Shown: in pieces, positions 1 through 40,631 of the stretch | Numbering within the stretch: position 1 is the first letter of the stretch | Layout: the number at the start of each line of letters is the position of its first letter | Source of the DNA: Phycisphaerae bacterium | GTDB lineage: Bacteria; Planctomycetota; Phycisphaerae; SM23-33 | Assembly: GCA_003551645.1 (NCBI GenBank) | Contig: PUND01000128.1 | Coordinates: 1 to 40,631, forward strand | Direction of reading: 5' to 3' | Length of the DNA stretch: 40,631 nt | Notes under the pieces: generated by a model | Database searches by the model: none | What the model was told of the DNA's origin: nothing | Seen by the model: the letters and a program-made list of their open reading frames with translations, nothing else | Position numbers and translations under genes: made by a program

Positions 1-607
1 CCTGAAGCGAACCGATCACCCCCGCCAGCACGCCCAGCACGCCCGCCTGGGAGCACGAGGGCACCGAGACCGGCATGTCCGGGAAGACGCAGCGGTAGCA
101 TGCCGACTCGCCCGGCCGCACGGTGAGCAACTGCCCGTCGAAGCGCAGGATGCCCGCGTGTGAGAAGGGCTTGCCGACGAAAAAGGCCGCATCGTTGATG
201 AGGTACTTGGACGGGAAATTGTCCGTGCCGTCGATGATGAAGTCGTACCCGGCCATCATCTCCGGCAGGTTCTCGGCCTCGGCCCGAGTGGGGTACGTAC
301 GTACCTCAACGTCGGGGTTGATCGCCCGGATCTTGGCGGCAGCCGATTCGACTTTGGGCGCACCCACGTCCGGCGTGTGGTGGATCACTTGGCGCTGGAG
401 GTTGCTCAGGTCCACCTCATCGGCGTCGGCGACGCCGATGGTGCCGACGCCCGCGGCCGCAAGGTACAGCGCGGCAGGCGCGCCGAGAGCGCCGGCGCCG
501 ACGATCAAGACCTTCGCGTCCAGCAGCTTTCGCTGACCGGCTAGGCCGACCTGCTCAAGGATGATGTGCCGGCTGTATCGCTCGAGTTGTTCGTCGGTGA
601 AGTTCAC
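1..607 (-). CDS. ThiF/MoeB/HesA-family adenylyltransferase, HcyF-like (3' end outside window)
   Basis: E1-like enzyme that adenylates the C-terminal glycine of a ubiquitin-like sulfur carrier. The visible 202 residues begin MNFTDEQLERYSRHIILEQV, typical of this family. A nucleotide-binding GAGALG loop lies near residue 37, followed by DADEVDLSNLQRQ, the conserved DGTDNF segment, and one half of a zinc site (CYRC near residue 173). The segment SCSQAGVLG corresponds to the region of the conserved cysteine in MoeB/ThiF. The second CxxC would lie beyond base 1. The GTG start (605-607) overlaps the TGA of the upstream sulfur-carrier gene as GTGA, so translation is probably coupled. Position after metY and a GGGA-tailed carrier favours HcyF (homocysteine synthesis) over ThiF or MoeB. 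The family is certain; the pathway is inferred. Confidence 0.9.
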   Translation of the reverse strand, partial: MNFTDEQLERYSRHIILEQVGLAGQRKLLDAKVLIVGAGALGAPAALYLAAAGVGTIGVADADEVDLSNLQRQVIHHTPDVGAPKVESAAAKIRAINPDVEVRTYPTRAEAENLPEMMAGYDFIIDGTDNFPSKYLINDAAFFVGKPFSHAGILRFDGQLLTVRPGESACYRCVFPDMPVSVPSCSQAGVLGVLAGVIGSLQ

Positions 608-810
608 GCGCCACCCCCCATGAAATAGAGGAACTCCACGCTGTCGCCGGGGTTGCCCCGCCGGGCGGCGAACTGCTCACGCTCGAGAATCTCGCCGTTG
701 ATCTCCACCGAGACCATGTCAGGCATCTTGACGTTCGCCTGTACCAGCAGCTCGGACACGGTCAGCGGCCCGTCCAATTCCGTCTTCTTGCCGTTGAGGG
801 TAATTTCCAT
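604..810 (-). CDS. ThiS/MoaD-like sulfur carrier protein with GGGA tail (HcyS-like)
   Basis: Small beta-grasp sulfur carrier, 68 residues from the chosen start. It opens MEITLNGKKTELDGPLTVSE and ends in FMGGGA. ThiS and MoaD end exactly in GG and are adenylated there. Here an alanine follows the glycines, so the tail must be trimmed before activation. That is the hallmark of HcyS-Ala, known from Wolinella succinogenes, where the JAMM protease HcyD removes the alanine. Two in-frame ATGs exist, at 816 and 810. The only Shine-Dalgarno, GGAG, lies 3 nt from the first and 9 nt from the second, so 810 is preferred. The gene follows the metY stop almost directly and overlaps the adenylyltransferase gene. 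A role in thiamin synthesis is the main alternative; no other thi gene is visible. Confidence 0.85.
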   Translation of the reverse strand: MEITLNGKKTELDGPLTVSELLVQANVKMPDMVSVEINGEILEREQFAARRGNPGDSVEFLYFMGGGA

Positions 811-816
811 GCTCAT

Positions 817-2055
817 CTACTCCGTTGCTTTGGCAATCGCCTGTTCGAAATCTTCTCGAATATCCTCGAAATCCTCGATACCCACCGAGACGCGGATCAT
901 GTCGTCCGTGACGCCCATTTCCGTTCTGTCGCGGGCGTCGTATTCGGCGAAGATGGTCGAGGCCGGGTGCAGGGCCAGCGTCCTGGCGTCGCCAAGGTTG
1001 GTCATCCGCCGCGCCAGTCGCAGGGCATCCAGGCAGGCGAACGGATCGGCGCCGTCGGCAAGGCCGAACGTCAGCAGCGCTCCTGCACATCCGTTGTAGA
1101 GCCGATACACCGTAGGCCTGTAGGGCGAGTCCGCCAGGCCCGGGTAGTTGACCCACTTCACGCTCGCGCAGCCGTCCAGGAACTCCGCCAGCCGGCGGGC
1201 GTTCTCGCAGTGGATGGGCATACGTACCGGCAGCGTCTCAAGACCCTGGAGCATCAGGAACGAGTTCTGCGGGGCCGGGCAGGCGCCCAGGTCGCGGTAG
1301 ACCACATTCCGCAGTCGGGCCAGGAACGCCATCTGCCCCGCCCGTTCAGCCAGGGTCGCCAGATCTTCGAACCTGCCCCCTGCCCAGCGATAGCTGCCGG
1401 TGTCCACGATGGCCCCGCCAATGGCCGTGCCGTGACCGTTGATGAACTTGGTGGTGGAATGAACGACCACGTCGGCCCCTAACCGCTTGATCGGACCCAG
1501 CACAGGCGTGGTGACCGTCGCGTCCACCACCAGCAGGATGTTGTGCTCGCGGGCGATGTGCGACAGCGCCTCCAGGTCCAGCACGTCCATCGTGGGGTTG
1601 GTGATGGTCTCGGCGAATATCACCCGTGTCTCTGGCGTGACGGCCCGGGCGAAGGCGTCGGCGTCCGGGGGGAGCGTTTTGATTATAATACCGAATCGCG
1701 TCAGGATGTTGTGGAACAGCGACACGGTTCCGCCAAACAGCCCACGGGTCGTCAACAACTCGTCGCCTGCCCGGAGCAATCCCAGCATGAGGGCCGAAAT
1801 CGCCCCCATGCCGCTGGCGGTGGCGATTGCGCCGATCCCATCCTCCATCTGCGCGAGCCGCCGCTCCAGCGCGTGGGTCGTCGGGTTTGAGATGCGGCTG
1901 TAAACGTGTCCGGGCGCCCGCCCATGGAACACTTCGGCCAACTCCGCGGCCGAGGCATACGCGTACGAGGCCGTCTGGTAGATCGGCACCGCCGTCGCCC
2001 CCGTCTCGGGGTCGTAGTCAAATCCGCCATGAATAGCAGTTGTGGCCGGTCGCAT
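817..2055 (-). CDS. metY: MetY-type O-acetylhomoserine sulfhydrylase (Cys/Met metabolism PLP enzyme)
   Basis: 412-residue fold-type I PLP enzyme of the Cys/Met metabolism family. It would add sulfide, or a protein-bound thiocarboxylate, to O-acetylhomoserine to give homocysteine. Lys203 in VVHSTTKFINGHG is the Schiff-base lysine, and VVDAT near 176-180 carries the aspartate that contacts the PLP ring nitrogen. YSRISNPT near residue 52 is the phosphate/substrate motif contributed by the neighbouring subunit. The segment LGACPAPQNSFLMLQGLETL is characteristic of O-acetylhomoserine sulfhydrylases; cystathionine gamma-synthase or lyase remains a weaker option. The ATG at 2055 has GGAG (2069-2072) about 13 nt upstream. 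First gene of a three-gene minus-strand operon; linkage to a GGGA-tailed carrier and its activating enzyme points to the thiocarboxylate-dependent methionine route. Confidence 0.9.
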   Translation of the reverse strand: MRPATTAIHGGFDYDPETGATAVPIYQTASYAYASAAELAEVFHGRAPGHVYSRISNPTTHALERRLAQMEDGIGAIATASGMGAISALMLGLLRAGDELLTTRGLFGGTVSLFHNILTRFGIIIKTLPPDADAFARAVTPETRVIFAETITNPTMDVLDLEALSHIAREHNILLVVDATVTTPVLGPIKRLGADVVVHSTTKFINGHGTAIGGAIVDTGSYRWAGGRFEDLATLAERAGQMAFLARLRNVVYRDLGACPAPQNSFLMLQGLETLPVRMPIHCENARRLAEFLDGCASVKWVNYPGLADSPYRPTVYRLYNGCAGALLTFGLADGADPFACLDALRLARRMTNLGDARTLALHPASTIFAEYDARDRTEMGVTDDMIRVSVGIEDFEDIREDFEQAIAKATE

Positions 2056-2072
2056 CTGGGCAAATAGTCTCC

Positions 2073-2150
2073 GGTTATATTAGCGCAGTATTCCGATAGA
2101 TATTCTCAAGTATAACCGATTCTAGCGCCCTCATCCAGCAATATCCGTTT
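2073..2150 (-). promoter_or_regulatory. metY upstream region with widely spaced dyad and weak promoter
   Basis: AT-rich stretch upstream of metY. Perfect 7-bp inverted arms GGTTATA (plus 2073-2079) and TATAACC (2111-2117) are separated by 31 nt. On the minus strand a TATACT -10-like hexamer overlaps the distal arm, with a weak TGGATG about 17 nt upstream; a TAATAT lies closer to the gene. The spacing of the arms suits a looping or multi-subunit operator. No known SAM or other riboswitch consensus was recognised. Confidence 0.3.
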
Positions 2151-2164
2151 TTTTGAGCTTGAGG

Positions 2165-2187
2165 TGTCCGACATAAAGAGTCGGACA
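2165..2187. promoter_or_regulatory. Perfect 8-bp palindrome between divergent genes
   Basis: TGTCCGAC and GTCGGACA form perfect 8-bp arms around the 7-nt spacer ATAAAGA. No T-run follows on either strand, so it does not look like an intrinsic terminator. It sits about 60 nt upstream of the predicted -35 of the glycosidase gene, consistent with an operator. Confidence 0.35.
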
Positions 2188-2248
2188 AGGCGATTGTCTA
2201 TCGCCAGGCGGCCCCGGGGGCGAGTTCGATTGCCCCGCGGGGCGCCGG

Positions 2249-2277
2249 TTGCCGACCGGTGGCGCATGCGGTATGAT
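2249..2277 (+). promoter_or_regulatory. Sigma70-type promoter for the GH42-like gene
   Basis: TTGCCG (2249-2254) and TATGAT (2272-2277) are separated by exactly 17 nt. Transcription would begin near 2284, leaving about 130 nt of leader before the GTG start at 2413. The promoter lies downstream of an in-frame ATG at 2164, which argues against that ATG as the start. Confidence 0.5.
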
Positions 2278-2412
2278 ACCCCGCCAAGGCCGCAAAGAGG
2301 ACTGAGTTACGGGGGTATTCCCGACCCGCCCGAATCTACCAGCCGGGTGGCGTGGTGGCCTGTGTTGTCGCCACAATGCAGCAAAAATAAGCTTTTGCGA
2401 AAGGACTTTGAA

Positions 2413-4590
2413 GTGACCGTTCAAGCCGCCGACAGTTACCTGCACGAGCAGTACGACCGTCTGCACGACACCCCCGCCCAGCGCAAGCTCCGGAAGATGG
2501 CCCCGATGCCGATCGGCTGCGTCTTCATCCAATGGCCGGATATGGACGAGGACGATATACGCCGGCAATTCCGCACCATGCGGGAACTCGGCTACACCTG
2601 TCTGAAAGGCATGATGCACTGCCGCGAAATGCCCCTGGAGAAGCTCCAGCACATGGCGCTTGATGAAGGGCTTATCCCCTGGTGGTACGACCGGGCCGGC
2701 TGGGAGGAGATAACGCCGGAATTGCTCGAATCGCTTGAGCTTCCGGCCGAGATGGACATCGACGTGGCGATGGAACACCCGAAGATGGTCGAGTACCAGA
2801 CTCAACGCCTGCGCGAGCGTATCGACCGCCAGGCCGAACGGCGCAAACAGGGCCGGCAAAGACTAGGCGTGTTCCTGCCCGGCCAGCGCGACCCGGACGC
2901 GGTCCCCGGCGTCAACAAGCTTTCGCGCGGCACGATGCTAACCGAGGAGGAAGCCCCTCACTTTGTGGACTGGCTGCGGCGTAACTACGACAATGTCGAG
3001 TCGCTGAAGCTCGCCTGGAACGCCTACAGCGCCAGTCACGGCAGAAATGCGGCCGAATGGCGGGACTGGGACGATGTGAAACGTGAGGTCATGGATTTCC
3101 CGGGTCGGGAGTTCCGCCACCTGCGCGACATAATCCGGTTCAAGGCCGACGCCAAGCTCGCCCGCCTGCGCGAGGCGGTCCAGGCCCGCCAGCGGGAAGA
3201 GCCGCATCAGCCGCTGCGGGCCGGCGGTGAGATATCCATCTTCCTGCCGCACACAGCGGCGGGCATCGATATGGAGGGCTACGCGGAGGTGATGGCCGAG
3301 GCGGGCTGCTTCTATCCTTCCATGCATCCGGGCTGGCACCTGGAGGAGGTGGAGTTCGAGCTTGTCCGCCCCACCTACATGCAGGCGTCCATGTGCGTTG
3401 ACTGGGCCAAGGGCGTCTGGGCGGCGCCGATAGAGTCTTCCGGCGGGCCTCAGTGGTTCTCCGGCGGCGGTAAGGTTCCGTTCGTGCCGGAGGCCAGGCC
3501 GCTGCAACCGGCGTTCACCTTCACCGAAGGGACAATGACACAGCTTATCTGCACATATCTGGCGGCCGGCTTCAAGGGCTTCGGGCTGTGGTGCTGGAAC
3601 CCGCGCGAGGCGAGCTGGGAGGCCGGTGAGTATGCCCTGTGCGACCGCAACAACGAGCCGACGCCCCGGGCCGTCAAAGTCGGAAAGATGGGCCGGGCCA
3701 TGGTCCGATACCGGCGGGAGCTTTGGAGCGCCCGCAAGGAGCCGCTGGTCGGGCTTTACCAGGACTGGGAGAACGACGCCATGTGGGCCGCCCTGGCCGC
3801 CTCGGGGCGCGACCGCTACAAGACCGAGCCGACCAAGGCGAGAATCGGCGCATCTCGGGCGCTTATCAACGCCAACGTGCCGTGGGAGCATGTTACGCTG
3901 CGTCAGCTCAGGGCCGGGCTTGCCCCGCGATACCGGGTGCTTTACCTGCCGGCGACCATCTGCATATCCGGGGAGTTGATGGCGATTCTCACCGACTACG
4001 TCCGCGGCGGCGGCCGGGTGGTGGTGGATATGCCCGGGGCGTGGCTGGACGAGACCGCCCACCTGCTGGACACCCGGCCGGGAAGCGCCTTCGAGAAGCT
4101 TTTCGGCGCTGTGCTGCACGAGTACGGGCACACCAACAACCTCGCCCACAAACTGGACGATACCGAGCTTGAGGGCTTCACGGCGGTGCTGACGCCCACG
4201 ACCGCAAGGACCGTAGCCAGTTACGCCCACGGACCGGCCGGCATCACCGAGAACACAGTCGGGGAAGGAACGGCCGTCATACTCGGCGCGGAGGCGTCGG
4301 TCAAATGCCTGCGGCCGGGCAACGACGCGATGGAGCGTCTGCTTGTGCGCACGGCGCTCGGCCCGCACGAGCCGCCCTACCACTGCGACGATGCGATTGT
4401 CTATCGCCTGGCGGCACCGGAGGCCGACCACTACTTCCTCATCAGCGACGGTCCGGCCCGGCAGGCGAAGCTGGACACCGGAGAGTTCCGCTACGCCGGG
4501 ACAATCGACGCGGTGACAGACGAGCCGGTGGACCTGGCCGCGATCGACCTGGAATCCGACAGCGGCCGATGGCTGCGATGTCCACGATAG
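2413..4590 (+). CDS. Glycoside hydrolase family 42-like (beta-galactosidase-type) protein
   Basis: 725-residue protein without signal peptide, so probably cytoplasmic. The N-terminal half looks like a GH42 TIM barrel: GCVFIQWPDMDEDDIRRQF, then FVDWLRRNYDNVESLKLAWN, which matches the GH42 WLKxRYxxxExLNxAW region. The stretch IESSGGPQWFSGG aligns with the nucleophile region and contains Glu341. The usual DNE acid/base motif before the WLRRNY segment is not recognisable. From about residue 446 to 600 it has the GATase-like beta-galactosidase trimerisation domain (VGLYQDWEN, VLYLPATICISGELMAILTDYVRGGGRVVVD). The GTG start is chosen because AAGGA lies 7 nt upstream; the reading frame extends upstream to 2164, but that segment is basic, low in family similarity and upstream of the promoter. 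Substrate unknown; it may be catalytically altered. Confidence 0.75.
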   Translation: MTVQAADSYLHEQYDRLHDTPAQRKLRKMAPMPIGCVFIQWPDMDEDDIRRQFRTMRELGYTCLKGMMHCREMPLEKLQHMALDEGLIPWWYDRAGWEEITPELLESLELPAEMDIDVAMEHPKMVEYQTQRLRERIDRQAERRKQGRQRLGVFLPGQRDPDAVPGVNKLSRGTMLTEEEAPHFVDWLRRNYDNVESLKLAWNAYSASHGRNAAEWRDWDDVKREVMDFPGREFRHLRDIIRFKADAKLARLREAVQARQREEPHQPLRAGGEISIFLPHTAAGIDMEGYAEVMAEAGCFYPSMHPGWHLEEVEFELVRPTYMQASMCVDWAKGVWAAPIESSGGPQWFSGGGKVPFVPEARPLQPAFTFTEGTMTQLICTYLAAGFKGFGLWCWNPREASWEAGEYALCDRNNEPTPRAVKVGKMGRAMVRYRRELWSARKEPLVGLYQDWENDAMWAALAASGRDRYKTEPTKARIGASRALINANVPWEHVTLRQLRAGLAPRYRVLYLPATICISGELMAILTDYVRGGGRVVVDMPGAWLDETAHLLDTRPGSAFEKLFGAVLHEYGHTNNLAHKLDDTELEGFTAVLTPTTARTVASYAHGPAGITENTVGEGTAVILGAEASVKCLRPGNDAMERLLVRTALGPHEPPYHCDDAIVYRLAAPEADHYFLISDGPARQAKLDTGEFRYAGTIDAVTDEPVDLAAIDLESDSGRWLRCPR

Positions 4591-4690
4591 CCGGCGCGGA
4601 TGAGACACTACTCCGTGAACCGACCGGCAACCCCCTCGGCCGCGATAGGACGGACCGCAATCGTTGCGACGAGACCGTTGAGGGTCTAGA

Positions 4691-5126
4691 ATGACCCCCG
4701 TGAGCGTGAAGCCCCTTTCATATACGAATGTTCGCGGTGTCGCCTATTACGCCCATAAGATTCGCACTAAGAAGGGCGATTGGCGATACGTGATGAAACG
4801 CGACGCCGACGGAGCCCTTCGGAAACTGCCAGAGGGCATGGAGGTCTCCGAGAACGTCAACGGGCGGGTATACATCCGCCGGGAGCGTGCGCGACTGATT
4901 CGGGGAGATTATGCGCGACTTCGCGGTCAAACGGAAAAACCGCGACCAGTCGGAGAAGCTGCTCGACGCCATTCACGGACGCGGGGCCTTCCGATACTTC
5001 AAGGACCTAATCCAAGAGATGGGCTTGGCCGATCAGTGGTACAGTTTCCGCGACGATCGATACCGCGAGATAGCGATGGACTGGTGCGAGCATCAAGGTC
5101 TTCAGGTCGTTGCCGACAGCCGGTGA
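4691..5126 (+). pseudogene. UPF0158-family protein gene split by a +1 frameshift
   Basis: Two overlapping frames encode halves of one protein. Frame one, from ATG 4691 (GAGGG 6 nt upstream), gives PLSYTNVRGVAYYAHKI through VNGRVYIRRERARLI. Frame two, read to the stop at 5126, gives DAIHGRGAFRYFKDLIQEM and WYSFRDDRYREIAMDWCEHQ, the signature of UPF0158. Frame one runs on to 5221 as an arginine-rich, non-conserved tail overlapping the next gene. Removing one G from the GGGG run at 4902-4905 joins the halves as RARLIREIMRDFAVKRKN, giving about 145 residues. So either a recent one-base insertion, a sequencing error or, less likely, programmed frameshifting. An internal ATG at 4911 has a GGGGAG 4 nt or less upstream, so a separate C-terminal protein of 71 residues could be made. 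Function of the family is unknown. Confidence 0.65.
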
Positions 5127-5164
5127 CTTACCGGCGAAACCGCCCCGCGGAGTTTTTCGCCGGC

Positions 5165-5170
5165 TATAAT
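5165..5170 (+). promoter_or_regulatory. TATAAT -10 element before the phasin-like gene
   Basis: Consensus -10 hexamer 44 nt upstream of the ATG at 5214. No convincing -35 was found 16-18 nt upstream, so the promoter call rests on the -10 alone. Confidence 0.35.
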
Positions 5171-5213
5171 AAGAGTACGACAGCCGCATCCTTCCAGAAA
5201 GAAGGGAGTTGCC

Positions 5214-5537
5214 ATGTTTGACGCGATGAACAAAGCGATGCTTTCGGGTCTCGGCCTGGTGAGCGTAACACGAGAACGGGCCGAGCAGATTTTCGACGAG
5301 CTTGTCCAGCGCGGGCAGATGGAGAAATCACAGCGCGGGCGGTTCGTGGAGGACCTGACCGGCACGGCCGAGCGGGCCAGGAAGGACTTACGGGACCTGC
5401 TGTCCAAGCAGGTACAGGAGTCGATGGAGCAGCTTAACGTGCCCACCCGCGACGACCTGCTCCGGCTGGAAGCCAAGCTTGACGCGCTTCTGGCTCAGTG
5501 TGCCAAATCCGACGGCTCCGGGACCGGACAGCAGTAA
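5214..5537 (+). CDS. Phasin-like / polyhydroxyalkanoate granule-associated family protein
   Basis: 107-residue helical, amphipathic protein beginning MFDAMNKAMLSGLGLVSVTR. The body (RAEQIFDELVQRGQMEKSQ, then RARKDLRDLLSKQVQESMEQLNVPTRDDL) has the heptad pattern and the VPTRDDLLRLEAKLDAL segment seen in PhaF/PhaI-like proteins. Many such small proteins have no link to PHA and are only called phasin-superfamily. A strong ribosome site, AAGGGAG, precedes the ATG by 6 nt. It sits immediately upstream of a UbiB-type kinase gene, a pairing often seen in bacteria. No PHA synthase is in the window, so a granule role is not supported here; a coiled-coil partner or regulator of the kinase is equally possible. 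Confidence 0.65.
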   Translation: MFDAMNKAMLSGLGLVSVTRERAEQIFDELVQRGQMEKSQRGRFVEDLTGTAERARKDLRDLLSKQVQESMEQLNVPTRDDLLRLEAKLDALLAQCAKSDGSGTGQQ

Positions 5538-5548
5538 ACCGACCGCAA

Positions 5549-7246
5549 ATGTCCTGGCGGACCCTGAGATTCGGCCGCACGTTTCACCATCTGCGCCGCT
5601 ACCGCCACATACTGGCGGTGCTTATGAAATACGGCTTCGCCGAGGCGGCCGGCCGGCTCGCGCGTGGTGTGCGCAAGCTCATGGGTCGCCGCGCCGTTCC
5701 GCGGGATGTCAAGCCCTCGGAACGGCCGCTGACGCGCCCGCAGCGGGTGCGATTGGCATTGGAGGAACTCGGCCCGACCTTCATCAAGCTGGGGCAACTG
5801 CTGAGCACCCGCCCTGACCTTATCCCTCCGGAATATGCCGCGGAACTGGAAAAGCTCCAGGACCAGGTCGGGCAGGAGAAGTTCGAGAATATACGCGGAG
5901 AGCTGGAGAAGGAGCTGGGCGGTCCGCTTGAGGACTTCTTCGCGGAGTTCGACGAGGAGCCGGTGGCGGCCGGCAGCATCGCGCAGGTCCACCGGGCCGT
6001 CACTCACGGCGGCCGGACGGTGGCCGTGAAGGTCCGCCGGCCGGAAATCGTCGAGACCATCCGCACCGAGTGTGAGATACTCCAGACACTGGCCGGCCTT
6101 TACCAATCGACGCAACAGCCCGGCGAAACCATCGATCCGGTCCGCATCGTTCGTGAATTCACCGAGGCCGTGGAACGTGAATCGGACCTCTCGCACGAGC
6201 GGTATAATCTACGGCGATTCGCCGATAGCTTCCAGGACGATGATACGGTCCATATCCCCGAGGTCACCGACGAGCTGTGCACGCGCGGCGTGCTGACGAT
6301 GGAATACATAGACGGCGTAAAGCCCACAGATGCCGATGCGCTATCCGAAGCCGGGTTGAACTCCGGCGAGATTGCCCACCGCGGCGCCGACCTCGTGCTC
6401 AGACAGGTGTTCGAGTTCGGCTTCTTCCACACCGACCCCCACCCCGGCAACCTCTTCATCCTACCGGGCAACGTTATCGTTCCCCTGGACTTCGGACAGG
6501 TGGCGTACCTGGGACACCAGGACCGGACGCTGCTTGGCGAGCTTGTTATGGCGATAGTCCAGGTCGAGCCGCAGGTCATGACCGACGCATTCGAGCGCGC
6601 GGACATGCTGTCCGACGAGACCAACATCCCCCGCCTAGAGCGCGACGTGCAGCAGCTTCTGGAGGTCTATCACAGCCGGCCGGTCAAGGACATTCCATTC
6701 GGCCGCGTGATGGCCCAGACGTTCGACATCATACGGCGACACCACGTCCGCCCGCCGGTCGAGTTCACCCTTATGCTCAAGAGCATGATGACCATCGAGC
6801 GGCTGTCGTCTTCGCTGGACAGTGATTTCATACTCATCGACCACCTGCGGCCTCACGCCCGCCGGCTGATGATGCAGCAGTTCGACCCGCGACGGATTGC
6901 CCAGCAGGCCCGGCGGACAATGCGCGATGCCAGGGACCTCGCGGTTGGCCTGCCCGGCGACCTGTCGGCCATCATACGCAAGGTCAAGCGGGGCCAGGTG
7001 CAGGTGCATGTCGAACACGAGCACCTGTTCGACCTGGTCGGCACCATGGACAAAAGCTCCAACCGCGTGAGCTTCGCGCTTATCATCGCCGGTCTGCTTG
7101 TGGCCTCCAGCTTCCTCATCGCCCAGGAAGAAGGAACGGTCCTCGGAGTGGTGGATTTCCAGATGCTGGGCGTGCTGGGCTACGTGGTGGCGACCGTGCT
7201 TGGGCTATGGCTGGTTATTGGGATCATCCGCAGCCGGAGTCTCTGA
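5549..7246 (+). CDS. ABC1/ADCK/UbiB-family atypical kinase
   Basis: 565-residue membrane-anchored atypical protein-kinase-like ATPase; the family supports quinone synthesis or membrane-lipid homeostasis. Visible motifs: the KxGQ element FIKLGQLLSTRPDLIPPEY (about residues 77-96), alanine-rich loop AAGSIAQVHRA (about 141), VAVKVRRP with the ATP-binding lysine (about 158), catalytic FFHTDPHPGNLF (about 291) and metal-binding LDFGQ (about 313). Two C-terminal membrane helices span about 508-562 (VSFALIIAGLLVASSFLIA and VLGYVVATVLGLWLVIGII). The frame is open from 5498, inside the previous gene, but ATG 5549 gives MSWRTLRFGRTFHHLRRYRH, a natural family N-terminus. No strong ribosome site is seen, suggesting coupling to the upstream gene. 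Confidence 0.93.
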   Translation: MSWRTLRFGRTFHHLRRYRHILAVLMKYGFAEAAGRLARGVRKLMGRRAVPRDVKPSERPLTRPQRVRLALEELGPTFIKLGQLLSTRPDLIPPEYAAELEKLQDQVGQEKFENIRGELEKELGGPLEDFFAEFDEEPVAAGSIAQVHRAVTHGGRTVAVKVRRPEIVETIRTECEILQTLAGLYQSTQQPGETIDPVRIVREFTEAVERESDLSHERYNLRRFADSFQDDDTVHIPEVTDELCTRGVLTMEYIDGVKPTDADALSEAGLNSGEIAHRGADLVLRQVFEFGFFHTDPHPGNLFILPGNVIVPLDFGQVAYLGHQDRTLLGELVMAIVQVEPQVMTDAFERADMLSDETNIPRLERDVQQLLEVYHSRPVKDIPFGRVMAQTFDIIRRHHVRPPVEFTLMLKSMMTIERLSSSLDSDFILIDHLRPHARRLMMQQFDPRRIAQQARRTMRDARDLAVGLPGDLSAIIRKVKRGQVQVHVEHEHLFDLVGTMDKSSNRVSFALIIAGLLVASSFLIAQEEGTVLGVVDFQMLGVLGYVVATVLGLWLVIGIIRSRSL

Positions 7247-7327
7247 CGCCGGCTCGACATCACAGGCCCCTGCGCTGTATGCTGACGCCCGGCCGGATAG
7301 CGTGATGTTTGCCGCTTAGCGTGCTTT

Positions 7328-7340
7328 ATGTGCGGCACAT
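7328..7340. promoter_or_regulatory. 13-bp palindrome upstream of the MoxR gene
   Basis: ATGTGC-G-GCACAT is a perfect 6-bp dyad around one base, within the 178-nt gap between the UbiB-like and MoxR genes. It could be an operator; no matched promoter was found nearby. Confidence 0.2.
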
Positions 7341-7424
7341 GGGTGGAGCTTGACAGGTAAGCCCGGCCGGCGGCGCCCTCGCCGGGCCGCGCCTGCGTGC
7401 AATCCGCGGATGCCACGAAGGAAT

Positions 7425-8438
7425 ATGACCGGAACCGCGCAAAAAAGCGAATTCCAGGACGACATCGACGCCTTCGGCGCCGACTACCGGCGCATAGTCG
7501 AACAGGTTCGACGGGTAATAGTCGGCCATGACAAGGTAATCGACCAGGTGCTCACCTGCCTGCTCGCCGGCGGACACGCCCTGCTGGAAGGCGTCCCCGG
7601 GCTGGGCAAGACGCTGCTGGTCCGCACGCTCGCCGACGCCCTGGACCTGCGGTTCGGCCGGATACAGTTCACGCCGGACCTCATGCCCGCGGACATAACC
7701 GGTACGTATGTGCTGGTGGTGGACGACGCCGGCAACCGGACCTTCCGCTTCGAGCAGGGACCGATCTTCGCCAACCTTGTGCTCGGCGACGAGATAAACC
7801 GCGCCACGCCAAAAACTCAGTCGGCCGTGCTGGAGGCGATGCAGGAACAGACCGTCTCGGTCGCCCGGACCACACACGAGCTGCCCCAGCCGTTCTGCGT
7901 GCTGGCGACGCAGAATCCGCTGGAGATGGAGGGCACCTACCCCCTGCCGGAGGCGCAGATGGACCGCTTCCTGCTGAAGGTGGACGTGCCGTCGCCGGCT
8001 GTGGATGAGCTTGTGAGCATCCTGGACAGGACCACCGGCGCCGAGACCCCGCGAGCCGAGCCGGCCGCCTCCGCCGAAGCCCTGCTCCGCATGCGGGAAA
8101 CCGTCCGTCGCACGCCCGCGGCCGAGCACGTCAAGCAATATGCCGCCCGCGTGGCCCTGGCAACACACCCGAAATGCGAGGATGCCCCCGACACGGTCCG
8201 CCGATACGTCCGCTACGGCGCCTCGCCGCGCGGGGCACAGTCGATGGTGCTGGCGGCCAAGGTGGCGGCGTTGCGCGAGGGCCGACCCTGCGCCGCCGTC
8301 GAGGACGTCGCCGAGGCCGCGCTGCCGGCACTGAGGCACCGGCTGATACTCTCGTTCGAGGGACAGGCCGACGGCGTCGAACCGGACAGCATCCTTGCCG
8401 ATGTGCTCGAGGCCGTCGGCGAGCAATCGCGGACGTAA
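7425..8438 (+). CDS. MoxR-family AAA+ ATPase
   Basis: 337-residue AAA+ ATPase of the MoxR/RavA clade, a chaperone-like class that activates metalloenzymes, VWA-domain proteins or envelope complexes. Walker A is LLEGVPGLGKTLLV (about residue 54), followed by RIQFTPDLMPADITG. Walker B is LGDEINRATPKTQSA (about 119), and ATQNPLEMEGTYPLPEAQMDRF carries sensor 1 and the arginine region. The C-terminal lid domain ends near YGASPRGAQSMVLAAKVAA. The frame is open from 7350; ATG 7425 follows GAAGGA closely and gives normal family length, while ATG 7410 has no ribosome site. The usual DUF58 and VWA partners are absent; a TPR membrane protein follows 15 nt downstream instead. Confidence 0.93.
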   Translation: MTGTAQKSEFQDDIDAFGADYRRIVEQVRRVIVGHDKVIDQVLTCLLAGGHALLEGVPGLGKTLLVRTLADALDLRFGRIQFTPDLMPADITGTYVLVVDDAGNRTFRFEQGPIFANLVLGDEINRATPKTQSAVLEAMQEQTVSVARTTHELPQPFCVLATQNPLEMEGTYPLPEAQMDRFLLKVDVPSPAVDELVSILDRTTGAETPRAEPAASAEALLRMRETVRRTPAAEHVKQYAARVALATHPKCEDAPDTVRRYVRYGASPRGAQSMVLAAKVAALREGRPCAAVEDVAEAALPALRHRLILSFEGQADGVEPDSILADVLEAVGEQSRT

Positions 8439-8453
8439 GCGCCTTACTCGACC

Positions 8454-9344
8454 ATGAGTGAAGACGACCTGGAATCTCTCGCCCGGAGGGCCTACAAGGC
8501 GTTCCTTACCGGCAACCACGTGCTCGGGCTGGCCCTGACGGACCAGTTGCTCGCCCACGACCCGGATAACATCACCTTCCGCTGCTGGCAGGTGTACGGG
8601 ATGCTTGAGGCGGGCCAGTACCCCGACGCAGTCGAGTCCGCGGCCCGGGCGGTTCGCGCAGCGCCGGAGGAGTTTCCGCCGCGGCTGGCTCTTGCCCAGG
8701 CGCTTTGGGCCGACGAGCAGTTGGACGCGGCCGAGGCGGCGTTCGAGTACGCCATGCGCATCTCCGGCAATCATCCCTATGTGCTCTCGGAATACGCGGC
8801 CTTTCTCGCGATCGACCGGCGGCCCGACGCGGCCGAACGCATAGCGCGCAAGGCCATCCGAACCGCGCCGGAATCGCCCCACGCTTGGGCGGCACTGGGT
8901 ATGGCGCAGTATCGCATGAAGCAAACCGCCGAGGCCAAAAGCTCGCTCCGCAGGGCGCTGGAGCTGGACCCGTCCAGCGACCGGGCGCAGTTGGCGATGG
9001 AGAGCTTGCTTCGCAGCATCGGCCGAAGGAGCGGCTCGGCCGCCGTGGCGCAAATACTGGCCGACCTGCCCGAAGCCCGACAACTGGCGCAAAAGGTGTA
9101 CGAACAGCTCCGCGACCAGGAACTAAGCTGGGAGCAGGCCAGGGAGATAACCGCCCCGACCACCCGGAGCGAAAAACTGCGATACCGCCGTGCCACCTAT
9201 ATCATCACCGGCATCGCGCTGGCGATGCTGCTTGGCGGAACGACCATGGTTGTCGGAAGCTGGTTCATCCCGGCGATCGCGTCCTTCGCCGTCGGCGGCG
9301 TCGCCTCGGCGGCGGCGCTGTTCCTGTCGCGCTTCAGGGCCTGA
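8454..9344 (+). CDS. TPR-repeat protein with two C-terminal membrane helices
   Basis: 296-residue protein with at least four tetratricopeptide repeats over about residues 15-190. Recognisable units are AGQYPDAVESAARAVRAAP, DEQLDAAEAAFEYAMRISGN, DRRPDAAERIARKAIRTAPE and MKQTAEAKSSLRRALELDPS. A helical linker (residues about 195-240) leads to two hydrophobic helices, YIITGIALAMLLGGTTMVVG and FIPAIASFAVGGVASAAALF, at the C-terminus. The TPR part should therefore be tail-anchored and face the cytoplasm. It lies 15 nt after the MoxR gene, so probably co-transcribed; a scaffold or client adaptor for the ATPase is inferred. No ribosome site is obvious at the ATG. Confidence 0.8.
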   Translation: MSEDDLESLARRAYKAFLTGNHVLGLALTDQLLAHDPDNITFRCWQVYGMLEAGQYPDAVESAARAVRAAPEEFPPRLALAQALWADEQLDAAEAAFEYAMRISGNHPYVLSEYAAFLAIDRRPDAAERIARKAIRTAPESPHAWAALGMAQYRMKQTAEAKSSLRRALELDPSSDRAQLAMESLLRSIGRRSGSAAVAQILADLPEARQLAQKVYEQLRDQELSWEQAREITAPTTRSEKLRYRRATYIITGIALAMLLGGTTMVVGSWFIPAIASFAVGGVASAAALFLSRFRA

Positions 9345-9537
9345 CCCCCCTGCAATGCCCGCTCCACGGACAGTGCCGTCCACAGTCGGCGCTTCATACC
9401 GCATCCCGCCGACCATAAGCCCCACAGCGGACCACCGGCCGGCCCCGAACGCCGCGGGCTGATGCTTGCGGCCCGGCGCGACAGGGTGACAATAGCTCCG
9501 TCTGTCTTCGGCTTCGCTTTTGCGAAAGGTGCGTGAC

Positions 9538-9951
9538 ATGGAGAAGATAAAGGCCCTGTTTTCGCGTGATGCCCTGGCCGCTCACCTGGGCATGGAGCTT
9601 GTGGAGCTTGGCCCGGGCAGGAGCGTCACGCGGATGACCGTCCGCGACGAGCACCTGAATCTGTTCGGCATGGCTCACGGCGGGATAATCTTCACGCTGG
9701 CGGACTTCGCGTTCGAGGCGGCGTGCAACTCCCACGGAACCGTCTCGGTGGCGCTGAACGTGAATATCTGCTTCCTCGCCCCGGCCGCCGGAGGCGCGCT
9801 GACGGCGACGGCCGAGGAAGTGTCGTGCTCCGGAAGGATAGGAACCTACGACATCCGTGTAACCGACGAGAACGACACGCTCATCGCCCATTTCCACGGC
9901 ATGGCCTCCCGCAAACGCGACCCCCTGCCGGGACTGGAAGACGACCAGTAG
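9538..9951 (+). CDS. PaaI-family hotdog-fold thioesterase
   Basis: 137-residue hotdog thioesterase. NLFGMAHGGIIFTLADFAF (about residues 40-58) is the PaaI signature with the HGG loop and the catalytic Asp (LAD); SVALNVNICFLAPAAGG and IAHFHGMASRK follow the family pattern. Members hydrolyse aryl- or acyl-CoA esters; the substrate here cannot be read. An in-frame ATG at 9520 exists, but ATG 9538 has AAAGG about 11 nt upstream and matches the usual N-terminus. It stands alone, about 190 nt after the TPR gene. Confidence 0.88.
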   Translation: MEKIKALFSRDALAAHLGMELVELGPGRSVTRMTVRDEHLNLFGMAHGGIIFTLADFAFEAACNSHGTVSVALNVNICFLAPAAGGALTATAEEVSCSGRIGTYDIRVTDENDTLIAHFHGMASRKRDPLPGLEDDQ

Positions 9952-9990
9952 GCCGAAAGGGCGTAAAAGCCCGGCGCATCACAAGCACGG

Positions 9991-10030
9991 CTGAACGTGG
10001 TTGGCCTCCGGCCAAACCACGGCACCCGTC
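9991..10030 (+). repeat. Palindromic intergenic repeat, type A (copy 1)
   Basis: A 40-bp element differing at one base from 12168-12207. It contains GTGGTTGGCC and GGCCAAACCAC, a hairpin of about 10 bp with one bulged base and a TCC loop, followed by GGCACCCGTC. It resembles REP or MITE-type palindromic units. It lies just upstream of the accessory island. Confidence 0.75.
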
Positions 10031-10037
10031 TTACTGG

Positions 10038-10066
10038 TTGCCGATTCCGGGTTTCGGTCGTAGGAT
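10038..10066 (+). promoter_or_regulatory. Candidate promoter for the nuclease gene
   Basis: TTGCCG (10038-10043) and TAGGAT (10061-10066) are 17 nt apart. Transcription would start about 115 nt before the ATG at 10186. It directly follows the type A palindromic repeat. Confidence 0.35.
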
Positions 10067-10185
10067 ATATTCGGTTTAACGTCAAAATTGTGAATGTTGG
10101 ATTCCTGAGTTCTCGATGCATTCAAGCGTATGTGATAGCCATGCCGCTGGGCAGGCGCATGGTGATGATCTGACCGGGGATTGGT

Positions 10186-11196
10186 ATGGGCACAGAAATA
10201 AAAACATGGCAAATCATCGACGGGGCTTTACACCCCACCAACTCCCGCCTGGCACGCAGCGGGAGGACTGAGCCGTATGACCTCGAGCCGTGGATGGAAT
10301 CGAACCCGGACATTATCGGAGCGGATATTGCGATAATAGGTCGCCAGGTCACAACAAAATCCGGGCCTATCGATATGCTTGGGATTGACCAGTCCGGGAA
10401 TTCAGTGATTATCGAGCTTAAGCGCGACAAACTCCCTCGCGAAGTTCTCGCTCAGGCAGTGGACTACGCTTCAGATGTAGCTTCTTGGACTATCGACAGG
10501 TTCAGCGAGATATGCTCGGAGACACACGGGCAGAGTCTTGAGGAGTACCTGGCGGATGTCTTCGAAGATGTGGATGTGGAAAGTCTGAATATTAACGACA
10601 CGCAACGCATCATATTGGTGGGATTTTCCATAGAGTCGTCGCTTGAACGCATGATCGCGTGGCTGTCGGAGAATTTCGGTGTCAGCATTAACGCTGTCCT
10701 TTTTCATTACGTTAACACGACCAGCGGAGACGAGCTTCTTGCCCGAACCTCCATCATCTCGGAAGAGATCGAGCAGGAGCGTGTTAAGAAGAGGAAAAAA
10801 TTCACGATTCCCTCCTCGGACGAACCGGGCGCTTACGACGAGCAAACGCTGAGGGAGAAACTCACCGCGTATCTTTCTCGCAAGCGAGTGACAAACCAGC
10901 GTATTTTGCATGTGTTCCTGCCGACTCTTCTGGAAAAAGAGGCCGTGACTCGGTCGGAACTTAAAGCCGAATATCAGAAGCGTCTGCCCGACTCCGAGGC
11001 TCCCAAGGTGGGCTACTATCTGACCGGGATATCAGTGCAACTGGGACGTGAGCATAACGACTTCTTAAGACAGGTCATTTCGTACGAATATCCAAACCAT
11101 CCGTGGGAGAAGGACAAGTTCGCAATACGCGATGAGTATCGACAGTTGGTGGAAGACGTTGTCACGAAACTACGAAACGACCACAGAGAGTCGTAA
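10186..11196 (+). CDS. NucS/DUF91-like PD-(D/E)XK nuclease-domain protein
   Basis: 336-residue protein. Residues about 30-110 carry an endonuclease core of the NucS/DUF91 kind: LEPWMESNPDIIGADIAIIG, then SGPIDMLGID with the metal-binding Asp (about 62) and VIIELKRDKLPREVLAQA with the E-x-K pair (about 76-78). The end of this core, QAVDYASDVASW, is typical. The C-terminal half (from about 200) is charged, and has a winged-helix-like segment (EAVTRSELKAEYQKRL). ATG 10186 has GGGGAT about 6 nt upstream. GC content is clearly lower than in flanking genes and codon use differs, pointing to transfer. DNA cleavage is inferred from motifs; a defence role is inferred from the neighbouring MNT-HEPN pair and repeats. 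Confidence 0.8.
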   Translation: MGTEIKTWQIIDGALHPTNSRLARSGRTEPYDLEPWMESNPDIIGADIAIIGRQVTTKSGPIDMLGIDQSGNSVIIELKRDKLPREVLAQAVDYASDVASWTIDRFSEICSETHGQSLEEYLADVFEDVDVESLNINDTQRIILVGFSIESSLERMIAWLSENFGVSINAVLFHYVNTTSGDELLARTSIISEEIEQERVKKRKKFTIPSSDEPGAYDEQTLREKLTAYLSRKRVTNQRILHVFLPTLLEKEAVTRSELKAEYQKRLPDSEAPKVGYYLTGISVQLGREHNDFLRQVISYEYPNHPWEKDKFAIRDEYRQLVEDVVTKLRNDHRES

Positions 11197-11224
11197 GAGC
11201 ATGTTAGTCCGTCGCTTGGCGGGT

Positions 11225-11280
11225 GCCGTGGCTTGTGCGGCGGTTCGCCGAAGGCGAAGCGAGGCACAACCACGCGGTCC
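11225..11280 (+). repeat. Palindromic intergenic repeat, type B (copy 1)
   Basis: A 56-bp element identical except at one base to 12101-12156. The outer stem pairs CGTGGCTTGTGC with GCACAACCACG (one bulged C). An inner hairpin TTCGCC-GAA-GGCGAA is perfect in this copy. The two copies are in the same orientation and bracket the MNT-HEPN genes. Confidence 0.8.
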
Positions 11281-11325
11281 TGAAGCCGCGAGCATCCGGA
11301 GCGGGGCTTGAGAGAAAATCCAATC

Positions 11326-11354
11326 TTGTTGCTTGTGGCGGGTCGGCTTAGAAT
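11326..11354 (+). promoter_or_regulatory. Promoter of the MNT-HEPN pair
   Basis: TTGTTG (11326-11331) and TAGAAT (11349-11354) are 17 nt apart. The predicted start near 11361 gives a leader of about 23 nt, just enough for the GGAAGG ribosome site before ATG 11384. Confidence 0.55.
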
Positions 11355-11383
11355 AACACTCGGCCTGTCCGGAAGGTATCGGG

Positions 11384-11698
11384 ATGACTACTGCGGAACT
11401 ACTGGGCGAGATAAAGCACCGGCTGCGGCGGGCGCACGGCCGGCGGCTGCGAGGCGTGGTGCTTTACGGCTCCGAGGCCCGCGGAGACGCCGGTCCCGAC
11501 AGCGATATAGACGTGCTCGTGCTGCTCGCGGACCCGATTGACTATGGCCGCGACCTCCAGGCCAACCTCGACGCCCTTTACCCGCTGTCGCTGGAGCTTG
11601 GACGACGCATCAGCGCCAAACCCGTCTCACAAGAACAGTACGAAACCGTCGATTGCCCGCTCTACCGCGAAGCCCGCAAGGAAGGCGTCGCCGCATGA
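11384..11698 (+). CDS. MNT-type nucleotidyltransferase (putative antitoxin of MNT-HEPN pair)
   Basis: 104-residue minimal nucleotidyltransferase. VVLYGSEARGDAGPDSDIDV (about residues 23-42) contains the GSxxRG motif and the DxD metal-binding aspartates. Such proteins pair with HEPN proteins; in studied MntA-HepT systems the transferase adds AMP to the toxin and silences it. The ATG follows a GGAAGG ribosome site. Its TGA overlaps the ATG of the HEPN gene as ATGA, giving coupled translation. The gene has its own promoter and is bracketed by type B repeats. The nucleotidyltransferase family is clear; antitoxin action is inferred from family. Confidence 0.88.
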   Translation: MTTAELLGEIKHRLRRAHGRRLRGVVLYGSEARGDAGPDSDIDVLVLLADPIDYGRDLQANLDALYPLSLELGRRISAKPVSQEQYETVDCPLYREARKEGVAA

Positions 11699-12093
11699 GG
11701 GAATTCGCAGCCGTCGAATGGGACCGTGCTAAGCGGTCGCTGGACTCAACGAGACGGTTGGTTGAGGTTGACCCCAATTCGGCCGCATCAAGGGCATACT
11801 ATGCCGCCTTTCACGCTCTGACCGCCCTGTTCGCAATTCGTGGACAAAGCTTCTCAAAACATTCGGCAATTCGAGCGGCGCTACACCGTGAACTGGTTCA
11901 CTCGGGAATCCTTAAGAAGGCGTCGGGCAAGGACTATGACTTCCTCATGGACTTGCGAGAGACCGGTGACTATGGGGGAGTGACACAGGTAAGCGGAGAT
12001 AGCGCAAGGTTGGCGCTGGAAAAAGTAGAACGGTTTCTTGCGGAAGCTGCCGAGGCGTGCCCTGAACTGAAAGACCTGCCGGCCGGCAGTTGA
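11695..12093 (+). CDS. HEPN-domain protein, UPF0332 type (putative toxin of MNT-HEPN pair)
   Basis: 132-residue helical protein. SAASRAYYAAFHALTALFAI followed by GQSFSKHSAIRAALHRELV is the HEPN signature, and LRETGDYGG near the C-terminal third is the conserved RxxxDYG motif of the UPF0332 group. The RX4-6H RNase motif of HepT-type toxins is not seen, so RNase activity is uncertain. The start at 11695 is set by the ATGA overlap with the nucleotidyltransferase gene; the frame is open from 11653, but that would overlap the partner by over 40 nt. A housekeeping or regulatory role is possible, as many UPF0332 proteins are uncharacterised. Confidence 0.85.
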   Translation: MREFAAVEWDRAKRSLDSTRRLVEVDPNSAASRAYYAAFHALTALFAIRGQSFSKHSAIRAALHRELVHSGILKKASGKDYDFLMDLRETGDYGGVTQVSGDSARLALEKVERFLAEAAEACPELKDLPAGS

Positions 12094-12100
12094 ACAAGAT

Positions 12101-12245
12101 GCCGTGGCTTGTGCGGCGGTTCGCCGAAGGCCAAGCGAGGCACAACCACGCGGTCCCCAATGCCGGCCTGAACGTGGTTGGCCTTCGGCCAAACCACGGC
12201 ACCCGTCCGAAACACAGCACCCAGTCGAACCACGGCACCCGTCCG
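12101..12245 (+). repeat. Composite palindromic repeat: type B, type A and three 18-bp tandem units
   Basis: Type B copy 2 (12101-12156), then type A copy 2 (12168-12207), then an 18-bp unit repeated three times: 12192-12209, 12210-12227 and 12228-12245. Units one and three are identical (AACCACGGCACCCGTCCG); the middle one is diverged. The first unit is the 3' half of type A. The element lies 8 nt after the HEPN stop, so it may also end that transcript. Confidence 0.8.
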
Positions 12246-12287
12246 GGGACTTTCGTTGGAGAAACCAATCGCATGACGGCCGGCTCA

Positions 12288-12325
12288 ACTCGCGATTCGA
12301 GATTCGCGACTCGCGATTCGATTCA
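12288..12325. repeat. GATTCGC-type microrepeat
   Basis: CGCGATTCGA, GATTCGCGACTCGCGATTCG and ATTC form overlapping direct and inverted short repeats that reach into the stop codon of the minus-strand gene beginning at 13642. Confidence 0.45.
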
Positions 12326-13642
12326 TCCCAGAGCGGCCTGCAGCAGCAGTGAATACGCGGTAACAAGCGCCGCCTGGAGGACGGCCGAGGGGATTATCTG
12401 GCGATAGACCGGTCCGAACCGCGTGCCGAAATACTGGTTGCTCATCACGTGGCACAGGTGAAGCGGGCTGAGCATCTGCCCGAGGTGCCCCATGCCGTAG
12501 GCCAGCGCCACATAAGGCCAGACCGACGGCTCGCCCGGCGTCGCCGCGACGATGCTCAGGACAATCGGGAAGCTGGTCCCCACGAAGCCGATGGCAAGCC
12601 CGGTCACCATCCCGGCGACAAACGGCAGCAGGGCCACCACGAGCATAGGCGGGATTCTCATTTGCTGAAGCTCGGCGCCTATCCGCTCGGCCGCCTGCAA
12701 CTCGCCGAGGACGTACTGAAACACCATCACCGCCGCCACCAGTACCGAGAGTTTCCAGATGCTCCACTGGCCGAGGATGCCCACGAAACGCCTCGCCCCC
12801 AGCCGGTTAATCCGCACCGTCCAGGCGACACTGACCAGCAGCCCCAGCGCCACCGGTACATAACCGGTCAGCAGGCCCCTTATCTCGGAGTCCATCCGCT
12901 CAAGTCCCGGCAGAAGCGCCACCGCCGCCCGCGCAGCGCCCCAGATCAGCAGAATCAGCCAGATGCTGGAGGTCGCCGCGAACAGCTTCCGCCTTGTTCC
13001 CGCCGGCGCAGCGGCCGCGCGTGCGTGAAGGTCGCCGCCGGTCCGGCGGAAAATCAGAAGCCCCGCCCCGGCCATCATCACATCCAGCGGGAACTGATAG
13101 AAGATGAACTCGCCAAGCTCCTTGCCGATCAGTGTCACCGCCAGCAGCACGCCGGGATACAGCGGCCACCAGTGCTCCCATATGTGGCGGAACCAGTAGT
13201 TGACGGCCGAGAGCTTCGCGGCCCGGCTTTCGTGTTCGCCGGCGGCGGCCGAAACCATCGGCGCCGAGAAAAGCGCCCCTCCGGGCATTGGGAGCAGACC
13301 GACCAACGCCGGCAGAGCGGCCATCGCCACCGCCGGGCGTCGCAGAAGCACCCGGACCAGCGTCACGATCCGCTGCATCTGACCGCCGGCGAGCATCGTC
13401 TCCGACAGCGTCAGCAGCAGCACGGTTATCACTATCAGCGCCAGCGTCCTGGGCTGGACAAGCCCGGCCAGCGCCGAGGCCAGGAACTCGCCCGGCCCCC
13501 TGCCGAAGGCGACCGCCAGTGCGGCCGTGCCGGCGAAGATGGCCGGTGCCAGCGGGAACTTCAGCCGCCCGAGCAGCAGAATAAGCGCGAAGGCCCCCAG
13601 TGTATAGGCAAGGGCCGTCGGAAACTGTGCGTTCGCGAGCAT
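12323..13642 (-). CDS. DUF401-family integral membrane protein
   Basis: 439-residue polytopic membrane protein with about ten hydrophobic helices. Examples are LAYTLGAFALILLLGRL at the N-terminus, TLALIVITVLLLTLSETM, MAALPALVGLLPMPGGALFS, and VLQAALVTAYSLLLQAALG at the C-terminus. The motif PMPGGALFSAPMV and the late GFVGTSFPIVLSIV match the DUF401 family, whose layout resembles anion or dicarboxylate permeases. Transport substrate unknown. The frame is open from 13936, but the first 98 residues are proline- and serine-rich, overlap tRNA-Gln and contain a plus-strand promoter. ATG 13642 precedes the first helix directly and is chosen. Monocistronic on the minus strand. Confidence 0.82.
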   Translation of the reverse strand: MLANAQFPTALAYTLGAFALILLLGRLKFPLAPAIFAGTAALAVAFGRGPGEFLASALAGLVQPRTLALIVITVLLLTLSETMLAGGQMQRIVTLVRVLLRRPAVAMAALPALVGLLPMPGGALFSAPMVSAAAGEHESRAAKLSAVNYWFRHIWEHWWPLYPGVLLAVTLIGKELGEFIFYQFPLDVMMAGAGLLIFRRTGGDLHARAAAAPAGTRRKLFAATSSIWLILLIWGAARAAVALLPGLERMDSEIRGLLTGYVPVALGLLVSVAWTVRINRLGARRFVGILGQWSIWKLSVLVAAVMVFQYVLGELQAAERIGAELQQMRIPPMLVVALLPFVAGMVTGLAIGFVGTSFPIVLSIVAATPGEPSVWPYVALAYGMGHLGQMLSPLHLCHVMSNQYFGTRFGPVYRQIIPSAVLQAALVTAYSLLLQAALG

Positions 13643-13715
13643 CGCGCGTTTGTACCGCGCGACCGGGGCCGAATCAATCCGGGCGGATTTTGGAGATTTT
13701 CTCGTGCCGTTGGCG

Positions 13716-13743
13716 TTGACAGGGACAGACGGTCCGGTATAAA
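13716..13743 (+). promoter_or_regulatory. Strong sigma70-type promoter for tRNA-Gln and the glmU-prs operon
   Basis: Consensus TTGACA (13716-13721) and TATAAA (13738-13743) with a 16-nt spacer. It faces tRNA-Gln (168 nt downstream) and the glmU'-prs-ribosomal-protein run. It lies within the upstream region of the divergent DUF401 gene. Confidence 0.6.
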
Positions 13744-13911
13744 CTCTGCCGTCTTTCGACATTGGCGCCTGTTCGTCCGCACGGGGCGCTCCAGCGAAGG
13801 AAGCGGGCACGTGAGGTAGCGGCCGCGTGCTCGGGCCCCCGGACGAACCCCCGCCGCGGTCTATTGAAGTGGATGGTCGAAGCGGCGCCGCGAGGCCATT
13901 CGAAAAGACCT

Positions 13912-13983
13912 TACCCGGTGGTGTAATTGGTAACACAGGAGGTTTTGGTCCTCCCGTTCCAGGTTCGAGTCCTGGCCGGGTAG
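13912..13983 (+). tRNA. tRNA-Gln (anticodon TTG)
   Basis: Full cloverleaf: acceptor TACCCGG pairs with CCGGGTA, D stem GTGT/ACAC, anticodon stem GGAGG/CCTCC with loop TTTTGGT (anticodon TTG), T stem CCAGG/CCTGG with loop TTCGAGT. Discriminator G73 fits tRNA-Gln. CCA is not encoded. Confidence 0.97.
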
Positions 13984-13994
13984 CGTAGCAACGG

Positions 13995-14010
13995 ACGTCC
14001 CCCGGGACGT
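13995..14010 (+). terminator. Hairpin after tRNA-Gln
   Basis: ACGTCCC and GGGACGT form a 7-bp stem about 12 nt after the tRNA. The loop is tight and no T-run follows, so it may be a processing or weak termination structure rather than an intrinsic terminator. Confidence 0.25.
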
Positions 14011-14097
14011 ATTAGGTCATCAGCGGACAGGCGAGAGACCCTCGCGATAATCTTCCGCGCGACGGCAATGACCGCACGGCGCGGGCCTGTTTGAACG

Positions 14098-14856
14098 ATG
14101 GAAACCACGGCAATCATTCTGGCGGCGGGCAAAGGCACGCGGATGAGTTCCGACGAGCCGAAGGTCCTGCACGAGATATGCGGGCGGCCGATGCTCGCGT
14201 ATGTCATGGACGCCTGCCGCGGCGCCGGCGCCGCCCGGCTGCTGGTGGTGGTCGGCTACCGCGCCGAGCGAGTGCAACAGGCCTTCGCGGACCGGAACCA
14301 CGACGTCTCGTGGGTGATACAGGAGCCGCAACTGGGAACCGGGCATGCCGTGATGGTGTGCAAAGACCGCCTCAGCGAAGCCGAGGGACCTGTTCTGGTG
14401 CTTGCCGGCGACGGCCCGCTGGTCCGCGCCGAGGCGTTGGGCGAGCTGCTGGACACCCACACCCGCGAAGGCGCCGCCTGCACGCTGGCGACGAGCATCC
14501 TGCCGGACCCCGGCCGCTACGGACGGGTGGTCCGCGACGATTCGGGCGAGGTGGTCGGAGTCGTGGAGTATCTCGACGCCGACGAGGACCAGCGACGGAT
14601 AAACGAGGTGAATGTCTCGCTGTACTGCTTCGACGCCGCCGCCCTTCTGGATGTGCTGGACCGGCTGAGCAACGACAACGCCAAGGGAGAGTACTACCTG
14701 ACCGACGCCCTGGCCATGCTGCGGGAGGACGGCCGGAAGCTTGCCGCTGTCCCGGCCGCAAGGCCCGAGGATGTTCTCAGCGTCAACACCGACGAGGAAC
14801 TGCGGCGAGTCGAGAGTATTATGAAGACCCGAGAAAGCGGGGGACGGCAATCATGA
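14098..14856 (+). CDS. GlmU N-terminal-type UDP-GlcNAc pyrophosphorylase (nucleotidyltransferase domain only)
   Basis: 252-residue sugar-1-phosphate uridylyltransferase. IILAAGKGTRMSSDEPKVLH (about residues 6-25) holds the GxGTRM signature and the lysine; QLGTGHAV, LAGDGPLV with the metal-binding Asp, PGRYGRVV and NEVNVSLYCF follow GlmU order. It would make UDP-GlcNAc, precursor of lipid A and murein. The left-handed beta-helix acetyltransferase domain of full GlmU is absent: the protein ends at the usual domain boundary. GlcN-1-P acetylation must come from elsewhere. No strong ribosome site precedes the ATG. Its TGA overlaps the prs ATG (ATGA). Confidence 0.85.
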   Translation: METTAIILAAGKGTRMSSDEPKVLHEICGRPMLAYVMDACRGAGAARLLVVVGYRAERVQQAFADRNHDVSWVIQEPQLGTGHAVMVCKDRLSEAEGPVLVLAGDGPLVRAEALGELLDTHTREGAACTLATSILPDPGRYGRVVRDDSGEVVGVVEYLDADEDQRRINEVNVSLYCFDAAALLDVLDRLSNDNAKGEYYLTDALAMLREDGRKLAAVPAARPEDVLSVNTDEELRRVESIMKTRESGGRQS

Positions 14857-15815
14857 CCAACCTGAAGCTGTTCGCCGGCAGGGCCAACACGGAGCTGGCC
14901 AAGAAGATAAGCGACTACCTGGGCGTTCCGCTCGGGAAGCTGAAAGCCGAGCCGTTTCCCGACAGCGATTTGCATATCAAGATCGAAGAGGACGTCCGCG
15001 GCCGCGACGTGTTTGTCGTCCAGCCGACGTGCTACCCGGTCAACGACAACCTGATGGAGCTGCTGCTGTTTCTGGATTCGGCCCGCCGGGCGTCGGCCGA
15101 GCGGATTACCGCGGTGGTCCCCTACTTCGGCTACGCCAGGCAGGACCGCAAGGATGAGGGCCGGGTGCCGATATCGGCCAAGCTGGTGGCGAACCTGATA
15201 GCCACCGCCGGGGCCGACCGCGTGCTGACGGTGGACCTGCACGCGGCACAGATACAGGGCTTCTTTGACATACCGGTGGACAATCTCTACGCCGAGCCGG
15301 TGCTCAGCAGGTACTATGCGAAAATGGGCCTGTCGGACCTGGTGCTTGTCAGCCCGGATGTGGGCAACGTCAAGCGGTCGAGGATGTACGCCAACCGACT
15401 CGGCGGGGACCTTGCTATCATCCACAAGCGGCGGCTTAGCGGCAAGCAGATCGCCGTGGACCGTGTCATCGGCGACGTCAGGGGCAGGACTGTGCTGATG
15501 ATGGACGATATGATCTCGACCGCCGGGACGGTCTGCGACTCGGCGAGGGTGTGCATGGACAACGGCGCCGAGCGGGTTTACGTCGGCGCCACGCACGGCG
15601 TGCTTTGCGGACCGGCGGTGGAGCGCCTGCGGGAGGCGCCCATAGACGAGGTGGTCGTAACGGACACCATTCCCGTTCCGACCGAGAAGATAGAGCGGAT
15701 GGGCAAGCTGAAGGTGTTGTCGGTCTCGGCGCTTGTGGGCGAGGCGATCCACCGCATACACAATGACGAATCGGTAAGCAATCTGTTCAACATAGACGAG
15801 CAGGGCCGGCGGTAA
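14853..15815 (+). CDS. prs: Ribose-phosphate pyrophosphokinase (PRPP synthase)
   Basis: Converts ribose-5-phosphate and ATP to PRPP for purine, pyrimidine, His and Trp synthesis. 320 residues, standard length. Motifs: LKLFAGRANTELAKKISDYL at the N-terminus, VVPYFGYARQDRK (ATP and allosteric loop), VDLHAAQIQGFFDIPVDNLY (metal/flexible-loop region) and VLMMDDMISTAGT, the PRPP-binding loop. The frame stays open upstream to 14091 in the shadow of glmU', but ATG 14853 in the ATGA overlap gives the true N-terminus. Second gene of the translation operon. Confidence 0.97.
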   Translation: MTNLKLFAGRANTELAKKISDYLGVPLGKLKAEPFPDSDLHIKIEEDVRGRDVFVVQPTCYPVNDNLMELLLFLDSARRASAERITAVVPYFGYARQDRKDEGRVPISAKLVANLIATAGADRVLTVDLHAAQIQGFFDIPVDNLYAEPVLSRYYAKMGLSDLVLVSPDVGNVKRSRMYANRLGGDLAIIHKRRLSGKQIAVDRVIGDVRGRTVLMMDDMISTAGTVCDSARVCMDNGAERVYVGATHGVLCGPAVERLREAPIDEVVVTDTIPVPTEKIERMGKLKVLSVSALVGEAIHRIHNDESVSNLFNIDEQGRR

Positions 15816-15839
15816 GACCGCGGCCGGGAGTGAGTAGCT

Positions 15840-16496
15840 ATGGCGAAGATAAAGGCCGACCAGAGAGCCGAACGAGGAAGCCGACCCGCGCGCCGGCTGC
15901 GGGACAAGGGCCTGATACCGGGAATCGTGTACGGGCACGGCGCCGAGAACATGCCGGTAACGCTCAGCGAGCACGACGTCGAGCTGGCGCTGCTGCACGG
16001 CGAGCGAGTCCTGGAGCTGGCGGTGGGAGGCAAGACCCAGAACGTGCTGGTCAAGGATGTGCAGTACGACACGTTCGGCCAGCAGATACTCCACGTTGAC
16101 CTTACGCGGGTGGACCTGGACGAGCGGGTCGAGTTGCAGGTGCCGATCGTGCTGCGAGGCACCCCGGCCGACGAGGAGGCGGTACTCCAGCAGACCGCCG
16201 ACGTGGTGACGGTCGAGTGTGCGGTGCGGTCCATACCCGACGAGATCGAAGTCCGCGTCAACGAGCTGCGCGGCGGCGATGTGCTGGAGATGAAGGACCT
16301 CCCGCTGCCCGACGGCGTGAAACTTATCGACGATCCGGAAGAGACTGTCGCGACCATGACGTACGTCTCCGAAGCAGAGGTTGCGCCTGCCGAAGAGGAA
16401 GAAGTCGAGGCCCCCGAGCCGGAGGTCATCGGTCGCGAGGAGGCCGAGGAAGCCCCCGAAGGTGCAGAGGCCGAAGACCAGGCGGAAAAGGAATAA
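15840..16496 (+). CDS. rplY: 50S ribosomal protein bL25 (CTC form) with acidic tail
   Basis: 218-residue bL25 of the two-domain CTC type that binds 5S rRNA. The N-terminal domain has RAERGSRPARRLRDKGLIPG and VYGHG; the C-terminal TL5-like domain runs to about residue 180 (ILHVDLTRVDLDERVELQVP, PIVLRGTPAD). The last 40 or so residues are almost wholly Glu, Ala and Pro. GGGAG precedes the ATG by about 9 nt. It sits 24 nt after prs and before pth, a standard order. Confidence 0.96.
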   Translation: MAKIKADQRAERGSRPARRLRDKGLIPGIVYGHGAENMPVTLSEHDVELALLHGERVLELAVGGKTQNVLVKDVQYDTFGQQILHVDLTRVDLDERVELQVPIVLRGTPADEEAVLQQTADVVTVECAVRSIPDEIEVRVNELRGGDVLEMKDLPLPDGVKLIDDPEETVATMTYVSEAEVAPAEEEEVEAPEPEVIGREEAEEAPEGAEAEDQAEKE

Positions 16497-16556
16497 CGTC
16501 GCGGCGAACAGGCGTCCCGGCGCCGAACTCCGGCGGCGGGCCGCGGAGCGATTTGC

Positions 16557-17213
16557 GTGCCGCAGGGACAAAACGATACAGACCAGACCCGGCGGCGAAT
16601 TATCGTCGGACTCGGCAACCCCGGCCGACGGTATCGAAATACGCGGCACAACGTGGGCTTTATGGTCATAGAGCGGCTGGCGAAACGCTGTCGGTGTCCG
16701 AAGCCGAAAAAGGCCTTCGCCGGGCGTCTCTACGACGCAGAGTTCGCTCGGCCGGGACAAGGCGCGCGTAGGGCGTGGCTTTTTGAGCCGCTGACCTACG
16801 TGAACCGCTCGGGACACGCGGTGCGTACGCTGGCGGAGTTTTACCGGCTCACCGCCGCGGATGTGCTGGTGGTGCTGGACGATATGGCCCTGCCGACCGG
16901 TCGGCTGCGAGCCAGAGCCAAGGGATCGGCCGGCGGGCATAACGGGCTGGAGGACATCCTCCGGTCCTTCGGCGGCGACGACTTGCCCCGGCTGCGAGTG
17001 GGCATCGGCTCGCCGCCGCCACGGATGGACCCGCGAGCGTACGTGCTGTCGAGATTCTCGGACGAAGAGGCGGACGAGATCGACAGCGCGGTCGCCGAAG
17101 CCGCCGACGCCGCGGAAGACTGGCTGTTCGAAGACATCACCCAGGTGATGAACAAATACAACAATCGCCGGCCCGACGCCTCCGACGAGGCGCCGGACGC
17201 CGACGACAGGTAG
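16557..17213 (+). CDS. pth: Peptidyl-tRNA hydrolase
   Basis: Releases peptide from peptidyl-tRNA that drops off ribosomes. 218 residues. IIVGLGNPGRRYRNTRHNVG contains the conserved Asn and catalytic His; EPLTYVNRSG and LDDMALPTGRLRARAKGSAG followed by GHNGLEDI are further signatures. The GTG start at 16557 has GGAG about 8 nt upstream and yields a short 13-residue extension before the core. The C-terminus carries a short charged tail. Lies between rplY and the rpsF leader. Confidence 0.96.
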   Translation: MPQGQNDTDQTRRRIIVGLGNPGRRYRNTRHNVGFMVIERLAKRCRCPKPKKAFAGRLYDAEFARPGQGARRAWLFEPLTYVNRSGHAVRTLAEFYRLTAADVLVVLDDMALPTGRLRARAKGSAGGHNGLEDILRSFGGDDLPRLRVGIGSPPPRMDPRAYVLSRFSDEEADEIDSAVAEAADAAEDWLFEDITQVMNKYNNRRPDASDEAPDADDR

Positions 17214-17239
17214 TGGCAAAAAGTGAATGATTGGCTGTT

Positions 17240-17308
17240 GGTGTCGGGCGTCTGGTTGTGCGACACCCGGAGACGGAGCATGGAGCGGAAACCACGTTGA
17301 GTTTCCGC
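17240..17308 (+). promoter_or_regulatory. Structured rpsF leader: interleaved stems and a second hairpin
   Basis: Within the 173-nt gap before rpsF, GGTGTCG (17240-17246) pairs with CGACACC (17261-17267), and CGTCT (17249-17253) pairs with AGACG (17271-17275). These stems are interleaved, so they form a pseudoknot or two exclusive folds. A second hairpin pairs GCGGAAAC (17285-17292) with GTTTCCGC (17301-17308). Many bacteria regulate rpsF with an S6:S18-binding leader; this is a candidate, not a proven match. Confidence 0.4.
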
Positions 17309-17386
17309 GGCTCGGCGTCTTCGAGTCGTATCGGCGGACGCATCAATTTACGCGAAACGCAGCATCAGAGCTTGAGGACTGGAACT

Positions 17387-17965
17387 GTGGAAGCAGACCA
17401 AAAAAGAACTTACGAAGGGATGTTCCTGTTGGACGCGGGTCAGGACTTCGAGGCCGCCGCCGAGCCGGTCCGCGGGGTGCTGGAGCGATACGGCGCGGAG
17501 CTTCTGAGCGTCAAGCCGTGGGATGAGCGAAAGCTGGCCTACTCCGTCAACGGCAGGAAACGCGGACTGTACGTGCTGACTTACTTCTCCATCGACCCGT
17601 CGCAACTGGATGAGGTGGAGAACGACTGCGGACTCGACGAGCGCATCCTGCGGGTGCTGCTGCTTCGCAAGGAAGACCTCAGCGAAGAGGACATCCAGGC
17701 GGAGACCCCGGCGACCGCTTCGGCCCGTCGTGCCGAACGGGAAAGCCGCCAGAAGGAGGAGGCGGAACCCGCTCAAGAGGCCGATACCGAAGCCGCCTCC
17801 GGTGAGACGGATACCGAGGAATCCACCGACGAGTCCGGACCGGCCGAGGCGGAAGAATCTTCCGAGTCGGCCGATGCGGCGCCCGAGGCCGAAGGGCCGG
17901 CGGCGGAAGCCGAGGCAGCCGGCGGCGATGAGCAGTCGCCCGAAGAGCCGGAACAGGACAAGTAA
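17387..17965 (+). CDS. rpsF: 30S ribosomal protein bS6 with long acidic C-terminal extension
   Basis: bS6 binds 16S rRNA as a heterodimer with bS18, encoded three genes downstream. The core, residues about 8-95, reads RTYEGMFLLDAGQDFEAAAE, KLAYSVNGRKRGLYVLTYFS and DERILRVLLLRKEDLSEEDI. The remaining 95 or so residues are low-complexity Glu/Ala/Ser with no basic segment after about 125, so the protein is twice normal length (192 residues). The GTG start at 17387 follows a GAGG about 9 nt upstream. The frame is open from 17231, but that part overlaps the structured leader and is not bS6-like. Confidence 0.92.
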   Translation: MEADQKRTYEGMFLLDAGQDFEAAAEPVRGVLERYGAELLSVKPWDERKLAYSVNGRKRGLYVLTYFSIDPSQLDEVENDCGLDERILRVLLLRKEDLSEEDIQAETPATASARRAERESRQKEEAEPAQEADTEAASGETDTEESTDESGPAEAEESSESADAAPEAEGPAAEAEAAGGDEQSPEEPEQDK

Positions 17966-18037
17966 CCACCATAACTGACCGCACCGACCGGACGACGTAG
18001 TCCGTCGGTTCGGCCGCAGCCAACCAGGGAGCCGATC

Positions 18038-18523
18038 ATGGCGAATTACAACAAGGTCATTCTCGCCGGGAATCTCACGCGAGACCCGCAGATGAGCTAC
18101 CTGCCGTCGCAGACGCCGGTGGTGGAGTTCGGAATGGCGATCAACCGCCGGTACAACGACCAGAGCGGACAGCAGCGCGAGGAGACATGCTTCGTGGACT
18201 GCAAGTCGTTCGGCCGCCAGGCGGAGGTCATCAACCAGTACATGTCCAAAGGCAGGCCGATTCTAGTCGAGGGGCGGCTGCACCTGGACACCTGGGAGGC
18301 CCAGGACGGTTCTAAGCGGAGCAAGCATCGCGTGATTGTGGAGCGTTTTCAGTTTCTAGGCGGTGGCGGCGGCTCCCAGTCCGGCGGCAACAGGCCGGCG
18401 CAGCAACGGGGCCAGGCCCCGCAACAGGGCCGGACGGCGCCCCCGCAGGACGACGGCGGCGACTATTCCGGCGACCAGTACGCCTCCGACGAGGTGCAGG
18501 AAGGCGAAGATATACCGTTCTGA
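18038..18523 (+). CDS. ssb: Single-stranded DNA-binding protein
   Basis: 161-residue SSB. The OB fold spans residues 1-110: NKVILAGNLTRDPQMSYLPS, FGMAINRRYND, CFVDCKSFGRQAEVINQYMS and KGRPILVEGRLHLDTWEAQD. A Gly/Gln/Pro-rich linker leads to the acidic tip EDIPF, the docking peptide for replication and repair partners. GGGAG lies about 7 nt before the ATG. It sits between rpsF and rpsR as in many bacteria. Confidence 0.97.
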   Translation: MANYNKVILAGNLTRDPQMSYLPSQTPVVEFGMAINRRYNDQSGQQREETCFVDCKSFGRQAEVINQYMSKGRPILVEGRLHLDTWEAQDGSKRSKHRVIVERFQFLGGGGGSQSGGNRPAQQRGQAPQQGRTAPPQDDGGDYSGDQYASDEVQEGEDIPF

Positions 18524-18592
18524 GAACGCCGGACGGAATCGAAGGCACATTTGGCCGCCGCTGAAGGCGGCCGGCAGAGAGGTAATGCAGAC

Positions 18593-18850
18593 ATGGCACG
18601 AAGAACACGAGGACGACGAACCAGCAGCCGACGGCGCAGCCGGACGACCGAGCAGGCCAAATGCCGCTTCTGCCGCGAGAAGGTCGTCGAGATCGACTAC
18701 AAGGACATCGCCACGCTGTCAAAGCTGACCACGCAGCAGGGCAAGCTCTTCAGCCGCAAGCGCAGCGGCAACTGCGCCCGACACCAGAGATCGGCGAAGC
18801 GAGCCATCAAACGGTCGCGGTTCATGGCCCTGATGCCCTACGTCTCCTAG
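18593..18850 (+). CDS. rpsR: 30S ribosomal protein bS18, zinc-binding (C+) form
   Basis: 85-residue bS18, partner of bS6. After an Arg-rich N-terminus it has CRFCREKVVEIDYKDIATL and LFSRKRSGNCARHQRSAKRA, ending in FMALMPYVS. The CxxC and later Cys/His residues suggest the zinc-bound C+ form. The ATG at 18593 gives the family N-terminus MARRTRGRR; the frame is open from 18551 but those 14 residues are not conserved. Lies 32 nt before rplI. Confidence 0.95.
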   Translation: MARRTRGRRTSSRRRSRTTEQAKCRFCREKVVEIDYKDIATLSKLTTQQGKLFSRKRSGNCARHQRSAKRAIKRSRFMALMPYVS

Positions 18851-18882
18851 CACCCGGACAACCGTACAGACGAGGAACCATC

Positions 18883-19404
18883 ATGAAAGTACTGCTGAAC
18901 CAGAACGTCGCCAAGCTCGGCGAGATAGGCGAGGTCGTGGACGTCAAGCCCGGTTATGCGCGGAACTATCTTCTGCCGCAGGGACTGGCCGTGGCGCCGA
19001 CCGAGGGGAACATTCGCCGCGTCGAGGAGCAGAAGCAGCGATACCTCGAGGAACTGGCGCGCCAGCGAGAGGAAATCGAAGCCCGCGCCCGCGTGCTGGA
19101 GGGCAAGCAGCTCACCATAAACGCACGCGCCAACGAGGAAGGACACCTCTACGGCTCGGTCGGGGCGGCTCAGATAGCCGCGGCGCTGGCCGAGGAGGGC
19201 ATATTCATCCAGCCGGAGAACGTTGACCTGGACGCCCCGCTGCGCCAACTGGACAAATACGACGTCCTCATACGCTTCGCCCAGGAAGTCACGGCCACCA
19301 TCCACGTCTGGATAGTGCCGATACGCTCGGAAGCTGGCGAAGCGCCCGTGGAAGGCGACCAGGCGGCCTCCCCCCCCGCCGAGCAAGACAGCGAGCAGTC
19401 GTAG
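18883..19404 (+). CDS. rplI: 50S ribosomal protein bL9
   Basis: 173-residue bL9. The N-terminal domain MKVLLNQNVAKLGEIGEVVD and VKPGYARNYLLPQGLAV is diagnostic, followed by the long connecting helix (EEQKQRYLEELARQREEIEA) and the C-terminal domain with LYGSVGAAQIAAAL. A short acidic tail of about 20 residues is extra. GAGGA lies about 7 nt before the ATG; the frame is open from 18661 over rpsR but the family start is clear. Confidence 0.97.
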   Translation: MKVLLNQNVAKLGEIGEVVDVKPGYARNYLLPQGLAVAPTEGNIRRVEEQKQRYLEELARQREEIEARARVLEGKQLTINARANEEGHLYGSVGAAQIAAALAEEGIFIQPENVDLDAPLRQLDKYDVLIRFAQEVTATIHVWIVPIRSEAGEAPVEGDQAASPPAEQDSEQS

Positions 19405-19415
19405 GCGCCACCGAA

Positions 19416-19440
19416 GCCGAGAAAAAATTTCTCCCTCGGC
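19416..19440 (+). terminator. Candidate terminator after rplI
   Basis: GCCGAG pairs with CTCGGC, and inside them GAGAAA pairs with TTTCTC around AAA; the two pairings are alternative registers. It begins 12 nt after the rplI stop and precedes a separate dnaB promoter. The T-run lies in the stem, so termination strength is uncertain. Confidence 0.3.
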
Positions 19441-19541
19441 GGCGCCCTATCGGTCGGGCGGTCCGCGAGACAACCGACAGTATGCGGGGTATCGGCCCAG
19501 TCGGCGCCATCCGCCGTGGTTCCGCACGGCCGGCGTAGTAC

Positions 19542-19570
19542 TTGACGAGCCGGCCCGCTTTCGCTAGGTT
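19542..19570 (+). promoter_or_regulatory. Candidate promoter for dnaB
   Basis: TTGACG (19542-19547) and TAGGTT (19565-19570) are 17 nt apart, in the 213-nt gap after rplI. The start would lie about 40 nt before the dnaB ATG. Confidence 0.45.
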
Positions 19571-19617
19571 CATAGTCGAGTGGTTCGGAAACCAATCTGT
19601 CGAGGCCAGGGACGGCA

Positions 19618-21039
19618 ATGACTCAGACGAATTCATCCACCACAGGCGGGGCTTATCAGCCGGCACGGAACTCCGAATCGGACAATCTGCAACGGGTTCC
19701 CCCGCAGTCCATCGAGGCCGAGGCGTGTACGCTCGGTTCGATGATTCTCGACTCTCCCTGCATCGACGTGGTCGTGCAGGTAGTCCGCGCCGAACACTTT
19801 TACCGCCCCGCCCATCAGCTCATTTTCCAGGCGGTGGTGGACCTGCGCGAGGCGTCCGGGCCGATAGACCTGGTGACCGTCCGCGACGAGCTTGACCGTC
19901 GCAAGCAACTGGACAATATCGGCGGCGTGGAGTACCTGGTGGACCTGGTCGAAGGCGTGCCAAGCTCTGCCAATGCCGAATACTACGCCACCATAGTCCG
20001 CGACAAGGCCCTCCTGAGGAACCTCATCGTCGCGGCGACCGATATCCTCCGCGAGGCCCACGAGTCCGCCGACGAGCCGGCGGACATCATCGACCGCGCC
20101 GAGCACGAGGTCTTTCAGATCGCCTCCCAGCAGATCGGCGACCAGGCGGTAACGCTCAAGAACCTCCTGCATGAGACCTTCGAGACGCTGGAAAAAAACG
20201 AAGGGCAGCTCATCACCGGCATCGCCAGCGGCTATCACCGGCTGGACGAGTTGACGGCCGGCTTCCAGGACGGCGAGATGATAATCCTGGCGGCGCGGCC
20301 TTCCATGGGCAAGACGAGCTGCCTGCTGAACATCGCCGAGTACATGGGCGTGGTGGACCGGATCCCGGTGGCGTTCTTCTCGCTGGAGATGTCCAAGGAG
20401 CAGGTCGCCCAGCGTCTGCTCAGTGCGCACGCTCGGTTCGACATGAAGCGGATGCGCCGCGGGACCATCTCGGCCGAGGACTGGACCGAGCTTCAGACCG
20501 CCGCCGGCTCGCTGGAAGAGGCGCCGATATTCATCGACGATTCGGCCATGCTCACCAGTCTCCAGCTCCGCGCCAAGGCGCGGCGGCTCAAGGCCCAGCA
20601 CGACATCAAGTGCGTCTTCGTGGACTACCTCCAGTTGATGACCTACACCGGCAGGGCCGACAGCCGACAGGAGCAGATCGCCGACATATCCCGCAACATC
20701 AAGGCCCTGGCCAGGGAGCTTGAGATTCCCGTCGTATGCGCTGCGCAGCTCAACCGCGGGCCGGCCGACAGGCCCAGCCACCGCCCGCGGATGTCCGACC
20801 TGCGAGAGAGCGGCTCCATCGAGCAGGACGCCGATGTCATCATGCTGCTGCACAACGAGGACTACTACCACAAGGGCGAGGAGGGCTACGCCCCCAGCGG
20901 CGTGACCGAGCTTATCGTCGAGAAGCAGCGGAACGGGCCTGTGGGCATCGTGCCGCTGGTGTTCAGGCGGGATGTCACCCGCTTCGAGTCGGCCTCGACC
21001 GATCACGCCACCGAAGCCGGCGACGGCGGCCCGTTCTGA
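19618..21039 (+). CDS. dnaB: Replicative DNA helicase DnaB
   Basis: 473-residue hexameric helicase that unwinds DNA at the fork. The N-terminal domain has RVPPQSIEAEACTLGSMILD and YRPAHQLIFQAVVDLRE; the RecA-like domain has ITGIASGYHRLDELTAGFQD, Walker A AARPSMGKTSCLLN, Walker B VFVDYLQLM, and QLNRGPADRPSHRPRMSDLR, and ends with VIMLLHNEDYY and VEKQRNGPVG. No intein is present. The ATG has GGGA about 6 nt upstream. Last gene of the translation/replication run. Confidence 0.97.
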   Translation: MTQTNSSTTGGAYQPARNSESDNLQRVPPQSIEAEACTLGSMILDSPCIDVVVQVVRAEHFYRPAHQLIFQAVVDLREASGPIDLVTVRDELDRRKQLDNIGGVEYLVDLVEGVPSSANAEYYATIVRDKALLRNLIVAATDILREAHESADEPADIIDRAEHEVFQIASQQIGDQAVTLKNLLHETFETLEKNEGQLITGIASGYHRLDELTAGFQDGEMIILAARPSMGKTSCLLNIAEYMGVVDRIPVAFFSLEMSKEQVAQRLLSAHARFDMKRMRRGTISAEDWTELQTAAGSLEEAPIFIDDSAMLTSLQLRAKARRLKAQHDIKCVFVDYLQLMTYTGRADSRQEQIADISRNIKALARELEIPVVCAAQLNRGPADRPSHRPRMSDLRESGSIEQDADVIMLLHNEDYYHKGEEGYAPSGVTELIVEKQRNGPVGIVPLVFRRDVTRFESASTDHATEAGDGGPF

Positions 21040-21074
21040 GCCGGGTCGGCGTTTGCCCGTGTGAGCCCGCATTA

Positions 21075-21108
21075 TTCACGGAGACTGTGACTGTCGTTTC
21101 TTCGTGAA
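21075..21108 (+). terminator. Hairpin after dnaB
   Basis: TTCACG-GAGAC pairs with GTTTC-TT-CGTGAA (one wobble, a two-base bulge) around a 10-nt loop, 36 nt after the dnaB stop. No T-run follows, so only weak support for termination. Confidence 0.25.
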
Positions 21109-21180
21109 CCAGCCGGGTTAGGAATGCGGAACTCCGCGTGACGCCGCCAAGAAAAACACAAAAGTCATTGTGAAAGAGGT

Positions 21181-21209
21181 TTGACATCGCCGCGAGTAAT
21201 GCGTAATGT
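21181..21209 (+). promoter_or_regulatory. Promoter of the bamA-lpx operon
   Basis: Consensus TTGACA (21181-21186) and TAATGT (21204-21209) are exactly 17 nt apart. The leader to the bamA GTG would be about 70 nt. Confidence 0.6.
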
Positions 21210-21286
21210 CCCGCCGGTAAGATACCAGGAACATCCCGTACCGCCGGCGGAATCGGTCGGAGGGATGTTCAGACCGGGAACCACAC

Positions 21287-23656
21287 GTGAGCAAACCAAA
21301 GCGAGCGTTGATCATCCTGGCGGCATGGACGCTGTGGCTGGCCGTTGCGCCGCCGACGGCGGCCCGGGCGCAAAACGCCGAACCCGACCAATACCCCTCA
21401 ACCATCATCGAGGTCCGCTTCCGCGGGCTTGAGCAGGTTTCCGAGCAGACCGCACGCGCGTATATGCGCACCCGTGTTGGCGACGAGTTCAGCACCGAGA
21501 CCGCCCGGGGCGACGAACAGCGCCTGCTGAGGAGTGGTCTGTTCAGCAGCGTCGCCATCACCAGGACGCAGACCACCGAGGGGATAATCGTCGAATTCAC
21601 CGTGCAGGAACGCCCGCTGGTGGAATCGCTGCGGTTCGAGGGGAATGAGGCATTCTCCGACGCGGACCTTATGAAGGAGCTGCCCTTCGGCGTCCGAAGT
21701 CCCCTGAACGTCCCCGAGGTAGAGTCGGGTAGGCAGGCGATCGTCTCCAAGTACCAGGACGAGGGCTACGCCCATGCCGAGGTGGAAGTTGACAGAGAGC
21801 AACTGCAGCGCGGTCACGTCGTGTACCGCATAGTCGAAGGCCCGCAAATCCGCATCCGTCGCCTACAGTTCGAGGGCAATGAGCACTTCAGCAACTGGCG
21901 GCTCAGCCGCCAGACCGACTCGGCCAGGAGGTTCTGGCCCTTCGTGCAGGGCTTTTTGGACCTCGAGCAGGTGCAACAGGACCTGACGACCATCCGCGAC
22001 CTGTACGTCGCCGAGGGCTTCCTCGACGCCGAGACGGACTATCTGCTGGAATACTCGCCGGACAAAAAGAGCGCGCGGCTGACCTTCGTTATTGACGAAG
22101 GCCCCCGATATCGGGTCAACCGGATCGCCTTCCGGGGCAACACGGTCTTCAGCGATGAAGAGCTTGCCCGGAGACTCAACCTCGGCCGCGGCGAGTTCTA
22201 TGTCGCCGACACCCTGCGGCACGACCTGACGGAACTGGAAGAGACCTACGGGCAATTGGGCTTCATAGACGCCGCCGTCAGTGAACAGCGTCTGTACCTG
22301 GACCCCACCGCCCCCCTGCCGGACTGGGCCGAAGAACTCCCCGACGAAGAGGTAGCCCTGGTTGACGTGGTCTTCGAGGTAAACGAAGACGACCAGTACC
22401 GCGTCGGTCGGATAGACATTCGCGGCAACGACATCACCCAGGAGCGGGTCATCCGTCGTGAGTTGCGGTTCTTCCCGGAGCAGCTTTTCAACACCGTGGC
22501 CGTTCAGGAGTCGCGCCGGCAGTTGGAGGAGACCTGGCTTTTCGAGGATGTGGCCATCACGCCGGTCGAAAGCGATGAGCCCGGTGTCCGCGACGCCCTT
22601 GTGCAGATAAGCGAGGGGCGGACCGCCGAGTTCCTCGTCGGTGTCGGGGTCAGCACCGATATGGGGCTGATGGGGACCATTTCGCTTACCGAACGAAACT
22701 TCGACATCCTGAACTGGCCGACCTCTTGGGAAGAACTGGTCAGCGGCCGGGCCTGGAGAGGCGCCGGGCAGACCTTCCGCATGGTGGCCGAGCCGGGCAC
22801 CGAACTGAGCCGCTACCACTTGGAGTGGTCCGATCCTCACCTGTTCGACAGCCAGTATTCACTGACCACACGGGCGTTCCTGTACGACCGAAGGCGGGAT
22901 CACTACGATGAGGGACGCGTCGGCGGCGCCATAAGGGTTGGACGGCTGTTCGACAATCGCTGGCACGGTGAGATATCGGCCCGGGCGGAGAGAGTCGAGC
23001 TGAGCAATCTCGACGCCCGTATGCCGCCGGACATACGGGATTTGAGGGGTACTACGAGTTTGCTGGGAATCGAGGGCGCTCTGGTCCGCGATCGCAGGGA
23101 CAGCCGATTGACGCCTACCGAAGGTGACCGCATCCGCATGAGCTATGAGCAGGTCATGGGTGATTTCACTTTCGGAAAGGTCACCGGTGAGTACCGGCGC
23201 TACTGGCCGGTTTACGTTGACGCCATGGATCGCACGCATGTGTTGGCCACCCGCATCAGCGCCGGATATATCGTGGGCGATGCGCCGGCCTTCGAGCGGT
23301 TCTTCGGCGGCGGGACCGGCTCCATACGCGGGTTCAGCCACCGCGGCGTGGGACCGCATTCAGGACCGCCCTACCGGAAGACGCCGATAGGCGGAGATTT
23401 CGAATTCTTTGCCGGGGCGGAGTATATCTTCCCGATTGTCGATGAGCAGCTCCGGGGCGTAATCTTCCTCGACACCGGAACCGTCGAGAAGGATTTTGAG
23501 ATTACCACCTACCGGGCGTCCGTCGGTGCAGGCATAAGATGGGTCGTCCCCCTGCTGGGGCCGGTGCCTATGAGTATCGACTTCGGGTTCCCCATCAACA
23601 AACACGCCGACGACGACACTCAAGTCTTCAGCTTTACGTTCGGCTGGACGCTTTGA
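21287..23656 (+). CDS. bamA: Outer-membrane protein assembly factor BamA
   Basis: Omp85-family insertase that folds beta-barrel proteins into the outer membrane. 789 residues. The signal peptide ends near AAWTLWLAVAPPTAARAQ. POTRA repeats follow, each with a Gly-rich turn: VESLRFEGNEAF, IRRLQFEGNEHF, VNRIAFRGNTVF, VGRIDIRGNDIT, plus the N-terminal IIEVRFRGLEQV, so five in all to about residue 420. The barrel includes GGGTGSIRGFSHRGVGP, which holds the conserved RGF lock of loop 6 (about 674), and a C-terminal FTFGWTL. The GTG start follows GGGAA by about 8 nt. First gene of the operon with skp and lipid A genes. Confidence 0.95.
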   Translation: MSKPKRALIILAAWTLWLAVAPPTAARAQNAEPDQYPSTIIEVRFRGLEQVSEQTARAYMRTRVGDEFSTETARGDEQRLLRSGLFSSVAITRTQTTEGIIVEFTVQERPLVESLRFEGNEAFSDADLMKELPFGVRSPLNVPEVESGRQAIVSKYQDEGYAHAEVEVDREQLQRGHVVYRIVEGPQIRIRRLQFEGNEHFSNWRLSRQTDSARRFWPFVQGFLDLEQVQQDLTTIRDLYVAEGFLDAETDYLLEYSPDKKSARLTFVIDEGPRYRVNRIAFRGNTVFSDEELARRLNLGRGEFYVADTLRHDLTELEETYGQLGFIDAAVSEQRLYLDPTAPLPDWAEELPDEEVALVDVVFEVNEDDQYRVGRIDIRGNDITQERVIRRELRFFPEQLFNTVAVQESRRQLEETWLFEDVAITPVESDEPGVRDALVQISEGRTAEFLVGVGVSTDMGLMGTISLTERNFDILNWPTSWEELVSGRAWRGAGQTFRMVAEPGTELSRYHLEWSDPHLFDSQYSLTTRAFLYDRRRDHYDEGRVGGAIRVGRLFDNRWHGEISARAERVELSNLDARMPPDIRDLRGTTSLLGIEGALVRDRRDSRLTPTEGDRIRMSYEQVMGDFTFGKVTGEYRRYWPVYVDAMDRTHVLATRISAGYIVGDAPAFERFFGGGTGSIRGFSHRGVGPHSGPPYRKTPIGGDFEFFAGAEYIFPIVDEQLRGVIFLDTGTVEKDFEITTYRASVGAGIRWVVPLLGPVPMSIDFGFPINKHADDDTQVFSFTFGWTL

Positions 23657-23698
23657 CGACCGGAACTGGAACCTTTTGCGCACATTCGGCCTTTCACG

Positions 23699-23728
23699 TT
23701 GAAGCTTGTCCTCAGACGGTGGTAAACT
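23699..23728 (+). promoter_or_regulatory. Possible internal promoter before skp
   Basis: TTGAAG (23699-23704) and TAAACT (23723-23728) are 18 nt apart in the 147-nt gap between bamA and skp. Weak consensus match. Confidence 0.25.
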
Positions 23729-23803
23729 CACCCCATACCCGGCAGCAGCCGGGCGTATATGTTTCGGATGCCGTCAAGAACCCTAACGCGGAAAGGAAAT
23801 GCC

Positions 23804-24415
23804 ATGAAACGTCGTAACGCAGTCATCATCGCCGTATCCGTCACAATCTGCGCGGCCGTGCTTCTGCCGCACGCGTTCGGCCAGAACAACCAGGGCGCAC
23901 CGCCAACCAGGGTCGCCGTCTGCGACGTGGTGCACATCTTCGGCGAGTACGAGAAGGCCCAGAACATCATCGCTGAGCTCGAGGCCAAGCGCCAGAGCAT
24001 CGAGCGGGAGAACAACCAGAGGCAGCAGCAGATGGCCAACCTGCAGGCCGAACTGGAGAGTTACCGCCCCGGCAGCGAACAGTTCGCCAAGACTCGCGAC
24101 CAGATAGAGCGGCTGGCGATAGAGCACCAGGCCTGGCTGGAATACCAGCGCGCCATCACCATGCGCAAACACCACCAGAGGACCCGTGACATCTACGACG
24201 AGATCCTCAAAAAAGTCCGCCAGGTCGCCGAACACAGCGGCTACGACCTCGTCCTGTTCCGCTCGCAGGAGGCGGTCATGCCGACGCAATCCACCAGCGA
24301 GCTTCTGGAGGAAATCGAGCGGCGACAGGTACTCTATGCCAGCCCGCGGATCGATATAACAGATGTGGTCCTCGACGGGTTGAACGCCGGCTACGAGGCC
24401 GCCAGGGACCGCTGA
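23804..24415 (+). CDS. skp: OmpH/Skp-family periplasmic chaperone
   Basis: 203-residue periplasmic protein that holds unfolded outer-membrane proteins. The signal peptide is about residues 1-26 ([20 protein letters not shown], cleavage near AFG-QNN). The core has [20 protein letters not shown], a long coiled coil ([20 protein letters not shown], QLxAEL-type) and the closing strand GYDLVLF. The ATG at 23804 has AAGG about 8 nt upstream; an earlier in-frame ATG at 23759 would place charged residues before the signal. Lies between bamA and lpxD as usual for skp. Confidence 0.87.
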
Positions 24416-24474
24416 ACGGTCGTTTGAGCCGAATATTAAAAACAGAACTCCAGCCACAGAACGAGGCAAGAATC

Positions 24475-25518
24475 ATGCCGATTTGGCCGTTGAAAGCCGG
24501 TGAAATAGCCGAACTGATCGATGGAACAGTCGAAGGCGACGCCTCGGTCAGCGTAACAGACCTTGTCGGCATAGCCGAGGCCGGACCGGAGCATCTGACC
24601 TTCGCGGCCGACGCCCGACGGGCTAAGTCGCTGGAGCAGTCACAGGCCGGCGCGGCGATAGTGGCCGAGGAGCCGAAAGAGTCGGAGAAGACGCTGATTC
24701 GCGTCGATGATGTACAAGGGGCCTTGGTGAAGCTCCTGGCCGCAATCGCCCCGCCGGAAGACGTGCCGGCCGAGGGTGTGGACCCTGCCGCCTCGGTATC
24801 CCCGGAAGCCGAGGTCGCCGCGGACGCCCGCATAGGCCCGGGCGTGGTGGTATCCGCGGGAGCGACCGTCGCGGCGCGGGCAGTGCTTTGCGCCGGTGCC
24901 CTTGTAGGCCCGAAGGCCCGTATCGGCGAGAATACACGACTGGCCGAGGGCGTTGTGATCGGCGGCCGCTGCGTCGTCGGCAATCGCGTAAGGATAGGCC
25001 CCAACAGCGTTATCGGCTCGGACGGCTTCGGCTATTACATGGTAAACGGCGCCCATCACCTTGTGCCGCACGCCGGGAACGTGGTAATCGAGGACGACGT
25101 GGAGATCGGCGCATGCACCTGCGTGGACCGAGCCAAATTCGGCTCCACTCGTATCGGCGCCGGGACCAAGATAGACAATCTTGTGCAGATCGCCCATAAC
25201 GTGCGGATTGGCCGCGGATGTCTGCTCACCGGGCAGGTAGGCCTTGCCGGAAGCGCCCAATTGGGCGATTATGTGGTGCTGGGCGGTAACGCCGGCGTGC
25301 GGGACAACGTCTCGCTTGGAGACGGCGTTCAGTGTGCCGCGTACTCGGCCGTCGCCGCCGACGTGCCGGCCGGCGAGAAGGTCGCCGGCATACCCGCCGG
25401 CCCGGCCCGCGAGCAGATACGCATCGTGACCGCCCAGGCGAAGCTGCCCGAGCTTATGAAGCGCCTCCGGGAACTGGAGGCGAAGGTCCGGACACTTGAA
25501 TCGTCAGAAGACCATTAA
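24475..25518 (+). CDS. lpxD: UDP-3-O-acylglucosamine N-acyltransferase LpxD
   Basis: Third step of lipid A synthesis: N-acylation of UDP-3-O-acyl-glucosamine. 347 residues. An N-terminal uridine-binding domain (about 1-100, ending LVKLLAAI) is followed by hexapeptide left-handed helix repeats ([20 protein letters not shown] and on). [11 protein letters not shown] is a conserved loop, and His241 in [11 protein letters not shown] is the catalytic histidine (His239 in E. coli). The C-terminal helix is [19 protein letters not shown] 24475 has GAGG 8 nt upstream; a TTG at 24424 in the same frame would add 17 poor residues. It overlaps lpxC-fabZ by 23 nt. Confidence 0.95.
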
Positions 25519-26806
25519 GAAAGAGGCCTCCGTCGAAGGACGCGGGCTTTTCAGCGGCGAACGGGTGCGGCTGCGTTTCAAGCCGGCCGACGTCGGCACC
25601 GGTGTGGTGTTCGTTCGCGGAGACCTGGCGGAGCCGGTGCGCATCAGGACCTCTCCGGACCATGTCGCCAAGCGGTCGCGCCGTACCTCGCTGATGAACG
25701 GTTCGGTAACCGTCGAAACGGTCGAGCACGTCCTCTCGGCCGCCGCCGGGCTTGGTGTGGACAACCTGGCCGTTGAGATCAACGCCGCCGAGACGCCCTC
25801 GACCGACGGCTCCCCGAACCCCTTCGTAGAGGCATTGCAGGAGGCCGGGATAGTCGAGCAGAATGCGGAACGGTCCCCTTTTGTGATTACCGAGCCGGTG
25901 CACGTCAACCAGGACGACGCGATGCTGGCCGCCCTGCCGGGACCTTCCGACGCCCTTGATATCCTCTTCGACCTCGACTACGAGGATATGCCCGCCATAG
26001 GCCGGCAGGTACTCAGCTTCCGGCTCGGCAGAGACGACTACGCAGCCGAGCTGGCTCCGGCTCGCACCTTCTGCCTGGAGATGGAGGCGCGGGCCTTGGC
26101 GGCCCGCGGCAAGGCGACGCACCTCAGCCCCACTGAGGTGCTGGTAATCGGCGACAACGGGCCGATCCAGAACGAATGGCGCCGCCCCGACGAGGCGGTC
26201 CGTCATAAGATATGCGACCTGATCGGCGACCTGGCGCTTCTGGGCCGACCGCTTTGTGGGCGTATAGTCGCCTACAAGAGCGGTCACGAACTGAACCGCC
26301 TTCTGGTGGCGAAGCTTGCCGAACAGATAAGCCGCCGAGCCGACGGCAAAGAGCCGGCACGGAACATCGAAATGAGCGCGCGGAAGATTATGCGCCTGCT
26401 TCCGCACCGCTATCCGTTCCTGATGGTCGACCGCGTGGTCGAGCTCCAGGGGGACGCCCGTGCCGTCGGAATCAAGAACGTCACCATCAACGAACCGTAT
26501 TTCCAGGGCCACTACCCCGGCCAGCCGATCATGCCGGGGGTGATGATTCTGGAGGCGATGGCCCAGCTTTCGGGCGTGCTGCTCAGCCAGCGGCTCGAGC
26601 ACACCGGAAAGGTTGCCGTGCTGCTGAGCATGGACCGGGTAAAAATGCGCCGACCCGTCCGCCCCGGAGATCAGTTAATACTGGAGGCGGAGGCCCTTCA
26701 CGTAAGAAGCCGCACGGGCCATTGCCGCTGTCGCGCCCGCGTAGGGGCTGACATCGCGGCCGAGGCCGAAATCAAGTTCATGCTGGTTGACTCCGAGCCG
26801 GTCTGA
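25496..26806 (+). CDS. Bifunctional LpxC deacetylase / FabZ dehydratase fusion
   Basis: 436-residue fusion. Residues 1 to about 285 are LpxC, the zinc deacetylase committing UDP-acyl-GlcNAc to lipid A: His78 in [10 protein letters not shown], His237 and Asp241 in [13 protein letters not shown], His264 in KSGHELN; these match E. coli His79, His238, Asp242 and His265. Residues about 295-436 are FabZ, the 3-hydroxyacyl-ACP dehydratase: [13 protein letters not shown], His339 in [15 protein letters not shown], and Glu353 in ILEAMAQ. Start is TTG 25496, preceded by GGAGG and GAAGG within 10-20 nt, inside the end of lpxD. Both active sites look intact. LpxC-FabZ fusions are known in Bacteroidota, Chlorobi and planctomycetes. 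Confidence 0.94.
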
Positions 26807-26833
26807 GCCGGCGGAAAGGCAAGAACAACCGAG

Positions 26834-27607
26834 ATGCCGGAGATTTCTCCACACGCTATCATAGAATCAGGGGCAACGCTCGCCCATGACGTGCGGGTCG
26901 GACCTTTCACGTATGTCGGCCCGGAAGTGAGCATCGGCGCCGGATGCATCATCGAGAACAACGTCACCCTCACCGGGCGCACCACACTGGACGAGGGCAA
27001 TCACGTATTCCCACTGGCGGTCATCGGCGAAAGCACCGAGGGAGATTCGTCGTCGGGCGAGTGCATTATTGGAGCGGCAAACACGCTCCGCGAGCACGTC
27101 ACCATCTACGCCGGCAACAAGCAACCGACGCGAATCGGCGACGACAACCTGCTGATGATAGACTCACAAATAGGCCCCGGCGCCGTCGTCGGCAATCACT
27201 GTATATTCGCCAACTATACCCATGTCCGCGAGCGAGCCAGAATCGAGGACTATGTCAGAACCAGCGGTTTCTGCCTGGTGGATTCCGACGTTACAGTCGG
27301 CGAATACACCTTCAGCGCCGGATACGTCATCGTGGACCGGGACGCCCCGCCGTACGCCATCATCCAGGGCTCGCCCTATCGCGTCCGCGGCGTCAACACG
27401 CACAACCTTCGCCGCTGCGGCTTCGGCGAAGACGATATACGGTCGCTCAAAGACGTATTCCGCGAGATTTATAACGGACACAGCCCGGAGCCAAACATCA
27501 AGGCACTCGATCACCTTCGGACGGCGCAGTGTGCCAACGCCGGCGTCCGTCGGCTGGTAGAGTTTATTCGTTCGCATCCCAACACGGGAGTGGAGCACGA
27601 TGGCTGA
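26834..27607 (+). CDS. LpxA-like left-handed beta-helix protein lacking LpxA catalytic residues
   Basis: 257 residues with the full LpxA layout: hexapeptide coils (VRVGPFTYVGPEVSIGAGCI), RIGDDNLLMIDSQIGPGAVV, and the C-terminal three-helix region (PPYAIIQGSPYRVRGVN, CGFGEDDIRSLKDVFREIY). But LpxA catalytic positions are changed. Where E. coli has AHIAHDC (His122, His125), this has SQIGPGA (Gln112, Pro115); His144 aligns with Asp150; and the QDLKY lysine (Lys76) is in a replaced segment, GESTEGDSSSGE. So UDP-GlcNAc O-acyltransfer in the usual way is not expected. It overlaps the next gene, an LpxA with intact residues, by 8 nt. Regulatory or structural partner, or a different acyltransferase, are the options. 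Confidence 0.8.
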   Translation: MPEISPHAIIESGATLAHDVRVGPFTYVGPEVSIGAGCIIENNVTLTGRTTLDEGNHVFPLAVIGESTEGDSSSGECIIGAANTLREHVTIYAGNKQPTRIGDDNLLMIDSQIGPGAVVGNHCIFANYTHVRERARIEDYVRTSGFCLVDSDVTVGEYTFSAGYVIVDRDAPPYAIIQGSPYRVRGVNTHNLRRCGFGEDDIRSLKDVFREIYNGHSPEPNIKALDHLRTAQCANAGVRRLVEFIRSHPNTGVEHDG

Positions 27608-28478
27608 CGTGGAGGTGCTTCGTGAGGTGGCGCCGTCGGCCCAGGTCGCACCGGGCGCCCGGATAGGCCCCTACTGCACCGTCGGCCCGAACGTGACCAT
27701 AGGCCCGGACACCGTCCTGAGCCGCCGCATCTCAGTAACCGGCAACACGACCATCGGCTCCGGCAACTACTTCGCCGAGGGCTGCGTGCTCGGGCAGCCC
27801 CCCCAGGACCTGAAGTACCAGGGCGGGCGGACTATGCTGATTATCGGCCACCGCAACCGATTCGGCATCGGGGTGACCGCTCACATCGGCACAGAGGTAG
27901 GCGGACAGCTAACCCGTATCGGAGACGACAATGTGCTGGACGACGGCTGCCATATCGCTCACGACTGCTACGTGGACGACCGCGCGCACCTCGGCCGAGG
28001 GGTGCTGCTTGCCGGCCACATCCGGGTGCAGACCGGAGCGGTAATAGACGAACTTGCCGGAGCACACCACTTCACCACGCTGGGCCGCTTCTGTCGGGTG
28101 GGTCCGCACACGCCGGTAAGACGCGATGTTCCCCCCTTTACCGATTTCCGCTGGCCTTGCCGGGGCGCCGGACCGACGGTCGTTGGGATCCATGAGGAGG
28201 GCATCCGCGCGGCGGGACTGTCCCAGGCCGACGAAGTGGAACTCAGACGCACGCTGCACGAGCTGTTCGAGGATGAATCGGCCCTTCAGACAAAGATCGA
28301 GACGCTGCTGAACATGGGGGTGGAGGGCGAAGCGGCCGACTTGTGTGAATTCTGCCAGAGATCCCTGCGGGGGGTCTTCGGGCGATGGCGGGAGATTTAC
28401 CGCGGGAAAACACCCCCCGAAGCCCCTCGCCACCTGCCGCCGGAGAGACGCCCTGAGATACGGAGGCCCCTGCCATGA
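27600..28478 (+). CDS. lpxA: UDP-N-acetylglucosamine O-acyltransferase LpxA
   Basis: First step of lipid A synthesis: transfer of 3-hydroxyacyl from ACP to UDP-GlcNAc. 292 residues. It has PQDLKYQG with Lys72, HIGTEVGGQLT, GCHIAHDC with His118 and His121, and GAHHFTT with His156; these match E. coli Lys76, His122, His125 and His144. The C-terminal helical region is longer than usual (LpxA is about 262) and ends in a Pro/Arg-rich tail, PEAPRHLPPERRPEIRRPLP. ATG 27600 has GGAG 4 nt upstream, overlapping the stop of the pseudo-LpxA; its own TGA overlaps the Gfo/Idh ATG (ATGA). Tight coupling of three genes. Confidence 0.88.
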   Translation: MADVEVLREVAPSAQVAPGARIGPYCTVGPNVTIGPDTVLSRRISVTGNTTIGSGNYFAEGCVLGQPPQDLKYQGGRTMLIIGHRNRFGIGVTAHIGTEVGGQLTRIGDDNVLDDGCHIAHDCYVDDRAHLGRGVLLAGHIRVQTGAVIDELAGAHHFTTLGRFCRVGPHTPVRRDVPPFTDFRWPCRGAGPTVVGIHEEGIRAAGLSQADEVELRRTLHELFEDESALQTKIETLLNMGVEGEAADLCEFCQRSLRGVFGRWREIYRGKTPPEAPRHLPPERRPEIRRPLP

Positions 28479-29524
28479 GCTTTCGCGTTGCCGTTGTCGG
28501 TGTCGGCCGCATGGGCAAGCTGCACGCCCGTGTCCTGAGCGAGTTGTCCGAAACCGAACTGTCCTGCGTGGTGGACCAGAACGAGGCGACCGCCAGGTCG
28601 GTCGCCAAACAGCGCGGTTGTGAGTATTTTACCGACGTCCGCGACGCGGTGGAGCATGCCGACGCCGCTATAGTATCCGTGCCTACGGTCTCTCACGTAG
28701 AGGCGGCTCGACCTTTCGTGGCCGCGGGCAAGCCGGTGCTCATCGAGAAGCCCTACACAAACCACGTAGCCGAAGGCGAGGAGCTTATAGACCTCGCCAA
28801 ACGCAGCGGCGCAAGCGTGCAGGTCGGGCACACCGAGCGGTTCAACCCGGCCGTGACGGCCATGCAGAAATACGCCATAAGCCCCAAGTTCATCGAGGCC
28901 CATCGCATAAGCCCGTTCACCTTTCGCTCGGCCGACGTGGGCGTTGTGTTGGACATGATGATCCACGACATCGACCTCGTGCTGATGCTTGCCGGCGGGG
29001 AGGTGACGCAACTCCACGCCGTCGGTATCAACGTCATCGGCGCCCACGAGGACATCTGCAACGCACGGCTGCTCTTCGACAACGGATGCGTCGCCAACGT
29101 CACCGCAAGCCGGCTGGCCATCAAGACCGAACGGAAGATGAGGATATTCTCCGAGAAGGAGTATCTCTCGGTGGACTACGCCAAGAAGGTCGGCGTGGTC
29201 ATCAAGAAGAGCCAGAACCTGGACCTTATCCAGATGGCCCGCGACCTGGACGTTGACGACCTCGCCGAGCTTGCCGGCAGCGTGGACTACACCAAGCTGC
29301 TGAAGGTCGAGGAGCTGGTGGTGGACGACTCCACCGAGCCGCTGCGCAGACAGGCCGAGGCGTTCCGCGAGACCGTGGTCAACGGCGCCCCGCCGGTGGT
29401 ATCAGCGACCGACGGGTTGGCGGCCATTCGGGTAGCCAACGAGGTCGTGGACCACATACACCAATGGAGATGGGACGGCGAAAGTTCCGCCCGCCGAGGC
29501 CTGGACGTTATCCGGCGCGATTGA
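28475..29524 (+). CDS. Gfo/Idh/MocA-family NAD(P)-dependent oxidoreductase
   Basis: 349 residues. An N-terminal Rossmann fold with VAVVGVGRMGKLHARVL binds NAD(P); LIEKPYT (about 90) holds the conserved EKP lysine, and DMMIHDIDLVLMLAGG (about 154-169) the catalytic-site H-DxD pattern. It is translationally coupled to lpxA, so it probably acts on a nucleotide sugar in lipid A synthesis. GnnA, which oxidises UDP-GlcNAc on the way to the 2,3-diamino sugar form of lipid A, is a Gfo/Idh enzyme and is a reasonable candidate, but the GnnB aminotransferase is not in the window. Last gene of the operon. Confidence 0.87.
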   Translation: MSFRVAVVGVGRMGKLHARVLSELSETELSCVVDQNEATARSVAKQRGCEYFTDVRDAVEHADAAIVSVPTVSHVEAARPFVAAGKPVLIEKPYTNHVAEGEELIDLAKRSGASVQVGHTERFNPAVTAMQKYAISPKFIEAHRISPFTFRSADVGVVLDMMIHDIDLVLMLAGGEVTQLHAVGINVIGAHEDICNARLLFDNGCVANVTASRLAIKTERKMRIFSEKEYLSVDYAKKVGVVIKKSQNLDLIQMARDLDVDDLAELAGSVDYTKLLKVEELVVDDSTEPLRRQAEAFRETVVNGAPPVVSATDGLAAIRVANEVVDHIHQWRWDGESSARRGLDVIRRD

Positions 29525-29525
29525 C

Positions 29526-29546
29526 CGGCGTCACCCGCCGACGCCG
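29526..29546. terminator. Hairpin between convergent genes
   Basis: CGGCGTC and GACGCCG form a 7-bp stem around ACCCGCC. It begins 2 nt after the oxidoreductase stop and overlaps the end of the convergent PPIase gene. No T-run, so a bidirectional terminator is only possible. Confidence 0.3.
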
Positions 29547-30835
29547 AAGCGATCGACCGCCTCATCAACCGCCGTTTCTATAAAATCCTCGGAATGGGCG
29601 ATGGTGGCCTCTCCGAGGAGATTGTCCATATATTCCTGCGTCAGGCGCTCGTAGCGGCTTTGCATTAGTGTTTCCCGTATCTCCTCCTGCGCCTGCTGGA
29701 ACTGCACGACATCGCCCGGCTCCACGCGATGCGCCCTGACTATGTAGAAGCCGTCATCGGTCTCTATGATGTCGCTGACCTCGCCCTGGGCAAGCTCGAA
29801 CGCCGCCTGTTCGACCTCCTCCAGTCGGAAGCTGCCCTCCGGCATGAGCGGCCAGATACCGTCCCGGTCGGCGCGGACGCCCTCGGAGTACTCGTTCACG
29901 ACCTCGGCGAAGTCCCGCCCCTGCCGCAGTTGCTCGGCCGCCTCTTCTATGCGTTGCCGCGCCTTGTCCCTTGCCGCCGACAACTCCAGCGACGTCGGTG
30001 CGCCGTTCGGTTCGTCGGGCACGTACGCATCGGCCGGGGCCGCGATGATCTGCATCTGAACCCGCTTAGGGGTGGAGAACTCGTCGATGTTCTCCTGATA
30101 GTAGTCCCACAGCTCCCGCCGAGTGACGCTGACTTCGGGCGTGAATCTGGACCGCAGGTACAATTGCACCATCAACTGCTCGCGCTGGGCGTCGAGAAAC
30201 TCCTGAAAAGTCAGTCCCTCTTCCCGCAGTCGGTTCTGAAGCTCCGTCCGGCTCCCGCCGGCCGAGGCGATCATCGCCCTGCGGATGCGCTCCATCTCGG
30301 CATCGACGATCCTCTCCTGGTCCTCGGTCATCCGGCGGCGTGCTTCGGTCGCCAGCAGCGCCTGGCCTATCTGGAAACGGGTCTCGTCGAGGATGATCTC
30401 CGCCGCCCTGTGACGGAACGCCGGCTCAGGGGCCGATGCCGCCTCCGTCAGCGGCCGGTGCGCCCCCCGCAGCACGTCGTCAACGCTGATGAGCCGCCCG
30501 TTTACCTGGATCGTCGAGCTTCCAACCACCTCCGGCTCGCCGACGATTTCCGGCTCCGGACGCTCACGGACCTGCGGCTCATCGGGTGGCTCAGTCACCG
30601 GTTCTTCCGGCTCATCCGTAGGCGCCGGCCGCTCGGGGTCGGGACGGTCCGGTTCTTCCGTCGGCTCTCGTACCGGCTGCTCAGGCCGTCGCTGGACGAA
30701 TTCCTCCTGCTCCACCGGCGAGCTTACCGGCACGGACGGGTCTTCAGGCCCTTCGGCCCATGGCGCGCTGAGCCAGCCGCAACCGCCCAGAACAATGGAC
30801 CCAACGCAAATCAGTATTGCCCGGCTGTATTTCAT
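29531..30835 (-). CDS. SurA/PpiC-like peptidyl-prolyl isomerase lipoprotein
   Basis: 434-residue periplasmic chaperone-type protein. MKYSRAILICVGSIVLGGCG has a lipobox (LGGC), so it is a lipoprotein. Residues about 25-120 are a Pro/Glu-rich linker. Next comes a SurA-like N-terminal helical domain (IQVNGRLISVDDVLRG through LTFQEFLDAQREQLMVQLYL) and a parvulin domain from about 250 to 380: RVQMQIIAAP, GRDFAEVVNEYSEG, GIWPLMPEGSFRLEEVEQAA, VSDIIETDDGFYIVR. The C-terminal helix closes the chaperone fold. GGGAG lies about 7 nt before ATG 30835; the frame extends to 30955 but lacks a lipobox-compatible start there. It could help fold outer-membrane proteins inserted by BamA. Confidence 0.85.
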   Translation of the reverse strand: MKYSRAILICVGSIVLGGCGWLSAPWAEGPEDPSVPVSSPVEQEEFVQRRPEQPVREPTEEPDRPDPERPAPTDEPEEPVTEPPDEPQVRERPEPEIVGEPEVVGSSTIQVNGRLISVDDVLRGAHRPLTEAASAPEPAFRHRAAEIILDETRFQIGQALLATEARRRMTEDQERIVDAEMERIRRAMIASAGGSRTELQNRLREEGLTFQEFLDAQREQLMVQLYLRSRFTPEVSVTRRELWDYYQENIDEFSTPKRVQMQIIAAPADAYVPDEPNGAPTSLELSAARDKARQRIEEAAEQLRQGRDFAEVVNEYSEGVRADRDGIWPLMPEGSFRLEEVEQAAFELAQGEVSDIIETDDGFYIVRAHRVEPGDVVQFQQAQEEIRETLMQSRYERLTQEYMDNLLGEATIAHSEDFIETAVDEAVDRFGVGG

Positions 30836-30893
30836 CGGCCGTCTCCCACGTTCGGGGCGCATTATACTGCGCCCGCCGGCCGGGACAACCGGC

Positions 30894-32870
30894 TTACTCG
30901 TCGCGGCCCTGGAAGAGGATGGGCTGAGGCCAGGATATCTCCCGCTCGCCGTCAACCGTGGTTATCGCGTAGATCACGTGCAGCCCCGGAGACAGCCCCC
31001 GCAGGCGGACGATATACGGGTTGTCCCTGTGGCGATTCAGCACCTCAAGCTTTTCCAGACCCGCGTAGTACTCGACGGTGACATCGTCTCCAATCGGCCC
31101 GGCGGCCAGCAGTTCAAACGGCTCGTCGGCGGCCATGAAGTGTATTTCTCGCCCCTCTGGGCGGGGGCCGGCGAAGCCCTCATTTCCGTCGAACCTCGGG
31201 AAGTGGATCACCGTCCTCGGCCATTGTGCCACGAACGACTGCCATAGCCGGGCCGTGAACTCATCCGGCAGCCAGGAGGCGTTCCCGCGCCTCTGCTGCT
31301 CGTCGACCTCGGCGAAGGGCACGACTTCCGGCCAGTTTCCGTCCCATGTGTCGTGCAGGCCTAGAAAGCCGTCCGATTCGTCCAGTTGCCCAAGCCGCAC
31401 AGGGCCGGCGGAGGCATCCGCATCCTCGGGAACACGCATCTCTATCAGCCGCAGGAAGTACGGCACGACAATCTGATCGGTCCGAGACCACCTATGCTCG
31501 ACCCACCACATCGGCGCCTGCGCCCAGAGCGCGCCCTTGCGGCGGAGTTCCGAATCCCGCCGCTGCACATCGTCGAGGTGTCCGCCGTCCCGGGAACCGA
31601 TTACGTGCAGGTGCGGAACTGCCAGGACATCCTCGCGGTCGGTGTCCGCGCCGGCCATGCCTATTATCGAAGGCGCGGAGGCGACAGTCTTCTCCGGCAT
31701 CAGCCGCGCCGCCCGCGCCGACATGCCCCCGGCGAAAGACGCCCCAGTGACCACAAACGGAAGGTTCGGCAGGTTCTCGGCACCGGTCTTTTCGGCAAGC
31801 TGACGGATGATGGACTCGTAGTCATCCGGTCCGAACACGCCGCCGACACGCGCGATTTTGTTGTGAGCCAGGATGTGATACCAGGACCTGAGGTCGTCTA
31901 TCTCCATTACGCCGTCCCACTCATCCATCTCGCTGGGCTTGCGGCGCCCGTCCGGTCCACTGTCCCAGCGCATCATGCGACGACCTGTGTGCATGACCTC
32001 CTTAGAGCCGGCGGAGTAGTACAGCGCCCGGATATCCTCGAACGCCAGCGACTTCGGCTTGAGTATGAAGGCGCATTCGGCCGCTTCGCCCCGCCGGCCG
32101 TCGGCCTGAATCAGGTACATCCGCCAGGCCTCCATCTCCGGACAATACTCCCGGTAAAGCTCCTCGGTAATCGCGTCCGGCTCGGCCGGTTCCTCCACAA
32201 ACGAGATGTTGTCGAACACCGCCGAGGTCATCCGCTCCGGATCGCCGGAGGTGATCAGCAGTCCGACGCTGACTTCCCGGGCCATCAGCGTGAAGCAATA
32301 GTCCTCGGCGACCTCCCGCCAGTTCTCGCCGTCGGTGCTGATATACAGCCGGTACACCGGATACTCCCTCACCACGCGCAGCCAGTGGCCGGCCGGCTCG
32401 GTCATATCCTCCAGCAGCCCGTGGCGGTATGTGCGGTTGGCGCCGTGGGCGGTGGAACGCGCAGCGCCGTGGCGGTAGTACCACTGCACACACTGGAACT
32501 GGTCGTACACCGCGTAGCGAAGCAGCAGCGTGCGGTCGTACGCCCCGGTCCCGGTGCGCACCGACAGGCCGTATCGGGGATACGGGCCTTCTTCCGCCGG
32601 CTCGGCGATACGGGCGGTGAAGGTGAAGTTAAGCGCATCGGTGGTGATGTATGCGAAGCCGCCGCCGACCTCCTCGTGCGGCAGCGCCCCCCTGCCCCGG
32701 CCGCTGAGGATGTATCGGTCGTCGTCCCACCGGCCTACGGGTTCGTCGGTCTCATCGTCCAGTAGTTCGGCGGTAAGTTCAACCTGCCCGGCGACCGCGC
32801 AACCCGCCGCCACCAGGGCCACAAGCAGCAGCGCCCCAAAACGGACTTCCAGATTCAAAGACTGAACCAT
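30894..32870 (-). CDS. Secreted lipoprotein with LamG/DUF1349-like domain and alpha/beta-hydrolase domain
   Basis: 658 residues. MVQSLNLEVRFGALLLVALV AAGC is a lipoprotein signal (lipobox VAAGC). Residues about 45-235 look like a DUF1349/concanavalin-type beta-sandwich: SVRTGTGAYDRTLLLRYAVY, GHWLRVVREYPVYRLYISTD, VSVGLLITSGDPERM. From about 290 an alpha/beta-hydrolase fold: the nucleophile elbow is VTGASFAGGMSARAARL, so Ser in GASFAGG, followed by HLHVIGSRDGGHLDD, which may hold the acid or His. The C-terminal part has IHFMAADEPFELLAAGPIGD, an Ig-like or beta tail. ATG 32870 has AAAGGA 7 nt upstream. Likely an esterase or peptidase on the cell surface; substrate unknown. Between mfd and the PPIase gene on the same strand. 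Confidence 0.7.
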   Translation of the reverse strand: MVQSLNLEVRFGALLLVALVAAGCAVAGQVELTAELLDDETDEPVGRWDDDRYILSGRGRGALPHEEVGGGFAYITTDALNFTFTARIAEPAEEGPYPRYGLSVRTGTGAYDRTLLLRYAVYDQFQCVQWYYRHGAARSTAHGANRTYRHGLLEDMTEPAGHWLRVVREYPVYRLYISTDGENWREVAEDYCFTLMAREVSVGLLITSGDPERMTSAVFDNISFVEEPAEPDAITEELYREYCPEMEAWRMYLIQADGRRGEAAECAFILKPKSLAFEDIRALYYSAGSKEVMHTGRRMMRWDSGPDGRRKPSEMDEWDGVMEIDDLRSWYHILAHNKIARVGGVFGPDDYESIIRQLAEKTGAENLPNLPFVVTGASFAGGMSARAARLMPEKTVASAPSIIGMAGADTDREDVLAVPHLHVIGSRDGGHLDDVQRRDSELRRKGALWAQAPMWWVEHRWSRTDQIVVPYFLRLIEMRVPEDADASAGPVRLGQLDESDGFLGLHDTWDGNWPEVVPFAEVDEQQRRGNASWLPDEFTARLWQSFVAQWPRTVIHFPRFDGNEGFAGPRPEGREIHFMAADEPFELLAAGPIGDDVTVEYYAGLEKLEVLNRHRDNPYIVRLRGLSPGLHVIYAITTVDGEREISWPQPILFQGRDE

Positions 32871-32996
32871 ATCGCTGTCCTTTCCTGATATGACCTGCGC
32901 TGAGGCCCTCCGGCGTCCGAAGGGCCTGCACAACTTCAATAGCCGAGCCGACAAGAGGTTTCGGAATCGTTTCGCGAAGGTCCGCCCCGATTGCCC

Positions 32997-35900
32997 TCAC
33001 GAGACACCGGCGCCGGCCGTAACGCCGGCGAGCCGGTGCAGCAGCACCCGCACCAGCGTCGGCATCTCGCGGTAGTCAGGCGGCAGTCGCCAGTGGACGG
33101 TCTTGTCATCCGGCAGACGGGCCGTGCCCGGAGCATCGGCGAACAGCGGCTGGACCGCGGACATGTCATCCACGGCGAAGACCAGGTCCGGACCGGTGCG
33201 GATTATGCTTCGGACGCCAAGCTCGGCGGCCCTTACGCGGACCTCGGCAAGGTCCAGCAGAGTCTGTACCACCTCGGTCACAGGCCCGTAGGCGTCGCGA
33301 AGGTCCGCGGACAGTTGACGGACCTGTTCGGCGTCGTGGCAGCCGGCCAGCCGGCGGTACAGCTCCATCCGTTGCCTGTCCGAGGGCACATATGACCGCG
33401 GAATATACGCGTCCACGCCCAGTTCGACGTGCGTCTCGGCCCGCGGCGGTTCGGGTTTGCCCTGAAGCTCACGCACCGACTGCTCAAGCAGCCGGCAGTA
33501 CATCTCGTAGCCCACCGTTGCGATATGCCCGCTCTGCTCGGGACCGAGGATATTGCCCGCGCCGCGTATCTCCAGGTCTCGCATCGCAATCTGGAACCCG
33601 GCGCCGAGGTCGGAAAACTCCTCAACCGCCTTGAGCCGTCGAGCCGCCACCGGCGAGACAGGCCGGTCCTCCGGCAGCAGCAGGTAGCAATAGGCCTTGT
33701 GTTTGTAGCGCCCGATACGGCCACGAAGCTGATGCAGCTCGGCCAGGCCGAAGCGGTCGGCGTTGTGGATTATCATGGTGTTGGCCGAGGGTATATCCAG
33801 GCCCGACTCGATGATGGTCGTGCAGACCAGCACGTCGATTTCACCGCGGATGAACCGCAGCATCGCCTTCTCGAGCGCACGCTCCGGCATCTGGCCGTGA
33901 GCGACCGCCACACGGGCGTCCGGCGCCAGCGAACGGACGCGATCGGCCAGCGGCTCGATGTCCAGCACGCGATTGTGCACGAAAAACACCTGCCCCCCGC
34001 GGTTAAGCTCGTGGTGTACGGCCTGGCGGATAAGCTCGTCGTCGTTGTGGCATATCCGCGTCCGAATCGCGCGGCGGTCCAGCGGGGGTGTGCTCAGCGA
34101 GCTGATGTCACGCAGTCCCAGAAGCGCCATGTGCATTGTCCGCGGTATGGGCGTGGCGGTCATGGTCAGAACGTCAACGCTGGTGCGCATGCGTTTGAGG
34201 TGTTCCTTGTGCGTAACGCCGAATCGCTGTTCCTCATCCACCACCACCAGCCCCAGGTCGGCGAAGTTGACGTCGGCGCTGAGCAGCCGGTGGGTTCCGA
34301 TAATCACGTCCACCTTCCCCTCGGCCAGCCGTTTCAGGATACGGTTCTGCTGCCGCTGCGAGCGGAAGCGGCTGAGCATCTCGACCTCGAACGGGTAGTC
34401 GGCCATCCTCTCGGTGAACGTGCGATAGTGCTGGTCGGCCAGCACGGTCGTGGGGACCAGCACGGCCGTCTGCCTGCCCGACTCGGCCACCTTGAACGCC
34501 GCCCGCATCGCCAGTTCGGTCTTGCCGTAGCCGACGTCGCCGCACAGCAGCCGGTCCATCGGCCGGGCCTCAGCCATGTCCTGGTCTATCTGTCGGCTCG
34601 CTGTGAGCTGGTCCTCGGTCTCGGTGTAGATGAACTCCTGCCGGAACCGTCGCTGCCAGTCGGTATCGCCCGGGTAGCTGACGCCGGGCATCGCGTTTCG
34701 CACCGCCTGGATGCGAAGCATCTCGGCGGCCAGGTCCTTCACCGCCTCCTTTACGCGCTGCTTCTGCTTTGACCAGGTCGCCGAACCCAGCTTGCTCAAG
34801 CCGGGCCGCTTGCCCTTTGAGCCGATGTACTTCTGGACCAGGTTGATTCGGCTGGCGGGCACGTGAAGAACCGCGTTGTCGGCGAACCTCAGGCGAAGGA
34901 ACTCCTCGCTCCCGCCTTCGGATTCCAGTCGGCGAAGCCCCTCGAACCTTGCGATGCCGTGGGCGACGTGGACGACGTAGTCGCCCTCGGTCAGATCCAG
35001 CAGCGACTCGACGGGCCTGCCCGCCCTGACCCGGCGGATGCGGCGGACCTTCGCGTAGCGGTGGAATATCTCGTGGTGCCCGACGGCGACCAGACGCTCT
35101 TCGGGCCAGTGAAAGCCGGTGTGCAGGTGTCCCAGTGCCGTCCGCGCGCGCTCCGCAAGGCCCGGCTGCTGAGCATCGACAAGCTCAGCAAATCTTTTCC
35201 GCTCGGCCGCGTTCTCGCAGAAGACCCAAACCTCCGCCGCCTCTGACAGGTCGGCAAGCTCCTTCAGCGCCTCCGGCGTATTGGCGCTGAGCCGCTGGAG
35301 GGACCGTATGCCGAAGTCGATTACATCGTCGTCGGCCGGGGCGAACGTCCGCATCTCGACGCCGGCGAACTCGCCCAGCCGGGCGAAGACCTCACTCGGC
35401 TCCACCAGGGCGGCGCCGGCGTCTTCCATGTCGTCACGGACTCGACGGTACATCTCCTCGGCAAGCGTGGAGACCTCCTCCGGGTCGATGGTGCAGATGA
35501 TTGTCTCCGGCGGCAGGTAGTCCGCCAGAAGCGCATCGTCTTCGAATCCGCCGCGGCGCCGGGCGAGCAGCTCGTATTCGTCGGCCTCGATGGTGCTTCG
35601 CTGCGTGTCCAGGTCGAACAGCCGGACCGATTCCACGGTGTCGCCGAAAAACTCCACCCTCACGGCCTGCGTCGCCCCGGGCGGGAAGACGTCCACTATG
35701 CCGCCTCGCCTGGCGAAGTCACCCTGCTGCTCAACCTGTTCGACCTGCTCATAGCCGGCATCCACCAGCCGGCTCATAAGCTCATCCGGGCTGAGTTCCG
35801 CACCCGGCCTCAGCGTCAGCCGCCCCGCCGCAAGCGCCTCCGGAGATGGAACCCGCTGTAGAAGCGCCATCACCGGAGCGACTATCACATCCGCCGGCTC

Positions 35901-36233
35901 ATCGCGCCGCGACACATCCTGGGCGAGCAGATTGCATATCCTCAGTCGCTCGCCGACTATCTCATCGTTGACGTACCCGCCGTCGTCCACCTCCCACGCC
36001 GGCATCAACTGGGCCGCCATGCCGGTGAGGACCTCCACATCGTCGGACAGGTCGTCGGCGTCGTCGGGGTGTCGGGCGATCAGCAGCACCGGCGCCGACT
36101 TGATCCGCCCCAGTGCGGCCGCCAGCATCGGCGCGGCGGAACCCCACACGCCGCCGATGCGCGCGACCCCGCCCGGCGCCAGCCGCTCGGCCGCAGCTTG
36201 TAGCTTCTCGTTGTTAAGCGCCTTTTCGAGCAT
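32997..36233 (-). CDS. mfd: Transcription-repair coupling factor Mfd
   Basis: 1078-residue SF2 translocase that removes RNA polymerase stalled at lesions and recruits UvrA. The N-terminal UvrB-like part includes VEQQGDFARRGGIVDVFPPG. The CarD-like RNAP-interaction domain is about 410-480 (GDYVVHVAHGIARFEGLRRL). The helicase core has LLCGDVGYGKTELAMRAAFK (about 565), VDEEQRFGVTHKEHLKRMRT (about 665), TMTATPIPRTMHMALLGLRD and VLVCTTIIESGLDIPSANTM. The C-terminal regulatory TRCF domain follows (PRSYVPSDRQRMELYRRLAG). A typical length for Mfd is about 1150. No good ribosome site precedes the ATG. Leads a minus-strand group with the lipoprotein genes. Confidence 0.96.
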   Translation of the reverse strand: MLEKALNNEKLQAAAERLAPGGVARIGGVWGSAAPMLAAALGRIKSAPVLLIARHPDDADDLSDDVEVLTGMAAQLMPAWEVDDGGYVNDEIVGERLRICNLLAQDVSRRDEPADVIVAPVMALLQRVPSPEALAAGRLTLRPGAELSPDELMSRLVDAGYEQVEQVEQQGDFARRGGIVDVFPPGATQAVRVEFFGDTVESVRLFDLDTQRSTIEADEYELLARRRGGFEDDALLADYLPPETIICTIDPEEVSTLAEEMYRRVRDDMEDAGAALVEPSEVFARLGEFAGVEMRTFAPADDDVIDFGIRSLQRLSANTPEALKELADLSEAAEVWVFCENAAERKRFAELVDAQQPGLAERARTALGHLHTGFHWPEERLVAVGHHEIFHRYAKVRRIRRVRAGRPVESLLDLTEGDYVVHVAHGIARFEGLRRLESEGGSEEFLRLRFADNAVLHVPASRINLVQKYIGSKGKRPGLSKLGSATWSKQKQRVKEAVKDLAAEMLRIQAVRNAMPGVSYPGDTDWQRRFRQEFIYTETEDQLTASRQIDQDMAEARPMDRLLCGDVGYGKTELAMRAAFKVAESGRQTAVLVPTTVLADQHYRTFTERMADYPFEVEMLSRFRSQRQQNRILKRLAEGKVDVIIGTHRLLSADVNFADLGLVVVDEEQRFGVTHKEHLKRMRTSVDVLTMTATPIPRTMHMALLGLRDISSLSTPPLDRRAIRTRICHNDDELIRQAVHHELNRGGQVFFVHNRVLDIEPLADRVRSLAPDARVAVAHGQMPERALEKAMLRFIRGEIDVLVCTTIIESGLDIPSANTMIIHNADRFGLAELHQLRGRIGRYKHKAYCYLLLPEDRPVSPVAARRLKAVEEFSDLGAGFQIAMRDLEIRGAGNILGPEQSGHIATVGYEMYCRLLEQSVRELQGKPEPPRAETHVELGVDAYIPRSYVPSDRQRMELYRRLAGCHDAEQVRQLSADLRDAYGPVTEVVQTLLDLAEVRVRAAELGVRSIIRTGPDLVFAVDDMSAVQPLFADAPGTARLPDDKTVHWRLPPDYREMPTLVRVLLHRLAGVTAGAGVS

Positions 36234-36741
36234 ACCTGTCCGCTAACGCGAATCAGTAGTCGGCCTGGCGGCTGTATTCAGCCCGGATGCACGCACGCTG
36301 ACGCGGATGGGAAGCAAACCGCCTCCAACAGCCAGGCCGGCCCCATCCCGCTATTGCCGGCCGCTGTGACCGGTCCGGATAAACTTCTAATGGCATTATC
36401 ACCCGCGTTCATCCCTGCTCGGTGTTCGGCGACGGCCGCCACAAGCGCGCAGCAGAAAGCCCGACCGGTCCGCGAAAACCGCCCGTGCGTCCGCCTGTTC
36501 CATGTCAGCCGGTGCTTTTCGATACCCGACATCATAGCACCGCGCATCGCCAAAGCCCAGGCCGGCGAGTACGTTTGGCATTCGAATTGCTCGGCCGGGA
36601 CGGTTTGCTTCCCGGCCCGCTTGCCGGAACCGGCGTATCCAGAGCAGTCGGCCCTTGGGATATCACCTGAGATGCCGACGCCAAAGAGCACGGATAAGTC
36701 AGAGCCACAACGGATTGACTCCGCGACACCGAAGGGTTCAA
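36234..36741. other. Intergenic region between mfd and purN with several hairpins
   Basis: No gene is supported in these 508 nt; open frames here are arginine-rich and unlike any family. Several inverted repeats are present: GGATGGG (36305-36311) with CCCATCC (36342-36348), GGCCGGGA (36593-36600) with TCCCGGCC (36610-36617), GCCGG-AA-CCGGC (36623-36634), and GTCGGC (36647-36652) with GCCGAC (36674-36679). The last three lie in the purN leader. No ZTP or purine riboswitch consensus was recognised and no clear promoter pair was found. Confidence 0.5.
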
Positions 36742-37407
36742 ATGCCCCCGCTTATGAGCCAACAGCCCCGACACCTGCGTCTGGCCGCCCTTATCAGCGG
36801 CGGCGGCCGGACCGTTCTGAATCTTCTGGACCACATCGAGCGAGGCAAGCTCGACGCGGAATTCGTCTCGGCAATCGCCTCCCGGCAGTGCTCCGGCGTC
36901 GAACGGCTGCGACGGCGCGGTCTGGAGGTCGGGATCGTGCCCTATCGCGAGATGTCCGATGTCGAAACCTATTCCGCGGCAATCAACGAAATGCTGGATT
37001 CCGCCCGGCCGGACCTGGTCGTGATGGGCGGCTTCTTGAGCTTCTGGCATATCCCGCCGCGCTATATCGGCCGGGGCATGAACATCCACCCCGCACTTCT
37101 ACCGTCTTTCGGTGGCAAGGGGCTGTACGGTGAGCGGGTGCATAAGGCCGTCCTGGCGGCGGGCTGCAAGGTCTCGGGCTGTACCGTGCATTTCGTCTCC
37201 AACGAATACGATGCCGGGCCGATTATCGTCCAGCGATGCGTGCCGGTCCTGGAAGGCGACACGCCGGAGACGCTGGCCGAGCGTGTATTCGAGCAGGAGT
37301 GCGAGGCCTACCCCGAGGCCATCCGCCTGTTCGCACAGGACCGGCTGCGAATCGAGGGCAACGTGGTCCAAATCCTGGGTCAAGACCCCCGGTTGGAGCG
37401 GGGCTGA
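36742..37407 (+). CDS. purN: Phosphoribosylglycinamide formyltransferase PurN
   Basis: Transfers formyl from 10-formyl-THF to GAR in purine synthesis. 221 residues. RLAALISGGGRTVLNLLDHI is the N-terminal phosphate loop, NIHPALLPSFGGKG carries the catalytic Asn and His, and SGCTVHFVSNEYDAGPIIVQ carries the catalytic Asp. The protein ends after YPEAIRLFAQDRLRIEGN. ATG 36742 has GAAGGG 5 nt upstream; the frame is open from 36655 but earlier residues are not conserved, and ATG 36754 is too far from the ribosome site. Preceded by a hairpin-rich leader. Confidence 0.93.
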   Translation: MPPLMSQQPRHLRLAALISGGGRTVLNLLDHIERGKLDAEFVSAIASRQCSGVERLRRRGLEVGIVPYREMSDVETYSAAINEMLDSARPDLVVMGGFLSFWHIPPRYIGRGMNIHPALLPSFGGKGLYGERVHKAVLAAGCKVSGCTVHFVSNEYDAGPIIVQRCVPVLEGDTPETLAERVFEQECEAYPEAIRLFAQDRLRIEGNVVQILGQDPRLERG

Positions 37408-37411
37408 ACCG

Positions 37412-37432
37412 GAGCGGCCGCATCCGCCGCTC
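37412..37432 (+). terminator. Candidate terminator after purN
   Basis: GAGCGGC and GCCGCTC form a perfect 7-bp stem around CGCATCC, beginning 5 nt after the purN stop. No T-run follows. Confidence 0.3.
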
Positions 37433-37588
37433 TGGCCGATTCCCACAGTCCGGCTGGCGGCTGCCGTCCGGCAAATCCGAAGGCCGGCAAAATCGGCAAA
37501 AAAGTCGCTTCGTAAGCCCCTGTGACGGGTTTATGATATTAGCGGATGAAAGCCGATTCTTCCCCGGGGCCGAGAAAGGAATCCGGCG

Positions 37589-40500
37589 ATGACTACGATG
37601 CCCCGCTATCGCGGCGTGGAACAGATCCTGCAACGGCTGGATGCGGTTCGTGCCCGCCGCGCAGGCATGGAGTTCATCAAGGGCATTCTGCAGCTTGCGG
37701 TGGTCGTGGCGCTGACCCTGCTGGCGGCCGGCGTGCTGCTGGGCTATTGGCCGGACCAACCGCCCGGTGCGCTTCGCGTGGTGCTGCTGACAGTCAGCAT
37801 TGTCCTGTGGGCGGCGGCGGCAGCGGGGCTTCTCTGGCGGATGCGGACCTGGTGGCAGAAGCCGGAGCAGCTCGCCCGCGCCGTCGAGCAGGCGCTGCCG
37901 GAGGCGGGCAACGACCTCATCAACGCCCTGCTGCTAAGTGAGGATGACCAGCAGACCAGCCCTGAACTGGTCCAGCGGGCCATCGACGAATCGGCCGAGC
38001 ACATGGGCCAGCTCGACATCCGCCGCAGCGTGCGCCTCTCGGAGGCCAGGTCTTCGGCCACGGCCGCGGGCATCGCACTGCTGGCGTTGCTGGCGATGGC
38101 CGTATTCCAGCCCGGACCTTTCGGACGCGGACTGGCCGCGATGTTCTCGCCCACCGAATACGTCCGTCCGGCCAACACCATCGAGCTTGTCGGCGAGATA
38201 ACGCCCGGCGACACTACCGTATTCGCGGGAGAAAGAGTCACGGTCTCGGCGCGTGTCCGCAACGACGCCCGGCGGGAGCTTGACGCCCAGGTTATCATCG
38301 AAGGTCGCGAGCCGCGCGACATGCTCGCCGGGCGCGCCCACACACAGTTCAGCGGCCCGCTCGGACCGCTCGGTGAGGACATCAGATACGCCGTCCGCAT
38401 AGGCGACTCGCGCTGGCCTACAGACAAGCCCTACTACGCCATCAGGGTCGTTCAGCGTGTGGATGTTGTCGGCCTGGACATCCACTACGATTATCCGAGC
38501 TATACCGGCATGGAGCCGCGGACCGTCCGCAACGCCGACGGAAACGTCGAGGCGCCGGTGGGCACGACGGTGACGGTTACCGTTCGGCTGTCCGAGCCGG
38601 TCCCGGCGGCGCTTATCAACCTTCCCGACGACGCCGGACGCGCGATGCGGAGGTCGTCCGAGGGCGACAGTTTCTCGGCGAACTTCACCGTCGAGCACGA
38701 CGGCAGCTACCGAATCATGCTCACCGACGGAAGCGGAACCGTACTGAACCGCCTGCCGGATACCTCCGTCGCGAACGCCGCGGCCGGCGCCGGGGACGGT
38801 TACCGCATCCGGGCCATACCGGACAATCCGCCGCGGGTCACCTTCGTATCTCCGGGGCGCGATGTGCTGCTGGCGCCGAACGGCGAACTGAAGATGTCCA
38901 TCCGCGCCACCGACGACCACGGCCTGACGCGGCTTACGCTGCACGCCGGCCGGGAGTCCGAGGCGCCCAGGCAGGTGCGTTCGTGGAGCTTTGAGGGAAC
39001 CACCCGTGAGACCGTCGAACACACCTTCACGCTGGATGAGCGGTTCGCCGAGGGCGACGTGGTGGAGTACTTCGCCGAGGCAACGGACAACCGCGAGATA
39101 AACCTTCTCTCGGCCGGCCCGCAGACCGGTCGCAGCGGGACCTTCAAGATAACCGTCCGCGACCCGGGCATCCTCGCGGACGCCAGGAGCGAGAAGTTCG
39201 AACAGTTGTACCGCCGCCTGTCCGAGATCCTGCGCATGCAGCAGCACCATCGCGTCAAATGCGAAATAGCCCGCACCGAGCACGACGAGCTTTCCGAGGT
39301 GCGATCGGCCGGTGAGCAGATGCATGCGGGTCAGGAGCAGATTCGCGCCGAACTTACCGACCTGGCGGGCAACTTCCCGTTCGAGCCGGAGATGGCCGCC
39401 GTGGAGCAGGCGGTGGGTATGCTCTCGGTGAACGAGGCGCCTCTTGCGGTGGACCAGGCCCAGGTGGTCGCGACGCTTTCGTCGCTTACAGAGCAACACT
39501 CCGCCTGCGGGGCGCTTGCGGCGACGCAGGACAGGATACTGCACGCTCTTCAGACGCTGCTTGCCGTTACCGCCTCCATGCGCGGCCAACACGCCCCGCA
39601 ACAAGACCACACCGCCTCCGGCGCCGATGTGCCGGGCGAGCCGCATGAGCAGTTGCGGGAACTCAAGCAGCAGCTTGAGGAATTCGTAGATCAGCAGCGG
39701 ATGGTCGTCGAGACCACCCGGACGCTGGCCAAGACGCCGGTGGATGAGCTGACCGACGATGACCGGCAGCTTCTGCACGAGCTGGACGCCACGGCCGATC
39801 AGTGGGAGAAGTTTTTGGAGGAAGCCATAACCGACTTCTCCAAAATCGCCCAGCAGGACTTCTCCACGCCCGTCGTCCTGCAGGAGCTTATAGCTGTCAA
39901 GTCCGACGTGACCATGGCCCGCGACGCCCTCGAACAGGGCGCCCGTGAAATGGCCACCGCCTTTGAGGACAACGCCATCGAAAACGCCGAACGGCTGACC
40001 GCCAACATTGAGAAGTGGCTGCCCGATGAGCCGGATCGTACCAAGTGGTCCATGGAGGACCTTGCCGAAGGCCACCTGAACCCCGAGCAGCCCGAATTGC
40101 CGAGCAGTCTGGTGGACCTCGTGGGCGACCTGCTTGAGCAGGAAGAGGACCTGTTCGACGAGATGGAAGACCTCACCGGGATGTACACCGCCAGCGGCGA
40201 TGAGGGCATCGGCTGGTCGGCCGACGACGGACCAATAAGCAACATGGGCGCCCAGGGCGTCACCGGCAACCAGTTGCCCAACCCCAGCGAGATGCAGGGC
40301 CGAAGCGGCGAAGGCAGGCAGGGCAAGGCGTCCGGCGAGTTCGTCGAGCCGGAGGCGATGGGCAAAGGCGGGCGGCGCACACCCACCCGGCTGACGCCTG
40401 AACCGTTCCAGCCCGGCGAGGTCCACGACCTCTCGGATGAGCCGCCCGGAGGCGCAACCGGCGGGGGGAAGCTCTCCGGAGCCGGAACCGAGGGGCTTGA

Positions 40501-40631
40501 AGGCCCGGTTCCGCCGCCGCTCACGCAGGAAATGCCGCGACTGGCCGAGCGCCAGGCCGCCCTGGTCAACCGCGCCGAGCGGATACAGGCGATGTTCGAG
40601 CAGAGCGACTACTCCAACTACGAGCTGCTCC
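37589..40631 (+). CDS. Large DUF4175-like membrane-anchored protein (3' end outside window)
   Basis: The open frame reads through at least 1014 codons to the window end. Two N-terminal membrane helices (FIKGILQLAVVVALTLLAAG and LRVVLLTVSIVLWAAAAAGL, about residues 29-85) and a third near 155 (AGIALLALLAMAVF) precede a large beta-rich and then coiled-coil region (EQLRELKQQLEEFVDQQRMV). A low-complexity Gly/Pro/Glu segment follows from about residue 870. The layout, with a segment reading DNPPRVTFVSPGRDVLLAPN and RATDDHGLTRLTLH, resembles planctomycete DUF4175-type proteins found near MoxR/VWA genes. AAAGGA lies 8 nt before the ATG. Function not known. A 2.5-kb frame on the other strand is its shadow. 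Confidence 0.75.
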   Translation, partial: MTTMPRYRGVEQILQRLDAVRARRAGMEFIKGILQLAVVVALTLLAAGVLLGYWPDQPPGALRVVLLTVSIVLWAAAAAGLLWRMRTWWQKPEQLARAVEQALPEAGNDLINALLLSEDDQQTSPELVQRAIDESAEHMGQLDIRRSVRLSEARSSATAAGIALLALLAMAVFQPGPFGRGLAAMFSPTEYVRPANTIELVGEITPGDTTVFAGERVTVSARVRNDARRELDAQVIIEGREPRDMLAGRAHTQFSGPLGPLGEDIRYAVRIGDSRWPTDKPYYAIRVVQRVDVVGLDIHYDYPSYTGMEPRTVRNADGNVEAPVGTTVTVTVRLSEPVPAALINLPDDAGRAMRRSSEGDSFSANFTVEHDGSYRIMLTDGSGTVLNRLPDTSVANAAAGAGDGYRIRAIPDNPPRVTFVSPGRDVLLAPNGELKMSIRATDDHGLTRLTLHAGRESEAPRQVRSWSFEGTTRETVEHTFTLDERFAEGDVVEYFAEATDNREINLLSAGPQTGRSGTFKITVRDPGILADARSEKFEQLYRRLSEILRMQQHHRVKCEIARTEHDELSEVRSAGEQMHAGQEQIRAELTDLAGNFPFEPEMAAVEQAVGMLSVNEAPLAVDQAQVVATLSSLTEQHSACGALAATQDRILHALQTLLAVTASMRGQHAPQQDHTASGADVPGEPHEQLRELKQQLEEFVDQQRMVVETTRTLAKTPVDELTDDDRQLLHELDATADQWEKFLEEAITDFSKIAQQDFSTPVVLQELIAVKSDVTMARDALEQGAREMATAFEDNAIENAERLTANIEKWLPDEPDRTKWSMEDLAEGHLNPEQPELPSSLVDLVGDLLEQEEDLFDEMEDLTGMYTASGDEGIGWSADDGPISNMGAQGVTGNQLPNPSEMQGRSGEGRQGKASGEFVEPEAMGKGGRRTPTRLTPEPFQPGEVHDLSDEPPGGATGGGKLSGAGTEGLEGPVPPPLTQEMPRLAERQAALVNRAERIQAMFEQSDYSNYELL

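What the first reader, a model, noticed from the sequence alone, without database searches (positions are those of the whole stretch)
26834..28478. LpxA enzyme/pseudo-enzyme pair
Two LpxA-like genes overlap by 8 nt. The second has all four key residues (Lys72, His118, His121, His156). The first keeps the fold and C-terminal region but has Gln112, Pro115 and Asp150 at the histidine positions and no QDLKY lysine. LpxA is a homotrimer with active sites between subunits, so a mixed trimer would alter activity or control. Alternatively the first copy has a new activity on a related nucleotide sugar.
Basis: partly seen in the sequence, partly recalled or inferred. Interest (0 to 1): 0.7.

Follow-up and report, generated by a model that had tools for sequence, protein, structure and literature searches.

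The report
Split-active-site LpxA gene pair
An uncultured planctomycete and its relatives carry two side-by-side copies of LpxA, the enzyme that starts endotoxin (lipid A) synthesis; each copy has kept only one half of the active site, so the two proteins probably have to assemble together to make one working enzyme.

Summary
In detail: two LpxA homologues overlap by 8 nt in a BamA–Skp–LpxD–LpxC/FabZ–A1–A2–GnnA operon; A1 has lost the catalytic histidines, A2 has kept them. The enzyme/pseudo-enzyme reading is incomplete, because A2 is defective too. LpxA sites lie between subunits: one subunit gives the catalytic/GlcNAc half (H125 etc.), its neighbour the UDP/acyl half (N198, R204, N137, G173). 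In about 30 pairs A1 keeps 13–15% of the catalytic half and 74% of the other; A2 keeps 99% and 35–37%. Canonical LpxAs keep both; control columns do not differ. The pair is adjacent in 31 of 38 species of the order, under purifying selection; two lineages lost both genes, and no intact locus has only one. Sister families have two tandem copies, those tested passing LpxA cut-offs, the first starting to erode; their second copies form a clade with A2 (SH-aLRT 97), their first copies group with A1 (82). Best explanation: reciprocal half-site loss gave an obligate hetero-oligomeric LpxA with one active site per trimer, as in yeast PPCDC. Complex and activity are inferred, not shown. A complete third LpxA lies elsewhere in the genome. 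No heteromeric LpxA was found in the papers searched.

The parts
26834..27607 (+). A1: LpxA homologue that has lost the catalytic/GlcNAc face (Q73, D74, K76, H122, H125, G143, H144, H160 equivalents) and kept the UDP/acyl face (M118, N137, G173, N198, R204 equivalents)
   Evidence: AF2 pLDDT 85.6, best PDB matches LpxA
27600..28478 (+). A2: LpxA homologue that has kept the catalytic/GlcNAc face (K72, H118, H121, D122, G139, H140, H156 of the protein) and lost the UDP/acyl face
   Evidence: AF2 pLDDT 72.6, best PDB matches LpxA
27600..27607 (+). 8-nt overlap of A1 stop and A2 start (ATGGCTGA); overlaps or gaps of a few bases are common in relatives, compatible with translational coupling
28475..29524 (+). 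GnnA-like Gfo/Idh/MocA oxidoreductase (UDP-GlcNAc 3-dehydrogenase type), overlaps A2 by 4 nt; next to the LpxA slot in most Phycisphaerae loci examined
25496..26806 (+). LpxC-FabZ fusion, the only LpxC of the genome
24424..25518 (+). LpxD of the same operon

Best explanation
A1 and A2 are the two halves of one hetero-oligomeric LpxA-type acyltransferase. In a canonical LpxA homotrimer each of three identical sites lies between two subunits. One subunit contributes the catalytic/GlcNAc face (Q73, D74, K76, H122, H125-D126, G143, H144, H160, Q161); its neighbour contributes the uracil/phosphate and acyl-chain face (M118, N137, G155, M170, G173, N198, R204). After tandem duplication in Phycisphaerae, copy 1 lost the first face and copy 2 lost the second. 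A productive site can then form only where an A2 catalytic face meets an A1 UDP/acyl face. Geometry allows exactly one such interface in any mixed trimer (A1A2A2 or A1A1A2), so the enzyme should have one active site per trimer and neither protein should work alone. SHOWN: the gene pair, the reciprocal retention and loss, its conservation in the order, the joint absences, the more complete tandem copies in sister families, purifying selection. INFERRED: the physical hetero-oligomer, the one-site stoichiometry, and 3-acylation of UDP-GlcNAc (or UDP-GlcNAc3N, given the GnnA-like neighbour).
For: Retention of canonical residues on faces defined beforehand from solved structures (PMC7072397, PMC6286764): A1 0.15 catalytic / 0.74 UDP-acyl; A2 0.99 / 0.35; A3 0.99 / 0.99; other Phycisphaerae 0.94 / 0.91; control columns 0.71 and 0.74. 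Per-position difference between faces: Mann-Whitney p = 0.002. A1's catalytic face is variable while its UDP/acyl face is strongly conserved. 31 genomes carry both, always adjacent; five have neither, with LpxC(/FabZ) directly followed by GnnA; no intact locus has only one; these are two separate losses on a concatenated tree. dN/dS 0.06-0.23 in both genes. Sister families f10/f11 keep two tandem copies; those scored pass LpxA cut-offs and the first is losing K76/D74; A2 plus second copies form a clade at SH-aLRT 97, A1 plus first copies group at 82. Precedents: yeast PPCDC and plant gamma-CA.
Against: No complex has been observed or modelled (only monomer prediction was available). A third, complete LpxA (A3) exists in the genome, so the pair need not supply the essential activity. 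A1's UDP/acyl face is not untouched: I152->R, G201->N, R205->C are fixed in most A1. A blind test over all canonical-invariant columns, without the literature-defined faces, is not significant (p = 0.38). Joint loss of adjacent genes could be one deletion each time. The A1-side clade has only moderate support (82). One paper places N198 and Q161 contacts of an inhibitor on the same chain (PMC6408518), unlike the substrate-complex accounts.
Confidence: 0.78

Rival explanations
1. Two separate homotrimers with different jobs: A2 a divergent acyltransferase acting on a different donor or acceptor, A1 a non-catalytic UDP-sugar/acyl-ACP binding or sensing protein.
For: A2 has newly conserved residues on the altered face (H198, R170, R174, P176); A1 keeps nucleotide-type residues.
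Against: It does not explain why the losses are reciprocal; A2's acyl pocket is filled with charged or bulky residues (R137, D/E155, R170, P173), so an A2 homotrimer would lack the acyl channel.
Confidence: 0.1
2. One reading: A2 is a working LpxA and A1 is a pseudo-enzyme that tunes it in mixed trimers.
For: A2 keeps every catalytic residue; inactive paralogues that activate an enzyme are known (for example trypanosome AdoMetDC prozyme, listed).
Against: A2 has lost N198, R204, N137 and G173, which canonical LpxAs keep, and falls below LpxA cut-offs; its tandem orthologues in sister families kept them.
Confidence: 0.08
3. Redundant decay: the third LpxA (A3) does the work and the pair is eroding without function.
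For: A3 is complete and passes LpxA cut-offs; two lineages lost the pair while keeping the operon.
Against: dN/dS 0.06-0.23; catalytic-face positions invariant or nearly so in 31 A2 sequences and N198 in 31 of 31 A1; the pair persists in most genera of the order; the losses are patterned by face, not random.
Confidence: 0.04

Closest known systems
LpxA (UDP-N-acetylglucosamine 3-O-acyltransferase; E. coli, PDB 1LXA/2QIA/2JF3)
   Same: Fold, C-terminal domain, operon position after LpxC/FabZ, and the sum of the two proteins' active-site residues
   Different: LpxA is a homotrimer with three identical sites and both faces in every subunit; here each face is kept by a different protein, and both score below the LpxA cut-off
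Yeast phosphopantothenoylcysteine decarboxylase (Hal3/Vhs3 + Cab3; PMC4626798)
   Same: Homotrimer-derived enzyme whose two catalytic halves sit on different paralogues; one active site per trimer
   Different: Unrelated flavoprotein fold; complex and activity are proven there and only inferred here
Gamma-carbonic anhydrase domain of plant complex I (CA1/CA2/CAL2; PMC7447434)
   Same: Left-handed beta-helix trimer with inter-subunit sites; paralogues lost site residues so that only one interface is complete
   Different: Zinc enzyme of the respiratory complex with uncertain activity; three paralogues, not two
Duplicated lpxA in other bacteria (for example Geobacter sulfurreducens, noted in PMC3087551)
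   Same: More than one lpxA per genome
   Different: No half-site complementarity is described in the passages read; not tested here

Membership tests
LpxA, A1 as a member | Catalytic base H125 with H122, H144, H160 | tested here: not met
   P115 at the H125 position in the window; H125 in 3 of 32 A1
LpxA, A1 as a member | UDP/acyl side: N198, R204, N137, G173 | tested here: met
   All four present in the window A1; N198 31/31, R204 24/31, G173 29/32 in A1
LpxA, A1 as a member | Curated equivalog score (NF003657, 226 bits) | tested here: not met
   203 bits
LpxA, A2 as a member | Catalytic side: Q73, D74, K76, H122, H125, D126, G143, H144, H160 | tested here: met
   31/31 A2 (H160 30/31)
LpxA, A2 as a member | UDP/acyl side: N198, R204, N137, G173 | tested here: not met
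   H, A, R, P in the window; N198 in 3 of 31 A2
LpxA, A2 as a member | Curated equivalog score (NF003657, 226 bits) | tested here: not met
   209 bits
LpxA, the pair taken together | 3-O-acyltransfer to UDP-GlcNAc | not testable with these tools
   needs enzyme assay
Split-site heterotrimer (works like yeast PPCDC) | Each essential half of one site carried by a different paralogue | tested here: met
Split-site heterotrimer (works like yeast PPCDC) | Physical hetero-oligomer, inactive homomers | not testable with these tools
   no multimer prediction or biochemistry available

The most novel reading that the evidence does not exclude
An obligate heteromeric LpxA with one active site per trimer, made by reciprocal loss of half-sites after tandem duplication, with earlier stages (two largely complete copies; first copy losing K76/D74) preserved in sister families: a stepwise record of a homomeric enzyme becoming heteromeric.
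Probability: 0.72. Interest if true: 0.8.

Novelty: new variant of a known kind. Interest (0 to 1): 0.72.

Why it matters
LpxA starts lipid A synthesis and is an antibiotic target studied as a homotrimer; a form that works only as a mixed trimer would be a new architecture for it. The set of relatives (single LpxA, two largely complete tandem copies, first copy eroding, full reciprocal loss) makes the question of how homomers become obligate heteromers directly testable by expression and mixing experiments. It also warns annotation pipelines: one gene looks like a pseudo-enzyme and the other like a complete LpxA, and both labels are probably wrong.

Tried and rejected
A blind test that canonical-invariant columns lost in A1 and A2 avoid each other gave p = 0.38 (46 columns): scaffold and N-terminal columns dilute it, so the claim rests on the two literature-defined faces. 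Looked for a natural A1-A2 fusion: none seen; the long open frames (G018, G013, G037) look like frame overlaps or start extensions. Annotation or assembly error was considered and rejected, as the pattern recurs in about 30 assemblies. Literature searches for LpxA with heterotrimer, paralog/pseudoenzyme, or tandem/Phycisphaer found nothing relevant; most subscription papers are not held. Whether the acceptor is UDP-GlcNAc3N was not resolved: a GnnA-like gene is present and at least three strong DegT aminotransferase hits exist in the genome, none assigned as GnnB.

Full report
Observation. The window (uncultured planctomycete; the named carriers found in public genomes are MAGs labelled Phycisphaerae, Phycisphaerales, Planctomycetales or Planctomycetota) holds on the + strand BamA (21287-23656), Skp/OmpH (23759-24415), LpxD (24424-25518), LpxC-FabZ fusion (25496-26806), A1 (26834-27607), A2 (27600-28478) and a GnnA-like oxidoreductase (28475-29524). 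A1 and A2 are LpxA homologues that overlap by 8 nt. Neither protein reaches the curated LpxA equivalog cut-off (A1 203, A2 209 against 226 bits).

A third LpxA. The genome also encodes a complete LpxA, A3 (G000:C71, L005 8784-9707 -; 268 bits, above cut-off), about 5 kb from LpxI and a second LpxD. LpxC occurs once, in the window operon.

Two half-sites. In solved LpxA complexes the site lies between neighbouring subunits. GlcNAc and catalysis belong to one subunit (E. coli Q73, D74, L75, K76, H122, H125, D126, G143, H144, Q161, F162, with H160), uracil, phosphate and acyl chain to the other (L116, M118, I134, I152, M170, N198, R204, R205; acyl contacts N137, G155, M156, G173) (PMC7072397 Table 1 and text, PMC6286764 Fig. 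3 legend). One paper assigns Q161 and N198 water contacts of a peptide inhibitor to the same chain (PMC6408518), but agrees that G155/G173/M170 lie on the chain opposite Q161/R258. I aligned 32 A1, 31 A2, 21 A3 and 22 further Phycisphaerae LpxAs to E. coli LpxA. Catalytic face retained: A1 0.15, A2 0.99. UDP/acyl face: A1 0.74, A2 0.35. A3: 0.99/0.99. Others: 0.94/0.91. Control columns: A1 0.71, A2 0.74. With a wider alignment that adds LpxAs of Acidobacteria, Omnitrophota, Proteobacteria and other planctomycetes the values are 0.13/0.74 and 0.99/0.37. Single positions: H125 is invariant in 31 of 31 A2 and present in 3 of 32 A1; N198 is in 31 of 31 A1 that cover it and in 3 of 31 A2. Among columns invariant in canonical LpxA, A1 lost all 12 catalytic-face ones and kept N137, N198 and R204; A2 lost those three and, of the catalytic ones, only Q161, which became H as in 13 of 22 catalytically complete relatives. 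A1's lost face is variable, not re-conserved (G143 column 0.9 bits, H125 1.4), while its kept face is strongly conserved (M118 5.5, N198 4.7, F170 4.4). A2's acyl pocket carries R137, D/E155, R170 and P173 in most members. The class-wide C-terminal motif GRYxExxR is kept by A2 and absent from A1.

Distribution. The order holds 38 species genomes here. 31 have both genes, adjacent and in the order A1-A2; in two more (G001, G034) the contig ends inside the region; five (G009, G014, G020, G029, G033) have neither, with LpxC(/FabZ) directly followed by GnnA. On a concatenated LpxD-LpxC-GnnA tree these five fall in two lineages nested among carriers. One genome (G005) has two pairs. dN/dS for close pairs is 0.06-0.23 for both genes.

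Origin. Most other Phycisphaerae families examined have one LpxA in the same slot. Families f10 and f11 have two tandem copies there; L171 T1 and T2, L035 T1 and T2 and L036 T1 were scored and all pass the LpxA cut-offs. Second copies are complete on both faces (0.99/0.92); first copies of f10 have lost K76 and D74 but keep H122, H125, H144 and most of the UDP/acyl face. A2 plus the second copies form a clade with SH-aLRT 97; A1 plus the first copies and three single-copy families group at 82. Some A1 of one f1 subclade still keep H125 (G013, G022, G026), as expected for gradual loss.

Mechanism. Because each protein keeps only one face, a complete site can form only between an A2 catalytic face and an A1 UDP/acyl face. 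A mixed trimer of either composition has exactly one such interface. This is the arrangement established for yeast PPCDC (PMC4626798) and seen structurally in plant complex I gamma-carbonic anhydrase, also a left-handed beta-helix trimer (PMC7447434). The physical complex, stoichiometry and activity are inference. The acceptor may be UDP-GlcNAc or its 3-amino analogue: the neighbouring oxidoreductase is closest to PDB 7bvj/7bvk, which I recall, unverified, as GnnA of Acidithiobacillus ferrooxidans.

Structure prediction. AF2 monomer models (A1 pLDDT 85.6, A2 72.6) match LpxA entries best in the PDB. No multimer prediction was available.

Verdict. Observation confirmed; interpretation partly right: not an enzyme with a pseudo-enzyme but, most likely, two complementary half-enzymes. 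I found no description of a heteromeric LpxA in the papers searched, a library that lacks most subscription journals.

Noticed in passing
L005 8784-9707 (-), 14408-15289 (-), 15286-16368 (-) (G000:C71): A complete third LpxA, an LpxI and a second LpxD lie within about 8 kb, apart from the window operon; the genome has two LpxDs but one LpxC.
   Followed up: partly
L083 and L084 (G005:C290 and C104): One relative carries two A1-A2 pairs, each with its own LpxD and LpxC; the A2 of one is split over two frames (frameshift or sequencing error).
   Followed up: no
window 28475-29524 and L035-L053: A GnnA-like oxidoreductase follows the LpxA slot in most Phycisphaerae loci examined, which hints at 3-amino sugars in their lipid A.
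   Followed up: partly
L097 (G029:C529): In one pair-less genome LpxC appears without a recognised FabZ domain before GnnA, unlike its relatives.
   Followed up: no
window 13912-13984: tRNA-Gln (anticodon ttg), + strand.
   Followed up: no
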